Shown piece after piece: positions 1 to 64,000 of a DNA stretch of 64,000 bases. Numbering within the stretch: position 1 is the first letter of the stretch; each line of letters starts with the position of its first letter. Origin of the DNA: Hyphomicrobiales bacterium (GTDB taxonomy: Bacteria > Pseudomonadota > Alphaproteobacteria > Rhizobiales > Rhizobiaceae); NCBI GenBank assembly GCA_030456445.1, contig JAKDNM010000004.1, positions 1 through 64,000 of the forward strand, given 5' to 3'. The notes under the pieces were generated by a model. The model did not search any database, was not told where the DNA came from, and saw nothing but the letters and a program-made list of their open reading frames with translations. The position numbers and the translations under genes are program-made.

Positions 1-184
1 GCCACGTCAGCTGGAACGACCGCTTCAAGATCGTGAAAATGCCCATCTCGGGTTGAACGTCGGCACAGGCCGGCTGATCTGGCTCGGCCCTCGGGTTATC
101 ACCCGAACGATGACCGGCGGCATGGCGGGACCGTGAGCCGCGCCGCCGGCGTGTCGAAACCACGATGCTCCCCCGGCTGAACGA

Positions 185-1043
185 TTACAGGCCGCACATG
201 TCCTCACATTCATTCGGCCACAGGTCGAGCTGACCGTGGTCGGTCGCGGTCGACAGGTCGACTTCATCGAGAGGGACACCGGATCGATGCAGAAACACCT
301 CACTGCGGATCCCGCGCAGGCCAGCGGATCGCCCGATCCACCTCGACGGCATCGTTCCATGCAGGCAGATCGCGATCCCGCATGTTTCGCCACATGGCGT
401 TGCTGTGGAACGGGCATCCAATGCAGGCGCTCTTCGGTGGATCGGGATAGCCATGGCTTCTGATCCAGTTGAGGCAATCCTGACGGGTCATCCGCTTCTC
501 GATGAGAGGAAACCGGTTGACCTGCCAGGCCTCGCGGCTCGGCTTTATCCGCACCACCTCGTCCATGGAGATGCCCGGCCATTGGATCACAACGGCATGT
601 CTCGGGGACCGCTTGCGGGTGAGGCCCGTCAGTTCGCGCACCTTGCGCCGGATCGGCTCGATCTTGGCGCTGGTGGTGCATTGCCGTCGGATCATACCAA
701 TCGACACATTGCCGCGCCGGTCGACGGTGCGGGTGAAGGCCGGGATTGCGGCCCATCTTTTGCCCTGGCCGGCCGCTAGCAGACTGTCCCGCAGATTCCC
801 GGCCGAGACGACATAGACGGGAAACGGCAACACATTGGGCGACATCAGCCAGCGCAGATGCTCGTAGACGGCGGCCGGCTCCCAGCCTGTATCGGCAAAG
901 ATCGCACAATCCCGGGGGCCGAAATGACCATGTGCGGCCATCAGGGCGAGCGTGGTCGACTGAACGCCTGCACCGAGACTGAGCACGCGAAGCCGGATCG
1001 GGGATGGCGACCTGCCATCCCCTTTGTCGATTGGAGAGAACAT
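185..1043 (-). pseudogene. PP-loop / phosphoadenosine phosphosulfate reductase-like protein, interrupted by a frameshift near 325-335
   Basis: ORF 300..1043(-) has a PP-loop-like SLGAGVQSTTLALMA and ACIGCPFH. Its expected C-terminus (LRGIRSEVFLHRSGVPLDEVDLSTATDHGQLDLWPNECEDMCGL) lies in a different minus-strand frame (ORF 185..454). Confidence 0.75.
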
Positions 1044-1966
1044 CAGGCTGCCTCCGCGATTTCACCGGAGGGCTGGAGGTCATGCAGATAATTGACGGCA
1101 CGCTGGGCATGGGCGGCAGCCTGGAAGATCGCACGGCGATCACCCTGAAGGACGCGCAACCACGATTCCACGTAGGAAGCATGATCAGACCGTGGCTCCA
1201 GCTCCGGCACGATTCCAAGATCGGCGCAGAGGAAGCAGCTTCCGAGTTCGGCAACGAGTTCTTCCCGCGCTCGTTCACTGCGATCCTTCGTATAGCGGCT
1301 GAGATCGCGACCGACACGGTCGGGGCTCGCAGTCCAATGCACCGTTTCGTGGCTGAGGACGGCTACGTAAGATTCAGCGTCGCGGAACGTTTCGAAAGGC
1401 GGCATCTGGATATGGTCGCTCGATGGCGAATAGAATGCCTTCGTGCCGCCATGGCGGATCACTGCACCGGTATTACCGAAGAAGTGGTCGGCATGTTCGA
1501 TCCGCTCGATCGGATCGAGAACCGGCTTCGGTCCATGGTAGTAGTGCTCAGGCAGGCCTTCGATCTGCTCGACGTTGAAAACGCCATAGGCCTTGAGGAA
1601 AGGAATGTCCTTCTCCACCTCGTTGCCGCGGGCATCAGCTTCCTTCTTTGTGAACCGGCTGGCGTAGATCACCGTGGCGCTGGTTTCACCCTTGCGGACA
1701 TGTGCGCCGAGCTCGGTCGCCTGCTTGTATGTCATCCAGATCGGGGCGCAATAACCACGCGCCATGCCTTCCGACCAAAGCAACAGCACGTTCATACCGC
1801 TGTACGGCTCGCCATTATGACGCAGCGGGCGCGTAATGCGGCCTGTCGTATTCGCCGCACTCCAGGGCTGCACCCAGGGCCGCACGCCCTTCTCCAGATC
1901 CGCGACGATGCGGTCGGTGATTTTTGCGTAGAGATCGACGCGGGGTTTGTTTTCTTTCCTGTTCAT
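1043..1966 (-). CDS. ArdC-like antirestriction protein (N-terminal ssDNA-binding-like domain plus zincin-like domain)
   Basis: Begins MNRKENKPRVDLYAKITDRIVADLEKGVRPWVQPWS; contains zincin motif LSHETVHWT (HExxH) and the typical plasmid ArdC layout. Confidence 0.85.
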   Translation of the reverse strand: MNRKENKPRVDLYAKITDRIVADLEKGVRPWVQPWSAANTTGRITRPLRHNGEPYSGMNVLLLWSEGMARGYCAPIWMTYKQATELGAHVRKGETSATVIYASRFTKKEADARGNEVEKDIPFLKAYGVFNVEQIEGLPEHYYHGPKPVLDPIERIEHADHFFGNTGAVIRHGGTKAFYSPSSDHIQMPPFETFRDAESYVAVLSHETVHWTASPDRVGRDLSRYTKDRSERAREELVAELGSCFLCADLGIVPELEPRSDHASYVESWLRVLQGDRRAIFQAAAHAQRAVNYLHDLQPSGEIAEAA

Positions 1967-2239
1967 CTTCTTAAAACTCCATTCTCGAGACCGCGCCGAT
2001 CGCGGCCCCGTCACGGGGTTCTCAAAGGCGGAGCCCAAAGGCCGGCCGCGCACCCTCCAGACATCCATCGCGTCTGTGTGATGGAATGGGTTTCAGGGCC
2101 GGAACGAAGTGGAGGACGGCGAAGCCGTTGCGCGGCTGCCTGGCTCCACCAGGACCACGGACAAAAAGGGGCGCGAGCGGCGGGCATCTGCAAGAAAAAG
2201 GGCGGCGCACAGCGCCGCCAGGTTCATGTCGGAAAGGCC

Positions 2240-2260
2240 GGCCGGTTCAGTGAACCGGCC
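2240..2260. terminator. Perfect inverted repeat overlapping the stop codon of ORF 2247..2432(-)
   Basis: ggccggttca-g-tgaaccggcc: 10-bp arms. A similar hairpin sits at the end of the paralogue at 26.1 kb. Confidence 0.5.
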
Positions 2261-2432
2261 GCGCGCCGCCGTAGGGGTCATATTCGATCAATGGAGTGAC
2301 TTCACCGTCGTCGATCTCGTCGGCGGGCAGGACGCCGTATTGATCGTCGGACTGGAAGAGGATGACCGGCGTCATCAAGGTGCGGGCGAGGTTCCAGGCG
2401 TGCTGTTGTGCGAGGGAGAGGTCGTGCGCCAT
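2247..2432 (-). CDS. Small conserved backbone protein (paralogue of 26103..26291)
   Basis: MAHDLSLAQQHAWNLARTLMTPVILFQSDDQYGVLPADEIDDGEVTPLIEYDPYGGARPVH; strongly similar to the second copy at 26.1 kb. Confidence 0.75.
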   Translation of the reverse strand: MAHDLSLAQQHAWNLARTLMTPVILFQSDDQYGVLPADEIDDGEVTPLIEYDPYGGARPVH

Positions 2433-2943
2433 TTGAGGGCTCCATCTTGGGAGCGGGCCAATTCCCGCTCGATGGCTCCGTCAAGGTGTGGCGGCGGGCG
2501 CGATCACCGCGAAGGCGCAGCCGAGCGGCCGCAGCTTGCTAGCGGACCCTTTATGGGTTGATCGTGGAAGATCCGCCGCCGCACCAGGAAAGCCATCAAA
2601 AGAGAGCGGGATTGGATTGCTGCCAGATCAGTGCCCGACCTTGTCACGATCGGTTCGTACCGGATGGAAGCTGGAGGGGCATACGTGGAAATTAAGCGGG
2701 CTACAATCCGGCGACTCACTTGCCGCCCCGGCCCATTGCACGCATAGCGGCCTCGGTCGATGAACGACCGGATCTAGCAGAAGCCGCCGTTCGACAGGTG
2801 CGGTGCCGGAAGATTTCTATAACCGACATTGCGGCGTAAAGCGGCCGTCCACTATACGGTTGGCGTAGGTCGCATTTGGACATATTTTCGCGTTGGGCAT
2901 GACTGTTTCAGGGATACCTTGATGCCTATCGGAGGTACGGAGG

Positions 2944-3519
2944 ATGATGGGGCGGCTATTCAAATACTGGATGTACGGCGGCTTTCTGGCCGGCATCATG
3001 CTCCTGACACTGATGCCGCTCCTGGCCAACGGCTGGAGCCCGACCTTCACGGCCATTTTCGTTTTGTTGCCGATCTATATGCTCCATCAATACGAGGAGC
3101 ACGATGGCGATCGCTTCCGGCTTTATGTTAACCGCACGGTTGGGAATGGCGCAGAGGTGCTCACGCCTGCTGCCGTCTTCGTCATCAACATCGGTGCTGT
3201 CTGGGTTCTGGATGTCGCGGTCATCTATCTGGCATGGTCGGTCGATCTCGGGCTTGGTTTGATCGCCGTTTACCTCATGCTGATCAACGCCATCGTTCAT
3301 ATAGTGGGTGCCATCCGCTCCCGTAGCTACAATCCCGGCCTCGTTACGGCGATCGTGTTGTTCCTGCCACTCGGCGGCTATGCATGGTGGCATATTCAGG
3401 CTTCGGGAACACCAACGGCGGTCGACCACATTGTCGGGCTTTCCATCGGTATTGCCGTGCATGCAATCATCGTAGGCTATGCCCTTCGTCGCCGGTCAAA
3501 GTTGGCGCCGTTGGAGTGA
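2944..3519 (+). CDS. HXXEE-motif multi-pass membrane protein
   Basis: Multiple hydrophobic segments and HQYEEH motif. Confidence 0.7.
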   Translation: MMGRLFKYWMYGGFLAGIMLLTLMPLLANGWSPTFTAIFVLLPIYMLHQYEEHDGDRFRLYVNRTVGNGAEVLTPAAVFVINIGAVWVLDVAVIYLAWSVDLGLGLIAVYLMLINAIVHIVGAIRSRSYNPGLVTAIVLFLPLGGYAWWHIQASGTPTAVDHIVGLSIGIAVHAIIVGYALRRRSKLAPLE

Positions 3520-3867
3520 TGTTGCCTACATGGAGACATTTTTCTCTACCTGTGGCCAGCGCCATGGGTATGCGATTGTCCAACTTCCATCGGTCCGCCT
3601 CGGGCTTGCCGATAAACTTCTCTGCGTCGGGCGTCGGCCAGGCTCCTGTCGTGGAAGCCATGTCCACTGCTGAGGAGTGATGGGGTCGCCCGCTCCCGCG
3701 TCACGCAGATAGGCCAGACCTGACGAAAAGTTGCTTGGGCGTAATTGGCCACACGTGAGTAGGAAAAACGGGGCCTATCTCGGCCTCAAAATGCCCCGCC
3801 GGAAACCCCGACAGATTTACGCTTGCCCTTATACCCATGTTTACGTCACCTGTGCTGAGCTCCGCAC

Positions 3868-4710
3868 ATGGGCAGAGTTGTAAAATACCAGCGCTATCAG
3901 CGCGGAAAGCGGCGGCGTAGGCTGCCTTATATCGTCTATAGACTGCTGCCCATTGTCATCATCATGGGAGCGATTGCTGCCGCCGATTATGCTGAACGCG
4001 GATGGGCTTTTATCAGCTCGAAAGTACCCCCGATCACGGCGTCATCCGCTTCTCCGGCAAATCAGACCCTTGTCGGCCGCGCCACGGTGATCGATGGCGA
4101 TACGATCGAGATTGCTGGCCAGCGTATTCGGTTCAACGGTATCGACGCCCCGGAAAGGGCCCAGCGCTGCCAAGATGTTTCGGGAAAATCTTATGCCTGC
4201 GGTAGGCTTGCCGCAAATGCGCTCGACGAATTCCTGGTCGCCTCTCGCCCGGCAACCTGTAAATTTATCGATTGGGACCAATATGGCCGCTTCGTCGGCA
4301 ATTGTGCCCGGGCAGATGGCCGGTCAGTTCAGGAATGGCTTGTCGCAAACGGGAACGCGCTGGATTGGCCTCGATACTCGAAAGGCGCCTTTGCGGCGCT
4401 GGAGGCTTCCGCCCGGCAGGCGCGGCGTGGCGTCTGGCAGGGCGAATTCCAAAAACCCTGGGACTGGCGCGCCGCTCAGCGGGATCACACCGCACCATCA
4501 GAGGCAATTCAAAGCCCCAGCTTCGCCATCGTCGGGCAATCGGCCTCCTGCAATGTCAAAGGCAATATCAGCCGCAAAGGCGAACGCATCTATCACGTTC
4601 CCGGCCAAAAATATTATGACCGCACGAAAATCTCGGAATCGAAGGGCGAACGCTGGTTCTGTTCGCAAGACGAGGCTGAAGCAGCTGGCTGGCGCAAGGC
4701 AAGACGGTAA
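3868..4710 (+). CDS. Thermonuclease (SNase-like) family protein with C-terminal sunset-like domain
   Basis: GRATVIDGDTIEIAGQRIRFNGIDAPERAQ and C-terminal CNVKGNISRKGERIYHVPGQKYYDRTKIS...GERWFCSQDEAEAAGWRKA. Confidence 0.88.
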   Translation: MGRVVKYQRYQRGKRRRRLPYIVYRLLPIVIIMGAIAAADYAERGWAFISSKVPPITASSASPANQTLVGRATVIDGDTIEIAGQRIRFNGIDAPERAQRCQDVSGKSYACGRLAANALDEFLVASRPATCKFIDWDQYGRFVGNCARADGRSVQEWLVANGNALDWPRYSKGAFAALEASARQARRGVWQGEFQKPWDWRAAQRDHTAPSEAIQSPSFAIVGQSASCNVKGNISRKGERIYHVPGQKYYDRTKISESKGERWFCSQDEAEAAGWRKARR

Positions 4711-4798
4711 GCGAACGGCTTCCCCCATGGTTGAACATTGAGGGCTCGCGCGAAAATGGCGCGACTCACCTATGCTGCCGGGAGCATTGGAGGCGAGC

Positions 4799-5074
4799 AT
4801 GAGCGACCTCAATCTCAAGACAGACACCAGACAAGCCAACTGGCGGCGCCAGAATGCCGAAAAATACCGCGCGCACCTGACGGTGCAGCGCGCGCTTAAG
4901 AGCGGCGCGTTGGCCAAACAGGGGTGCGAGGTGTGCGGAAATCTTCAGACCGATGCGCACCATGACGATTATGGCGACCCGCTCAAGGTCAGATGGTTGT
5001 GCCGGCAACATCACACCCGGTTGCATAATGGCGGTGAAGACCTGTTTGCCAGCCGCGCTTCCGACACCGATTGA
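4799..5074 (+). CDS. Small HNH-like zinc-binding protein
   Basis: CEVCGNLQTDAHHDDYGDPLKVRWLCRQHHTRLHN pattern (CxxC...HHDDY...CxxHH). Confidence 0.6.
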   Translation: MSDLNLKTDTRQANWRRQNAEKYRAHLTVQRALKSGALAKQGCEVCGNLQTDAHHDDYGDPLKVRWLCRQHHTRLHNGGEDLFASRASDTD

Positions 5075-5209
5075 CGTGAGCGCACGCAGGGAAACCAACG
5101 CCGGCGGAGAGTTTTATGCCTGGTGCCCTGGCTCTCTCGCGCATTTCGGTCTGACCGGCGTCTTTCGGGATGGCGCGCCGTCGGACGACGCGGCCCCGCA
5201 CATGAGAAA

Positions 5210-5231
5210 GGGCGGAGCCGAAGCTCCGCCC
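5210..5231 (-). terminator. UUCG-tetraloop hairpin just downstream of ORF 5240..5827(-)
   Basis: Minus strand GGGCGGAGC-TTCG-GCTCCGCCC then CTTTCTC; perfect 9-bp stem. Confidence 0.7.
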
Positions 5232-5239
5232 GAGGCGGC

Positions 5240-5827
5240 TCACCCAAGAGCCGCCATCTGGAGGTCTGCTGCCTTTCGGCTGATGGCCTGGCCGGGGTTT
5301 TCGACCTGACGCTCATAGGGCTTCCAGTTCTCACCGACGATGTGCTCGTAGGCCGCGACCGCACCCTCGGCCGCCATGCGCAGGGCGTGTGACTGAAGGG
5401 CCATGTCGGCGGCGAACTCGCGCTTGCGCTGGGCGGTGCTGTCGAAGCCCACCGGACCGTCGAGATCCTCGTCGCGGGTGTCGTTCGCAAGCTTCGCAGT
5501 AGCGTCCTTGGCCTCGGTGACGGCCTTCGAGTAGAACTGGCCCGCTCCGTAGGCGGAGCCGACATAGGAGCCGACGATCCGTTGCAGGTGGATTTGCATG
5601 GCCTTGTCGGAAAGTCCCTCGGAGAGCGTATCGGCGCCTTCGATCAGGCTGCGCTGGTGGAACTCGCGAATACCGTCGCTGTCGAGGACAGGGAGCCCGA
5701 AACTTTCGGAGATGAGGGCGGCCTGGTTGCTGTCCGGGCAGCAGAGCCGGACCATTTCGAGGGTTGTGCCCTTGCGGAGCGGGACGACGCGGGCCTTGGA
5801 TTTGGTGGAGCGGGTTGAACTGGACAT
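5240..5827 (-). CDS. Conserved backbone hypothetical protein
   Basis: Start chosen at MSSSTRSTKSKARVVPLRKGTTLEMVRL because an AAGG ribosome-binding-like site precedes it. Confidence 0.65.
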   Translation of the reverse strand: MSSSTRSTKSKARVVPLRKGTTLEMVRLCCPDSNQAALISESFGLPVLDSDGIREFHQRSLIEGADTLSEGLSDKAMQIHLQRIVGSYVGSAYGAGQFYSKAVTEAKDATAKLANDTRDEDLDGPVGFDSTAQRKREFAADMALQSHALRMAAEGAVAAYEHIVGENWKPYERQVENPGQAISRKAADLQMAALG

Positions 5828-5867
5828 TGAGCTTACCTTTCTAGCGATGCCCTTCAGGTGATCCGGC

Positions 5868-6123
5868 CCTTGGCCGTTCTTTCCTGCGGGTGCGGTCAAA
5901 AGGAACCGGCGGAAGCTGGACGCTTCAGGGTCCGGGACCTGCCAGGCGAGCGAGGTCGGCTTGCGGGCAAGCGGGAGCCAGTTCTTTGCTGGTCCCTGCG
6001 CGGGACGCGGGCCTGCCTTGCCGAGATCGGCGGGTACTGGCCGCTCCGCGGCGCGTCAGCGGCCTTGAAGGGGCCGGCCGCCGGTTCAGACCGCAGCAAA
6101 CCCGCCGGGAAGAACGGCCAAGG
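5868..6123 (-). ncRNA. Candidate structured leader RNA (or MITE-like inverted repeat) upstream of 5240..5827
   Basis: 5868-5881 ccttggccgttctt pairs perfectly with 6110-6123 aagaacggccaagg; 5892-5897 with 6089-6094; 5903-5912 gaaccggcgg with 6078-6087 ccgccggttc. Internal hairpins at 5959-5972, 5992-6006 and 6039-6064. Confidence 0.5.
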
Positions 6124-6306
6124 GGAGGTCATGGACACCGGCATGCCGGAAGGATAGGCGCCTGTTCGACCCGCGCCGCCATTGCAGCACATCGTTCGTC
6201 ACGACAAGGCATCAGCACGCTGACGATGGCCACCCGCTCAACCTGGCAACCACCGTCTCACCGCCTTGGTTCGGCTCTTGGCGGATGACAATGACAGGAT
6301 GGTGGT

Positions 6307-6630
6307 TCACGCACAGAGCGCCCTCAATGAAAGCCGCTCCCGCAATACCGCGATTGCGACATCCTGCCGTGCCAGCTTGCGCGACAGGGCGTCGATCTCC
6401 GGCTGGCGCTCGGCGGTGATTGCGGCCAGATTAGCACGATACCGTTCAAGGAAAGTTTTGGGGTCCGGCGGCTTTCCTCGTCGATATCCGGGTTGCTTTC
6501 GGCCGAGCTGCGGGATCAACGCGGTCATGCGGCGGGTGATTTGCCGCTCGATCAGGTCAAGCTGATGCTGGGTCTGGCGGCGCGCCTCCTCCATGCGGAA
6601 GAGCTGTGTACTGCGGTCGGCCGGCAACAT
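6307..6630 (-). CDS. Hypothetical coiled-coil-like protein
   Basis: MLPADRSTQLFRMEEARRQTQHQLDLIERQITRRM...; start overlaps the upstream stop (TGATG). Confidence 0.55.
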   Translation of the reverse strand: MLPADRSTQLFRMEEARRQTQHQLDLIERQITRRMTALIPQLGRKQPGYRRGKPPDPKTFLERYRANLAAITAERQPEIDALSRKLARQDVAIAVLRERLSLRALCA

Positions 6631-7523
6631 CACGCCGGCCCTCGCGCTGCCCAAGTGACGAAGCTCGACGGTCCGTCATACACGGTGTGCCGCTCCGGAT
6701 CGATGATGAAACCGAAAGGGCCGCCCGAGATGCCATACTCATCCTTCGGGATGAGATAGCGGCGAACCGGCGTGTGTTCGGTCCGTTGACCGCCCTTGGC
6801 GGCGATAACCTCGGTGAAGCCCGGTTGCTGATCGGAGAGGATTGCCGACACCACGATCCAATCATCGGCATGTCGCAGTTCGAAGGCACGACGGTCCTTC
6901 TCACGAGATTCGCCGGGTTCGAGCACGCATCCGAAGATCGCTTCCCATGCATCCGGCCATGAGCCACGCACCGTCAGGTCCGCGTGTCGCCGTTCGTAGG
7001 TGGTGAACAGATCTGGATAGGTCAGCGCGACGATGGCCCAGGCGGCATCCTCTTCATACCAGCCGCCGGGAGCGCGCAGCATGGAATTGACCTTGCGATT
7101 GCGCTCCGCAGACAGGTGAAATCCGCCATGACCGGCGGTCGAGTGGGCGGTCACGCCTTCGGCGTAGACCGTGGCGCCCTGCGAAGGCCCCCACGGTGTA
7201 TTGGCCGACGAGCGGATTTCACGGCGACCGAGCGCACGCTTCTCCCGTTGATGTTCCGCATTCTCCGCAACCCTGGCGCGGAACTCGGATTCATCGGCGA
7301 GTTCGCCGGAATGACCGTAGAAATCATCACGACGCCATTGCTCGATTGGCCGACCAATACGCCAGCCGGTGGCGAGAAACTGCCTTCCATCACGCCCCGG
7401 CACCATGGCAAAGGCGGTATCGCCGACCAGGGCAACGGGCAGCCCGTCGGCGCTGCGGCCAAAAGAGACACCCGGTAATCCGGAGGTTTCGACGACGTGG
7501 GCTTCCGAGGTGTTCGCAGTCAT
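6630..7523 (-). CDS. Backbone hypothetical protein (DUF7007-like)
   Basis: Long ORF in operon context: SNTPWGPSQGATVYAEGVTAHSTAGHGGFHLSAERNRKV...YDGPSSFVTWA. Confidence 0.65.
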   Translation of the reverse strand: MTANTSEAHVVETSGLPGVSFGRSADGLPVALVGDTAFAMVPGRDGRQFLATGWRIGRPIEQWRRDDFYGHSGELADESEFRARVAENAEHQREKRALGRREIRSSANTPWGPSQGATVYAEGVTAHSTAGHGGFHLSAERNRKVNSMLRAPGGWYEEDAAWAIVALTYPDLFTTYERRHADLTVRGSWPDAWEAIFGCVLEPGESREKDRRAFELRHADDWIVVSAILSDQQPGFTEVIAAKGGQRTEHTPVRRYLIPKDEYGISGGPFGFIIDPERHTVYDGPSSFVTWAARGPA

Positions 7524-7996
7524 GCTGCCGTCCTCCCCTCGACAGTGTCCGCAGCTACGGCATCCGCCCTGGTTTCCGACAGGACTGCATTCGGATAGCC
7601 ATGCCGGGACAGCCATTCCTCGGCATCGGCACGGTGGCTGGCGAGATAGACAAGCTCGGCATCGTCGCCGGGACGGTCAAGAACAAGGACCGAGCCAATG
7701 GCGGGCCGCTCTTTGACAGCGAACCTGAGTTCGCTGTTCACCGAAAACGTCTGGTGAACGCGCATGACGATGGTGCCCTGACTGCCATAGTCGCCCTTGT
7801 GCAAGGTCATGGTTGCCGGCAGCGTGGTAATGCCGACCCGTCGTTCCGCCTGTTTGCGGATCAGCCTTCCGCCGCTGTTGCGGTTCTCCCAGGCGGCGAG
7901 CTTTTTGTGATGCCGCTCCGGCGGGCGCGGTGTGCTGTCGCTGTAAGTTACGGTCGAGCCGAGGGGCACGAGGTCATAGATCAATTGAGCTGACAT
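7520..7996 (-). CDS. Backbone hypothetical protein
   Basis: MSAQLIYDLVPLGSTVTYSDSTPRPPERHHKKLAAW...; overlaps the next gene by 4 nt. Confidence 0.6.
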   Translation of the reverse strand: MSAQLIYDLVPLGSTVTYSDSTPRPPERHHKKLAAWENRNSGGRLIRKQAERRVGITTLPATMTLHKGDYGSQGTIVMRVHQTFSVNSELRFAVKERPAIGSVLVLDRPGDDAELVYLASHRADAEEWLSRHGYPNAVLSETRADAVAADTVEGRTAA

Positions 7997-8030
7997 GGTT
8001 TTCTCCATGGTGTTGATGGTGGAAACAGAA

Positions 8031-8057
8031 CCGCCGCCGGTGGTGAACCGGCGGCGG
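8031..8057. terminator. Intercistronic hairpin
   Basis: ccgccgccggt-ggtga-accggcggcgg: perfect 11-bp stem between 8090..9802(-) and 7520..7996(-); no U-tract. Confidence 0.5.
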
Positions 8058-8089
8058 GATTGCGATCGGAAAGAAGGAAAGACGCGCGG

Positions 8090-9802
8090 CTACTCGGCCG
8101 CCTCGCGGAAGCCCTCGGCGAAATTGTCGCCGTCATGGTCATGCGCCGGCTCGACGATGGCATCGCCGGTGAGGTCATCCTGATGCTCCGCCGCGCCCTC
8201 ATCGTCCGGCTGCTCCGTGACCTCGTTCTTCTTCAGCCACGATGCGAGCTTTTCCGGATCAGGGGCGAACAATGCTGTCGGATGGACGAAACGTCCTTCC
8301 CTGAAATGCTCGACCAGGGCCGCACGCGTGTCCTTCACCCTCTGCCGGGGCAGGACCGACGTATCCTTGCACGAGGCTTCCAGCGCAGGACGCGACAGGC
8401 ACGACAGGAATTCATCCGTACCCATGTTGACCAGGAAGTTGTCCGCGCCAACAACGTCGCCGGCGACACGGGCGACAACGCCGCTGGCCGATCGGTTCTC
8501 GCGGCACGACAGCACATCGATCAGCAGGGACCGTACGGCAACGCGCAGCGTGTCCATGTCGAATTCGAGCTTGCCGTCCTGATCGAACAGGCGCGCGGCG
8601 TGTTCACCGAGGCCGGCGGCTCCGTAATACGAGATGTCGCGTGCGCCGGAGGCGACCGTGACGTTCTGGCCAGCGAAGGCGAGAACGAGCAACGCCATCA
8701 GCGTGTCGTCCTCGATCGGCGCGCGCGACAGTGCCTCGTGCAACGCATCGGTGCGTAGATCGCCGACCATTTCCATGCCCTTGCGCGTGACGTCCGGCCG
8801 TGTGTTGACGACGATCGGCGCATCCTCCCCATCGGCAACCGTCTGCTCGCCGTTCTTGCCCTTGGGCTTCTTCGCCTCGGGCATCCGATAGGCCACCGAC
8901 TGCACCTTGCCCTCACGATCGAGATACATGGCGGTGTGATCGGACTTGGTCGCCTTGCCGTAAACCCGCTCGGCCTTGGGCGGCAGCTTCGGTTCGCCAT
9001 ACTGGCCGGCTTCAACGATTGCGCCACGCTTCGGCAGATGGTTTGACATCCATTCCTGCTGCGCCCCGAGAAACGCCTCGACGTCGGTGGTATAGCGGCT
9101 GTCCTCATCGGCCGGCGCGAACAGATCCTCGACCCAGGCAATGCCGTAAGCCTGCGCCAGATCATCGCCGAAGCTCGCATCGCGGGCATGCATGCGTGTC
9201 TTCTGCAGGCCCTGCGCCACGCTCCACCACGACACCTGCGGATCGGCCTTCGATGGCTTGTGCTTCTTCCAGACCTCTTTCTGCTCATCAAGCGCAGCGG
9301 AAGCGATCGTGCGCAGCTGACCCTCATTGGGCATGTCGCCCTTGGTCATGTGATCGAGCATGGCCGGCAGCACATTGGCCAGAAGCCGCAGCTTCCGGAT
9401 CTGGCGCACCGGCAGAGCCAGAGCAACCGCGATCGCTTCCTCGGTCCAGCCGACCGCGACCAATCGTTCGATCGCCCGCCACTGATCGACGGGATTGAGC
9501 TGCTCATGCGCCAGCGTTTCCGCCAGCGAGCGCATGGCGCCGCCATCCTCGGCACGTTCGGTCACCAGCACGGCGATTTCTTCGAGCCCAGCGGCGATGG
9601 CCTGCTTGACGCGACGATGACCGGCATCGATGACATAGCCGTTGCCACCGTTCATTTCCGACGCAACGACGGGCGGCTGGACGATGCCGACGGTGCGGAT
9701 CGTCGCCAGTAGCAGCGCGTCAGCCTGCGGGCTCGACTTCGAGCGCCGAGCCTTGTCGGGGTTTTCCTTCAGCGCACGCGGATCGATAAACTTCAGTTCC
9801 AT
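8090..9802 (-). CDS. ParB/RepB/Spo0J-like nuclease/partition-family protein
   Basis: N-terminal MELKFIDPRALKENPDKARRS...GYVIDAGHRRVKQAIAAGLEEIAVLV...SLAETLAHEQLNPVDQWRAIERLVAVGWTEEAIA. Confidence 0.85.
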   Translation of the reverse strand: MELKFIDPRALKENPDKARRSKSSPQADALLLATIRTVGIVQPPVVASEMNGGNGYVIDAGHRRVKQAIAAGLEEIAVLVTERAEDGGAMRSLAETLAHEQLNPVDQWRAIERLVAVGWTEEAIAVALALPVRQIRKLRLLANVLPAMLDHMTKGDMPNEGQLRTIASAALDEQKEVWKKHKPSKADPQVSWWSVAQGLQKTRMHARDASFGDDLAQAYGIAWVEDLFAPADEDSRYTTDVEAFLGAQQEWMSNHLPKRGAIVEAGQYGEPKLPPKAERVYGKATKSDHTAMYLDREGKVQSVAYRMPEAKKPKGKNGEQTVADGEDAPIVVNTRPDVTRKGMEMVGDLRTDALHEALSRAPIEDDTLMALLVLAFAGQNVTVASGARDISYYGAAGLGEHAARLFDQDGKLEFDMDTLRVAVRSLLIDVLSCRENRSASGVVARVAGDVVGADNFLVNMGTDEFLSCLSRPALEASCKDTSVLPRQRVKDTRAALVEHFREGRFVHPTALFAPDPEKLASWLKKNEVTEQPDDEGAAEHQDDLTGDAIVEPAHDHDGDNFAEGFREAAE

Positions 9803-9987
9803 GGGGATGCTCCTTCACAGGGATTGTCGGACGCCGCCAATCGCTACGTCCTTCCTCGTCTTCTTCCCGAAGACATCCCCCGGCCCGCGGAGCGGACGGG
9901 CCGGTGCAACTGCGGCCGAGCATCCCTGCCGGGCCGATCAAGCGGGGCTTATAGCCCTGCGAAGAGCGAACGGCCGGGATCGCGAGC

Positions 9988-10010
9988 GGCGCGGTTGAGC
10001 GCAAGCGTCA
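9988..10010. repeat. Direct repeat copy 1 (left of the ABM-SDR-ECF cassette)
   Basis: ggcgcggttgagcgcaagcgtca, identical to 12690-12712; followed by a related sequence and a pyrimidine-rich tract. Confidence 0.8.
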
Positions 10011-10461
10011 GCGGTCCGCCCGATCAGCGAGCGGACATTTTCTCCCTCCTTTCATTTTTCTTTTCTTCGCTTATTCGCAGGGGCTGATCCGGGAAAACTG
10101 GTGGGTACATTCCCGGGCGATTGTCTTGCAGATATCAGCGGTAGTTGACACGGCTTTGTCCGCGCTAAATGAAACGCTGGAATGGCCGGAGTTGGGTGGA
10201 AAGGAAACTGTCCGGTTTGTGCCGGATTTTCGAGAAAGCTGACGCTGGGAGCTGATCTCGGCTGTCGCAAAAGGCATCAGCGAAAAGCCAATCTTTGCGC
10301 CCAACTTTTACGACAGAGATTCCCCCTGCCCTTCAGCGTAGGTCTGTTTGTCGTGGAGTTTAGGAGCCACAGAGCTAGTGATCAAAAATTCTTCCCTTCT
10401 CGATCCGTTGTCACCTCCCGGTTCGTCTTTGGTGTGTCTGTATGAAAAAGGAGACACCCTT

Positions 10462-10767
10462 ATGACCACTGAACCTGTCATTCTGATCAATCTGCTGAAG
10501 GTCGAACCGAGCAAGCAGGCTGCGTTGATCGCGCTCTTGAAACACAACATCGAAATCGTAGTAATCACGCTCGGCGGTTGGATAACCAGCCGGCTGATCG
10601 CCGCCAAGGATGGTGCCAGCGTTATTATCTATTCCGAATGGGAGACGCCCGCGGCCGTCGAGGTGATGCGGACCGATCCGCGGATGAAGGCCTATTTTCC
10701 GCAAATACTCGAGCTGGCGAGCTTCGACTCGATCCTGGGCGAGACGATTTTCAGCGACAATCGGTGA
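10462..10767 (+). CDS. Antibiotic biosynthesis monooxygenase (ABM)-like protein
   Basis: MTTEPVILINLLKVEPSKQAALIALLKHNIEIVVITLGGWITSRL...YSEWE; start preceded by aaaaggaga. Confidence 0.75.
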   Translation: MTTEPVILINLLKVEPSKQAALIALLKHNIEIVVITLGGWITSRLIAAKDGASVIIYSEWETPAAVEVMRTDPRMKAYFPQILELASFDSILGETIFSDNR

Positions 10768-10777
10768 GGGCGGAACC

Positions 10778-11563
10778 ATGACCAGAACGGATTTGCAGGG
10801 GTGCCGTATCCTCATCACAGGCGGCAGCGTTGGCCTCGGCCGGGAGATGGCCGAAGCGGCGCTGGCTCGCGGGGCCGAAGTCGCCGTCATCGCCCGAGAT
10901 CGGGCGCGACTGGCGGAGATCGAGCGGCTGGGGGCACGGACATTCGCCGGCGACGCGACTGATGCCGCCTTCATGGCAGCCTCGGTGCGCGAAGCCAAGC
11001 CGGACGTGCTAATCCTCAATGCCGGCGCGCCTCTGGCTATGGGGCCGATCGACGAGCTGGATTTCGTGGCTTTCTCGTCCAGCTGGAATACCGATGTGAA
11101 GGCGGGGCTTGCCGGCATCCAGGCCGCGTTCCACGCGCCGATGACGGCAGGCTCGCGTATCCTGCTCATGTCGAGCGGTGCCGCGATGGTCCTCAGCGCC
11201 GCGCATATCCCCAACCAGAGCCTCTACCTCTCCGGCGGATATGTTGGGGCCAAATACATGCTCTGGTTCATGGCCCACAACGCCAACGCCGTTGCGGAAA
11301 AGCGCGGGCTCGGCCTACATTTCCAAGTACTGGTGCCCACTCAGCTCATGGCGGGAACGGAGTTGGGCCGGAAAGTAGCGGCCGTCTACGCCGATCTCAA
11401 AGGCATCACGCCCGAAACCTATCTGGAAAGCCGCTATGGCCCGCCGCTGACACCGGCCCATCTCGGCAAGCAGGTCGCGGACATTCTCTCCGACCCGCGC
11501 TATCGTTCCGGTGTGGCCTACGGGCTAACGGCCGGAGAAGAACCAATGGGGCTCGACACGTGA
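10778..11563 (+). CDS. Short-chain dehydrogenase/reductase
   Basis: GCRILITGGSVGLGREMAEAALARGAEVAVIARDRARLAEI...VLILNAGAP...YVGAKYML. Confidence 0.88.
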   Translation: MTRTDLQGCRILITGGSVGLGREMAEAALARGAEVAVIARDRARLAEIERLGARTFAGDATDAAFMAASVREAKPDVLILNAGAPLAMGPIDELDFVAFSSSWNTDVKAGLAGIQAAFHAPMTAGSRILLMSSGAAMVLSAAHIPNQSLYLSGGYVGAKYMLWFMAHNANAVAEKRGLGLHFQVLVPTQLMAGTELGRKVAAVYADLKGITPETYLESRYGPPLTPAHLGKQVADILSDPRYRSGVAYGLTAGEEPMGLDT

Positions 11564-12438
11564 ATACGGAGGATTTCGAGAAGCGCCTGGGGGAACTCAG
11601 GCCACGGCTGCACCGCTATTGCGCCCGCATGGTGGGTTCGACCGTGGATGGAGAGGACGTGCTGCAGGATACGTTGATCAAGGCTCTTCGCGCGTGGGAG
11701 GAGGGCACGGCCGTAGAAAATGTTGAAGCCTGGCTGCTTCGCATCGCCCATAATACGAGCCTGGATTTCCTGCGCCGCCGGTCACGGAACAAGGTCGTTC
11801 CACTCACCGATAATCTGGAAGACACGCCGATGCCAGAGGCGGACATCGTCGCGGTCGGCTTCCAGGCGTTCCTGCAATTGCCCGAACTCCAACGTTGCGC
11901 TGTGATCCTCAAGGACGTCCTCGGATACTCGGTCGATGAGATCGCGGCGATCGCCGACTGCACGCCGGCAGCGGCCAAGTCGGCGCTCCAGCGGGGGCGG
12001 GTGGCACTACGGCAATTGGCCCAGATGTCCGATGATACGCGGCTGCCCCTGATGTCGGATGTCGATCGACAGAAGATGACCGCTTACGTCCGCCTGTTCC
12101 AGAGCGGCGACTTCGATGCGATCCGCACCATGCTCGCGTATGACGTGAAGCTCGATCTGGTGAACAGGCTCAAGCTCCAAGGCCGCGAGAGCATCAGCCG
12201 CTACTTCACCCGCTATGCCGAGGAGACGAAGTGGCGTTTCGCCTTCGGAGTGGTCGAAGGGCGTCCGGCGATGTTGGTGTTCGACAATGCCGGTTCGGTG
12301 GAAAGGCCCGCGCATTTCATTCTTCTCGACTGGAGGGAGAGCCGGATCGTCGCGATCCGCGATTTCCTGTTTGCTCCTTATGCGATCGAGGCGGTCGATT
12401 GGGCGCGTCTGGGCGGAACTGGCATGCGTGGACGCTGA
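11560..12438 (+). CDS. ECF-type RNA polymerase sigma factor with C-terminal SnoaL-like domain
   Basis: Sigma region 2/4 motifs (GEDVLQDTLIKALRAW, LQLPELQRCAVILKDVLGYSVDEIAAIADCTPAAAKSALQRGRVALR) plus a ~130-aa C-terminal extension; overlaps the SDR stop. Confidence 0.85.
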   Translation: MNTEDFEKRLGELRPRLHRYCARMVGSTVDGEDVLQDTLIKALRAWEEGTAVENVEAWLLRIAHNTSLDFLRRRSRNKVVPLTDNLEDTPMPEADIVAVGFQAFLQLPELQRCAVILKDVLGYSVDEIAAIADCTPAAAKSALQRGRVALRQLAQMSDDTRLPLMSDVDRQKMTAYVRLFQSGDFDAIRTMLAYDVKLDLVNRLKLQGRESISRYFTRYAEETKWRFAFGVVEGRPAMLVFDNAGSVERPAHFILLDWRESRIVAIRDFLFAPYAIEAVDWARLGGTGMRGR

Positions 12439-12689
12439 CGTAGCAAGATTTGGGAATTGGGCGACAATTCAGCTTCGCTTGGTTGGACGTGACGGGCGCA
12501 AAGCTGCCGTCGCGAAAACCGCGATTAACGCAGCATTTTGCATCTGAGTTCTGCGACAGATATGACCCATGGTGACAACTACCTTCAAGGTCTTCTTTCA
12601 GGGCCGTTGCCCCATCCACGAACGACCGGGATGAGGTCGTCAACAGAACGGCCGCTTGTTGCTAACTTCGTCCCGATAGCGGACAGAGT

Positions 12690-12712
12690 GGCGCGGTTGA
12701 GCGCAAGCGTCA
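12690..12712. repeat. Direct repeat copy 2 (right of the ABM-SDR-ECF cassette)
   Basis: ggcgcggttgagcgcaagcgtca, identical to 9988-10010. Confidence 0.8.
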
Positions 12713-12806
12713 CCGGCACGACCGATCCGCGAGCAAGGTTTTTTCTCCTCCCTCCCACTCCCTTCTTTCGTCACCTCCTTCATTCTCATTGAATGCCATC
12801 CATATT

Positions 12807-12822
12807 GACGCTATATTGCGTC
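12807..12822. promoter_or_regulatory. Candidate operator of the RES-Xre operon
   Basis: GACGC-TATATT-GCGTC inverted repeat about 35 bp upstream of the antitoxin start. Confidence 0.4.
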
Positions 12823-12856
12823 TATGAAAGCGTTATCCAGCCGATAGGAGGCCAAA

Positions 12857-13207
12857 ATGGGCTTGGTACAATATTCCGACAACGGCTTTTTCGCGCCGCG
12901 TAAAATCGCCGACGCGTTTCAAACCACCAGCGAGGAGGTCGCTCGAACGGCAGGGCTCGGCAGGGATGCCGTTCAGCGCAAGGACCGCGTTCGGTCGGAT
13001 AAGACCCAACGCAGGCTGCGCGAGATGGTTGAGGTGATCAACAAGGTCGAGCCGCGCTTTGGCTCCACCTTGATGGCGTACGCTTGGTACCGGTCCGAAC
13101 CGTTGCCCGGGTTTTCAGGCCAGACGGCCATGCAACTCGTGCGCAACGGCCGCGTGGACGAAGTGCTCGACTATGTCGACGCTGTCGACGCCGGCGTATA
13201 CGCCTGA
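12857..13207 (+). CDS. Xre/MbcA/ParS-type antitoxin
   Basis: Small protein ending TAMQLVRNGRVDEVLDYVDAVDAGVYA, directly upstream of a RES-domain ORF. Confidence 0.8.
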   Translation: MGLVQYSDNGFFAPRKIADAFQTTSEEVARTAGLGRDAVQRKDRVRSDKTQRRLREMVEVINKVEPRFGSTLMAYAWYRSEPLPGFSGQTAMQLVRNGRVDEVLDYVDAVDAGVYA

Positions 13208-13215
13208 CGTGGCAA

Positions 13216-13716
13216 ATGCTTTTTAGCGGCAAGCTCTATCGAGCGCTGAACCCTGTTTACGCACGCGAGCCGCTGTCGGGCCGAGGGGCTCAGCTTTACG
13301 GCGGCCGCTTCAACCGGAAGGGGACGCCGGCTCTCTATATGTCTCTGTCCGTCATGACGGCGTTGCGGGAAGCCAACCAGGTTGGCAACCTTCAGCCAAC
13401 CACGCTCGTCTCTTACGATGCGGAAATCGACGGCATATTCGATTGCCGGGATCAGCTCGCCCTCCAGGCGGAGGGCATGGACGAAGCTGCACTCGCTAAC
13501 GGCATATGGCGCGACCAGATGAAGGCGACCGGAGAAGCAAGAACGCAGGCGCTCGCTCGTAAGCTGATCGCCAGCGGCTATCGCGGCCTGCTGGTGAGGA
13601 GCTTTGCGCCGGGCGCTAACGAGACCGATCTCAATCTTGTGCTTTGGGCATGGAGTGATGCAGCACCCTCACGCCTCATCCTGATCGATGACGAGAACCG
13701 TTTGCAACAGATGTGA
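13216..13716 (+). CDS. RES-domain toxin
   Basis: LYRALNPVYAREPLSGRGAQLYGGRFNRKGTPALYMSLSVMTALREANQ. Confidence 0.85.
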   Translation: MLFSGKLYRALNPVYAREPLSGRGAQLYGGRFNRKGTPALYMSLSVMTALREANQVGNLQPTTLVSYDAEIDGIFDCRDQLALQAEGMDEAALANGIWRDQMKATGEARTQALARKLIASGYRGLLVRSFAPGANETDLNLVLWAWSDAAPSRLILIDDENRLQQM

Positions 13717-13837
13717 CCATGATCCTCGGTGTCAACGAGGATCATCGAGCGACCGACATTCTGCCGCGTTGAATTCTGAAAGCTCCATGATGATGGTCAG
13801 GAATTGATGCAGTTCCTGACCCAGACTTACGCCTCAT

Positions 13838-14524
13838 TCAGCCGAGCCCGAGCTTTTTCTTCAACTCCGCATTCTCTTTGCGAAGACGCTCTGCAAGGAG
13901 TCCCTTCAGACGTTTGTTCTCTTCCTCGAGCGCGATCAGGTCCTTCAGGTCGCCGCTCTCTGATGCTGGCGTCGCTGTTTTCTTCCACTGATAGTAGGTC
14001 TGCTCAGAAATACCAGCTTGCTGCGTAGCGCTTTTGACGCTCTCGCCGCGGCCGATCGACTTCTCGATCTGGCCAAGCTTTTGAGTGCGCTCCTTGTCGG
14101 AGTAAATCTTGCGGGGCGTCTTGGCGCGAACGGGAGTTTCAGATGCCGATGCCATCGGCTTGGCGGCTTCTTTCGCGGCGGGCGGCTTTGGTTGCGCCTT
14201 TGCCTTTTTCGGCCGCGGCGCCCTCTTCTTTACTTCATTTGTTTCTGCCTTCGCAGCTACCTCGGCGCCGATCTGCACTGATTCAGCTTCATTAGGGTCG
14301 GCCATAAGATGCTCCGCTCGCGGTTGTTGCCCAAATTCAACATCAACGGGTATTATACCAGAGTCAATAAGCTGACGTTTTGGCAGCCTCCCCTCCCCGG
14401 CCCCGCTTGTCGTCTCGGCGACAATGGCGGACAGGTCGAGATCGCCCCAGATCGAGCGACCCTGCTTGGGATTGCTCCGCTTCTGCTTGACCTCCACGAT
14501 GAATGGCCGTGTCTGACGTCTCAT
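13838..14524 (-). CDS. SyrB-like regulator with transposase-type HTH
   Basis: MRRQTRPFIVEVKQKRSNPKQGRSIWGDLDLSAIV...; C-terminal RGESVKSATQQAGISEQTYYQWKK. Confidence 0.65.
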   Translation of the reverse strand: MRRQTRPFIVEVKQKRSNPKQGRSIWGDLDLSAIVAETTSGAGEGRLPKRQLIDSGIIPVDVEFGQQPRAEHLMADPNEAESVQIGAEVAAKAETNEVKKRAPRPKKAKAQPKPPAAKEAAKPMASASETPVRAKTPRKIYSDKERTQKLGQIEKSIGRGESVKSATQQAGISEQTYYQWKKTATPASESGDLKDLIALEEENKRLKGLLAERLRKENAELKKKLGLG

Positions 14525-14689
14525 AGGTCCTTCCTTGATGAGAAGCGGCTTGCATGACAGGTCGCTGTCTCGTGCCATTTGGCGAATATCAACAAGCCTT
14601 TGTCTCTCGCGGCGAGCTTTACCGGATGAGTCCGCCGTTGAGCAAGCGGGGTTTAAACCAGTTCGTCATCGAACGGCTGGCTCAACCGG

Positions 14690-17600
14690 CTATGCGGCCG
14701 CGCGTTCCTCCTGGTCCTCCGTGCTCGCTGCAAGATTGACCTCAATCGCATTGAGCTGCTCACGCTTGTCCGCCAATTCGCCGGCAAAACCGAACTCGCC
14801 GCCTTGTCGAGAACGATAAGAGACAAGTCGTTTCCCGGCATCGGCGAGACGGTGACGATAACGTTCCTGCTCATCCTCGAAACCGGCAAGAGCATGTTCG
14901 AGGCGGGCAATGGCGCCAAGTGGCGTGGTGGTGACCGGAAGCTCGATCTCGTGAGTTGCGCCGGTGCGCATCAGCATGGTGCTGTACCGGTAGCCATCCT
15001 TACCGAAGCGCTCGCCAAAAAATTCCAGATCGAAGCCACCGATCGATGCGATGATACTCTCGCCATCCTGCTGCAACTGCACGAGGGTCAGGATTTCTTT
15101 CATGAGGGCACGCCCGGCGATTTTCCGCCCAGTGACCGTGTCATCCCCGACCACCATGATGAACGCGGTGCCGGAAGTCGGCACGAGGCGCTCGATATCC
15201 TGCCCGACCTCACCGACACGCCGGGTCGAATATTCGATGTCGCGCTCGGCATCACGGATCTGGCGGCGAATGGCGTGCTGGTCGTCCATATGCGCGGCGC
15301 GCAATCGCTCCAGGCGGGCGATGTCGGCTTCCAGCCCCGCTTTCTGCATCAGGCGCGGGTCGCCGGACGCGATCGCCTTGGCCATGGCGAACTGGCTGGC
15401 CTGCCCCTCGCCCATATCCTCCAGCCGCCGGATCGAGGTATCACCGGAAAGTGCCGCGGCAATGAACCGGGCCTTGCGTTCGTTGTTCTGCCACATCTGC
15501 GCGTCCATCGAGCCTTCCGTGGCATAGGCGAAAATGTCGATGACATCGTGCTGATTGCCCTGCCGCAGAATACGGCCCTCCCGTTGCTCGATCTGAGACG
15601 GCAGCCACGGAACATCGAGATGATGCAGGGCCTTCAGCCTCAGCTGCGCGTTGACGCCGGTGCCCATGGTATCGGAGGAGCCGATCAGGAACCGGACTTT
15701 CCCGGCTCGCACATCACCGAACAGCCGCTGCTTGGCGTCGGATTTCTTGAAATCCTGCATGAAGGCGATTTCGCTCATTGGAACGCCCATCCGAACCAGT
15801 TCGTCGCGGATCCACCGATAGGCGGAGAAGCCCCGGCTTTTCTCGACACTGAGCGTGCCGAGATCCGAAAAAATCATCTGCGCTGCGCCCGGCAGCTCGA
15901 ACGGCTTGCCGTCTGTCCGCACAAAATTGCTTTCTGCCGTTTCCCGCCAGATGCGATAGGCATTGGAGACGAGGTCGTTGAGCTTGTTGTCTGGTTCGTC
16001 GTCATTGTCGGAATCGACCAGGCGCAGATCGATCGCAGCATGACGGCCGTCGGTAATGACCGAAAGCAAAATATCGTCACCCGGTTCCGGCGGCCGGTCG
16101 CGTTCCTCGATGGCCTTGATGCGGGCGTCGAGGACCATCTGGTAGCGCTTGAAGGCGGCCGATGGTTTGGCGGTGATGATCTGACGCGTGCCGGTCGAGA
16201 GCGCCGGCACTTTCACGTACTCGCGAAGATCCTCCGGCATCACCACGTCCGCGAATGACCGGAACATGGCGATCAGTTCGGGCACATTGACGAAGGTGGC
16301 AAAGCGCGTCACCGGCTTGTACTTGCCGGAGGGCTGCAATTCGAGCTCGGTGGTGACGTCGCCAAAGGTCGACGCCCAGGCATCGAATTCATGCAGGCCA
16401 CGTTCCGACAGAGCCTCGTAGCCGAGATAGCGTTGGACGGAGAACATCTCGCCGAGCGTGTTGGTGATCGGCGTGCCGGAGGCGAGCACAAGCGCCCTGC
16501 CCGGATTTTTCGTTTCGACGAACCGGGACTTCACATAGAGGTCCCAGGCTCGTTGCGAGCCGTTGGGATCGACGCCCTTCAACGTCGACATGTTGGTCGC
16601 GAAGGAGAGCTTCCTGAACTCCTGCGCCTCATCGACGATGATCTGATCAACGCCAATCTCCGAAATGGTCAGCAACTCGTCCTTGCGGGTGGCGAGGTTC
16701 TCGAGCCGCTCCCGAAGGCCCTCCTTCAAGCGTTCGAGGCGCTTGCGCGAGACGCGATCATCGCTCTCTACCTTTGTCAGCAGCGTCTCGTAAAGCTCCA
16801 GCTCGTCATGGATCATCTGTTGCTCGAAGGTGGACGGCACGCCGATGAAGCGGAAGGCGGAATGGGTGATGATGATGGCATCCCACGTCGCGGTTGCCGC
16901 GCGACTGAGGAAGCGATGTCGTTTGTCCTTGGAAAAATTCGTTTCGTCCGCGACGAGAATGCGGGCGGTCGGATAGAGCGCCAGGAACTCGCGTGCCGCC
17001 TGCGCCAGGCAATGGCCGGGTACGACCAGCATGGCCTTGGCGATCAGGCCAAGCCGGCGCTGTTCCATGATGGCGGCTGCGATCGTCATCGTCTTGCCGG
17101 CGCCGACGGCGTGGGCAAGATAGGTCGAACCGGCCGAGATGATGCGCCAGATGCCGCGCTTCTGGTGCCCATAAAGAGAAAGCGCGCTGCAAGCGCCAGG
17201 TAGCTGGAGATGATCCCCGTTGAATTTTCGCGGGGCGATGTTGTTGAAGCGGTCGTTGTAGACCCGCGCCAGCCGGTCGGTTCGGTCGGGATCGGACCAG
17301 ATCCAGCTCTGGAACGCCGTTTTTATCTTCTGGAGTTTCTCCTTCGCCGCCTCGGTGTCGACGACATTGAGGACACGCTTTTCGCTGTCACCGTCCTTGA
17401 TCGTGTCGAATATCTGCGGCACCCGGCTGTTGAGGGCGTCAGCGATCAGTTCACCGGCATGACGGCGATCGGTGCCCCACTCCGATGTTCCCGCTGCCGT
17501 CCAGCCGAGTTGCCGGGCTTCGACGGTCCACGATGCCAGTTCCGGCATGTGATGGATTTTGATCTCCGCGCCCATCGTCTCGTGCACGAAGGCGACGACA

Positions 17601-19783
17601 TCGGCGGCCGGAATCCATGGCGCGCCAAGACGCGCGGTGATGTCGGATGGACGCAGGTCGGCAGGCTGGACCTCGACCAAAGCCCGAACATTGCGCTCGA
17701 ACACAGGATCCAGTGCCGCAGCCGCTTTAGCGGCTTTCAGCTTGTCACGCACCTGACCCGAAAGATAGGCATCCGTGGTCTGCCACGAGCCCGTTTCGGG
17801 ATCGCGGAAGATCGCATCTCCCAATTCGGCGATGACGGTGCCGACATCAGCGTGCAGCAGTTCGGCAATGTGATCGGGGTCGACATGGCCCCGCTCGTTC
17901 AGCACCACGGCGAGCGCGTCGGCGGCGGACGTGATGATCGGCGCCGAAGGTGGTGCAATCACCCGCTCAGTGAAAATCGGGCCGGGCCTGGCGGTATTGG
18001 TGTCAAGGTCATAATCCTCGATCGAAGCAACCAGCCAGCAATCCGGGTCATCGAGGAACGGTTGCAGGTTCGGCCTGCGATGCGTCTCGCGCACCTCTCC
18101 GGTATCAGTATCTTCGCTCGCCGACACGGCGGTAAAATTGATTGGGCCGAACTCGCGCACGAAGTTTGACCAGGCAATGCGCAGCTTCACCTGTGCCGAT
18201 TTCCACGGCCGGTCGAACTCCTGTGCCTTCAAGACCTCGCGCACGGCATCGCGGATCGGGATCAGCTTGCGAATGATCTTCGCGTGCTTCTCCGGCACGC
18301 CATCGCTGCTACGACCCTTACGCAGGGGGACCGTGACAGGAACCGCGTCCACCATCTGCATCAAGGCAGCGTTTTTGGCGACAAAAAAACTGCCCTCGCG
18401 CACGGCAAGTCCGGCGACGTCATGCTCATCGGCGAAGCCGTCAACCTCTCCAGCATAGCGCTCGATCGGCTCGGGCTCGCCGTCATAGAGGGCTTCCGGG
18501 AGGAAGGAGATGGCGACGGCGAGCGTCTGTTCCAGATCGACATCGTCGCGAGGCAGGCAGGTGTAGGTCTCGCCGAAGCGTCCGGAGGTCAGCGCATGCG
18601 TACCAAGCACGAAGTCCGGATGCCGCGCGAACCATCGGTTGACGCGGATTGCGCCCTCATCATCACTCGCCGGCCTAACCTCGTCAGTGTCGAGCCAGGC
18701 CAGATCGCCCTCAGGCTCACTGACCTTGCGCTTGCGGAAAAACAGCACGTCGACCACGACATCCGTGCCCGCATCAGCGCGGAAGCTGCCCTCGGGAAGA
18801 CGAATGGCAGCGATCAGGTCGGCCGTCTTGGCAATATGCTCTCGCACGGAGAAATCGGCTTTATCCATAGTCCCGGAGCTGGTGACGAAGGCGGCCAGCG
18901 CGCCTGGCTTCAGCAGATCGATCGACCGCGCGATGAAATAGTCATGCAGCCTGAAAGATAGGGAGCGATAGGTCCGGTCGGAACGCACCGTGCGATCTGA
19001 GAATGGCGGATTGCCGATGGCGAGGTCGAAGCTCGCCGGCAGCTCGGTGCGGGCGAAGTCGCCAATGACGATGCGCGCCCGTGGCTGCAACAACCGTGCG
19101 ATGCGGGCCGTGACCGGATCGAGTTCGATGCCGGTGACGTGCGACAGATCACGAAGGGTTTCCGGCATCAGTGCTGGAAACAGCCCTGTGCCTATTCCGG
19201 GTTCGAGAACCCGGCCACCCCGCCATCCAAGACGCTGGAGGCCTGACCAGATCGCGCGTATGATGAACTCCGGCGTAAAGTGGGCATATTGGGTGCAGCG
19301 GGCGAGCGAAGCATAATCAATCTTTCCGACGGCGTCCTCCAGATCGGAGCCTATCTCGTCCCAGCCGTTGCGGAAACCGGTCTCGCCAGGACGCCGGAAG
19401 ACGCCATTGGCGAGATCGGATGCGCCGAAACCGGTGAACCGGATCACACGCTCCTGCTCCTCGCGCGTGGCCGGACGCTCATCGGCCTCGATCTTGGCCG
19501 CAAGCCGGATTGCGGCGATATTGTCACGCGCACGCTCCTTCCAGCCGCGTGCGAGACCACGGTCATCGGCGAGATAGAAGTTCGAACCGCGCGTGCGGCC
19601 CGACGTTGATGGCGCGCGCATGATTACCGAACCAGCCATTGCCGGCGTCGGTGAATATGGATCTGGATCGTCGTCTTCGGCGGGCTCGAAACTGCTTCCG
19701 AAGGCCGTCACACCGAGGCCGAGGCCAGACGAAAGCGCGGTGTTACCGAAAAGATCGATGGTGAAAGGGTCGTCATGAGACAT
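14690..19783 (-). CDS. Giant SAM-dependent DNA methyltransferase - SF2 helicase fusion
   Basis: 1697 aa; VLEPGIGTGLFPALMP, AIGNPPFSD (NPPF), AHAVGAGKTMTIAAAIM (Walker A), IIVDEAQEFRKL, LASGTPITNTL, IEQREGRILRQGN. Confidence 0.9.
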   Translation of the reverse strand: MSHDDPFTIDLFGNTALSSGLGLGVTAFGSSFEPAEDDDPDPYSPTPAMAGSVIMRAPSTSGRTRGSNFYLADDRGLARGWKERARDNIAAIRLAAKIEADERPATREEQERVIRFTGFGASDLANGVFRRPGETGFRNGWDEIGSDLEDAVGKIDYASLARCTQYAHFTPEFIIRAIWSGLQRLGWRGGRVLEPGIGTGLFPALMPETLRDLSHVTGIELDPVTARIARLLQPRARIVIGDFARTELPASFDLAIGNPPFSDRTVRSDRTYRSLSFRLHDYFIARSIDLLKPGALAAFVTSSGTMDKADFSVREHIAKTADLIAAIRLPEGSFRADAGTDVVVDVLFFRKRKVSEPEGDLAWLDTDEVRPASDDEGAIRVNRWFARHPDFVLGTHALTSGRFGETYTCLPRDDVDLEQTLAVAISFLPEALYDGEPEPIERYAGEVDGFADEHDVAGLAVREGSFFVAKNAALMQMVDAVPVTVPLRKGRSSDGVPEKHAKIIRKLIPIRDAVREVLKAQEFDRPWKSAQVKLRIAWSNFVREFGPINFTAVSASEDTDTGEVRETHRRPNLQPFLDDPDCWLVASIEDYDLDTNTARPGPIFTERVIAPPSAPIITSAADALAVVLNERGHVDPDHIAELLHADVGTVIAELGDAIFRDPETGSWQTTDAYLSGQVRDKLKAAKAAAALDPVFERNVRALVEVQPADLRPSDITARLGAPWIPAADVVAFVHETMGAEIKIHHMPELASWTVEARQLGWTAAGTSEWGTDRRHAGELIADALNSRVPQIFDTIKDGDSEKRVLNVVDTEAAKEKLQKIKTAFQSWIWSDPDRTDRLARVYNDRFNNIAPRKFNGDHLQLPGACSALSLYGHQKRGIWRIISAGSTYLAHAVGAGKTMTIAAAIMEQRRLGLIAKAMLVVPGHCLAQAAREFLALYPTARILVADETNFSKDKRHRFLSRAATATWDAIIITHSAFRFIGVPSTFEQQMIHDELELYETLLTKVESDDRVSRKRLERLKEGLRERLENLATRKDELLTISEIGVDQIIVDEAQEFRKLSFATNMSTLKGVDPNGSQRAWDLYVKSRFVETKNPGRALVLASGTPITNTLGEMFSVQRYLGYEALSERGLHEFDAWASTFGDVTTELELQPSGKYKPVTRFATFVNVPELIAMFRSFADVVMPEDLREYVKVPALSTGTRQIITAKPSAAFKRYQMVLDARIKAIEERDRPPEPGDDILLSVITDGRHAAIDLRLVDSDNDDEPDNKLNDLVSNAYRIWRETAESNFVRTDGKPFELPGAAQMIFSDLGTLSVEKSRGFSAYRWIRDELVRMGVPMSEIAFMQDFKKSDAKQRLFGDVRAGKVRFLIGSSDTMGTGVNAQLRLKALHHLDVPWLPSQIEQREGRILRQGNQHDVIDIFAYATEGSMDAQMWQNNERKARFIAAALSGDTSIRRLEDMGEGQASQFAMAKAIASGDPRLMQKAGLEADIARLERLRAAHMDDQHAIRRQIRDAERDIEYSTRRVGEVGQDIERLVPTSGTAFIMVVGDDTVTGRKIAGRALMKEILTLVQLQQDGESIIASIGGFDLEFFGERFGKDGYRYSTMLMRTGATHEIELPVTTTPLGAIARLEHALAGFEDEQERYRHRLADAGKRLVSYRSRQGGEFGFAGELADKREQLNAIEVNLAASTEDQEERAAA

Positions 19784-19865
19784 GATGAATCTCCCTGGAT
19801 TTGGGCGAGCGCGATCACGCGGGCGACGTCGTCGACCACGTGAAAGGCTGGCGGATTGAAAGGGG

Positions 19866-20261
19866 TTAGCGGGTGATCAGAGACAGCGAGACTTCCGTTC
19901 CGCTGAGCTGCACATGCAGATGCGTACGGCGAAAATTCCGATCGAACAGTGGAATCAGCTGCTCGCCAATGAACTCAATGCCGTCGTCGCCGCCGAAATG
20001 GCGGTGCTTGTAATCGTGCCAGTCGGGATTGCCGACCGGGTGGCACTCGTCGGAATAGAGAACAAGGGGCCGGTCACCGCTGGCGAGTTTGCCGTTGGAC
20101 ATAAGATAGACCCCCTGATCCCCAACCAGCCAGACACCGGGCGTTTCACCCTCGCCCGGCTTCAGGCCGTAATAGGGATTGCGGAAACCACCGTTGTTGG
20201 CCGCATCAGCCTTACCGCGATCAAGAACCTTGCGAACGCCAGGAATGGGAAACGTGAACAT
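19866..20261 (-). CDS. DUF3085-like protein
   Basis: MFTFPIPGVRKVLDRGKADAANNGGFRNPYYG...GDQGVYLMSNG. Confidence 0.65.
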   Translation of the reverse strand: MFTFPIPGVRKVLDRGKADAANNGGFRNPYYGLKPGEGETPGVWLVGDQGVYLMSNGKLASGDRPLVLYSDECHPVGNPDWHDYKHRHFGGDDGIEFIGEQLIPLFDRNFRRTHLHVQLSGTEVSLSLITR

Positions 20262-20269
20262 CGCCCCCC

Positions 20270-20875
20270 TCACGCTGCAAGAACTTCGGGGAGATGGCGC
20301 AGATGCACTGGCAGCTTCGCCGCAATCTCGGCATCGGTCAGACCGTCGAGCAGCTTCAGCACCGTCCCCTGGCGTCCGGCATAGAACAGCACGGTGCGCC
20401 TGCCGTGATCGCGTTCCGGCCAGCGCTCGCCGGCATAGCCGCGATAGTCGTCATGGGTGCTGGACCAGATATGCTCGATCCGTTCCTCACGCGTCATCGC
20501 CCGGACCGGCCGGGACTCGCGCTCGACAATGGCGTCGCGCATCCGGTCGGGCGAACCCTTCTCGGCAAGATCGCAATAGGCATGGAAGTAGCGGACGTGG
20601 CCGTCGACGTTCAACTCGTAGAAAACGCTGGTGATGCGGTCCGTTAGGAATTCACGCAGCGCGAACATCTCGCCGCGCATGAAGAGCGGTGGCAGAATGT
20701 TGAACATATAGTCATGCTCGATCCGGGAAAGTTCGAACCATTCCCCACTATAGAGAGGGCCGGCATCGTCCTCGAACCGATGGGGACGCTGGGCATGACG
20801 GTCGAACAGGCGATGCATCTGCCGGCGGTCGGCGATGCCCTGATAAATCTTGCGGATTGAAGACGCGGGGTTCAT
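20270..20875 (-). CDS. DUF1419-like protein
   Basis: IRKIYQGIADRRQMHRLFDRHAQRPHRFEDDAGPLYSGEWFELSRIEHDYMFNILPPLFMRGEMFALREFLT. Confidence 0.65.
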   Translation of the reverse strand: MNPASSIRKIYQGIADRRQMHRLFDRHAQRPHRFEDDAGPLYSGEWFELSRIEHDYMFNILPPLFMRGEMFALREFLTDRITSVFYELNVDGHVRYFHAYCDLAEKGSPDRMRDAIVERESRPVRAMTREERIEHIWSSTHDDYRGYAGERWPERDHGRRTVLFYAGRQGTVLKLLDGLTDAEIAAKLPVHLRHLPEVLAA

Positions 20876-20980
20876 GAGCGGGCTCCTTTAGGCCTCGTCG
20901 GGCCGGAGCGCGGTTCATCCCTTGCGGATCACCATCATCTTCAGCCCTTCAGACCCCTCCCCGCGGCCGCCTCTCCGTCC

Positions 20981-21030
20981 GGCCGAGTCAAGGGCCGCGT
21001 AGCGGGCGAAGCTTCACCCTTGACGCGGCC
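20981..21030. repeat. Leader hairpin element copy 1
   Basis: ggccgagtcaaggg...cccttgacgcggcc, 13/14 paired, with conserved gcgaagcttca in the loop; second copy at 24462-24514. Confidence 0.7.
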
Positions 21031-21138
21031 GGCGGGCATGCGCAAGCCGGGTTTCTCCTTTCTCCTTTCCTTCTTTCCTTCTTTCCTTCTTTCCTCCCTT
21101 CCTCCTTCCCCCATCGGGTTTCATTGCGCCGAGAGGCG

Positions 21139-21432
21139 CTACCAATCATAGTGGGGCAGCGCATCGACCTGGTCCCCGTCGCAGTCGAGAAGGACATAAT
21201 CGCAGCGCTGCTCGCGAGCCCACGTCATGACGGCAAATAAGTCGTCCGGGATTGCATCCTTGCCGGCGCCGCAATTCTCGTCATGGGCATAAAGGAACCA
21301 GCCATAATCGCCGTACTTGCCGCCAAGGCACGGCCACTCATCGCCTGGCGCGCCGTCGAGAAACTTTGCCGTCTTCTCGGTCACATGACCGGTGGAGATG
21401 ACAATGAACCTGCGAACCTCAAACCGTGGCAT
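21139..21432 (-). CDS. DUF5983-like protein
   Basis: MPRFEVRRFIVISTGHVTEKTAKFL...WAREQRCDYVLLDCDGDQVDALPHYDW. Confidence 0.65.
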   Translation of the reverse strand: MPRFEVRRFIVISTGHVTEKTAKFLDGAPGDEWPCLGGKYGDYGWFLYAHDENCGAGKDAIPDDLFAVMTWAREQRCDYVLLDCDGDQVDALPHYDW

Positions 21433-22126
21433 CGAACTTCTCCCTGACAGTGGCGGTGATCGGTGCATCGAGCCTGAGCTTGCGCGGCGAAGTCGCCTGG
21501 AGCATCCACCGCTCACCCTTGATGCGCCTGAGGAGTTCGTTGGCGGGTGGAACGCGGCCGAGGACTTGCTGTACGTGACGCTCGGCCACCACGCGCGTCG
21601 GTACGGCCTTGCCGACGTCCAAAGCGATCACCGGGCTGAACCGCGCTTCAGCCTCGAAGATTCCAAAGGCATGGTGCCGGAACACAAGATGTTCTGGTCC
21701 ATCCGACCAGTTCCGGGTTTCCAGGAACCAGGCATGCAACGCGAGATAAGCGCCCGGGTCACCGCCGAAGCGGGCAGCGCTGGTATTGGCAAGTTCGGCG
21801 CTGTTCGGCTCCGAGGTCGGAAACCAGTCCGGCGTATCGAAATCGATAAGCCAGACCGTCGCTTCAGGTGGATACGTGCAGTCTTCTTCAAGGTGTTGCA
21901 TGCCGAGTTGCTCGGTCGCGATCTTCTCGCCATCACTATTGACGACCGAGGGCCCGAAAATCGAAACCGCCTCTCCGACGCCCTCGATATGATGGCGCAG
22001 CGCACGGTGCGTGAACCGGCACTGGATGGCTTTGCTAGCGTCGAACCAGGCGTGCAGTTCGAAATAGTCCTGCCAGACGCCGCCATGGATGCGTGCTGAC
22101 GAACGAGCATGGTCATAGGGATGCAT
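21419..22126 (-). CDS. Backbone hypothetical protein
   Basis: MHPYDHARSSARIHGGVWQDYFELHAWFDASKA...; colinear in minus-strand operon. Confidence 0.6.
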   Translation of the reverse strand: MHPYDHARSSARIHGGVWQDYFELHAWFDASKAIQCRFTHRALRHHIEGVGEAVSIFGPSVVNSDGEKIATEQLGMQHLEEDCTYPPEATVWLIDFDTPDWFPTSEPNSAELANTSAARFGGDPGAYLALHAWFLETRNWSDGPEHLVFRHHAFGIFEAEARFSPVIALDVGKAVPTRVVAERHVQQVLGRVPPANELLRRIKGERWMLQATSPRKLRLDAPITATVREKFDATV

Positions 22127-22178
22127 GATCTGCTCTCCTTCATGATGAGTTTGGATGGTAAACGGGTCGTGGCGGTGT

Positions 22179-23516
22179 TTAGCGCGACGATGCCTCGAGA
22201 CGAGCAAGCGTCGCGTCGAGGGCGGCGGTCAATCCTGACGCCATGCACCAGGCGTCGAAATCTGCCGGTGTCCCGCGTGGAAGAAGCGGGAGATAGAACG
22301 GGAAGACTTCCCGGGCATGGGCACGCGACAGCGCCTGGCTGTTCCATGCCCCATCCCAGGTTTCCCGCATCTTCCTGCGATACCGGGCCTGCTTGGCGGC
22401 ATTGATCGGATGATCGCCGTTGCGCACGGCCCGCAGGAACGCGCGAAGCGGATCATGAAAATGGACCATGGGGGTCGAGTTGCGATACGCCTTGAATTGG
22501 CCGACCTCGAGCATCAGCGCGGCGAGGTCGGAACCCAGTTTCAGCTCCACCGTCGCAACCCTGTTGCCGTCTTCCCGCAGCGACAGTATCTGTGTGTCGC
22601 CGCGCCGGCATATCTCATAATAGCCACCGACGCAGTGATCCAGGGTACGCCCCTCTTCGACGAGGTCTGCGGCAGAGGACAGGACCACGATCTCGTAGCG
22701 GCCGCACGACGAGCGCCACGGAGCACACAGTGGGGGCCAGCCGGGACGCTCGACCATGCGTTCATGGCGCAATGCCGAGAGCGAGGCGACGCGACGGTGC
22801 CAAAGGTCGACGGCCTCGTTGAAAGCGTTGGGCCTGCGATGCCCGACGATGGCGTGACGCAATGCAGCAAGAAATTGTCTTCGTGGCTCACCACCACCCC
22901 TTGCGCCATCAAGCACGACTGTTTGCGCAAAGCTCTGAACCTGACGTGTGGGCTTGAAATCGCCAAGGCGGATGCGCGCGGTGACGAGCGGGCGGAGAAG
23001 GTCGTCGCGCAGGACGTTCATCGCGTCCTGCACCGAATTCGTGTTGAGCCCGAGATAATCCGGTCGCATGAAATTCTGTCGCGATCCCTTGATCCAGACC
23101 GACGTTTCCCATGCGTCTGCCTGCCCAGGGCGTCCATGGCCCGGCCATTCATGGAGCGGCACATCGTGCACCTTGAGCTCCTGCACCGCGACGTGGAAAT
23201 CAGCCGGACTCTCGATCGAATGGCGCAAACTTCGTGCCTGCCGCAGCGCACGCAGTTCCGCTCTGCCAAGGTCATGGCGCTGCATCAATAGCGGCGCGAG
23301 CGGCATTCCCTGGTCGATTGCCCTGGTGATATCGGCATCGTAAAGTGTTCCCGACAACGCTCCATAGAGGGTCATCGCCTGGGACCGGCGCGTCAACACT
23401 TCGGCGCGATACGGTTGCCCGCCAGTTTCCGGCGCAAGCAGCCAGCAAGCTGCCGATGACAATCCGTGTCTGAGCGAAAGCGCGGAAGGCAGATCGCGTT
23501 CGAGGACATCCTGCAT
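22179..23516 (-). CDS. PcfJ-domain protein
   Basis: SSAADLVEEGRTLDHCVGGYYEICRRGDTQILSLREDGNRVATVEL. Confidence 0.75.
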   Translation of the reverse strand: MQDVLERDLPSALSLRHGLSSAACWLLAPETGGQPYRAEVLTRRSQAMTLYGALSGTLYDADITRAIDQGMPLAPLLMQRHDLGRAELRALRQARSLRHSIESPADFHVAVQELKVHDVPLHEWPGHGRPGQADAWETSVWIKGSRQNFMRPDYLGLNTNSVQDAMNVLRDDLLRPLVTARIRLGDFKPTRQVQSFAQTVVLDGARGGGEPRRQFLAALRHAIVGHRRPNAFNEAVDLWHRRVASLSALRHERMVERPGWPPLCAPWRSSCGRYEIVVLSSAADLVEEGRTLDHCVGGYYEICRRGDTQILSLREDGNRVATVELKLGSDLAALMLEVGQFKAYRNSTPMVHFHDPLRAFLRAVRNGDHPINAAKQARYRRKMRETWDGAWNSQALSRAHAREVFPFYLPLLPRGTPADFDAWCMASGLTAALDATLARLEASSR

Positions 23517-23531
23517 ATGCGCGAGCGCAAT

Positions 23532-23957
23532 CTACTTTGATCGCACCGACAGGGTCCGGATTGCACTTGCGACGATCTCGGCGACCGCCCTGAGTTGCTG
23601 CCAATCGGCATCGCTTCCGAGGAGCGCGATACTCATTTCCGAAAACCCATGCTCCTCCACCCAGTCCCCGAATGGCGGGCTGGAGTCGGGGCGGGCATGA
23701 GAGGCATGATCTGCTGCGTGTTGCGCGATGAGTTCCAGAAGCTCCTGCGCCAGACAATCGCCTTCCGGGATCGGACTGACGATGAGTTTTGGATCAAGCC
23801 GCCCGTCCTGCAGATGGGTAGTCAGCTTGACCTCGGCGAGCGCGACGATGGTGGCGAGCACCGCTTGCTTGGCCGGTCGCTGTGACAGCAATGCGCAGGC
23901 CCGCGTCAGTTTCTCGGCCGCGTTCTTTCTGAGGCGTGTCCAGGTCATCCGGCTCAT
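23532..23957 (-). CDS. Backbone hypothetical protein
   Basis: Overlaps the next minus ORF by 4 nt; operon context. Confidence 0.55.
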   Translation of the reverse strand: MSRMTWTRLRKNAAEKLTRACALLSQRPAKQAVLATIVALAEVKLTTHLQDGRLDPKLIVSPIPEGDCLAQELLELIAQHAADHASHARPDSSPPFGDWVEEHGFSEMSIALLGSDADWQQLRAVAEIVASAIRTLSVRSK

Positions 23958-24406
23958 GGCGCGACCTCCCCGACCACGACATCGACCGTGACCGCAAGCG
24001 AGGCGTCATCGTCGTCAATAAGGTCGTCATCAACGAACTGGTCATCATCGTCGTCGTCGCCATAATCGCCATCTTCGCGAAAACTCATGTCGCATTCGAT
24101 GGACAGATTTTCTTCATCCTCGAAGGGGCGCACATAGACCGTACCGAAGCCGCCCTCATTGTTGACCCAGTCGCCGTCCGGCGCATCGGCGACGATGGCT
24201 TCCAACAGTTCCGGCAGATGCCGGATCTGCCCGCTATCGCTGATGAAGATCGGGACGTCCGGCAGATCGTGCGCCTCAGGGTCGCCTGCGTATGTGACGT
24301 GTTCAAGCGTCGTCTCACCGGAATCACCGCCGCCACTAAGCGAATATTCGATTTCGGTAATTTGGAGGGCGCGCAGGATCGCACCCAGCCGTTCCGCCAT
24401 TTCCAT
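23954..24406 (-). CDS. Acidic backbone hypothetical protein
   Basis: MEMAERLGAILRALQITEIEYSLSGGGDSGETTLEHVTYAGDPE...; Asp-rich C-terminal half. Confidence 0.6.
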   Translation of the reverse strand: MEMAERLGAILRALQITEIEYSLSGGGDSGETTLEHVTYAGDPEAHDLPDVPIFISDSGQIRHLPELLEAIVADAPDGDWVNNEGGFGTVYVRPFEDEENLSIECDMSFREDGDYGDDDDDDQFVDDDLIDDDDASLAVTVDVVVGEVAP

Positions 24407-24461
24407 TGTCTTGTCCTCCCTTGGGTGTTGAACGCACCGTCGGGCAGCCGCCTCTCCGTCA

Positions 24462-24514
24462 GGCCGGGTCAAGGGCCGGCATGAGCCGGGCGAAGCTTCA
24501 CCCTTGACGCGGCC
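24462..24514. repeat. Leader hairpin element copy 2
   Basis: ggccgggtcaaggg...gcgaagcttca-cccttgacgcggcc; near-identical to 20981-21030. Confidence 0.7.
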
Positions 24515-24975
24515 GGCGGACATGCGGCAGCTGGGATTCCCTTTCCTGCATTGCTATTTTCCCTTCTTCCCCCAATTTGGCCGCACATGCCGGCTGTCAT
24601 GTGCCGATGAGGCACAGGCTCGCCATGGCACAGGCTTTCTTCGGCACGGCCACGGCCTTGGCTGCTAAGCTAGAACCCCTGACAGGGTCGATCCGCCTCT
24701 GGACTGCCCGTCGTCTGTCCTTGACGCCGGCACACCGGAGCAAGTGAAGTGGCTAAGTGTGCAGGCCGGAGGCGATGCGATAGCCCGCGAGTTGCGCGAG
24801 ACCTATGCGGACGAACGAGCCGGAGATTTATGCCCCCGAGGCCGAGGGCGTGAACATCGCGGCTACAAGGATCGCGGCCGAAGGCCGGCTCGGCGCACCG
24901 CTGTGGGTTGACATGACCACGGAGAACCTCCTCCCCACGCTCCCGGCCCAAGCGCGCGTGCCCGAGTAAGCCTGC

Positions 24976-25884
24976 TCAGCCCTGCCGCGCAAATGCCGCA
25001 TCCTGCAGCATCGCGTTCCAGTCATCAGCAGCGGGCCTGAGCCGTTCGAAATCGCAGGACACGTCGCCGGCGAGCTCGCGTAGCCGCGACACGAACATTT
25101 CGCCCTGCGGATTGGCGTCGGTGGCGGCGACAAGGCGTACATCCTGTCGCGCCGCCAACACTCGTAGAGCAGCCTCGGTCGAGGGAGACCAGCCGCCGCC
25201 GGTGCTGACATAGAGTGTGTCGCGCCGGCTCCGTTCAATCGCTGCGAGGCTCATGGCATCGATTGCAGCTTCTATCACGCAGATGCGCAGCGCATCGCCA
25301 GCTCCAAGCCGAAATAGCACCTTGCTGCCGCCGGAGGCAAAACCACGCCATTCTGGACCACGTTCCTCCCAGCCAATAACGACACCATCATCATTCTGAT
25401 GCGCCGCCCACATGCTGCCGTGCGGTCCTTCCCGCAGAAGGTTCTGCGCAATGGCGGCACGAATGACCTGTTCAGGGATGTGCCGCTCGTCGCGCAGATA
25501 GCGCCAGGTTGCCGATCCACGCCATGGTTTTCGCCGTGCTGCCCAGCGTTCTGGGATCGATTGGTCGGGCTCACTCTCCCGCGATTGTCGTTGCCATTGC
25601 GGCCTGGAAGGCTCGAACCCGACAAGCGACGCCACCTGCACGAAGGCTTCCAGGAAATCGCACCCGTCGAGATGCTGGACCAGCGAATAGACGTCACCCT
25701 TGGCGTCAGAGAGTGGGTCAAACCAGCCCTTGCCATCGTGAATCACAATGATGATGGCGTCGCCGCACCGGTATTTTACCGCCTTGCGCGTGCTTTCCTT
25801 GAGATCGACCGCGAAGCCGCCCGTCTCCAGCACTGCCCCGCAGGTGACCCGTTCCCGTAGGTCTTCAATATCTGCTTTTTCCAT
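24976..25884 (-). CDS. DUF3991/Toprim-domain primase-like protein
   Basis: KAVKYRCGDAIIIVIHDGKGWFDPLSDAKGDVYSLVQHLDG...RICVIEAAIDAMSLAAIE...LVAATDANPQGE. Confidence 0.8.
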   Translation of the reverse strand: MEKADIEDLRERVTCGAVLETGGFAVDLKESTRKAVKYRCGDAIIIVIHDGKGWFDPLSDAKGDVYSLVQHLDGCDFLEAFVQVASLVGFEPSRPQWQRQSRESEPDQSIPERWAARRKPWRGSATWRYLRDERHIPEQVIRAAIAQNLLREGPHGSMWAAHQNDDGVVIGWEERGPEWRGFASGGSKVLFRLGAGDALRICVIEAAIDAMSLAAIERSRRDTLYVSTGGGWSPSTEAALRVLAARQDVRLVAATDANPQGEMFVSRLRELAGDVSCDFERLRPAADDWNAMLQDAAFARQG

Positions 25885-26102
25885 TCTTTTCTCCCGGCCT
25901 CCTTCCGGCCGGCCTCTCTCCAGACTAACTTCTCCGCACACTTTGCGGAACACTCTGCGCCAGCCGCGACGAGCAAAGGGCGCAAGGGCGCGGTCGGCAA
26001 CAGGCAAATCTTGCAGTCCTGCTGCACATCGGGAACGACCACGGCGCAGCCTCCCTTGCGGCCTGCCGCTTGATTGCGGCACGCCGCACTGGCAGCGCCG
26101 GT

Positions 26103-26291
26103 TCAATGAACCGGCCGGCCACCCGTGTAGGGGCAATATTCGAAGATCGCCTCGACCTCGTCATCGTCGAGGTCGTCAGCAGGAAGAACGCCGTATTCGT
26201 GATCATCGACCTTGAAGAGGATGACTGGTGTCATCAACGTGCGGGCGAGGTTCCAGGCATGGTTCTGAGCGAGGCTGAGTTCTTGCGACAT
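26103..26291 (-). CDS. Small conserved backbone protein (paralogue of 2247..2432)
   Basis: MSQELSLAQNHAWNLARTLMTPVILFKVDDHEYGVLPADDLDDDEVEAIFEYCPYTGGRPVH. Confidence 0.75.
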   Translation of the reverse strand: MSQELSLAQNHAWNLARTLMTPVILFKVDDHEYGVLPADDLDDDEVEAIFEYCPYTGGRPVH

Positions 26292-26654
26292 GATGTGGCT
26301 CCCGTGTCCGTGGGGACCATTCCCCGTTCGACAGGCGCCCGTCGGGTCCGGCCGGGACCGCGATCACCGCGATGGCGAAGCCATGAGCGGCGGCACGCTT
26401 TGCGTAGTCCGACCCCGCAGCGGGTTGATCGGATAGGTCCGGGCCGGAACCAGGGAATTAAGCCAACAAGAGCGGGATATGGTCTCTGTACCGGAGCGAC
26501 GCTGTCAGCACGAAACCTCGCGGATCATGCCGACGACATTTGCGCTATCCTTGGCCCGCCGCTACCAAGGTCTATACGAAGACTTCTTCCACCCCTGCTG
26601 ACAATGCCGCCATGACAGTGGCGCCCGCACGATAGACCCCACCTGGACAGGATC

Positions 26655-27137
26655 ATGACCGACGAGAATACGAAGCCCGAAGGCGATCTGATCGAGTTGA
26701 CCACAGACATCGTAGCCGCCTATGTCAGCAATAACCCCGTGCCGGCAGGCGACCTGCCTCGGCTCATTGCCGAAATCCATGCAGCTATTGCCGGCGTTGC
26801 AGCCGGCGCCGTTCCCCAACAACCGGAAGAAAAACCAGTTCCCGCCATATCCGTTCGCAAATCGGTCACACCCGATTTCCTGATCTGCCTGGAGGACGGG
26901 AAGAAATTCAAATCGCTGAAGCGTCATCTGGCGACCCATCATGGGCTGACGCCTGATGAATATCGGCAGAAGTGGAACCTGCCGGCCGATTACTCGATGG
27001 TGGCGTCGAACTATTCGACTGCGCGCTCGGCGCTGGCGAAAAGTATAGGGCTCGGACGCAAACCTGCTCCTGTTTCAGAGCCAGAAAAGCCGGCCGCGGC
27101 GACAAGACAAAAGAAGCTCGGACTCAAGATCAGATAA
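26655..27137 (+). CDS. MucR/Ros-family transcriptional regulator
   Basis: VTPDFLICLEDGKKFKSLKRHLATHHGLTPDEYRQKWNLPADYSMVASNYSTARSALAK. Confidence 0.92.
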   Translation: MTDENTKPEGDLIELTTDIVAAYVSNNPVPAGDLPRLIAEIHAAIAGVAAGAVPQQPEEKPVPAISVRKSVTPDFLICLEDGKKFKSLKRHLATHHGLTPDEYRQKWNLPADYSMVASNYSTARSALAKSIGLGRKPAPVSEPEKPAAATRQKKLGLKIR

Positions 27138-27655
27138 GAGCTGCAAGAGTCGGTGATTGCCCGCCCAGGCATGCGCGTTAGTGGGCAAACAGGTGCGGCC
27201 CAAAAACTCACGACGACGGAGCCCGGTTGCTGCCAGAAAAATTGGCGATTTCATGGGGCGGCTGATCCGCCCGGCAGTTCAGCGATATGGAGGCCTCACC
27301 CTGGCTTCGAACCGAGGGCTGGATGACGAGCTGAAGGAGATCAAGGTAGAACCTGTCCTTGCCTACGGAAAGTGCATCGGTTGGCTCGGGCAAAAAAATG
27401 ACGGCTCGGCAATCGCGCCGCCAACTGCGCCCATGAGGAGCAACAGCGCAACCCAAACCACTCACAGGCCAACGACCATGCTCTCCTCATCAAGCACCCG
27501 TTGACGGACAAGGGCCACGAAGCGTTCGTCGCGTATTGGGAAAAAACCGGCCGAACCATCGGGTGACCGCCGCGACCTGGAGGTGTATCAACTTTGAGTC
27601 CGTGCATGCCGGAGTTCGCGCATGCGACCATAGTGTTTTGAAAAAAGGCGATGCA

Positions 27656-28270
27656 ATGCTCGACGATCTGCTGGAAAACAACCGCCATTGGTCCGAGGAA
27701 CGCAAACGCGCGAACCCACATTATTTCGAGCATCTGTCCCGCCTTCAAAAGCCGCAATATCTTTGGATCGGCTGTTCCGACAGCAGGGTTCCGGCCAATA
27801 CCATCACGGGGCTTGAGCCGGGCGAGGTCTTCGTTCACCGTAATGTCGCGAACATGGTTCATCCGAGCGACCTCAACCTTCTGTCCGTCCTGGAATATGC
27901 CGTTGAGGTGCTTGAAGTCTCGCATGTGATCGTCTGCGGCCACTATGGCTGCGGGGGGATCCATGCTTCGCAGGAAGACCACCGCCACGGCATCGTCGAC
28001 CATTGGTTGCAGCCGATCCGTGACGTTGCCGAGCGCAACAAGGACCAGTTAGCGCACACCACGGACCAACCCTCGAAGCTCGACCTGCTTTGCGAACTGA
28101 ACGTTCGTGCTCAGGTCGAGCGGCTCGCCGGCACGCCGATCTTGCAGACGGCCTGGAAACGCGGCCGTCGCGTGCGGGTCCACGGATGGGTTTATGGTTT
28201 GCGCGACGGACTGATCTCGGACCTGCATTGCAGTGTTCCGGATCTACGGTCTTTTGCCGAGCGCAAATGA
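27656..28270 (+). CDS. Beta-carbonic anhydrase
   Basis: LWIGCSDSRVPANTITGLEPGEVFVHRNVANMV...VIVCGHYGCGGIHA. Confidence 0.93.
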   Translation: MLDDLLENNRHWSEERKRANPHYFEHLSRLQKPQYLWIGCSDSRVPANTITGLEPGEVFVHRNVANMVHPSDLNLLSVLEYAVEVLEVSHVIVCGHYGCGGIHASQEDHRHGIVDHWLQPIRDVAERNKDQLAHTTDQPSKLDLLCELNVRAQVERLAGTPILQTAWKRGRRVRVHGWVYGLRDGLISDLHCSVPDLRSFAERK

Positions 28271-28955
28271 ACCGCTATGCGGATCAGGCAAGCCGCTCCA
28301 CCTTCATCGCCCCCCCGCACGGCCGGATCGGCCTGCTCCGCTGCTCGAAACGAGCGATCCCAGTCAGATCTGTGCCCAACCGAGCGCATGTCGCGCCTGA
28401 TGGCTCATTTTCATTCTACTCAAGTTGGGCTCAAATGATGCAAATACATCTCCTTGTGCCCGAATGACGCAATGTATCGATGCTAAGGCAGCGCGAGGGG
28501 CTGGCATCAAACCGGCCCGGCCCACTTGCTCAGCGTGCATTCAGCCGTACCTAAGCCATGCAGCCGCCGGAGACCGCCGGCGCGCCGACTGAGGATGACG
28601 ACATAAATGGGATCACCGACTATCTAGCTGCGTAGGGAGTGCTTCTTTGGAAGCGAACGCAAATTGTCCCTGCCTGTTTCCAGCACGAGACAGGGGCGCG
28701 AAAGAATTGCTCTCCTTCGATCGTCATGGACGCATTTTTGCTCCGGTTCATGGTTCGTTCAGCAGTTGTATCGACAGCGAGGGTGGACACGCTGTTTCCG
28801 AGTGCCTATATGACGGACTTAGCAATAAGTGCTAGGGGCTGATCCTTGTGGCACTCGCTATTCATTCCAGCCATCCTAGGAATGGATATAAATTTTCTTG
28901 AAACAAAGGAGAGATTATCTGCCGGCCGAGGCAGGATATAATCTTTTATGAATCA

Positions 28956-30182
28956 TTGATTGATAAGAATAATATTAATGATGCCACAAACGGTGTCAAA
29001 GTCAGACTGAAAAACACATATAAGGTGTTCGGAGAACATCCCGAGCGCGCATTGCAAATGGCGCATGCGGGCAAGAGCAAGTCCGAAATTCACACGTCCA
29101 CCGGTTGTACGATCGGTGTCGACGATGCAAGCTTCGACATCATGGACGGCGAGACGTTCGTCATCATGGGGCTGTCCGGCTCGGGCAAGTCGACGTTGCT
29201 TCGCCTTCTCAATCGTCTGATCGAACCGACCTCAGGCTCGATCGAGATCGATGGCCGCGACATCACGAAAATGTCAAAGCGCGAGCTGATCGAGTTGCGT
29301 CGGCGCGACATGAGCATGGTGTTCCAGTCTTTCGCGCTGCTGCCCAATCGCAATGTCTTGAACAATGCCGCTTTTGGGCTGGAGATCTCGGGTGTCGGCG
29401 AGGTGGAGCGCACCAAAAAGGCGCTTGCAGCACTCGATGCGGTCGGCCTCAAGGACAATGCCTACAGCATGCCCGATGAGCTATCGGGCGGCATGAAACA
29501 ACGTGTGGGTCTGGCACGGGCGCTCGCCAGCGAGCCAACCATCCTGCTCATGGACGAGGCCTTTTCCGCGCTTGATCCGCTTATCCGCACCGAGATGCAG
29601 GATGAGTTGATGCGCTTGCAAAGCGAGCACAGCCGCACGGTCATTTTCGTCAGCCACGACCTCGACGAGGCGATGCGTATCGGCGACCGCATCTGCATCA
29701 TGCAGCATGGCAAGGTCGTACAGGTCGGGACGCCGGACGAGATCGTCTCGAAGCCTGCAAACAGCTATGTGCGGTCCTTCTTCCGCAATGTGGATGTCTC
29801 GCAGGTGTTCAAGGCCGGTGACATCGCACGCAAGACGCAACTCACCATCATCGATCGGCCGGGCGTCTCTGTGGCGGCCACGCTGGAGCAAATGGAGCAG
29901 TCAGGCCGGGACGTGGCAATCGTCGTCGGTCGCGGCCGGAAGTATCATGGCATGGTTAGCCAGGATGCGCTCATTGAGCAGGTCAAGGCCAGGGTTGCAG
30001 AGCCTTATCGCAGCGCCTTCCTTCGGGATGTCCAGCCGATAGCGGCTGATGAATCCGTATCGAACGTGTTGGGCCGTGTGGCCGAGAGCCGGTGGCCGGT
30101 CCCCGTCGTCGATGAGCTGGGCCGCTATGTTGGCGCGATCAGCAAGTCGTCACTTCTGGAAACGCTCAACCGAGCCGGTTGA
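28956..30182 (+). CDS. proV: Glycine betaine/proline ABC transporter ATP-binding protein (TTG start likely)
   Basis: Walker A GLSGSGKST, LSGGMKQRVGLARALA, C-terminal CBS-like region; followed by permease and binding-protein genes. Confidence 0.9.
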   Translation: MIDKNNINDATNGVKVRLKNTYKVFGEHPERALQMAHAGKSKSEIHTSTGCTIGVDDASFDIMDGETFVIMGLSGSGKSTLLRLLNRLIEPTSGSIEIDGRDITKMSKRELIELRRRDMSMVFQSFALLPNRNVLNNAAFGLEISGVGEVERTKKALAALDAVGLKDNAYSMPDELSGGMKQRVGLARALASEPTILLMDEAFSALDPLIRTEMQDELMRLQSEHSRTVIFVSHDLDEAMRIGDRICIMQHGKVVQVGTPDEIVSKPANSYVRSFFRNVDVSQVFKAGDIARKTQLTIIDRPGVSVAATLEQMEQSGRDVAIVVGRGRKYHGMVSQDALIEQVKARVAEPYRSAFLRDVQPIAADESVSNVLGRVAESRWPVPVVDELGRYVGAISKSSLLETLNRAG

Positions 30183-30202
30183 GCCGAACCGAAGGATAAA
30201 TC

Positions 30203-31132
30203 ATGGATCTGAATTTTAGTGTCGGCCACGGCGCCGACGTCACCGTCAATTACATTCTCGACAACTTCACCCCCACGCTGGACGTGATCGCTACCACGAT
30301 CGGTTTCGTCACCGGCGGCATTCAGGGCGTGCTTGTCGGTATTCCACCCCTTGCCGGCATCGCCATTCTGACGCTCCTGTCACTTTGGCGGGTCGGCTGG
30401 AAGTTCGCCGTCTTCGCGCTCGTGTCGCTTGCGCTGGTCAATCAAATGAGCCTGTGGGAAGGGACCATGGAAACGTTATCGCTGGTGCTGTCGGCCACCG
30501 TCATCGCGGTCCTCATTGGCATTCCGGCGGGTATCGCCATGGCGCGCTCCGACAGGGTGGCGGGACTGTTGCGGCCGGTGCTTGATCTGATGCAGACGAT
30601 GCCGGCCTTCGTCTACCTGATCCCGGCAGCGATGTTCTTCGGCCTGGGTGCCGTGCCGGGCACCATCGCCACGGTCATCTTCGCCATGCCGCCGGTGGTG
30701 CGCCTGACCAATCTTGGCATCCGCCAGGTGCATGCCGAGTTCATCGAGGCGGGTTTGGCCTTCGGCTGCACGCCATCGCAGCTGCTGTTCAAAGTGCAGC
30801 TGCCGAACGCCATGCCTTCGATCATGGCCGGGGTAAACCAGACGATCATGCTGTCGCTGTCGATGGTGGTTATCGCCTCGATGATCGGTGCAGGTGGCCT
30901 TGGCACCTACGTGTTGACCGGCATCCAGCGCCTCGATGTCGGCGCCGGTTTCGAAGGCGGCCTGGCCGTCGTCATCCTGGCCGTGGTCCTTGACCGCATC
31001 ACTCAAAGTTTTGGCAAGGGCAGTTCGGGCTTCCTGAGCTTCCTTGCCTTACGCAAGGCCGGCAGGCATTCGCGGGCGAATTCGTCAGCGACCGTCCCGG
31101 CCGAAAACAAGCAGCATTCCCCCGCTGCTTGA
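30203..31132 (+). CDS. proW: Glycine betaine/proline ABC transporter permease
   Basis: LIGIPAGIAMARSDRVAGLLRPVLDLMQTMPAFVYLIPAAMFFGLGAVPGTIATVIFAMPP. Confidence 0.9.
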   Translation: MDLNFSVGHGADVTVNYILDNFTPTLDVIATTIGFVTGGIQGVLVGIPPLAGIAILTLLSLWRVGWKFAVFALVSLALVNQMSLWEGTMETLSLVLSATVIAVLIGIPAGIAMARSDRVAGLLRPVLDLMQTMPAFVYLIPAAMFFGLGAVPGTIATVIFAMPPVVRLTNLGIRQVHAEFIEAGLAFGCTPSQLLFKVQLPNAMPSIMAGVNQTIMLSLSMVVIASMIGAGGLGTYVLTGIQRLDVGAGFEGGLAVVILAVVLDRITQSFGKGSSGFLSFLALRKAGRHSRANSSATVPAENKQHSPAA

Positions 31133-31157
31133 ACTCCCGAAAACAGAAGGAGAAGAT

Positions 31158-32024
31158 ATGTTCAGAAAACTGACACGCATTGGCTTGGCCGCGCTCGTGG
31201 TGGGCGGCATGGTCACCTCCGCGCTTGCGCAGGACAACAAGTCTGTGAAAATCGGCTGGGCCGCATGGTCGGATGCAGAGTTCGTCACCAAGCTTGCCGC
31301 GAAACTCATCCAGGACGAGCTTGGACATAAGGTGGAGCTGATGCAGACCGATGTCGCGCCGCTTTATCAGGGCGCCAGCCGCGGTGACATCGACTTCATG
31401 ATGATGGCCTGGCTGCCCGAAACCCATGCCGACTACTATAAGCGCGTGGAATCCAAGGTCGACACGCTCGGCACCGTCTATGACGGCGCAAAGCTGGGCT
31501 GGGTCGTGCCGCAATATATCCCCGAGAGCGAGATCAACTCCATCGAGGATTTGAAGAAGGACGAGGTGAAGGCGAAGCTTGACGGTGAGGTGCAAGGCAT
31601 CGATCCGGGCGCTGGCCTGACGCGGCTTTCCGAAAAAGCGATCAAGGACTACGGCCTTGACTACAAGCTGCAGATCTCGAGTGAAGCAGGCATGCTGACC
31701 ACCGTTGACCGCGACATGCGTTCCGAAAAATGGTTCGTCGCCACGGCCTGGAGCCCGCACTGGATGTTCGGCAAATACAAGCTGCGCTACATCGATGATC
31801 CCAAGGGGTCGCTGGGCGAAGCCGAACATGTCGACATCCTGGCCCGCAAGGGGTTCAAGGAAGACAACCCGAAGGTTGCCGAGTTTCTCTCGCGCATGAA
31901 GCTGCCGATTCCCGAACTCGAGGCAGCCATGTTCGATGCGCAGGAGACTTCCTACGAAAAGGCGGTCGAAAAATACATCGCCGATCACCCGGACAGGGTG
32001 AAATCCTGGCTCGAAGGCAAATAA
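31158..32024 (+). CDS. proX: Glycine betaine/proline substrate-binding protein
   Basis: Signal peptide MFRKLTRIGLAALVVGGMVTSALAQ; VKIGWAAWSDAEFVTKLAAKLIQDELGHKVELMQTD. Confidence 0.9.
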   Translation: MFRKLTRIGLAALVVGGMVTSALAQDNKSVKIGWAAWSDAEFVTKLAAKLIQDELGHKVELMQTDVAPLYQGASRGDIDFMMMAWLPETHADYYKRVESKVDTLGTVYDGAKLGWVVPQYIPESEINSIEDLKKDEVKAKLDGEVQGIDPGAGLTRLSEKAIKDYGLDYKLQISSEAGMLTTVDRDMRSEKWFVATAWSPHWMFGKYKLRYIDDPKGSLGEAEHVDILARKGFKEDNPKVAEFLSRMKLPIPELEAAMFDAQETSYEKAVEKYIADHPDRVKSWLEGK

Positions 32025-32030
32025 GCTTTT

Positions 32031-32067
32031 AAGATCCGGCGGCAATATTGCCGCCGGATCTTTTTTT
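32031..32067 (+). terminator. Rho-independent terminator after proX
   Basis: aagatccggcggcaat-attgccgccggatctt, perfect 16-bp arms, then T-tract. Confidence 0.9.
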
Positions 32068-32135
32068 ATGGTGCAAGCGCGATCGCCTTTTGAAAAGGGG
32101 CGTTTTGCCTGGTGGTTGGGTCTGCCGGCAATTGG

Positions 32136-33293
32136 TCAGGCGGTCTGCGGCCGTTCGACGTATCCTTGAAGCACAGGCTCCGGCACCTCACCTTTCGCCC
32201 TGCCGCGAAAATTGAGGCCGTCCGGCATATGCACGGTGGATGTCGGAACGGCGAGTTCGCCTCCATGGTCATGCACGATCCCGGCGATCTTCAGCAAAAT
32301 GTCTTCCTTGATCGCCATGTACGCGTTGTAGTCCGTCGTGGGGGTGAAGGCATACAGGAATAGTTTCAGGGCGAAATCGCCGTAAGAATCCATCTGGAAG
32401 ACGAAAAAGTCATGCTCGATGCCCGCATACTCCGACAACATCTTGTTGGTGGCGGCCACGATGGCCGGCACCTTGTCGATATCGCGATACCGAAGATGCA
32501 AATATTCCTGGATGCGGCGGGCGGTCATGCGTGAATGGTTGATCAGGACCGCGGTGTTGAAGAGCGCGTTGGGGACATAGAACGGCCTGCGGTCGAAGCC
32601 CATGACACGCGTTGCCCGCCATCCGATCGACTGCACTTCACCCATGACCTCGGTGCCGGGAATGATGATCCACTCTCCGACCTTGAAGGGACGGCTGGCA
32701 TAGATGGTGAGACCGCCGAAGAGATTGGCGACGAGCCCCTGGGCGGCGAAGCCTATGGCGATACCGCCGATACCGCCAAAAGCCAAAATGCCTGAAATGG
32801 AAAAGCCAAGCGACTGCATGGCCACCAGGATTGCCGTGATGATGATGGCGGCGCGGACCAGCTTGCCAATGGCGTCAGCCGCGGTGGGATCGATTTCCTG
32901 GCCCTTGCTTCTGGCATGGGCCTGAAGTCCGATCTCGATGTTTCCAACCGCACGCAGCGCGAACCACACGACAACGGCGATCACCGCGAGATCTCGAGCT
33001 GGAGGGAAAAATTGGGAAAGCAGGGTAAACCCGCCACCCCGGGTGAGAAACCCTACGGCCAGTGTCAGTCCAATGATCCAGACGACCCCTCGAACAGGAG
33101 GGTTAAGCGATGCAAGAGTTGCGGTTTGCCATATGCTTCCGGCCGCTTCGGCACGTCTGACAAACGAACCGAGCACCCTGCTGACAATCTTGTTCAGTAT
33201 CAGGACTATCAAAATGATCAGAAACGCAAAGCCTATATTGGTCCACAGGACATAATGATCTGAGAACCATGTCGGGACATCGGTAAAATTCAT
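32136..33293 (-). CDS. Small-conductance mechanosensitive channel (MscS family)
   Basis: GGIGGIAIGFAAQGLVANLFGGLTIYASRPFKVGEWIIIPGTEVMGEVQSIGWRAT. Confidence 0.9.
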   Translation of the reverse strand: MNFTDVPTWFSDHYVLWTNIGFAFLIILIVLILNKIVSRVLGSFVRRAEAAGSIWQTATLASLNPPVRGVVWIIGLTLAVGFLTRGGGFTLLSQFFPPARDLAVIAVVVWFALRAVGNIEIGLQAHARSKGQEIDPTAADAIGKLVRAAIIITAILVAMQSLGFSISGILAFGGIGGIAIGFAAQGLVANLFGGLTIYASRPFKVGEWIIIPGTEVMGEVQSIGWRATRVMGFDRRPFYVPNALFNTAVLINHSRMTARRIQEYLHLRYRDIDKVPAIVAATNKMLSEYAGIEHDFFVFQMDSYGDFALKLFLYAFTPTTDYNAYMAIKEDILLKIAGIVHDHGGELAVPTSTVHMPDGLNFRGRAKGEVPEPVLQGYVERPQTA

Positions 33294-33758
33294 CTTGAAC
33301 GCTTCTCTTGCCCATTTTCACCTCGGGTATGACTGGAACATGATCCCGTATGGGTCAAGCGCAGTGTAGCGCCGAGTGCGACTATCGGTAGGGGGGCAAG
33401 TTTCCCTAGACGATCAAGAACAGTTCATCCTTGGCGGCCCGCGGTGAGAGCGGCGGTGCTAAACCTACCACGTAGCGGCGGGATGGTGAACGCTGCGCCG
33501 CCTGGATTGCCGATCATACCGGCTGCAAAGCCCATACCGACGATATCGTCGGCCAGATGCTTGACCAACTCGCAAAGGATAGGATCAGGCTGCAATAAAC
33601 CAGCCGGCACGGGCAACGTTCAGAAACCTAGTACGGCAAGCTTGCCGCGATCCTGTAGACGATACTGGGCGTCGTCATGCCCCCACTCCGCGCCGCGCGC
33701 GCTTTACGACGTCGAAGCATCACGACATAGGAACCCCTATTGTCCGGCGAACCCGTTG

Positions 33759-34304
33759 CTACTGTGGTCCGTTCGCTGGATAGATCACTTTTCCCTGTTC
33801 GATACTTTGCGCGCCTGGCGTGGGCTTGGCATGATCGGTCTGCCCAAGCCCCATGAGGTGGTCAACGTCATGACCATTCAACAAAAGATAATCCGTGATT
33901 ATGCGGCGGTGGCATCGCCACCAGACGGCTTCGGAGCACATCAATGCCAGACGTCGGTCGCGGCCAAGGCAGACCAGCTCGTCGAATGCAGCGGCGAATT
34001 CCTCACCCAGGGCATAATCGGCATAATTGTGGAAACTCTGCACACGCCACAGGGCGTTCAGGTCTTCGTCAACGCCGGACTGCTTCGGCCGCCGGCCGCC
34101 CAGGCCGAGAAAATGTCGATAGCCGATCTGTATTCTTGCCAGGTCATCAGGCAACGTATCGATGTTGAAGACCGGATTGCTCCGTGATCGCGGAAACGAG
34201 CGGACATCGATCAGCACATCCACGCGCGCTTCATGCAACATGGCGACAAACTCTTCCAGATTGCGATTGGAATGCCCGATCGTGGTGAACTGCGCTACCA
34301 TCAA
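33759..34304 (-). CDS. DUF488-family protein
   Basis: TIGHSNRNLEEFVAMLHEARVDVLIDVRSFPRSRSNPVFN; overlaps the upstream gene by 4 nt. Confidence 0.85.
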   Translation of the reverse strand: MMVAQFTTIGHSNRNLEEFVAMLHEARVDVLIDVRSFPRSRSNPVFNIDTLPDDLARIQIGYRHFLGLGGRRPKQSGVDEDLNALWRVQSFHNYADYALGEEFAAAFDELVCLGRDRRLALMCSEAVWWRCHRRIITDYLLLNGHDVDHLMGLGQTDHAKPTPGAQSIEQGKVIYPANGPQ

Positions 34305-34513
34305 TCAATCTGCGCCAGCGCTTCTTCCTTGTGGGCGACGATGTGATCGGTCTTGTCGCTTTTGATCTCGTATTGAGGATCGTCCTTTGACGCTCTGTGT
34401 CGGTGTCCCTTGTAGTCGAAATCCGCATGATGAACCTTGATGATCTTGCCGCTTACCCGGCCAGCCTCGGAATTCCAGCTAACATGGTCGCCGATTGAGT
34501 ATTTTGCCATCAC
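34301..34513 (-). CDS. DUF2945-like (Tudor-type) small protein
   Basis: KYSIGDHVSWNSEAGRVSGKIIKVHHADFDYKGHRHRASKDDPQYEIKSDKTDHIVAHKEEAL. Confidence 0.8.
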   Translation of the reverse strand: MMAKYSIGDHVSWNSEAGRVSGKIIKVHHADFDYKGHRHRASKDDPQYEIKSDKTDHIVAHKEEALAQID

Positions 34514-34651
34514 GATCTCCCTTCACAAAGAGAATGCGAGGGCCTGGACAATCGTTCCCATGCCGAGATGCGACCAAGGGCGGAGATCGTGGTCCAAACC
34601 GCTGATCAGGATGTCCTAACGATGGCGTCCGACCTTCAGCACCTTCTCCTA

Positions 34652-36100
34652 TTATTCCAGCGCCTCGATTCCCAGCGCACCACATCTGGCAAGATCGGAT
34701 AGTCCGCACGGCGGCAATTCGCGTGCGATGGTACGAAGCGCCGTGCGGAGCCCTTCCTCAAGCGTGGGATGATAAAATGGCATCCGAAGCAGGTCATGAA
34801 CCGTGAGTTCCTGGCCGATCGCCAATGCCAGGAGGTGGGCTATGTGTTCAGCTACCGGAACCGCCATTTCGGCGCCGAGCAGGCGCCCATCCCTGCGTGC
34901 TGCATAGAGCCGCAGCAATCCATAGTTCTCCTGCATTATTCGAGCGCGGCCCTGATCTGCGAAACTCGCCTCGCCGATCAGAGTGGTTTCAGGATCGAGG
35001 TCCTTTGCTTTTTGTCCAACCGCGGCGATCCCAGGGTCGCAGAACACGACACTTAGCCGCGTGCGTCTGGACAATCGGATCGGTTCCTCGCTGGTTGCAT
35101 TGAGGCCCGCGATATGGCCCTCGTCGGCCGCCTCGTGCAATAATGGTTTGTCGCCGTTGGCGTCGCCAACCAGAAAGATCGGCGTAGCGCCTATTCGCAT
35201 TGTCGTCGGATCGACTTCAGGCATGCCCTTTTCATCGAGCGGAACGCCCAGCGTTTTAAGTCCCAACCCGTCAACGTTTGGACGCCGTCCGATTGCCGCG
35301 ATCACTTTATCGACGTTGACGCTCCCGCCACGCCATTTTATCTCAACCCCACCATCCGCTTCGGCGAGTTCGACCTCAGCGCCGAGATGAATGGCGAACT
35401 CCTCCGCAAGATTGCTTTGCGCCGCCGCGGCCACCTTCTCGTCTGAAATCCCTGCAATCTGCTCGCCTCCGTCGAAGCCATGGACCTCAAGCCCAAGCCG
35501 CGCCAATGCCTGGGCGATTTCTGCCCCGAGTGGACCAAGACCAATCACCCCGATCCTGGATGGCAGATCCTCTTGGTCGAACAGCGCGTCGGAGGTCAGG
35601 ATGCGGTCGCCAAGGGCACGCCAGGGCTCAGGAACGATCGGGCTCGATCCGGGCACGAGGACAATCTGGCGTGCCTGAATGACGCGTTCGCCGACGATCA
35701 GCCGCGTTGGCCCGTCAAGCCGCGCACGCCCCGAGATATTTCGCGCGCCCAGATCCTTCGTTGCTTTTAGAACGCCGGAAACAAAATAGTCCCGCAACGA
35801 ACGCACGCGGCGAAACACCGCCGGGATGTCCGCCCGAAGCCTTTCGCCGCCCCGAATACCGAACTCCTCGAGCTTTACCCGGGAGTGGAATGCATTGGCG
35901 GCCGCTATCACCGCCTTCGACGGCATGCAGCCGACACGGGCACAGGTTGTGCCGTAGGGACCAGCGTTGATCAGGACGAAGTTATCGGTCCGATCGCGAA
36001 CCTCTCGCAAGGCCGCAAGCCCGGCCGTGCCTGCGCCAACGATTGCGACGTCGACATGGGTGATCTTCTGAGCTCTTTCATCAGTGCTTGCGGCAGCCAT
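34652..36100 (-). CDS. Dihydrolipoamide dehydrogenase-like FAD pyridine nucleotide-disulfide oxidoreductase
   Basis: VDVAIVGAGTAGLAALREV, TCARVGCMPSKAVI, VDKVIAAIGRRPNVDGLGL; C-terminal dimerisation domain. Confidence 0.88.
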   Translation of the reverse strand: MAAASTDERAQKITHVDVAIVGAGTAGLAALREVRDRTDNFVLINAGPYGTTCARVGCMPSKAVIAAANAFHSRVKLEEFGIRGGERLRADIPAVFRRVRSLRDYFVSGVLKATKDLGARNISGRARLDGPTRLIVGERVIQARQIVLVPGSSPIVPEPWRALGDRILTSDALFDQEDLPSRIGVIGLGPLGAEIAQALARLGLEVHGFDGGEQIAGISDEKVAAAAQSNLAEEFAIHLGAEVELAEADGGVEIKWRGGSVNVDKVIAAIGRRPNVDGLGLKTLGVPLDEKGMPEVDPTTMRIGATPIFLVGDANGDKPLLHEAADEGHIAGLNATSEEPIRLSRRTRLSVVFCDPGIAAVGQKAKDLDPETTLIGEASFADQGRARIMQENYGLLRLYAARRDGRLLGAEMAVPVAEHIAHLLALAIGQELTVHDLLRMPFYHPTLEEGLRTALRTIARELPPCGLSDLARCGALGIEALE

Positions 36101-36497
36101 CGGTCAAACTCCGTTCAAATAAACGCTGTCAGGAAAGTTCGGGGGGCACGCTGGTCCTATCTGGAAACAATGCCGATCCCGGTGACCGTCTGAATCCGAA
36201 ATGCTTTTTGCATCCGGTTGTTCCTACAAATCGTGCGTGATCAGCCCACCGATCGTGGATCGTGTCGCCGCCACGCGTATGTCGCGCCTCGAGCCGTAAA
36301 AAGCCAACCGCATAACATTTGATCGAAACCGCTTCGTAGCGAACGGCCGGATCGTGCTCGAGGCCGAAGCGGCGGTTAGAGCTGAGATTGCGTGCAGAGC
36401 TTGCGCTCCCCAATGGAAGCATGGGAAAAGCCTACAGGTGGCTTCGCGGAACAATTCATATGCTGGGGGGTTCCTCATCCGAGGAGAGACCATTTCT

Positions 36498-36668
36498 ATG
36501 CCTAGAACCTTTACCGGAAAGGAAGCGCGCCAAGGGCGCAACGGCAAGCGTGTGCTGATGATCCTTGTCATATCCTGCCTGCTGATTGCAATCGGATGGC
36601 TGGAGGTAGAGCTTTACGGCGAATATATCGCCCCCAATGCTGAGCAGGGCCAGACCTATAGCGGATGA
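36498..36668 (+). CDS. Small single-TM protein (56 aa)
   Basis: MPRTFTGKEARQGRNGKRVLMILVISCLLIAIGWLEVELYGEYIAPNAEQGQTYSG; gaggagag upstream. Confidence 0.55.
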   Translation: MPRTFTGKEARQGRNGKRVLMILVISCLLIAIGWLEVELYGEYIAPNAEQGQTYSG

Positions 36669-36777
36669 AGCGCGGTTTGCTTCCTGCAAAAGCCCGATCA
36701 TATCAGCCAAATTGGACAGCGCTCCTCCAAGCGACTATGACACCGCTTGGCGGAGGGCGCAAAAACTGCGAGAAAGA

Positions 36778-37287
36778 ATGTTGTTCAGTTCGACCATCCG
36801 AAGCGCATTTGCGGTTGCCGCATTGTTATTCTGTCAATCTTTATGTCTGGTTTCGAACGCGCTGGCGCAAAGTCAGTCGCCGGCAGTTCAGGCGCCGGGG
36901 ATATGGTCCCAGGAAACCGTCGACACTATCATCGATGCCGAAGTCATAGATGGCGAGACGGACGTCCGCCACGGGATGGATGACATCATTCAGGCTGTCG
37001 AGAAAAGCGACAAAATGGCAAGCACGGTGCGCAAGACATCGAATGTTGACGTCATCGATATCGCTTTCCTTACCGATATTGCCGATCCCAAGGCCCACGT
37101 CCCAAAGCTGCTGGCCGACAGTCTCAAGGCTCATCAGGCCGGAATCGACCAGCTTCGCCAGGAGCTTGAAGGAAACGCCCTGCTCTATCACGCGATCCAG
37201 TCGCATGGTGTGTTGATGCGTGACGTGTTGGCGGTTCGGATCGAAAACAATCAAGCTCTTATTTATGTCGCTGCCAAGCCTAGATGA
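36778..37287 (+). CDS. Exported hypothetical protein
   Basis: Signal-like AFAVAALLFCQSLCLVSNALAQ followed by soluble domain. Confidence 0.6.
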   Translation: MLFSSTIRSAFAVAALLFCQSLCLVSNALAQSQSPAVQAPGIWSQETVDTIIDAEVIDGETDVRHGMDDIIQAVEKSDKMASTVRKTSNVDVIDIAFLTDIADPKAHVPKLLADSLKAHQAGIDQLRQELEGNALLYHAIQSHGVLMRDVLAVRIENNQALIYVAAKPR

Positions 37288-37737
37288 AAGATTGCATTGC
37301 AACGGCATGGTCGCTCTCCGACGCTGAGCCGTTGTTGGAGCGGGAAAAGCCGTCCATAACATGCGCTTGCCATCTAAAGGGTATTGGCAAAATGGTCATA
37401 TCCGGGTCGTCCATCATCTTGGCGCAGACATCATAGACGCTCGGAAATCTGGCTGTTGGAACAAAACTGCGCGGAAATCGGCCGCAACCCTTCCAAATTT
37501 GGCGCGTTTGTCATCTTGAACTGCCGCGTGCCTCACCGAGAAGAAGTCGCCCTGATACAACCGAGAGCCGTAGTGTCACGACGGGGCAACCTGCTGATTG
37601 ATATGCTGACGCGACTTTGGCCGTCTGCAGAATAAAATCCACTTATGTAGACGGAGGAGGAGGCCTCTCGAATTCCTATGCGGCAGCGACCTATAAGTGG
37701 CTGCGCCGCAGAGCGCGAACGGAGCGCTCATCGGGAA

Positions 37738-37905
37738 ATGACACCTAGCCACAATCAGGTTACGAAAACGAAAAAGGAGGCCCCACCATCTCCGCAAGAA
37801 GCGAGGGGCGGACTTGGCCTGATTCTTATTCTGACCATGACAGCGATCGGCGTCGGTTACGTGGCTTATTGGCTAACTCTCGTCTTCGGCGTTATCGGCC
37901 ACTGA
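37738..37905 (+). CDS. Small single-TM protein (55 aa)
   Basis: MTPSHNQVTKTKKEAPPSPQEARGGLGLILILTMTAIGVGYVAYWLTLVFGVIGH. Confidence 0.5.
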   Translation: MTPSHNQVTKTKKEAPPSPQEARGGLGLILILTMTAIGVGYVAYWLTLVFGVIGH

Positions 37906-37925
37906 GAAATGGTCGCGAGTTCCCG

Positions 37926-38701
37926 TCACGCAAAGCTCGCACTTATGTCCCCGATTTCGGAGATTTCGACTTTGAGTTCCTGCCCAGGCACGATTTGCAG
38001 CAAGATTGGGATGATCGAGCCGGTTGCAACGATATCCCCGCACTGACATAGCCACGTCTCTTCACGAGGTCGTTCACAAGCCAGAGCGCCGCGTCGATAG
38101 GGTCAGCCAGATTTTCGCCCGACACAGCCTGGAACACTTGATCGCCATTAATTGACGCCCGCAGCTTCAGCATGTCGAGAGATTCGAGGCTGGCCGTCTC
38201 ATGATGCTTGCCAACCAATGTGGCAACGTGCAACGCGAAATCAGCGATGGCTGCAAGGTGGGGCTGACCGGTCAAATGTCCGCGCCGCCCCACCAGGCCG
38301 ATGGCAGGCTGATAACTGAGGACCGCCTTGCAGAACTGCTCGCGGGTGACGGGCCTGCGGTCCGCGCCAAGCGATGCTCCCATGGTGAAGACAAGTTCGC
38401 ATTGCGCGCCAATTAAGCCTTGGGGAAGGCGATAAGGGCTCTGCGAGCCTTGGTAATGGGTTCCAACGGGAATCGTACAGTAGATTGGACGGGAAATCCC
38501 CAAGCTGCTGCGAATGGCAGAGCTACTGCCAACTATCGTGTAACCCAGCGCATCGTTTGCGAAGGCAGAGTTGGCGGTGGACTGCACCGTCCACGCATCT
38601 TCTTCATTTCGCAAAAGGCTGAAAGGCAGGTCCGAGACCGAGCCGTTCTGACGATTCTGGCACAGTAGGTTGGCAAGAAGTTCGCGCTTTTCGTCAATCA
38701 T
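37926..38701 (-). pseudogene. 2-keto-4-pentenoate hydratase / fumarylacetoacetase-fold protein with C-terminal frameshift
   Basis: ORF ends ...GYVSAGISLQPARSSQS..., but the alternative frame across a G4 run (38036-38039) reads DIVATGSIIPILLQIVPGQELKVEISEIGDISASFA*, the expected family C-terminus. Confidence 0.7.
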
Positions 38702-39393
38702 ATACGCACATCCCCATGTGAGGGGGCGCCCAAAATCGCCATCAGTCAAATAAAAATAATCCTATAAAAAGTTCCAATTTTCCGCGGAGATCTTTTTATG
38801 AGAAAACTATTCTTGGGCTAGAAAGTGCCCGTCGAAAATATATGCGCAATTTTCTAAGTTGATGATCCTGCCCTTCCGGAAGGATCTGAAAGTATGAAAC
38901 GCAATAATCCGCCCCGCGAACCGGTCCCTCCGGCGGCTTGCAAGGACAACCCGTCGAAAACGAGATCGGGATTGACGTCGGGTAGTCGAAGACACACTCC
39001 GGTGTGGTCGGTCTGATGGCGCTGATAGCGAGCTGCGTTTGCCGTCTGGTCAAAAGTCAGGCCATGGCCGAGCCGCTCAATGTCGGCCAGGCCGATTACA
39101 TCGCATCTCGTGGGGGTGATTGCGGCACTCCAGATGGATGCGCTGTTACCAGCAGGGCCTGGTCGCTGACGGTAATCTCGACTTATCAGCGCGGCATATT
39201 TTCGCCCGTACGGAGCTCTCATACACGCGCACTGGTCGTGTGAGCGAGGGTTACGGCTACGGCTTCGACTCCGATGTCGACAAGCGCGATCAGGTTCGCG
39301 GGATGATCGAAGCGGGTGTGCTTTTCTGGAGCGGAAACGAGACGGCGGTGCGGACCCGTTCGTGTCGTTGTACCCCTGTTTTCAAGGTGAAAC

Positions 39394-39672
39394 ATGACTT
39401 TGGAATTGATGGACTTGAGGCGGGAGGAGCGCCAAGCACCAGACGGTCTATATCCCGTCCTACCGGTGATCTGGGTGTTCCAGAATTATGATGGTCGTTG
39501 GGCGGTGCATCTGGAAGGCGAGGATTCAGAGTGGTGCCATTCGACACGCGGCGATGCTGTGGTCGCCGCGCGGCTGATTGGTGAAAGTTACGGTTGCTAT
39601 CGCCTTCATCTTCAACTGACTGATGGCCGCTTCTGCCTTGAGATGATGAACCTCAGTCGAGCGCGCGGCTGA
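39394..39672 (+). CDS. Small hypothetical protein
   Basis: VFQNYDGRWAVHLEGEDSEWCHSTRGDAVVAARLIGESYGCYRLHLQ. Confidence 0.5.
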   Translation: MTLELMDLRREERQAPDGLYPVLPVIWVFQNYDGRWAVHLEGEDSEWCHSTRGDAVVAARLIGESYGCYRLHLQLTDGRFCLEMMNLSRARG

Positions 39673-39695
39673 GATCAAAAAGGAAAGGCAAAGAA

Positions 39696-39860
39696 GTGAG
39701 CCAGGATAACGCTCATAGAGAAGCGATAGGGCAGGTCGGCGGCCGAAGGCGTTTGCGCCGGGTCTGTGCTGAGATAGCGATGTCGGGAATGCTTTTTCTC
39801 ATTGCCGCCCTCGTCGCCATCGGCCCAACTGTTTATTTGGCCTTCAAACATGCTGGCTGA
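39696..39860 (+). CDS. Small single-TM protein (54 aa, GTG start)
   Basis: MSQDNAHREAIGQVGGRRRLRRVCAEIAMSGMLFLIAALVAIGPTVYLAFKHAG; aaggaaaggcaaa upstream; below the ORF-track cut-off. Confidence 0.5.
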   Translation: MSQDNAHREAIGQVGGRRRLRRVCAEIAMSGMLFLIAALVAIGPTVYLAFKHAG

Positions 39861-40023
39861 ACCGAAACTCGCCGAATATTCGGGGCACGTCACGCCCCAT
39901 CGCCGAACAAAAAAGCTCAACAAAAGAGCGCGCCGCCGCAGGGCGGAATGGCTGCTTCTCGGTTTCGGTGCTGTCTGCGCGGTTGTTCAGGTCATGGCAG
40001 TCCTTGCGCGAGGTCCGGCGTGA
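39850..40023 (+). CDS. Small single-TM protein (57 aa), overlapping 39696..39860 by 11 nt
   Basis: MLAEPKLAEYSGHVTPHRRTKKLNKRARRRRAEWLLLGFGAVCAVVQVMAVLARGPA. Confidence 0.5.
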   Translation: MLAEPKLAEYSGHVTPHRRTKKLNKRARRRRAEWLLLGFGAVCAVVQVMAVLARGPA

Positions 40024-40066
40024 CAGGTGCAGTGCAATCGGTCTCGCGTCTACAAGGCATGGACGT

Positions 40067-40486
40067 ATGATGAACGAAAGCGGCCTGAGGGAAATCGCCG
40101 CGCTGAAGACCCGGCTGCTGCTGGCGCGTGCTCTTGGAGAGCATCATATCTGGCACGCCATAAAAATCATGGAAGAGAGCGCAGACCAGCCGCAGTTTCG
40201 GCGCGTGTCCCGGCTGTGTGATTTGCTTGAAGCCCGCGCCCTGCTCGATGCGGTCATCGAACTTGGCATTCATCTCCAACCGGCTCGCACACCGTGGTTG
40301 ATGGGGCGGTCCGGCGGGCGCTGGCAGTGCCGGATTGGTTGGCATGATCGTGGCCGTTTGAGCCGCTGTTTCGGCCGTCATGATGATCTCCCGGCGGCGA
40401 TGATGATTGCTTTGTTAGATTCGTTCGGGAGGGGAGGACAACGCGCGAAACGACCGCACGCTGTGTCAGAAGATAGGAAAAGGTAA
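40067..40486 (+). CDS. Hypothetical protein
   Basis: MMNESGLREIAALKTRLLLARALGEHHIWHAIKIMEESAD...; ends just before the dapA-like start. Confidence 0.45.
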   Translation: MMNESGLREIAALKTRLLLARALGEHHIWHAIKIMEESADQPQFRRVSRLCDLLEARALLDAVIELGIHLQPARTPWLMGRSGGRWQCRIGWHDRGRLSRCFGRHDDLPAAMMIALLDSFGRGGQRAKRPHAVSEDRKR

Positions 40487-40487
40487 C

Positions 40488-41435
40488 ATGATCCGAAAAG
40501 CTAAACCTCCGCTGCTTGGCGGCATGATGACCGCGCTCGTCACGCCGTTTTGCGAGAGCAAGGTCGATTTCGATGCCCTGGCCGAACTCGTCGATTGGCA
40601 GATCGATCAAGGAGCGCAGGGACTGGTGGCTTGTGGAACAACCGCAGAGTCGCCGACGCTTTCGCAAACGGAATGGGTAGACGCGATCCGCTTGTGCGTC
40701 GAGGTTTCGGGTGGCCGTGTGCCGGTGCTTGCCGGTTCAGGCACGAACGACACCAAACGCACCGTTGAATTGACACGCGAGGCAGCGCGCCTTGGTGCTG
40801 ACGGGGCGCTCGTCGTTACTCCTTACTATAATCGACCGAGCCAGGAAGGACTGTTTCGGCATTTCGAAAGCGTTGCCCGCGCCGCTGACCTTTCTGTTGT
40901 CCTCTACAATGTCCCCTCACGTACGGCAGTCGACATCGGCATGAGCACGTTGGAGAGACTGGCGGAGCTGCCGACCATAGTCGGGATCAAGGACGCAACC
41001 GGCGACCTGCCAAGAGTGAGCGCGACCGTCGCGCGGCTTGGAGACCGCTTTATTCAGCTTTCCGGACATGACCGCTCAATGCTGGGCTTCATGGCGGTCG
41101 GGGGTGATGGAGCGATCTCCGTGGTTTCGAATGTCGCACCGATGTTGAGCGCGGCGATGATGGGGGCCTTGCGCCGGAGCAACCTTTTGGAAGCGCGCCG
41201 GATTCATGCTCACCTGCTACCGCTGTTGGAGGCGTTGGAACTGGAGACTAATCCTGGTCCGGTCAAGTTCGCGCTACACTGTGCAAGGGGCTACTCGCCA
41301 TCGGTGCGCCTGCCTTTGGTTGAGGTGGAGCACGAGACCGCCTTGAAAATCCGCGATGCCGTGTCCGTCATTGATACCCAGGCGATCGACAAGTCGTTAG
41401 TCGGCCCGCAGCTCTTTGCGCCACTCTTAGCCTGA
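40488..41435 (+). CDS. dapA: 4-hydroxy-tetrahydrodipicolinate synthase (DapA)-family protein
   Basis: LLGGMMTALVTPFCESKVDFDALAELVDWQIDQGAQGLVACGTTAESPTLSQTE; GIKDATGDL. Confidence 0.9.
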   Translation: MIRKAKPPLLGGMMTALVTPFCESKVDFDALAELVDWQIDQGAQGLVACGTTAESPTLSQTEWVDAIRLCVEVSGGRVPVLAGSGTNDTKRTVELTREAARLGADGALVVTPYYNRPSQEGLFRHFESVARAADLSVVLYNVPSRTAVDIGMSTLERLAELPTIVGIKDATGDLPRVSATVARLGDRFIQLSGHDRSMLGFMAVGGDGAISVVSNVAPMLSAAMMGALRRSNLLEARRIHAHLLPLLEALELETNPGPVKFALHCARGYSPSVRLPLVEVEHETALKIRDAVSVIDTQAIDKSLVGPQLFAPLLA

Positions 41436-41618
41436 GGCGAAGAGATCATATGGGCCTGTTCATGCCGGCGGCATGATCCCTAATGAAAATACTATGAAGT
41501 TCGTCTATCACTGAAATGGAGAACATATCCGGGATCTTTTAGATTGAATGCATCGGTGAAGGAAATCCCTGGCGAAGCGCTGAGGATTAGGCATCGATGA
41601 TTGGAAAGGATCTCAATC

Positions 41619-41813
41619 ATGTATCCTCGCGGTTACTATTTCTATGCCATGGAACATCTGAACAGGCCGCCGGAAAGGCGGTCCGGCGGACAGGTTAAGG
41701 TCGCCACCCGGTCGGAAGATCCGATGGCCGAGGTTGGAATGCTTCTGCGACTCGGGGCCGTGATGGCTATCGTGGTAGCGGCTGTTGCAGTGGTGACCTC
41801 ATCGGCCGGCTGA
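41619..41813 (+). CDS. Small single-TM protein (64 aa)
   Basis: C-terminal TM GMLLRLGAVMAIVVAAVAVVTSSAG. Confidence 0.45.
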   Translation: MYPRGYYFYAMEHLNRPPERRSGGQVKVATRSEDPMAEVGMLLRLGAVMAIVVAAVAVVTSSAG

Positions 41814-41869
41814 CAATCCGCAGGACTCACTCTGCTCGAACGATCAACGAACAACCAGGAACATCGATC

Positions 41870-42151
41870 ATGGCTAGTGCCATTCAACCGAACGAGGCTC
41901 CTCAACCTGTGAACCACTTCTTCGTCGGGCGTGACGGCGGAGGCTGCTGGACTGTCCGGGATGAGCGCAATCTAGTGGGCGGGAGCTTTGTCAACAGGGA
42001 TGCCGCAATTCACTTCGCCCGCCAGGAAAGCAACAATCTCCCAGGTGCCGTGATCTGCATGGGCGATAGCCAATGCCTCAGCCTCAGCCTCAACCTTTCT
42101 TTCGCCCGCCAGCCGCGATCAGATAACGAAGATCGAGTGACGTTCCGCTAA
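41870..42151 (+). CDS. Small hypothetical protein
   Basis: NHFFVGRDGGGCWTVRDERNLVGGSFVNRDAAIHFARQESNNLPGAVICM. Confidence 0.5.
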   Translation: MASAIQPNEAPQPVNHFFVGRDGGGCWTVRDERNLVGGSFVNRDAAIHFARQESNNLPGAVICMGDSQCLSLSLNLSFARQPRSDNEDRVTFR

Positions 42152-42171
42152 GCTCTCCAACCTGGATATCT

Positions 42172-42206
42172 AACGCCCGCCGACTCGGTCAGAATCGGTG
42201 GGCGTT
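42172..42206 (+). terminator. Hairpin downstream of 41870..42151
   Basis: aacgcccgccga...tcggtgggcgtt, 12-bp stem with one G:U; weak T-tract. Confidence 0.6.
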
Positions 42207-42476
42207 GTATTTGGCCCTGTGGGAAGTTCTGGTCAGAAACGGTCCCATTTTTATGGAATACTTATACGATGGACAGAAATCCATATTGGATTCCTATATT
42301 TTAAGGCTTCTCTCTCTCTCGAACCTATATGCGGTTTGCGTCCATATTCACGCCAATTCTCTTCCTCCGGCACGCGTGTGTAAGCAGGTGAGCGCTGGAT
42401 GAATTCAAGCTGTGGCAGGTCAGGACCCTCGTCCTTGTCGGCCATCAATATCAACAGCGGCACCGAGGCGAAAACA

Positions 42477-42557
42477 ATGGATGTTCTTGTACTGGCCATA
42501 GGGTTCGGGTTTTTCGCATTGATGTTTGGATACATCAAAATATGCGAAAAGCTTTGA
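42477..42557 (+). CDS. 26-aa single-TM microprotein upstream of kdpF
   Basis: MDVLVLAIGFGFFALMFGYIKICEKL*, 16 nt upstream of the kdpF start. Confidence 0.55.
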   Translation: MDVLVLAIGFGFFALMFGYIKICEKL

Positions 42558-42573
42558 CTGGGAGACAACAGCA

Positions 42574-42663
42574 ATGATCATAGAATATGCCCTTGGGGCA
42601 GCGGTGGCGGTCCTTGTTACTGTTTATCTGCTCTATGCCCTCGCTCGACCCGAGCGGTTCTAA
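42574..42663 (+). CDS. kdpF: KdpF small subunit of the K+-transporting ATPase (29 aa)
   Basis: MIIEYALGAAVAVLVTVYLLYALARPERF*, just upstream of kdpA; missed by the ORF track. Confidence 0.92.
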   Translation: MIIEYALGAAVAVLVTVYLLYALARPERF

Positions 42664-42693
42664 TCAAGGTAACAGCTCGGAAAGAAACGACCG

Positions 42694-44391
42694 ATGACAA
42701 TTAATGGATGGATACAGATCCTGGTCTTTCTCGGGATCGCGATCGCGTTGGTGAAGCCGCTTGGCGGATACATTGCGCGTGTCATGAATGGTGAGCGCAC
42801 GATCCTCTCGACCATTTTCGGACCGTTGGAACGCGGCTTGTACCGCATCGCGGGAACGAGCGAGAAAGAGGAGCAGCACTGGACAACCTACCTGGCCGCG
42901 ATGTTGTTCTTTAATCTGGCGGGCTTTGCGCTCCTATATCTCCTGCAGCGCGTGCAAGGTGGATTGCCCTTCAATCCAGCAGGAATGGGACCAGTCAGCG
43001 CCGACTCGTCGTTCAATACGGCGGTCAGCTTTATGACCAACACCAACTGGCAAGGCTATGGTGGCGAAACCACCATGAGCTACCTGACCCAGATGGCCGG
43101 CATCACGGTGCAGAACTTCGTGTCGGCGGCCGTAGGCGTGGCGGGAGCGATGGCGATTATCCGCGGTTTTTCTCGCGCGTCGGCCACGACGGTCGGAAAC
43201 TTCTGGGTCGATCTGACCCGAAGCACGCTTTATATCCTCTTGCCGATCTGCATTGTCGGCAGCCTGGTGCTTGTCTGGCAGGGCGTTCCGCAAAACCTTA
43301 ATCCCTATACCGTTGCGACCACAGTCGAAGGGGCACAGCAAACCATCGCGCAAGGGCCCGTCGCTTCGCAAATGATCATCAAGCATCTTGGCACGAATGG
43401 GGGCGGCTTCTTCAACGCCAACTCCTCGCATCCTTTTGAAAATCCGACTGCATTGACCAACCTGATTCACATGCTGGCGATCTATTCGATCTCATTTGCG
43501 ATGCTGAACGTATTCGGCCGCATGGTCGGCAATCAAAAGCAGGGTTGGGCACTTCTCGGTGTGGTGCTCAGTATTGTCGTGGTCGGCATCAGCGTCATCT
43601 ATTGGGCAGAAAGTGCCGGCAATCCGCTGCTGCATGCCATGGGCCTGGAAGGCGGCAACATGGAGGGCAAGGAAACGCGCTTCGGTTTGGCCCTCTCCTC
43701 CCTGTTCGCGGTGGTGACCACCTCGGCCTCGACAGGCGCCGTCAACACAATGCACGACAGCTTGATGCCGCTGGGCGGTCTCGTCCCGATATTCAACATG
43801 CAGATTCCACCGCTCGGCGGCATTGGAGCCGGTGTCTACGGCACGCTGGTTTTCGCAATCCTGGCAGTGTTCATTGCCGGCCTTATGGTCGGGCGCACAC
43901 CGGAATATATCGGCAAGAAGATCGAGGCGAAGGAAATCAAGATGAGCATCCTTGCGATGCTCGGGCCCTCGCTTGCGATCCTCGCATTGACCGCGATCGC
44001 CGTAGTTGTCCCGGCCGGGCTGTCGAGCATTCAGGACGCTGGTCCGCATGGGTTGAGCGAGGTGTTGTATGCCTTCACATCAGGCGCGAACAACAATGGC
44101 AGCGCCTTTGCGGGCCTCAATGCGAACACGCCCTTCTACAACATTGCTATCGGCCTTGCGATGCTGATGGGGCGCTTCTTGCTGATCGTGCCTGTCCTTG
44201 CGATCGCTGGGTCTCTGGCTGCCAAGAAAAGTGTCCCGGCGTCGACGGGTACGCTGCCGACCACGGGACCGCTGTTTATCGGTCTTGTGGTGGGCGTCAC
44301 GCTGATCGTCGGCGGCCTGACATTCTTCCCCGTGCTGGCGCTTGGCCCGATCGTCGAGCACTTCGCCATGATGGCGGGCCAGACCTTCTGA
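42694..44391 (+). CDS. kdpA: K+-transporting ATPase subunit KdpA
   Basis: [53 protein letters not shown]. Confidence 0.97.
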
Positions 44392-44440
44392 GATCCGTGA
44401 CGGTAGCAAGATGGCTGACATCGATCAGGGTCGCTGTGAA

Positions 44441-44468
44441 CCCTCGCTCCAGATGCCTGGAGCGAGGG
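44441..44468 (+). other. Stem-loop in the kdpA-kdpB intergenic region
   Basis: ccctcgctcca-gatgcc-tggagcgaggg: perfect 11-bp stem, no U-tract. Confidence 0.7.
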
Positions 44469-44613
44469 TGGGCCGAGCCGACAGGAGCATCGAGCATCTG
44501 CCGGCAGACACTAATGCTGGGGTCGTCATGTTCCTTGTTGAATTCAAATTGAATTGCTCGCGGCGGTTTGACCAGGGAGTCGACCTCCAAGAACAACTGC
44601 GCTGGAGTTTCCA

Positions 44614-46683
44614 ATGAACCAGTCCAAATCCGTGAGCATAATGGACGCTCGCATACTCGCCCCGGCAATCGGCGACGCGTTTCGGAAACTGAATCCGAAA
44701 AGTCTCGCCAGAAATCCGGTCATGTTCGTGGTCGCAATCGTCTCCGTCCTGACCACGGTGCTTCTCTTAAAAGACATAGCGGCGGGAGCCGACCATGTCG
44801 GCTTCTCATTGCAGATCGTGTTGTGGCTATGGTTTACGGTATTGTTCGCCAACTTCGCCGAAGCGGTGGCGGAAGGACGAGGCAAGGCGCAAGCGGACTC
44901 GCTGCGCCGCACGCGCAGCGAAACCCAGGCAAAACTGCTTTCGAACGGCAGCCGTGAATACAAGATGGTTCCCGGCAACGGCCTGAAGGTTGGGGACATT
45001 GTCCTGGTCGAACCGGGCGACATCATCCCCTCTGATGGCGAGGTGGTGGAGGGTGTAGCCTCTGTCAACGAAGCGGCCATCACCGGCGAGTCTGCCCCGG
45101 TGATCCGCGAGTCTGGCGGCGACCGTTCTGCTGTTACCGGCGGCACGCAAGTGCTGTCTGACTGGATCAAGGTTCGCATCACCGCTGCGGCCGGCTCGAC
45201 GTTCATCGACAAGATGATCGCTCTTGTTGAGGGCGCCGAGCGTCAGAAGACGCCGAACGAAATCGCGCTCAACATCCTGCTCGCCGGTATGACGCTGATT
45301 TTCGTTTTGGCCGTGGTAACCATTCCGAGTTTCGCCACCTATTCCGGCGGCATGGTTCCGGTGATCGTGTTGGTCGCCCTGTTTGTCACGCTGATCCCGA
45401 CCACGATCGGCGCATTACTATCCGCGATCGGCATTGCCGGCATGGATCGATTGGTACGGTTCAATGTTCTGGCGATGTCCGGCCGCGCGGTCGAAGCCGC
45501 CGGCGATGTCGATACGCTTCTGCTCGACAAGACCGGCACGATCACGCTGGGCAACCGTCAGGCCAGCGAGTTCCGGCCCATCAAGGGCGTTAGCGAGCAG
45601 GAGCTTGCCGATGCAGCGCAGCTTGCATCGCTCGCCGATGAAACGCCGGAAGGCCGCTCGATCGTCGTGCTTGCCAAGGAGAAGTACGGCATCCGTGCGC
45701 GCGATATGGCAAGCCTCAACGCCACTTTCGTTCCGTTCACTGCGCAGACGCGCATGAGCGGCGTCGACCTCGACGGCTCGTCCATACGCAAAGGCGCGGT
45801 CGACGCGGTTCTGAAGCATGTGGAACTTGCCACGATCGCAACAGGTGCTCCTCGCGCCAGTTCTGAGAGCATGCGTGCTATTCAGGGTGTCGCCGACGAA
45901 TTCGCGAAGGCCGGCGGCACGCCGCTCGCCGTGGTCAAGGATGGGCGGCTGCTCGGCGTGATCTACCTCAAGGACATCGTCAAGGGCGGAATCCGCGAGC
46001 GCTTCGCCGAGCTGCGGCGTATGGGTATCCGCACTGTGATGATCACCGGCGATAACCCGATGACAGCGGCCGCTATTGCTGCCGAGGCTGGCGTGGATGA
46101 TTTCCTTGCCCAGGCGACACCAGAGAACAAGCTGGCGCTGATCCGCGAGGAGCAGGCCAAGGGCAAACTCGTTGCCATGTGCGGCGATGGCACCAACGAT
46201 GCCCCGGCACTTGCACAGGCTGATGTCGGCGTTGCGATGAACACCGGCACCGTGGCTGCACGTGAGGCCGGCAACATGGTCGACCTCGACAGCGATCCGA
46301 CGAAGCTGATCGAAATCGTGGAGATCGGCAAGCAACTGCTGATGACACGCGGGGCGCTGACGACTTTCTCGATCGCCAACGATATCGCCAAATACTTCGC
46401 GATCATTCCTGCGATATTCCTCGCCTTCTATCCGCAGCTTGGCGCACTCAACGTCATGGACCTTGCCTCGCCGCAGAGTGCGATCCTGTCTGCCATCATC
46501 TTCAATGCTCTCATCATCGTTGCGCTGATCCCCCTGTCTCTAAAGGGTGTGAGATATCGTGCGATCGGCGCGGGCTCGCTGTTGTCGCGTAATCTTCTGA
46601 TCTACGGGCTGGGCGGCATCCTGGTTCCCTTCGCGGGTATCAAACTCATCGACATGGCGATCACCGCCGCTGGCCTCGCGTAA
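44614..46683 (+). CDS. kdpB: K+-transporting P-type ATPase subunit KdpB
   Basis: [44 protein letters not shown]. Confidence 0.97.
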
Positions 46684-46756
46684 GGCGAGATAGACCATAG
46701 GCAATCTTTCCGCGTGCCTGCTGTGGTTCAGCGGCGCAACAATCGGGACAAATACG

Positions 46757-47332
46757 ATGCTCAAGCAAATTCGACCGGCGATACTTATGATCGTCGCCTT
46801 CACCATCATCACCGGGCTTGTTTATCCGCTCGGTATCACCGGCATCGCCCAGGCAATCTTTCCGTTCCAGGCGAATGGGAGCCTTATCGAGCGCAACGGC
46901 ACGGTCGTGGGCTCCGAACTGATCGGACAGCGGTTCACCGGCGAACGTTATTTCCATCCCCGGCCGTCAGCGGCGGGAGAAGACGGCTATGATGCTGCCG
47001 CGTCGGGCGGCTCCAACTATGGTCCGACGAGCCAGGCGCTAAGAGACCGCGTTGCGACGGACGTCAAGGCGTTGCGGGCGGAAAACGGCAATACGGCTGT
47101 TCCCATGGACCTTGTTACGGCCTCGGGGAGCGGCCTTGACCCCCATATTTCGCCAGACGCTGCCTATTTCCAGGTTGCTCGGGTTGCCAAAGCGCGGGGC
47201 ATTGACGAGGGGGTCGTGCGTGCGCTCGTCGACAAGCATGTGGAGCCGCGCATGCTCGGCTTCATGGGTGAGCCGGTGGTCAACGTTCTCAAGCTGAACC
47301 TGGCCCTGGACGACGCTAATCGGGCTGAATGA
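46757..47332 (+). CDS. kdpC: K+-transporting ATPase subunit KdpC
   Basis: [40 protein letters not shown]...[25 protein letters not shown]. Confidence 0.97.
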
Positions 47333-47335
47333 AAT

Positions 47336-47366
47336 GGTCAGAACGTCTAGACTAGACGTCCTGACC
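47336..47366. promoter_or_regulatory. 31-bp near-perfect palindrome between kdpC and kdpD
   Basis: ggtcagaacgtctag-a-ctagacgtcctgacc: 15-bp arms, one mismatch, 1-nt centre. Confidence 0.6.
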
Positions 47367-47386
47367 GGTGATCTGGAGCCATAGAC

Positions 47387-50092
47387 GTGTCCGACGAACC
47401 TGTACGAGAGCAAGATCGGCCTTCGCCGGACGCGTTGTTGGAAGACGCCCAGCGGGCAAGCCGCGGCCGTCTCAAGATATTTCTCGGGGCAGCGCCCGGC
47501 GTCGGAAAGACCTATGAGATGCTCATGTCGGGCCGCGCTTTGCGGGCCGAGGGTGTCGATGTCGTTATTGGGGTAGTGGAAACGCATGGAAGGGCTGAAA
47601 CCCAAGCCCTGGTCGAAGGCTTCGAGATCATTCCGCGTCGCGACGTTTCATATCGTGGCCGGGTTCTCGATGCGATGGACATCGATGCCGTCCTTGCTCG
47701 AGAACCTGCTCTGGTGCTTGTCGACGAGCTTGCCCATACCAACGCTCCGGGCAGTCGGCATCCCAAGCGCTATCTCGATGTCGAGGAATTGCTCGCCAAA
47801 GGGATCGACGTCTACAGCACTCTCAACATCCAGCACGTAGAGAGCCTCAACGACGTCGTCGCCCAGATTACGCGGATCCGCGTGCGAGAAACCGTCCCGG
47901 ATTCGATCATCGATCGGGCAGACGACATCGAGATCATCGACATCACCCCCGGTGATCTCATTAAGCGGCTGAATGAGGGTAAGGTCTATCTCCCGAACAC
48001 AGCGAAGCGGGCAACGCAAAACTATTTCTCGCCGAGCAATCTTACGGCATTGCGTGAGCTGGCGCTGCGGCGTACGGCGCAACGCGTCGACGATCAGCTC
48101 GTCACCCATATGCAGGCGCATGCGATCGCCGGCCCCTGGTCGGCGGGAGAGCGCGTTCTCGTGTGCATCAACGAGCGAGCTGGCGCCATGGCGCTCGTTC
48201 GCTATGGACGTAGGCAAGCCGATCGGCTGCGGGCACGTTGGGCCACAGTCCATGTGGAGAACAGCAAGGACGCGCGTCTATCCGAAGCCCAGAAGGATAA
48301 AATCGCGACTGCCCTGCGGCTTGCTGAGCAACTGGGGGCGGAAGCGGTCACTTTGTCGGGTGAGAACGTTGCCCAAGAGATTTTGGCCTACGCTTCTGCG
48401 AACAACTATACACACGTCATCGTCGGCATGCCGACAACGCCGCGATGGCGGGAGATCTTCGCAGGCTCAGTCTCGCACGAACTGATCCGCGCCAAGACGG
48501 ATGTCAGCGTCCATGTAATCTCACCCGGCAATGAAGAGGATACTCGACGCCCTGCGTCCGTGAGCGCCCGACATAACAAGCGCCTGGACGTCGGTCACTA
48601 TCTTTGGAGCATGCTTTACGTCGCCGTGGCATTCGGCATAGGAGCGGCGCTCTCGCGCTTTCTGGACGTCCGCAATATCGCGCTCGTCTTTCTGATGGCC
48701 GTGCTCGCCGCGGCGATGGGCGGCGGCCTGTGGCCGGCGCTGTTTGCCTCTGTGCTGAGCGCGCTCGTCTTTAACTTCTTCTTCCTCGAGCCCCTCTACA
48801 CGTTGGTTATAGGCGACCCGGAGAGCGTTGTCGCCTTCACCTTTTTCCTCGGCATAGCGGTCATCGCAAGCAATCTGGCGAGTCGGGTCCAGCGGCAGGC
48901 CGTGACCGCGCGTCAACGCGCGAAATCCACCGAGGCGCTTTACTTATTCAGCAAGAAGCTCGCCGGTGCCGGGACGCTGGACGATGTCTTGTGGGCGACC
49001 GTCTACCAGATCGCGTCAATGCTGCAGGTCAAGGTCGTGGTGCTTTTGCCTGAAAACGGCCGGATCACGGTTCAGGCGGGCTATCCGCCCGACGACACGC
49101 TTGACGACGCCGACATCGCGGCCGCGCAATGGGCCTGGGAACATGACAAGCCGGCGGGCCGAGGCGCCGACACACTGCCGGGGGCCAAACGTTTGTATCT
49201 GCCGTTGAAGACTGGCAGAACCCAAGTTGGCGTGATCGGTCTGGACAATGACAAGCAAGGGCCGGTATTGACACCTGTCGAACGACGATTGCTGGATTCT
49301 CTGGCTGACCAGGCCGCGCTGGCAATCGAGCGGATTCAATTGGTGGCGGATGTCGACAATGCGCGTCATGCAGCCGAGGCGGACAAACTGCGCTCTGCGC
49401 TGCTGACGTCACTATCCCACGATCTCAAGACGCCACTGGCTTCCATACTCGGCTCTGCGGGAACATTGAGGGACTATTCAGCTTCTCTAACTGATACAGG
49501 ACGGATCGAACTGCTTTCAACTATCGTTGAAGAGGCGGAACGGTTGAACCGCTTCATTGCCAATCTCCTCGACATGACCCGGCTTGTTTCCGGCGCGGCG
49601 GCGGTTTCGCTATCGCCACTGTTCGTTGGGGACAGCGTCGGGAGCGCTTTGCGCCGCGCTGAAAAAATCCTCATCCATCATAAGGTCGAACTCGCGGTGC
49701 CATCCGATCTGCCAATGGTGCGGCTCGATCCGGTTCTGTTCGACCAGGTTTTGTTCAATCTGCTCGACAATGCGCGCAAATATGCTCCGGCTGGGTCGCT
49801 GATTTCAATCAGGGGATGGGCAGACGATACCGATGTTGTGATGCAGATTATCGATGAAGGGCCTGGTATCCCAACCGGCGATCTCACCAAGGTTTTCGAC
49901 AGCTTCTATCGCGTTCGCAAGAAAGACAGTGTCCATGCGGGCACCGGACTAGGGCTATCCATCTGTAAAGGATTTGTCGAGGCAATGGGTGGGACCATCA
50001 CTGTGACCAATCGAGCTGATCGCCCCGGGGCGATATTCACACTCCGGTTTCCGATGGGACCAGAGCAAATGCATTTGGAAGGCAAGATATGA
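47387..50092 (+). CDS. kdpD: Osmosensitive K+ channel histidine kinase KdpD
   Basis: GRLKIFLGAAPGVGKTYEMLMSGRALRAEGVDVVIGVVETHGR; C-terminal LSHDLKTPLASILGSAGTLRDY. Confidence 0.97.
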   Translation: MSDEPVREQDRPSPDALLEDAQRASRGRLKIFLGAAPGVGKTYEMLMSGRALRAEGVDVVIGVVETHGRAETQALVEGFEIIPRRDVSYRGRVLDAMDIDAVLAREPALVLVDELAHTNAPGSRHPKRYLDVEELLAKGIDVYSTLNIQHVESLNDVVAQITRIRVRETVPDSIIDRADDIEIIDITPGDLIKRLNEGKVYLPNTAKRATQNYFSPSNLTALRELALRRTAQRVDDQLVTHMQAHAIAGPWSAGERVLVCINERAGAMALVRYGRRQADRLRARWATVHVENSKDARLSEAQKDKIATALRLAEQLGAEAVTLSGENVAQEILAYASANNYTHVIVGMPTTPRWREIFAGSVSHELIRAKTDVSVHVISPGNEEDTRRPASVSARHNKRLDVGHYLWSMLYVAVAFGIGAALSRFLDVRNIALVFLMAVLAAAMGGGLWPALFASVLSALVFNFFFLEPLYTLVIGDPESVVAFTFFLGIAVIASNLASRVQRQAVTARQRAKSTEALYLFSKKLAGAGTLDDVLWATVYQIASMLQVKVVVLLPENGRITVQAGYPPDDTLDDADIAAAQWAWEHDKPAGRGADTLPGAKRLYLPLKTGRTQVGVIGLDNDKQGPVLTPVERRLLDSLADQAALAIERIQLVADVDNARHAAEADKLRSALLTSLSHDLKTPLASILGSAGTLRDYSASLTDTGRIELLSTIVEEAERLNRFIANLLDMTRLVSGAAAVSLSPLFVGDSVGSALRRAEKILIHHKVELAVPSDLPMVRLDPVLFDQVLFNLLDNARKYAPAGSLISIRGWADDTDVVMQIIDEGPGIPTGDLTKVFDSFYRVRKKDSVHAGTGLGLSICKGFVEAMGGTITVTNRADRPGAIFTLRFPMGPEQMHLEGKI

Positions 50093-50787
50093 GTACCTCC
50101 GTAGTCAAGATACTCGTCGTCGATGACGAACCGCCAATAAGGAAGCTTTTGCGTGTCGGGCTGACGACCGAAGGCTATGCCATGGTCGAGGCCGAGAATG
50201 CTGAGCAGGCTATTGCGCTCGTTGCAGCCGAGAAGCCTGATTTGATCCTGCTTGACCTCGGCCTGCCCGACATGTCGGGACATGATCTGCTTGAGCGTTG
50301 GCGGTCCGAACTCGTCGAACTGCCGATTGTCATCCTGTCGAGCCGCACCGATGAATCCGGGATTGTCAAGGCGCTGGAACTCGGAGCTGACGATTATGTT
50401 ACCAAGCCCTTCGGGATGCGGGAGTTGGCGGCGCGCATTCGTGTCGCCCTGAGACACAAGCTCCAGCAGCACGGTGAACGCCCAATATTCCAGGTGGGCG
50501 ACCTGTCCGTCGACTTGGTGAAGCGGATCGTCAAGGTCGCAGATAAGGAGGTGAAGCTGTCGCCGAAGGAATATGACATCCTGCGCGTTCTCGTGCAGCA
50601 CGCAGGCAAGGTTATCACCCACCAGCACATACTCAAGCATGTCTGGAACGAGGGAGCAGATGTACAGTATCTTCGGGTCTATGTGCGCCAGTTGCGTCAA
50701 AAAATTGAGGCAACACCCGATCAGCCGCAATACATCCTTACCGAAACAGGCGTCGGTTATCGCCTCCGCGAACCGGAAAGTGACTGA
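50089..50787 (+). CDS. kdpE: Response regulator KdpE
   Basis: Overlaps the kdpD stop; ILVVDDEPPIRKLLRVGLTTEGY; winged-helix C-terminus YILTETGVGYRL. Confidence 0.96.
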   Translation: MSTSVVKILVVDDEPPIRKLLRVGLTTEGYAMVEAENAEQAIALVAAEKPDLILLDLGLPDMSGHDLLERWRSELVELPIVILSSRTDESGIVKALELGADDYVTKPFGMRELAARIRVALRHKLQQHGERPIFQVGDLSVDLVKRIVKVADKEVKLSPKEYDILRVLVQHAGKVITHQHILKHVWNEGADVQYLRVYVRQLRQKIEATPDQPQYILTETGVGYRLREPESD

Positions 50788-50829
50788 CTGTCTCCCTACC
50801 TTTTCGCACGATTTAATGTGAGTAGCCTT

Positions 50830-51282
50830 ATGAATCTTTCATCCGTCATCAAGCCAGAGGATGTGATCCTTGATCTTTCAGTCGCGACAAAGGCCAGCTT
50901 GATCAACCGTTTGGCCAGGCATGCCGCTGCTCGGACCGGCATCGGCGAACAGATTATCCATTCCGCCCTTCTTGGTCGGGAGCGATTTGGTTCGACCGGG
51001 ATCGGGAATGGCGTTGCTGTGCCGCACGCGCCGGTCGTCGGTCTTGTGGAGCCCTTCGCTGCATTGGTGATCCTGAAGAGGCCGATCGATTTTGAGGCGG
51101 TGGACGATCTGCCCGTAGACATCGTTTTCGTGTTGCTCTCTGCCCCCGAAACAACTAGCGACCATCTGAAGGTCCTTGCGACAGTGGCGCGTAAAACGCG
51201 CGAGCAGCCGACCCTTCAAATGTTGCGAAGCGCCGAGTCCCCGGCTGCGGCCTATTCGATTTTGGTGGAACAGGCAGAATGA
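50830..51282 (+). CDS. ptsN: PTS EIIA-Ntr (PtsN)-like protein
   Basis: GRERFGSTGIGNGVAVPHAPVVGLVEPFAALVILKRPIDFEAVDDLPVDIVFVLLSAPE. Confidence 0.88.
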   Translation: MNLSSVIKPEDVILDLSVATKASLINRLARHAAARTGIGEQIIHSALLGRERFGSTGIGNGVAVPHAPVVGLVEPFAALVILKRPIDFEAVDDLPVDIVFVLLSAPETTSDHLKVLATVARKTREQPTLQMLRSAESPAAAYSILVEQAE

Positions 51283-51790
51283 CAGGATTCGTTGTGGTTC
51301 CGGATTCGCTCGTTGTCGGTTTGTACTTCCATATGAAGATCCATGCGCAATATTTCATGAGAAACGCCTCTCCGAATATCTGGCGCATCAAAAATGCGAC
51401 GAACATAGCTGGGTTTCCTTTGCCCGCGCCATCCGACTAGCAAGGCGCATGAATGGATAGTATGGATCGTGAGGGGCCAAGAACGCCTGCCTCGGCAAGG
51501 ATCTCTTCGATCTAAGTGCGCTCCCATTCTTGCTGGCTTCTGCGGAGAGCCGCAGCTTCCGGAGCATTTGAAGAGTTGGGGCGGTACGCTGCCACGGTTA
51601 ATCGCGGAGTACAGCTGTCGGGTTTGGCCTAGTGTCCCGCCGCAGCACATCGAAGCATCATCCGGGTGGCGGTATGCACGCTGCACCGCGCGACATGCGA
51701 AACCGGGCTGCCGTTGGCGCTCCTCCCGAGATTGAAAGCGAGATTGTTTATCGTCAAGCCGCGCATCCTGATCGTTAAGGACGAGCCGGA

Positions 51791-52309
51791 CAGGCACCGA
51801 CCCTCTACTGGCACTTCCCTTCAAAACAGGTTCTGCTCGACCAGATGGCCGATGCGTTGATCGTCTCGGTCATGGAAACGGTGGATGTCGGCGCGGAGCC
51901 GGACATTGTGCTTTGCTCGTTGGCCAGAGCGTTGCGATCAGCCCTGCTGTCGCGGCGAGATGGTGCGCGGATTTATGCCGGCACTTATGTAATGGGTGAA
52001 AACGTGCTCACGGTCGCCGACGCCGTGCTAACGGCGCTTTTGCGCAAAGGGCTCGATCCCCGCATCGCAACCGATGCGATGTTCAACCTCGTCTATTATG
52101 TGCTCGGATTCTGCATCGAGGAGCAAGGATTTTCCGAGCGGTGGGGAGAAGAAACGGATACGTCCGTGTTGCGGCGCCAATTTGTCGCTGCGACCGCGGA
52201 ACGATTCCCCGCCCTCAGCCAGTGTGCCGAACCAATTCTCGCGGGCAGCTTCGACGATAGGTTCGAACGGGGTCTCGTGACATTTTTGGACGGGCTTAGC
52301 TCGCGGTGA
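51791..52309 (+). pseudogene. N-terminally truncated TetR-family regulator
   Basis: QAPTLYWHFPSKQVLLDQMADALIVSV... starts in the middle of the usual HTH; in-frame stop immediately upstream and no HTH helix 1-2. Confidence 0.7.
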
Positions 52310-52761
52310 CCGCAATGAACGGGAGATTGCCACCAATTTGCGCCCGCACATTTGCTTCAACGTCGCGAAACGGGCCGCTTGGATTGTACACAAGAAAACG
52401 GCAGGCCCATCGTGGATGGATAGGCTCAACACGAGCTCGTCCTGTTGAGCGGCTTGCATATTTCAAGGCCAACGAACCAGCGCGCTTGCGCGAACGCTGC
52501 GGCACATAAGGCAAGAGCCAGAGGTGATAAGCCGAGTGGCGGATGGTCGAACGTAATCGCGCTCCCGAGCTGGGATCAAGCCGGGGACGCCGCCGGGCAA
52601 GCAAGACGACTTTCTCCATCGACCATCGTTGGTGCGATGCCGATATAGCAGCGGCGCCCTTCTTTCATCGGTTTCTGGCGGGCGCGGTGCTGTATGAAAC
52701 CATGCGTCGGCCAAGCGGTTGCGGTGCGCGACATGTATCGATGTTTTCGGCATGTCATGGG

Positions 52762-53442
52762 CTAGGAGGCTATTCCGACCCAGCCACGGAAGGAGAAGGC
52801 GGCGTAAAACAGTTCAATGCCAGTGAACCCGGCCTCTCGCAGCAGGTCTTCTTCCTGAGTCGGGGTGAGCAATGGCAGCCGCTCCGTCATCATCCTGCCC
52901 GTGGCTGCCGCCTTCGCCCAATCAAGCCCCTCGTGATCTCCGAAGGCGGCCGAACGCGTCATCCAGCGTTCGGGGTCGGGACCGGGTGCCGAGTGCTCCG
53001 CGATCACAAGCCTGGTATCCGGCTTGAGACGGCGGCGAATGTCCTTCAACGTCTGCAGTCGCTGATCCCGGTCGATGTGATGCAGCGTGAGAAGGCATGT
53101 CGCGCCGTCGAACGGGTCGGTGGGTACTTGATCGATGGTGCCCTGGATCAGATCGACACGATCCGTAAAAGGCGTGAGCGTCTGGCGCGCCAGGTCCAGC
53201 ATTGCGGGCGAGGGATCAACGCCGGTGAAACGCCAGGCCGGCTGCGCCTCGGCCATCGCCCTGGTTTCCATGCCGCCTCCCGCGCCGACAACGAGTATAT
53301 GCGCGTCTGCCGGTGCTTCTTCGGCAAGAAGCAACATCACCATGCGATGGAGATCGGCGAGCCCCGGCACCTTGAGAGGGGCGTTGGCCGCGTAGGAAGC
53401 GATGGCGGCCGGGTCGATGAAGGGTGCGTGTTTGTGATTCAT
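52762..53442 (-). CDS. Class I SAM-dependent methyltransferase
   Basis: ADAHILVVGAGGGMETRAMAEAQPAWRFTGVDPSPAMLDLAR. Confidence 0.85.
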   Translation of the reverse strand: MNHKHAPFIDPAAIASYAANAPLKVPGLADLHRMVMLLLAEEAPADAHILVVGAGGGMETRAMAEAQPAWRFTGVDPSPAMLDLARQTLTPFTDRVDLIQGTIDQVPTDPFDGATCLLTLHHIDRDQRLQTLKDIRRRLKPDTRLVIAEHSAPGPDPERWMTRSAAFGDHEGLDWAKAAATGRMMTERLPLLTPTQEEDLLREAGFTGIELFYAAFSFRGWVGIAS

Positions 53443-54344
53443 GACGGTTGATCTCCGAATACCAGCGAGCGATGAATTGCCAGCGCGGCCATGACGCCGT
53501 CCGCACAGGCGAAGGTGACGGTGTGCCCCATCCGCGTGATATCACCCGCGGCATAGACCCCGGCGACATTGGTCGCCTTCATCTCGTCGACCGTGACCAC
53601 GGACCCGAGGGGGCCGTCCTCGATCGCGCATCCGAGCCTTTCGGCAATATCGCTGTTGAAGCGATTACGCGGACCGATGAATAGCGCCTCGATTGGTTGC
53701 TCGACGCCATTGCGCAGACGGATTGCCGACAGGCTTGTCCCTTCACCGACAAGGCGATCCACGAGCTCGTGTTCGATGGTGACGCCCCGCTCGTCGAGTT
53801 TCGCCGCAAGTTCCGGCTCTATCGTGCCGCCATTGAGAAAGAAGGTCGTCGGCCCCCATTCCGGGATCAAGGTGGCCTGATGCGCCGACATTGGCGAGAG
53901 ATTGAGGACGCCGAGCCGTTTGCCGCTGAACTCATAGCCGTGACAATAGGGGCAATGAATGACGGTTTTTCCCCAGCGTTCGGCAAGGCCGGGAAGCTCG
54001 GGCAGAATGTCGTTTACTCCGAAGGCCAGGAGCAGCCTGGCCCCGGTAACCGCCTCGCCATTCTCCAGCGTCACCCGAAAACCATCTTCATCGTGAGCAG
54101 CGTCCATGGCTTTCAGATCGCGGAACTGCACGGTCGGATAGACCGCCACTTGTCCGCGCATGGTTTCGAGCATGGCCGTTGGGTCGCTCCCGTCCTGGGC
54201 AAAGAAGCCGTGGGAGGCGGCAGCAAAGCGATTGCGCGGCAAGCCCGTGTCGAGCACCAGCACCGAGCGGCGCGCTCGGGCGAGATAGAGGGCGACCGAT
54301 AACCCCGCAAAGCTCCCCCCGACGATGATCGTGTCGAAAGTCAT
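53439..54344 (-). CDS. Thioredoxin reductase-like NAD(P)/FAD-dependent oxidoreductase
   Basis: TIIVGGSFAGLSVALYLARARRSVLVLDTG, CPYCHGYE, NVAGVYAAGDITRMGHTVTFACADGVMAA. Confidence 0.88.
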   Translation of the reverse strand: MTFDTIIVGGSFAGLSVALYLARARRSVLVLDTGLPRNRFAAASHGFFAQDGSDPTAMLETMRGQVAVYPTVQFRDLKAMDAAHDEDGFRVTLENGEAVTGARLLLAFGVNDILPELPGLAERWGKTVIHCPYCHGYEFSGKRLGVLNLSPMSAHQATLIPEWGPTTFFLNGGTIEPELAAKLDERGVTIEHELVDRLVGEGTSLSAIRLRNGVEQPIEALFIGPRNRFNSDIAERLGCAIEDGPLGSVVTVDEMKATNVAGVYAAGDITRMGHTVTFACADGVMAALAIHRSLVFGDQPS

Positions 54345-54439
54345 ATGTATCTCCTTGCGTCAAGTCGACGGTCCGTTCCGACTGGACCAGGAGCACCAAC
54401 ACATGTAACAGTCGGAGATACATATACGCATTGGCATCA

Positions 54440-54458
54440 CGTATCAATAGGAGATACG
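54440..54458. promoter_or_regulatory. Candidate Rrf2-family operator region in the divergent promoter
   Basis: CGTATC-N7-GATACG inverted repeat; further 12-bp inverted pair atatgtatctcc (54343-54354) / ggagatacatat (54414-54425). Confidence 0.5.
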
Positions 54459-54501
54459 AATCTTTTGCGTCGGTCGACGGCACCGTCGCGATCCGACGCC
54501 C

Positions 54502-54960
54502 ATGCAAAAAGAAGGCTGTACGATGAACCGAGACACTCGCCTTTCCGACGTCCTCCATGTCCTGCTGCATCTGGACCAGGCGAAAGAACTGCTTACGTCA
54601 GATGTGCTGGCCCGGAGCATGGGAACCAATCCGGCCGTGTTCAGGCGGACAATGGCGGGGCTGCGCAAGGCGGGCCTGGTTCGCTCCGAGAAAGGACACG
54701 GCGGCGGATGGCAATTGGCGCGCCCGCTAAGCGAGATCACGCTTTTCGAGGTCTATGAAGCGCTTGGCCGCCCCAATCTTTTCGCGATCGGCAATCGCAG
54801 CGAGCACACCGAATGCCTGGTGGAAAAGAACGTCAACGCTGTGGTGGTGGATACAATGGCAGAGGCCTCGACCCTCTTCGCAAAGCGCTTTGGTGAGATC
54901 ACGCTCGACCAGATTGCGCCGCGCCATCCGGTGTCGGCCAGCGTGCATACACACAAATGA
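54502..54960 (+). CDS. Rrf2-family transcriptional regulator
   Basis: RLSDVLHVLLHLDQAKELLTSDVLARSMGTNPAVFRRTMAGLRKAGLVRSEKGHGGGWQLARPLSEITLFEVYEAL. Confidence 0.9.
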   Translation: MQKEGCTMNRDTRLSDVLHVLLHLDQAKELLTSDVLARSMGTNPAVFRRTMAGLRKAGLVRSEKGHGGGWQLARPLSEITLFEVYEALGRPNLFAIGNRSEHTECLVEKNVNAVVVDTMAEASTLFAKRFGEITLDQIAPRHPVSASVHTHK

Positions 54961-55116
54961 TGTCAGTAGACTGATAACCCAAGCAGTTCGCACTCTTGAA
55001 GAATTCGGTGTCGCTATGGCGAGGATCTTGGCCTGAAAGAAAGTTGGACTAGAAGGAGGCCGCTTCACTAAACCGGCCAGACAACGCACAAAGTCTTCGG
55101 TGACCGGATAGCCGGA

Positions 55117-55605
55117 TCAACGACCGGCGACGACATTGGCCGTATGTACTGAAGACGAGATTTTTGCGGCGCCGGTGGCCGCGCGCGCTGTCCTTGACCG
55201 GCTGGCAAGCCGTGCCAGCGCGATGCCCACGATCATGCAACCGACGAACAACCACGCTTGGGTATGTCCGAGGCCCAGCGCGGGAACGGCACCGCCTGGA
55301 CAAAAGCCGGCTATGCCCCAGCCGATGCCGAACGCGGCGGAACCGGCAACGAGCGGAGTGTCAATATCGCGGCGTGTCGGCAGATGGAACAGGCGATCGA
55401 AAACCGGTGCTCCGCGTTTCAGGATGAAAGCGTAGCCGATGGCCGTTACGATCAGAGCCCCGCCCATGACGAAGGCGAGCGACGGGTCCCAGGTTCCGGC
55501 GAAGTCGAAGAAGTTCAACACTTTCGCCGGATTGACCATGCCGGACAGTGAAATGCCGGAACCAAAGATCAAGCCAATGGCAAGAGCAGACAAAACACGG
55601 GTCAT
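55117..55605 (-). CDS. YeeE/YedE-family sulfur transport protein
   Basis: SGISLSGMVNPAKVLNFFDFAGTWDPSLAFVMGGAL...GIAGFCPGGAVPALGLG. Confidence 0.88.
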   Translation of the reverse strand: MTRVLSALAIGLIFGSGISLSGMVNPAKVLNFFDFAGTWDPSLAFVMGGALIVTAIGYAFILKRGAPVFDRLFHLPTRRDIDTPLVAGSAAFGIGWGIAGFCPGGAVPALGLGHTQAWLFVGCMIVGIALARLASRSRTARAATGAAKISSSVHTANVVAGR

Positions 55606-56033
55606 CACAATCCTCCGATGAGGTGACGCACGACGAAGACGGTGGCGGCAGTCGAGACCATGAAGGTGAATGTTGCGACAATCGAGCGAGGTGAAAGGCG
55701 TGCTGTGCCACAGACGCCATGACCGGAGGTGCAACCAGATCCGAAATATGCTCCGGCTCCGACGATCAAGCCACCAAATATGAGCCAGGGTGCAGGCGTC
55801 GTGCTTTCGAAAGGAACGGTGTAATCGGTGACGCTCACGATCAACGCCGGAGCGCCGATCGCGCCGGCCACGAAAGCGGCCCGCCAGCCCCAGTCACTAA
55901 AAAAGGGCGGCACGAGACCGGTGAGGATACCAGTCATGCCGGCGATACGACCATGGAACGCCATAAGCAACACGGCTGAAAGACCGATCAGGCTGCCGCC
56001 GAGCAGCGACACAAACGGGGTGAACTCGGTCAT
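55605..56033 (-). CDS. YeeE/YedE-family sulfur transport protein
   Basis: GGLIVGAGAYFGSGCTSGHGVCGTARLSPRSIVATFTFM. Confidence 0.88.
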   Translation of the reverse strand: MTEFTPFVSLLGGSLIGLSAVLLMAFHGRIAGMTGILTGLVPPFFSDWGWRAAFVAGAIGAPALIVSVTDYTVPFESTTPAPWLIFGGLIVGAGAYFGSGCTSGHGVCGTARLSPRSIVATFTFMVSTAATVFVVRHLIGGL

Positions 56034-56194
56034 TTGTCATTGATCCTCGTGACGGTTAAAAATTGCAGGCACCTGAGACGAGCAGACAAGCGCCAGCGTG
56101 GCGAGCAGCAGCCCGTCCGGGCTTCGTTCGGAAAAATGTCATGTCTCCTCACATGGCCCTAGCGAGAGACGTCGCGAGGGCTGCGGTCCTGACA

Positions 56195-56512
56195 TCAGGG
56201 TCCGGTCGCGCAGTAATGGGCGTAGAGCACACCCATCACCTCGCGCGCTATCGCGCTTTCGATGCGATACCAGATCGTCTGACCGTCGCGTCGCCCGGCG
56301 ATGATGTCGTCGCGCCGCAACAATGCCAGATGCTGTGAGACTGTGGAATCGCGGATGCCAAGGAATTCGGCTATTTCGCCGACGGATTTTTCTCCATCGG
56401 CCAGATAACACAGGATCATCAGGCGGTGCTGGCTCGATAGCGCCTTCATCAATTCGCTCGCCTGATCGACGGCGTCGCGCATCGCGTTCGCATTGATATC
56501 AGTTTTTATCAT
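56195..56512 (-). CDS. ArsR-family (BigR-like) regulator
   Basis: LMKALSSQHRLMILCYLADGEKSVGEIAEFLGIRDSTVSQHLALLRRDDIIAGRRDGQTIWYRI, upstream of two YeeE/YedE genes. Confidence 0.88.
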   Translation of the reverse strand: MIKTDINANAMRDAVDQASELMKALSSQHRLMILCYLADGEKSVGEIAEFLGIRDSTVSQHLALLRRDDIIAGRRDGQTIWYRIESAIAREVMGVLYAHYCATGP

Positions 56513-56912
56513 CGTATTTTCATATATACAGAGTTACGTATCTTGGGTCAATAACGATTCCGCACCTGCCGTTGGCCTTAGGTTGATCGCCGTTCACGAA
56601 CTTACGGGGGGCCATATTGGGCGGCTCGCACTTCTGGCGGTGTTTTTTTTGCTCGCGTCGCACGCCCTATCGATGTGGTCTTATGCGCGCGGTCGCGCCG
56701 TTAAAAGCCGTTTCGTGGTTTTGGCTCCCTGGCATGTTTGGGTGATCCTGATCGCCTTATTCCATTTGCTCATCGGGCCAGTAACTCTTCGGGATGGCAG
56801 AGGCCCTACATCGTTGGCAAGGTTCGGTTGTGAAGCCGGTTTTGGGCGGATGGCTGATCGACCGGAGAAGTTCGACCTGGGCTGCGCCTATGAATGCGGA
56901 ATTTCGACGGAA

Positions 56913-56931
56913 CCTTAAGCCTGCCTTAAGG
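56913..56931 (+). promoter_or_regulatory. Tandem CTTAAG box upstream of the DsbG-like operon
   Basis: ccttaagcctgccttaagg: half-sites with 11-bp period. Confidence 0.6.
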
Positions 56932-57006
56932 CTGGAGGGTGAGCAGTCGGTCAAAGTTCAGAAACACAACCTAGGCTGGCCAAAGATATAAAAACTCCTG
57001 CTCGTC

Positions 57007-57768
57007 GTGGCCGTTGCCGTCGCTCTCGCCGGGTGCAACGATAACAATGCTGCCCCATCCACTTCCTCCACCGGCTCGGACCTGCCCGTTCTACAATCCC
57101 TCCAGCGCCAAGGTCTCAGGATTCATGGTCCATTGGATGCTCCGGGCGGCCTGAACGCCTTTGCGGCCAGTACGGGAACACAGGCGATGGCCGTCTACAT
57201 CATGCCCGATTCCGATTATGCGCTGATCGGGACGCTGATCGACACCCAAGGCAGCCCCGTTGTGGAGGAAGCCCTGCGCCAGATCGTGAGCGAACCTCTT
57301 GAGCAAGGCGCGTGGGAATCCCTTGAAGCCGCCGGTTGGGTCGCGGACGGTGATCCCGACGCGGAGCGCATCGTCTACGTCTTCACCGACGCCAATTGCC
57401 CTTTTTGCAACCAGTTGTGGACCTCAGCGCGGCCATGGGTCGAGGCCGGGAGAGTGCAGTTGCGTCACGTCATGGTTGGCGTGATCCGGGCCGACTCGGC
57501 CGCAAAAGCGGCGGCAATTCTCGAAGCTGACGATCCAGGAGCGGCACTTACCTTCAACGAAGTCAATCATGCCGAAGGTGGGATCGACCCGCTCGAAACC
57601 ATTTCCGAGAAAAGCAGGACCCTGCTCGACAGCAATGTCAAGCTGATGCGGCAGCTTGGATTTGGCGGGACACCGGGACTCGTCGCAAGAGGCGAGGATG
57701 GAAAGCTTTCCTTTCAAAGCGGGGTGCCGCACGGCTCCGCTCTCGAGAACCTGTTCGGACAGCTTTAA
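57007..57768 (+). CDS. DsbG-like thiol:disulfide interchange lipoprotein (start uncertain)
   Basis: VALAGCNDNN lipobox; FTDANCPFCNQLWTSARPWVEAGRVQLRHVMVGVI. Confidence 0.82.
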   Translation: MAVAVALAGCNDNNAAPSTSSTGSDLPVLQSLQRQGLRIHGPLDAPGGLNAFAASTGTQAMAVYIMPDSDYALIGTLIDTQGSPVVEEALRQIVSEPLEQGAWESLEAAGWVADGDPDAERIVYVFTDANCPFCNQLWTSARPWVEAGRVQLRHVMVGVIRADSAAKAAAILEADDPGAALTFNEVNHAEGGIDPLETISEKSRTLLDSNVKLMRQLGFGGTPGLVARGEDGKLSFQSGVPHGSALENLFGQL

Positions 57769-57785
57769 ACGATCAGGGCTTTGCG

Positions 57786-58331
57786 TTGGTCAAAGCAATC
57801 ACAATTCGGACGATGAGGATTTCAGCGGTGCAATCAGAAGAGCGAGAAGAGGCCTTTGCTCCATATCCCGCGGAACCGATACGTGCACGACTGACGCGCC
57901 GATCGCTTCTTTTAGGCGGGCTGAGCGCGCGTTTCGGGTTGCTATCGCTTCCGGCGCAGGCTGCGCCACCGCACATGGTGAGAGACGTCGCCGCCTATCG
58001 AGACGCCTTGTCGAGTTTGGCGCGAACGTATCGTTTCGCCCTCGTCGACATCAGGGCGGATTGGTGTGCCGTGTGTCACCGGATCGACCGTGAGATCCTC
58101 TCGCATCCCAGCGTGGGGCGACATCTCGAACATGTGCCTCTGGTGAAGGTGGACGTCACGTCAATGGGCGAGGACAATCGCCAGCTTCTGGCTTATCTTC
58201 TTGCCAGCGGCCCACCGACCTTCTTCGTCGTGGATGCGGCAACGGGAGGAGAGTATCGACAGACCCGCTCCCTGGGGTCATTTTCGAGACGCAATCTCAT
58301 TCGGCGTTTGCGGCCATTTTCGGGGGCTTGA
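57786..58331 (+). CDS. Thioredoxin-fold exported protein
   Basis: FALVDIRADWCAVCHRIDREILSHPSVGRHLEHVPLVKVDVT. Confidence 0.75.
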   Translation: MVKAITIRTMRISAVQSEEREEAFAPYPAEPIRARLTRRSLLLGGLSARFGLLSLPAQAAPPHMVRDVAAYRDALSSLARTYRFALVDIRADWCAVCHRIDREILSHPSVGRHLEHVPLVKVDVTSMGEDNRQLLAYLLASGPPTFFVVDAATGGEYRQTRSLGSFSRRNLIRRLRPFSGA

Positions 58332-58342
58332 AGGCTTGATCG

Positions 58343-58966
58343 ATGACGACGAACCATTGGGACCAACGCTATCGGGGAGAGGAATATCTCTTCGGGCGCG
58401 AGCCGAACGCCTTCCTGAAACGTGAGGCATATCGCTTTCAGAACGGAGCCAAAGTCCTTGCGATCGCTGATGGTGAAGGGCGCAATGGCGTTTTTCTGGC
58501 GGGGCTGGGCCTCAGGGTGCATTCCGTCGATGCCTCATCCGTCGCGCTTGAAAAGGCCGGGAGGCTCGCACGGGAAGCCGGTGTGGAGATTGAGAGCGAG
58601 CTTGCCGATCTCTCCGACTGGTCCTGGCCCGACGCCGCCTATGACGTCGTCGTCGCCATCTTCATCCAGTTCGCCGATCCGGCGTTACGGATGCGAATCT
58701 TCGAGGGGATGAAGCGATCGGTGCGGCCCGGTGGCCTGGTGTTGATGCAAGGCTATCGCCCCGGGCAAGTCGACCTTGGCACAGGTGGGCCTTCGCAGCG
58801 CGAGCATATGTACACGCGGGACCTGCTTCTCGCGGTCTTCGCGGACTTTGACATCCTGCATCTCGAAGAGCACGACACGGTGATCCACGAAGGTCGCGGG
58901 CATGACGGGATTTCGGCACTGATCGATCTCGTCGCGCGCCGGCCCTGTCAAGCCACCCGTTCGTGA
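58343..58966 (+). CDS. Class I SAM-dependent methyltransferase (TehB-like)
   Basis: WDQRYRGEEYLFGREPNAFLKREAYRFQNGAKVLAIADGEGRNGVFLAGLG. Confidence 0.85.
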   Translation: MTTNHWDQRYRGEEYLFGREPNAFLKREAYRFQNGAKVLAIADGEGRNGVFLAGLGLRVHSVDASSVALEKAGRLAREAGVEIESELADLSDWSWPDAAYDVVVAIFIQFADPALRMRIFEGMKRSVRPGGLVLMQGYRPGQVDLGTGGPSQREHMYTRDLLLAVFADFDILHLEEHDTVIHEGRGHDGISALIDLVARRPCQATRS

Positions 58967-58983
58967 CCTTCCGCTGTCGAGCA

Positions 58984-59001
58984 CTTAAGGTTGGCTTAAG
59001 G
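58984..59001 (+). promoter_or_regulatory. Tandem CTTAAG box upstream of L,D-transpeptidase 1
   Basis: cttaaggttggcttaagg, 11-bp period, first base 64 bp upstream of the TTG start at 59048. Confidence 0.7.
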
Positions 59002-59047
59002 TGGCTCTCGTGTCCTCCAGGCATGTAATTGACACGAGGACATTGTT

Positions 59048-59776
59048 TTGAGTACGCAGAGCCCACATCCCTTTGCGCCAGGACGGCGCGCCTTCCTTGC
59101 AGGCGCAGGAGCGCTGGCATTGGCCGGATGCACATCCACACACCAGACCGTGCATGTAGCGCAGCCGGTGGTACCCCCCTCGCCGCCGCCGCTACAAACG
59201 CCGCCAATGTATTACGCCATGCCGAATGAGCGCTTCCCTATCCCTGAGGTCGACGCTTCCAAGGTCGATCCCAAATGGTGGCGAACGGAAGTCGATTATC
59301 CCACTGTCGAAAAGGCCGGCACCGTTGTTGTCGACACGCCGAACCGTTACCTTTATCATGTCCAGCCCGGCGGACGGGCGGTCCGTTATGGCGTAGGCGT
59401 TGGCAGGGACGGCTTTTCCTGGGCCGGTCGAGGCCGGCATATTGCCTACAAACGCGAATGGCCGCGCTGGAACCCGCCCAACGAGATGGTTGCACGCCGG
59501 CCAGAGTTGGAACCGATCAGCATCGCTAATGGCGGCATGGATCCGGGACTGAACAATCCGCTCGGAGCGCGTGCGCTTTATATTCACGAAGGCAATCAGG
59601 ACACGATCTACCGCATCCACGGCAATCCCGAGTTCTGGACCATCGGCAAGGCCGTGTCATCGGGCTGCATACGAATGATTAATCAGGACGTCATTCACCT
59701 TGCCGACAACGTTCGCGATGGTAGCCCGCTCGTGGTGATAGCCGACCCGGCGATGGGGCATCTTCTGCAGGCATGA
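59048..59776 (+). CDS. L,D-transpeptidase (YkuD) lipoprotein, TTG start
   Basis: RRAFLAGAGALALAGCTSTH; YIHEGNQDTIYRIHGNPEFWTIGKAVSSGCIRMINQDVIHLADNV. Confidence 0.92.
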   Translation: MSTQSPHPFAPGRRAFLAGAGALALAGCTSTHQTVHVAQPVVPPSPPPLQTPPMYYAMPNERFPIPEVDASKVDPKWWRTEVDYPTVEKAGTVVVDTPNRYLYHVQPGGRAVRYGVGVGRDGFSWAGRGRHIAYKREWPRWNPPNEMVARRPELEPISIANGGMDPGLNNPLGARALYIHEGNQDTIYRIHGNPEFWTIGKAVSSGCIRMINQDVIHLADNVRDGSPLVVIADPAMGHLLQA

Positions 59777-59850
59777 TAGAGGCGCGTGTCCGACATGGCA
59801 CATACAAGCTTCGTTGCACGCTCTGGAGACTCTGACGCTCCGTTGTGCCT

Positions 59851-61197
59851 TCACAGGTGAAGCGCACGTCCGATGACCGCGCTCAGGCCTCCGGTTTCGC
59901 GGTTGCGCAACTGCAACCGCCAGCCGCTTCGTCCGAGCGCCAGTTCGACGATCGCAAGTCCGAGGCCGCTGCCAACAACGGCCTTGTGGCGCCCCCGGAA
60001 GAAACGCTCGGTGATTCTTGGAAGTTCCTCATCCGGAATGCCGGGCCCTTCATCGTCGATAACGATGCAATTGCCGCGCTCCTCGTGAGCCATGCAGCAA
60101 CGAACCACAGCGCCTGGTGGCGAATGATTCACCGCGTTCTCCAATAGATTGCGAACAGCGAGCGTGAACAGTTCCGGGTCGATCTCGATGGTCAGGCCGT
60201 CGAGTTCGGGTGAAACCTCTATCCTTACGTCGCGCGCCGGATCGGCCAGTTCTTCAGCCAGCGAACGGAGCACCGGGCCCGGCTGCGCCACACCGCGCCG
60301 TTCCCCCGGATCGAAGGCCTCAAGCTCTGACATATCGAGCAATTGCCGGACCAGCCTGCCGGTGCGGTCGACGCCGACAACAATCTGGCGCAGCGCCTGA
60401 TCCCTTATTTTCCCATCGCTGCTGGCCAGCGCCACCTGCGCCTGCGTCTTCAGGCCGGCGAGCGGCGTACGCAATTCGTGGGCGGCAAAGGCGGTGAAGT
60501 TGCGCTCGCGCTCTCGCAATCCCTCCACACGGGCAAACAGCCCGTTCAGCGATTGCAACACCGGTACGATCTCCTTTGCCGTTTCTACATTGTGGATCGG
60601 ACTGAGGTCCGACGCATGACGCGCTTCGAGATCGCCGGCGATCTTCCGTAGTGGTTCGAGGCCGCGGCGCACGCTGAGCCAGATGAGTATGGCAAGGACA
60701 GGCAGGATCAGCAGGGCCGGCAAAAGCAGGCCGCGGATGACGTCGTTCACCAGACGATCGCGAATCCACATGCTGTCGCCGACAAGAACACGGACGCCCA
60801 GCTCTTCGTTGGTGACGGCATAAACGCGCCAGGTCTCCCCCTCGATCACGGTTTCGGAAAACCCGTCGGCATGGTCGGAAAGCTTTTCGTCAGGCGCGCC
60901 GTCGGATCGTCCGATCAGCGCGCCTTGCAACGACCAGATCTGGCAGGAAAGCTGGCGATCATAGGCGGTATGGGCACGTAGAGGCAGATCGGCTATGGCG
61001 CCTTTTGCCGGATCGACGGCGATCTCGTGGCTCACAATAAGCGAGGAGACCATGCGGCCTGCCTCCATCAACCGGGCATCGAGAACCCTTTCGACCTCGG
61101 CCCGGGTCGAAAGGAAAATCCAGACGATCGCCGAGAGCCAGACCACGCTCGTGGTCAGGACCAGAATAATGAAGAGCCGTTTCGAGATCGAAGGCAT
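59851..61197 (-). CDS. Sensor histidine kinase (QseC/PmrB/TctE-like)
   Basis: FAAHELRTPLAGLKTQAQVALASSDGKIRDQALRQIVVGVDRTGRLVRQLLDMSELE; overlaps the response-regulator stop (TAATG). Confidence 0.92.
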   Translation of the reverse strand: MPSISKRLFIILVLTTSVVWLSAIVWIFLSTRAEVERVLDARLMEAGRMVSSLIVSHEIAVDPAKGAIADLPLRAHTAYDRQLSCQIWSLQGALIGRSDGAPDEKLSDHADGFSETVIEGETWRVYAVTNEELGVRVLVGDSMWIRDRLVNDVIRGLLLPALLILPVLAILIWLSVRRGLEPLRKIAGDLEARHASDLSPIHNVETAKEIVPVLQSLNGLFARVEGLRERERNFTAFAAHELRTPLAGLKTQAQVALASSDGKIRDQALRQIVVGVDRTGRLVRQLLDMSELEAFDPGERRGVAQPGPVLRSLAEELADPARDVRIEVSPELDGLTIEIDPELFTLAVRNLLENAVNHSPPGAVVRCCMAHEERGNCIVIDDEGPGIPDEELPRITERFFRGRHKAVVGSGLGLAIVELALGRSGWRLQLRNRETGGLSAVIGRALHL

Positions 61198-61859
61198 TAT
61201 GGTTCCTCCCCGAGCCGATAGCCGATCCCGCGAACGGTCTGGATTATGCCGGAGCCCAGCTTGCTGCGAAGATGATGAATATGGACCTCCACGGCATTGC
61301 TTTCGATCTCTTCCTGCCAGCCATAGAGCTTCTCCTCGATCCGGCTGCGCGAGAGAATTTGGCCCGGATGAGCCATGAGAGCATGCAGGACCGCGTATTC
61401 GCGTCGTGACAGGCGGACGGGCTTGCCGTCCTGCTCGAGCTTCTGCGTCGCCGGATCGAGGGTGAGACCACGCCATTCAAGTAGCGAACCGCGGCAGCCC
61501 ACCCCCCGGCGAAGGAGGGCACGAAGACGTGCTGCGACCTCTTCGAGATCGAACGGCTTGCCAAGATAATCATCGGCGCCGGAATCCAGCCCGACGATCC
61601 GATCCGCTACCCGGTCGCGCGCGGTCAGAAGCAGGACCGGCGTGGTATCGCGCCGCTCACGCATCGCGCGAAGTATGTCGAGACCTGAGCCGTCAGGCAA
61701 CATGAGGTCGAGCACCACCGCGTCGAATTGGTGATTTCTTAATACAGCGTCGGCTTCCTCACAGCTTTCGACGGCATCGGTGTTGAATCCAACAATCCCC
61801 AGTCCCACTCGCAATCCGTCACGCAGGACGGCATCGTCCTCAACAATAAGCACACGCAT
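61197..61859 (-). CDS. OmpR/QseB/PmrA-like response regulator
   Basis: MRVLIVEDDAVLRDGLRVGLGIVGFNTDAVESCEEADAVL...; EVHIHHLRSKLGSGIIQTVRGIGYRLGEE. Confidence 0.93.
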   Translation of the reverse strand: MRVLIVEDDAVLRDGLRVGLGIVGFNTDAVESCEEADAVLRNHQFDAVVLDLMLPDGSGLDILRAMRERRDTTPVLLLTARDRVADRIVGLDSGADDYLGKPFDLEEVAARLRALLRRGVGCRGSLLEWRGLTLDPATQKLEQDGKPVRLSRREYAVLHALMAHPGQILSRSRIEEKLYGWQEEIESNAVEVHIHHLRSKLGSGIIQTVRGIGYRLGEEP

Positions 61860-61899
61860 CGTTATCACTCACAGTTTGCAGCCGGTGTTCTAGGCGAGG

Positions 61900-61916
61900 C
61901 TTAAGGCAGTCTTAAG
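61900..61916. promoter_or_regulatory. Tandem CTTAAG box in the divergent response regulator / L,D-transpeptidase 2 promoter
   Basis: cttaaggcagtcttaag, 11-bp period, first base 64 bp upstream of a TTG at 61964. Confidence 0.7.
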
Positions 61917-61963
61917 AATCGCGGTTGATGCCAATCCCGGATCGTCAATTATCGGGGGGCTCC

Positions 61964-62656
61964 TTGTTTATCCTGCATTTTACACGCGCGGCATCGCTGG
62001 CGCTGGCTACGTTGGCGCTCGCGGCCTGTTCCACGACACCACATGAAAGCGTGGCTGCCGCCCTCCCGTCCACCCACACGCAATCTTCCGCGGCATACCA
62101 GATGGAAGCGGGCAACCCATCGGACACATATGGCGCCAAAACAGACGGCGGCTTCGACATTCCGGCCGTGGAAGAAAAACAGATCAAGTCAGACCATGTC
62201 CGTCAGACTGTGGACTACGAGACGCGTGAAAAACCTGGCACGATCGTCGTTGACCAGACCTCGCGCTATCTCTACTTCGTGCTGCAGGACGGCAAAGCAA
62301 TCCGCTACGCCGTCGGGGTCGGACCGGTGGCGCGCACCTTTCCCGGCGGCGAAGCCGAGATCGCACGCAAAGCCAAATGGCCGCGATGGACCCCGACGCC
62401 CAACATGATCAAGCGCAATCCGAAGCAATATGCGCGCAACGCCGGCGGCGTCGATGGAGGACCCCAAAATCCGATGGGTGCGCGTGCGCTCTACATGCAC
62501 CAGAATGGCGTCGACACCTACTATCGTGTCCACGGCACGAACGATCCGTCTTCGATCGGCAAAGCGGTCTCCGCCGGCTGTATCCGCCTCCTGAACCAGG
62601 ACATCATCGACCTTTACAATCGCGTAAAGCCTGGGGCCAAAATCGTCGTCCAATAG
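61964..62656 (+). CDS. L,D-transpeptidase (YkuD) lipoprotein, paralogue of 59048..59776
   Basis: In-frame TTG preceded by ggggggctcc; LALAACSTT lipobox; YMHQNGVDTYYRVHGTNDPSSIGKAVSAGCIRLLNQDIIDLYNRV. Confidence 0.9.
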   Translation: MFILHFTRAASLALATLALAACSTTPHESVAAALPSTHTQSSAAYQMEAGNPSDTYGAKTDGGFDIPAVEEKQIKSDHVRQTVDYETREKPGTIVVDQTSRYLYFVLQDGKAIRYAVGVGPVARTFPGGEAEIARKAKWPRWTPTPNMIKRNPKQYARNAGGVDGGPQNPMGARALYMHQNGVDTYYRVHGTNDPSSIGKAVSAGCIRLLNQDIIDLYNRVKPGAKIVVQ

Positions 62657-62924
62657 TGCCTGCCGATCGACCGGCGGCGGACTTTCGGCCCGCCCCACTC
62701 TCGTTGGGTCTCCCCTTGTTTGTCGCCGCGCATTGATCGCCCCTTCGCAGCGGCGTCGTCTGAACGGGTATTCGCGGCGACCCATGACACGGCCGGGCGT
62801 TCCTGTGATGCCCAAGCCTCGTCTGCCGTGCCAGCTCGCGGCAGCGTTCAGACCGGGATCCGTAGCGCCGTCAGGAGGCCGAGCACGCCTGGCCGACAAC
62901 CACATGCAGGGTGTCGATGATCTC

Positions 62925-63072
62925 TTGAAGAGCCTTTCGAAGTCGGTGTCCGCCACCGGATGCACGCCGACCGATAAGGTAAAGCTTGCCAAATCCGCAA
63001 AAGCTCCCGTTCTCTTCGTTGGCGACGGCGTCAATGACGCGCCGGCTCTCGCCGCCGCCGACTGCGGGATAT
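62925..63072 (+). pseudogene. Remnant of heavy-metal P-type ATPase
   Basis: CTPTDKVKLAKSAKAPVLFVGDGVNDAPALAAADCGI with no upstream catalytic domains; frame lost afterwards. Confidence 0.7.
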
Positions 63073-63306
63073 GTGAAACGGTTCCGCGGGCTGACGATCT
63101 TCGCCAAGCTCGGGCATCCGTTCTGCCAGCGCATCAGTCACATCTTCTTCGGTCACGAACTGCTGGACCCGAATGCGAACTATCGGGCGGCATACATCAC
63201 CGTACAAGGCATATCGCCGAAATACGGGCGCAGCCGGGAAACGCTTCCTATCAATGCAATCGACGCACTCTGGAACCATCTCGAGCTCGGAACAGGCCAT
63301 CCTATA

Positions 63307-63350
63307 GCGCGACGATCTGGATGAGACGTGCGCGACAATCTGGATGAGAC
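63307..63350. repeat. IS21-type terminal repeats
   Basis: gcgcgacgatctggatgagac (63307-63327) and gcgcgacaatctggatgagac (63330-63350), 23-bp period, directly beyond the istB-like stop. Confidence 0.7.
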
Positions 63351-63352
63351 TC

Positions 63353-64000
63353 TCAGAGCGCGGTCACAGGCAAGTTATCATGCTGATTGTCGCTGGCAAG
63401 GCCATCGTCGTTTTCTGATTGTCGCTCCGCGACAAGTTCGTGTGTGTTCTTGATTGTCGCGTAGGAGGCGGGCCTGCCGCGCTGGCGTTTGGCTTCCATG
63501 GCGGATCTGCGCCGGTAGCTTTCGACGTTCATCTCGAAGATCGTTGCGTGGTGGACAAGTCGGTCCACCGCGGCGAGGGTCATGGCGGGGTCCGGAAAGA
63601 TTCTGTTCCATTCTCCGAAGGGCTGATTGGCGGTGATCATGATGGAACGCCGCTCGTATCTTGCGCAGATGAGCTCGAAGAGCACGCTCGTTTCCGCCTG
63701 GTCCTTGGTGACGTAGGCCAGATCGTCGAGGATGAGCAGATCGAACTTGTCGAGTTTTGCGATGGCGGATTCGAGCTGCAGTTCACGCCGCGCGATCTGG
63801 AGCTTCTGCACGAGATCGGTGGTTCGGGCGAACTGCACGCGCCAGCCGTTCTCAATGAGGGCGAGCCCGATCGCTGCCGCAAGATGACTCTTTCCGCCGC
63901 CGGGCGGGCCAAACAACAGGATATTGGCGCCCTTGGCGAGCCAGCTGTCGCCGGCGGTCATGGCCATGACCTGAGCCTTGGAGACCATCGGCACCGCGTC
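63353..64000 (-). mobile_element. istB: IS21-family IstB-like ATP-binding protein gene, running off the window edge
   Basis: LAKGANILLFGPPGGGKSHLAAAIGLALIENGWRV...FDLLILDDLAYVTKDQAETSVLFELICARYERRSIMITANQPFGEW. Confidence 0.92.

Follow-up and report, generated by a model that had tools for sequence, protein, structure and literature searches.

A conserved hairpin on the transferred strand of Ti and rhizobial-type plasmids: a candidate single-stranded-DNA promoter in the leading region

Background

Why should a long inverted repeat lie directly in front of one gene of a plasmid backbone? This question is raised by a stretch of DNA of 64,000 nucleotides from a Hyphomicrobiales bacterium (hereafter, the window), in which such a repeat precedes the gene at 5240-5827(-), designated gene X. 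An earlier note, made from the sequence alone, had offered two answers: a structured cis-regulatory RNA or a MITE.

Most of what is known of single-stranded-DNA promoters comes from enterobacterial plasmids, such as F and ColIb-P9, and the later surveys of these promoters were mainly similarity searches against the enterobacterial ones. Frpo of plasmid F and ssi sequences were reportedly treated by Masai and Arai in 1997. Frpo1 and Frpo2 form stem-loops, and early expression of the downstream genes in the recipient depends on them (PMC9849209). Frpo-like promoters have also been reported together with antidefence genes that the T-strand encodes; the relatives in that survey were found by BLAST, and its main text does not name rhizobial or Agrobacterium plasmids (PMC11541004).

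In this study, we examined the fold, the conservation, and the genetic context of the element upstream of gene X. We found a fold on the transferred strand that always precedes the same early-entry gene, and, judged from sequence comparisons, it is probably a single-stranded-DNA promoter.

Methods

Alignment A1 comprised 48 homologous sequences in the T-strand sense and 103 base pairs. Transfer polarity was studied in six relatives with oriT in view: pTiC58, pXAUT01, pHCG3, pUSP3, Rhizobium gallicum pRgalIE4872a, and pSinA. The search for gene X in GTDB genomes gave 417 encoding stretches, of which the best 80 were kept.

Results and discussion

The element and its fold

The repeats described in the earlier note are all present in the sequence: the terminal pair ccttggccgttctt (5868-5881) and aagaacggccaagg (6110-6123), gcggtc (5892-5897) with gaccgc (6089-6094), gaaccggcgg with ccgccggttc, cttcaggg (5923-5930) with ccttgaag (6063-6070), and the local hairpins. 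Its gap of about 40 nt between the element and the gene was also correct, the start codon (5825-5827, - strand) being 40 nt off. The inverted repeat at 5868-6123 is far above chance. In single-strand folding, the + strand reached -178.8 kcal/mol (z -7.9) and the - strand -145.7 kcal/mol (z -5.0), with no equally good shuffle for either. The structure thus favours the strand opposite to gene X, a point that had been missed. An Rfam scan of the window, proposed earlier as a check, gave nothing at the gathering score and nothing credible at E<=1 (best sub-threshold match, E 0.34). The parts of the element and the genes around it are listed in Table 1.

Table 1. Features of the element and its surroundings (window positions, unless a locus is named)
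Feature	Position	Strand	Basis or remark
Gene X, 195 aa, predicted all-helical	5240..5827	-	Element upstream in every close homologue examined
ArdC antirestriction protein, next conserved leading-region gene	1043..2068	-	ArdcN 7.6e-42; MPTase-PolyVal 4.4e-49
ParB-like plasmid partitioning protein, oriT-distal neighbour	8090..9802	-	NF010406 5.4e-288
Whole element, long branched hairpin on the putative T-strand	5868..6123	+	Fold, covariation, strand stability
5' arm of base stem; template strand of the putative folded promoter, reading into gene 5827(-)	5868..5897	+	
AAAAG side of internal loop facing the -10-like site; varies in homologues	5898..5902	+	Fold; alignment A1 columns 47-52
CTTCAGGG, paired with CCTTGAAG via conserved G-T wobble	5923..5930	+	Alignment A1
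Arm A, variable hairpin; missing from short copy G000:C145	5931..6038	+	
Arm B, small hairpin GGCCGCtccGCGGCGCG..AGCGGCC, sequence-conserved	6039..6064	+	
TTGAAG, -35-like site, 3' (non-template) arm	6065..6070	+	A1 conservation
CAGACC (consensus YANGAC), -10-like position at internal loop	6087..6092	+	Fixed spacing from TTG
A-rich bulge AGCAA, putative approximate transcription start	6095..6099	+	Unpaired in fold; bulge conserved in A1
Second hairpin, locus L015	about 28900-29095		
Second hairpin, locus L017	34750-34995		
Second hairpin, locus L020	25000-25189		
Second hairpin, locus L023	23150-23349		
Second hairpin, locus L024	about 18800-19011		

Covariation and the selected strand

The element folds as a single strand, and the covariation test that the earlier note had called for was strongly positive. 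Both-side changes occurred in 57 of the 103 pairs of A1, pairs were formed in 88.7% of cells, and 334 cells carried double changes as against 105 in shuffles, none of 500 shuffles matching the alignment; the signal was destroyed when pair partners were slid by one to three columns. The 5' arm pairs with 6089-6123, and this helix 1 has both-side changes in 14 of 23 pairs. Covariation is strong in Arm A (for example, columns 109-177 are A-T in 25 sequences and G-C in 20), and Arm B (columns 201-223) is mostly over 85% identical. The wobble between CTTCAGGG and CCTTGAAG (columns 81-227) is G-T in 38 of 48 sequences and A-T in 7.

The T sense was stabler than its complement in 20 of 21 homologues of a first set and, among 39 diverse homologues, in all with RNA parameters and in 38 with DNA parameters. 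The homologues all go back to a single locus, so that their orientation and strand preference cannot be counted as independent evidence. The long stem-loop is one formed by the transferred strand. A short copy in the same genome (on contig C145) showed no strand preference. At strand-neutral pairs, G-T was found 134 times versus 66 for A-C (33 sequences versus 6), and five column pairs of A1 are G-T in most sequences.

These observations bear on the proposal of a cis-regulatory leader in the mRNA of 5240-5827. Such a leader would sit directly upstream of the gene, as the element does, and the - strand folds too (z -5.0); however, of the two strands, the mRNA sense is the less stable in all 39 diverse homologues and bears A-C mismatches where the T-strand has G-T pairs. 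A riboswitch would have its structure selected on the mRNA strand, whereas the strand under structural selection here is the complement of the mRNA. We therefore regard a leader RNA as highly improbable.

Distribution and linkage to gene X

By blastn, the element was found on 471 PLSDB plasmids at 487 places. These plasmids, 354 of which are typed as conjugative, are mostly from Agrobacterium, Rhizobium, Bradyrhizobium, Sinorhizobium, and Mesorhizobium, and the locus was the same wherever examined; in pTiC58, it is at 130166-130412. A search of phage records did not find the element. The element stands directly upstream of gene X in all 116 close homologues with enough upstream DNA, at a distance of 37-54 nt in annotated examples. 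The earlier note was right in describing a structured element ahead of a backbone gene.

The terminal inverted repeats could suggest a MITE or another mobile repeat, as the earlier note had considered. The genome of the window contains only one other copy (162 nt, without the variable arm), which lies before a gene X paralogue. Both places thus precede the same gene family, whereas a MITE would leave dispersed copies at unrelated sites, and the 487 places are spread over 471 plasmids. Because of this linkage to one gene instead of dispersal, a mobile repeat is hardly conceivable.

Gene X itself had no family match in Pfam, NCBIfam, or PADLOC; its AlphaFold model is helical (pLDDT 80.9) and had no PDB match at E<=0.001. 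For the distant relatives of gene X in Roseomonas (L124) and Komagataeibacter (L125), sequence searches did not detect the element upstream, nor could a comparable hairpin be established there. The Methylosinus relative (L123, 50% protein identity) has a longer hairpin upstream; its base stem is similar and its interior unrelated, and its T sense gave -133.8 versus -115.3 kcal/mol with DNA parameters.

Position of the element relative to oriT

The six relatives share the order ParB-like gene and small genes, element, gene X, ArdC, DUF736, traG-traD-traC, oriT, and traA, with the exception that no ParB adjoins in R. gallicum; other genes are inserted at places among the six. In all six, a nick-like motif (TATAATTGCG/CCCT and variants; TTGCG/CCCT or CTGCG/CCCT) lies between traC and traA, and the strand that carries it is the complement of gene X. 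In nicking of the RSF1010/Ti type, the 5' end CCCT leads into transfer; thus, transfer would proceed from oriT through traC-D-G, ArdC, and gene X to the element. In these relatives, the element therefore belongs to the leading region, and the T-strand serves as template for the genes downstream of it. In the window, the T-strand, as the template of ArdC and gene X, would be the + strand. ArdC of R388 is needed in the recipient (PMC7213743).

The contig of the window starts at window position 1, short of oriT. Another contig of the same genome, C148, carries traA, oriT, traC-D-G, the small gene, and DUF736 in the same oriT arrangement as in the relatives, and where it ends, distal to oriT, it could continue into the left end of the window's contig. 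We infer that the two contigs join and that the oriT of the window lies to its left. On contigs C148, C220, and C223, this genome has several TraA-type relaxases and at least two leading regions, which suggests that it probably contains several conjugative plasmids or integrated elements.

Promoter-like anatomy

The 3' arm would be the non-template strand for gene X. In it, TTG is invariant in the 48 sequences, the next A is present in 47, and the following A in 46. The spacing of TTGAA-16-YANGAC is fixed in 48 of 48; the opposite arm has 26, 27, or 28 nt. YANGAC is located at the internal loop and is followed by the A-rich bulge. The TTGAA site agrees with TTGACA at only four of six positions, and no canonical (TATAAT-like) -10 was found in the folded duplex, the homologues having YANGAC and the window CAGACC. 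A sigma-70 scan of the folded arms gave a mean z of 1.6; since the same scan also misses the control, Frpo2 of F, it is uninformative either way, and support for reading the element as a promoter comes from conservation and geometry, not from consensus. In duplex DNA near the element, neither strand had a consensus promoter match. No terminator was found 3' of the element, and the single terminator-like match at its 5' edge is within chance.

Taken together, the single-strand fold, the strand preference, the linkage to one gene, the fixed promoter-like spacing, and the position and polarity in relatives make an Frpo-like single-stranded-DNA promoter, located in the leading region of conjugative plasmids of the Ti/rhizobial type, the best-supported reading, and we hold it, as a candidate, with moderate confidence.

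Three other readings were considered. The first is that the + strand is transcribed into a structured non-coding RNA, such as a regulator carried by the plasmid. The covariation and the preference for G-T (G-U) pairs fit such an RNA, of which the conserved wobbles would be equally expected, and in size, branching, and covariation the element resembles the large bacterial non-coding RNAs of Rfam. However, it has no Rfam family and neither a promoter-like match nearby nor a terminator after it, and a transcript would leave the leading-region placement, the short spacing to one gene, and the fixed spacing on one arm unexplained; strand, position, and spacing point instead to the T-strand. A C58 RNA of similar length, pAT_157836F (248 nt, northern-validated, PMC3738593), was considered as the transcript of the element and proved unrelated, no copy of the element being present at that locus. 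In their accessible parts, the C58 transcriptome papers give no coordinates for the element locus. We consider this RNA unlikely.

Secondly, the element could be an initiation site of the ssi/sso type, which mainly primes the second strand (by RNA polymerase or primase) and is not the promoter of the gene. The strand and position evidence is common to both readings, and Frpo itself primes DNA synthesis in vitro (reviewed in PMC7690428), whereas the strict placement just before one start codon in 116 of 116 homologues points to gene expression and makes a pure initiation site rather improbable. Thirdly, proteins could bind the DNA as a hairpin or cruciform for some other purpose, such as a transfer checkpoint, a restriction decoy, or a partition site. 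This reading would agree with the sequence conservation of Arm B and with the ParB-like gene nearby; it would predict neither the T-strand preference nor the tight gene spacing and is very unlikely.

A possible mechanism

As a single-stranded-DNA promoter, the element would work as follows. The plasmid enters the recipient as a single-stranded T-strand (the + strand of the window), and the element folds into the long hairpin. The base stem would then provide a duplex for RNA polymerase, with the -35-like TTGAA, the -10-like YANGAC 16 nt on, and the A-rich bulge. From there, RNA polymerase would copy the T-strand toward its 5' end, via the stem base into gene 5827(-), giving a transcript that would start near window position 5890, with a predicted 5' UTR of about 60 nt; transcription may extend to further leading-region genes, ahead of second-strand synthesis. 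Conversion to duplex would remove the hairpin and turn the promoter off, and RNA from the element may, in addition, serve as a primer for the second strand. The binding of the polymerase, transcription, the start site, and the switching off are all predictions from the fold and its conservation.

Comparison with known systems

In plasmid F, the region upstream of ssb (Frpo2) gave -108.4 kcal/mol for the T-strand versus -100.2 for its complement, and the stem begins about 45 nt before the ssb start codon. Like Frpo1 and Frpo2, the element is a long T-strand hairpin of the leading region that is stabler than its complement, and it lies at a similar distance (about 45 nt in F) upstream of an early gene, with T-strand-templated genes and an antirestriction gene nearby. 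Unlike the Frpo sequences of enterobacterial MOBF plasmids, it occurs on alphaproteobacterial, mostly MOBQ/MPF_T plasmids, has a GC-rich branched interior, and has neither a recognised sequence relation to Frpo (the two were compared by geometry and published description) nor a canonical -10. We treat the candidate as a sequence family separate from Frpo and, given the non-canonical -10 and an activity that is a prediction, do not claim membership in the known Frpo/ssi family.

The sso of rolling-circle plasmids (reviewed in PMC7690428) offers another comparison. Such origins are hairpins that are active only as single-stranded DNA and are read by RNA polymerase, as is proposed here for the element; unlike sso, the element is on a non-rolling-circle replicon and is placed before a coding gene.

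If the reading is correct, the mechanism of single-stranded-DNA promoters would hold for Ti, Ri, and symbiosis plasmids in agrobacteria and rhizobia as well, the timely expression of antirestriction and unknown establishment genes would be explained, and covariation would offer a way to find such promoters where sequence similarity fails. The conserved gene X would be a likely early-establishment factor.

Other hairpins and neighbouring genes

A second T-strand hairpin, unrelated in sequence, precedes a small gene nearer oriT in pTiC58, pXAUT01, pHCG3, pSinA, and a Shinella plasmid. The small gene (about 50 aa, with the motif IEELRAEL) is located between DUF736 and traG. With DNA parameters, the T sense of this hairpin is again the stabler (for example, -106.0 versus -85.9 in L020), and a TTGA-like sequence occurs on the 3' arm in most of the five loci. 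Contig C148 had no clear counterpart. A set of hairpins that share the strand but not the sequence, and that each stand in front of a leading-region gene, is more readily explained by single-stranded-DNA promoters than by a single family of RNA. We tentatively propose, with somewhat less than even confidence, that Ti, Ri, and symbiosis plasmids have a T-strand programme of two or three unrelated hairpins, each before a different leading-region gene. From these, early genes (the unknown all-helical protein, ArdC, and the small protein) would be fired on single-stranded DNA by promoters that combine a duplex resembling a -35 with a non-canonical -10 that is already melted.

Upstream of ArdC is a third stretch that is conserved and structured (20884-21194 in L015 and equivalents; in the window, from about 2069 upward). 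In most plasmids, either strand gives a z of about -4 to -5.6, with no clear strand preference.

The gene after ArdC (window 215-1046, - strand) is SspD-like (PADLOC, 7.4e-6); its match to the pTiC58 relative extends over two reading frames, suggestive of a frameshift or a sequencing error. On the other side, an operon-like set at 10348-12438 (+) encodes an ABM-domain monooxygenase, a short-chain dehydrogenase, and a sigma-70-family factor with a SnoaL-like domain, and the region at 12857-13716 (+) encodes a pair of an Xre/MbcA/ParS antitoxin and a RES-domain toxin. RES pairs near the ParB-like gene are also present in pXAUT01 and pHCG3.
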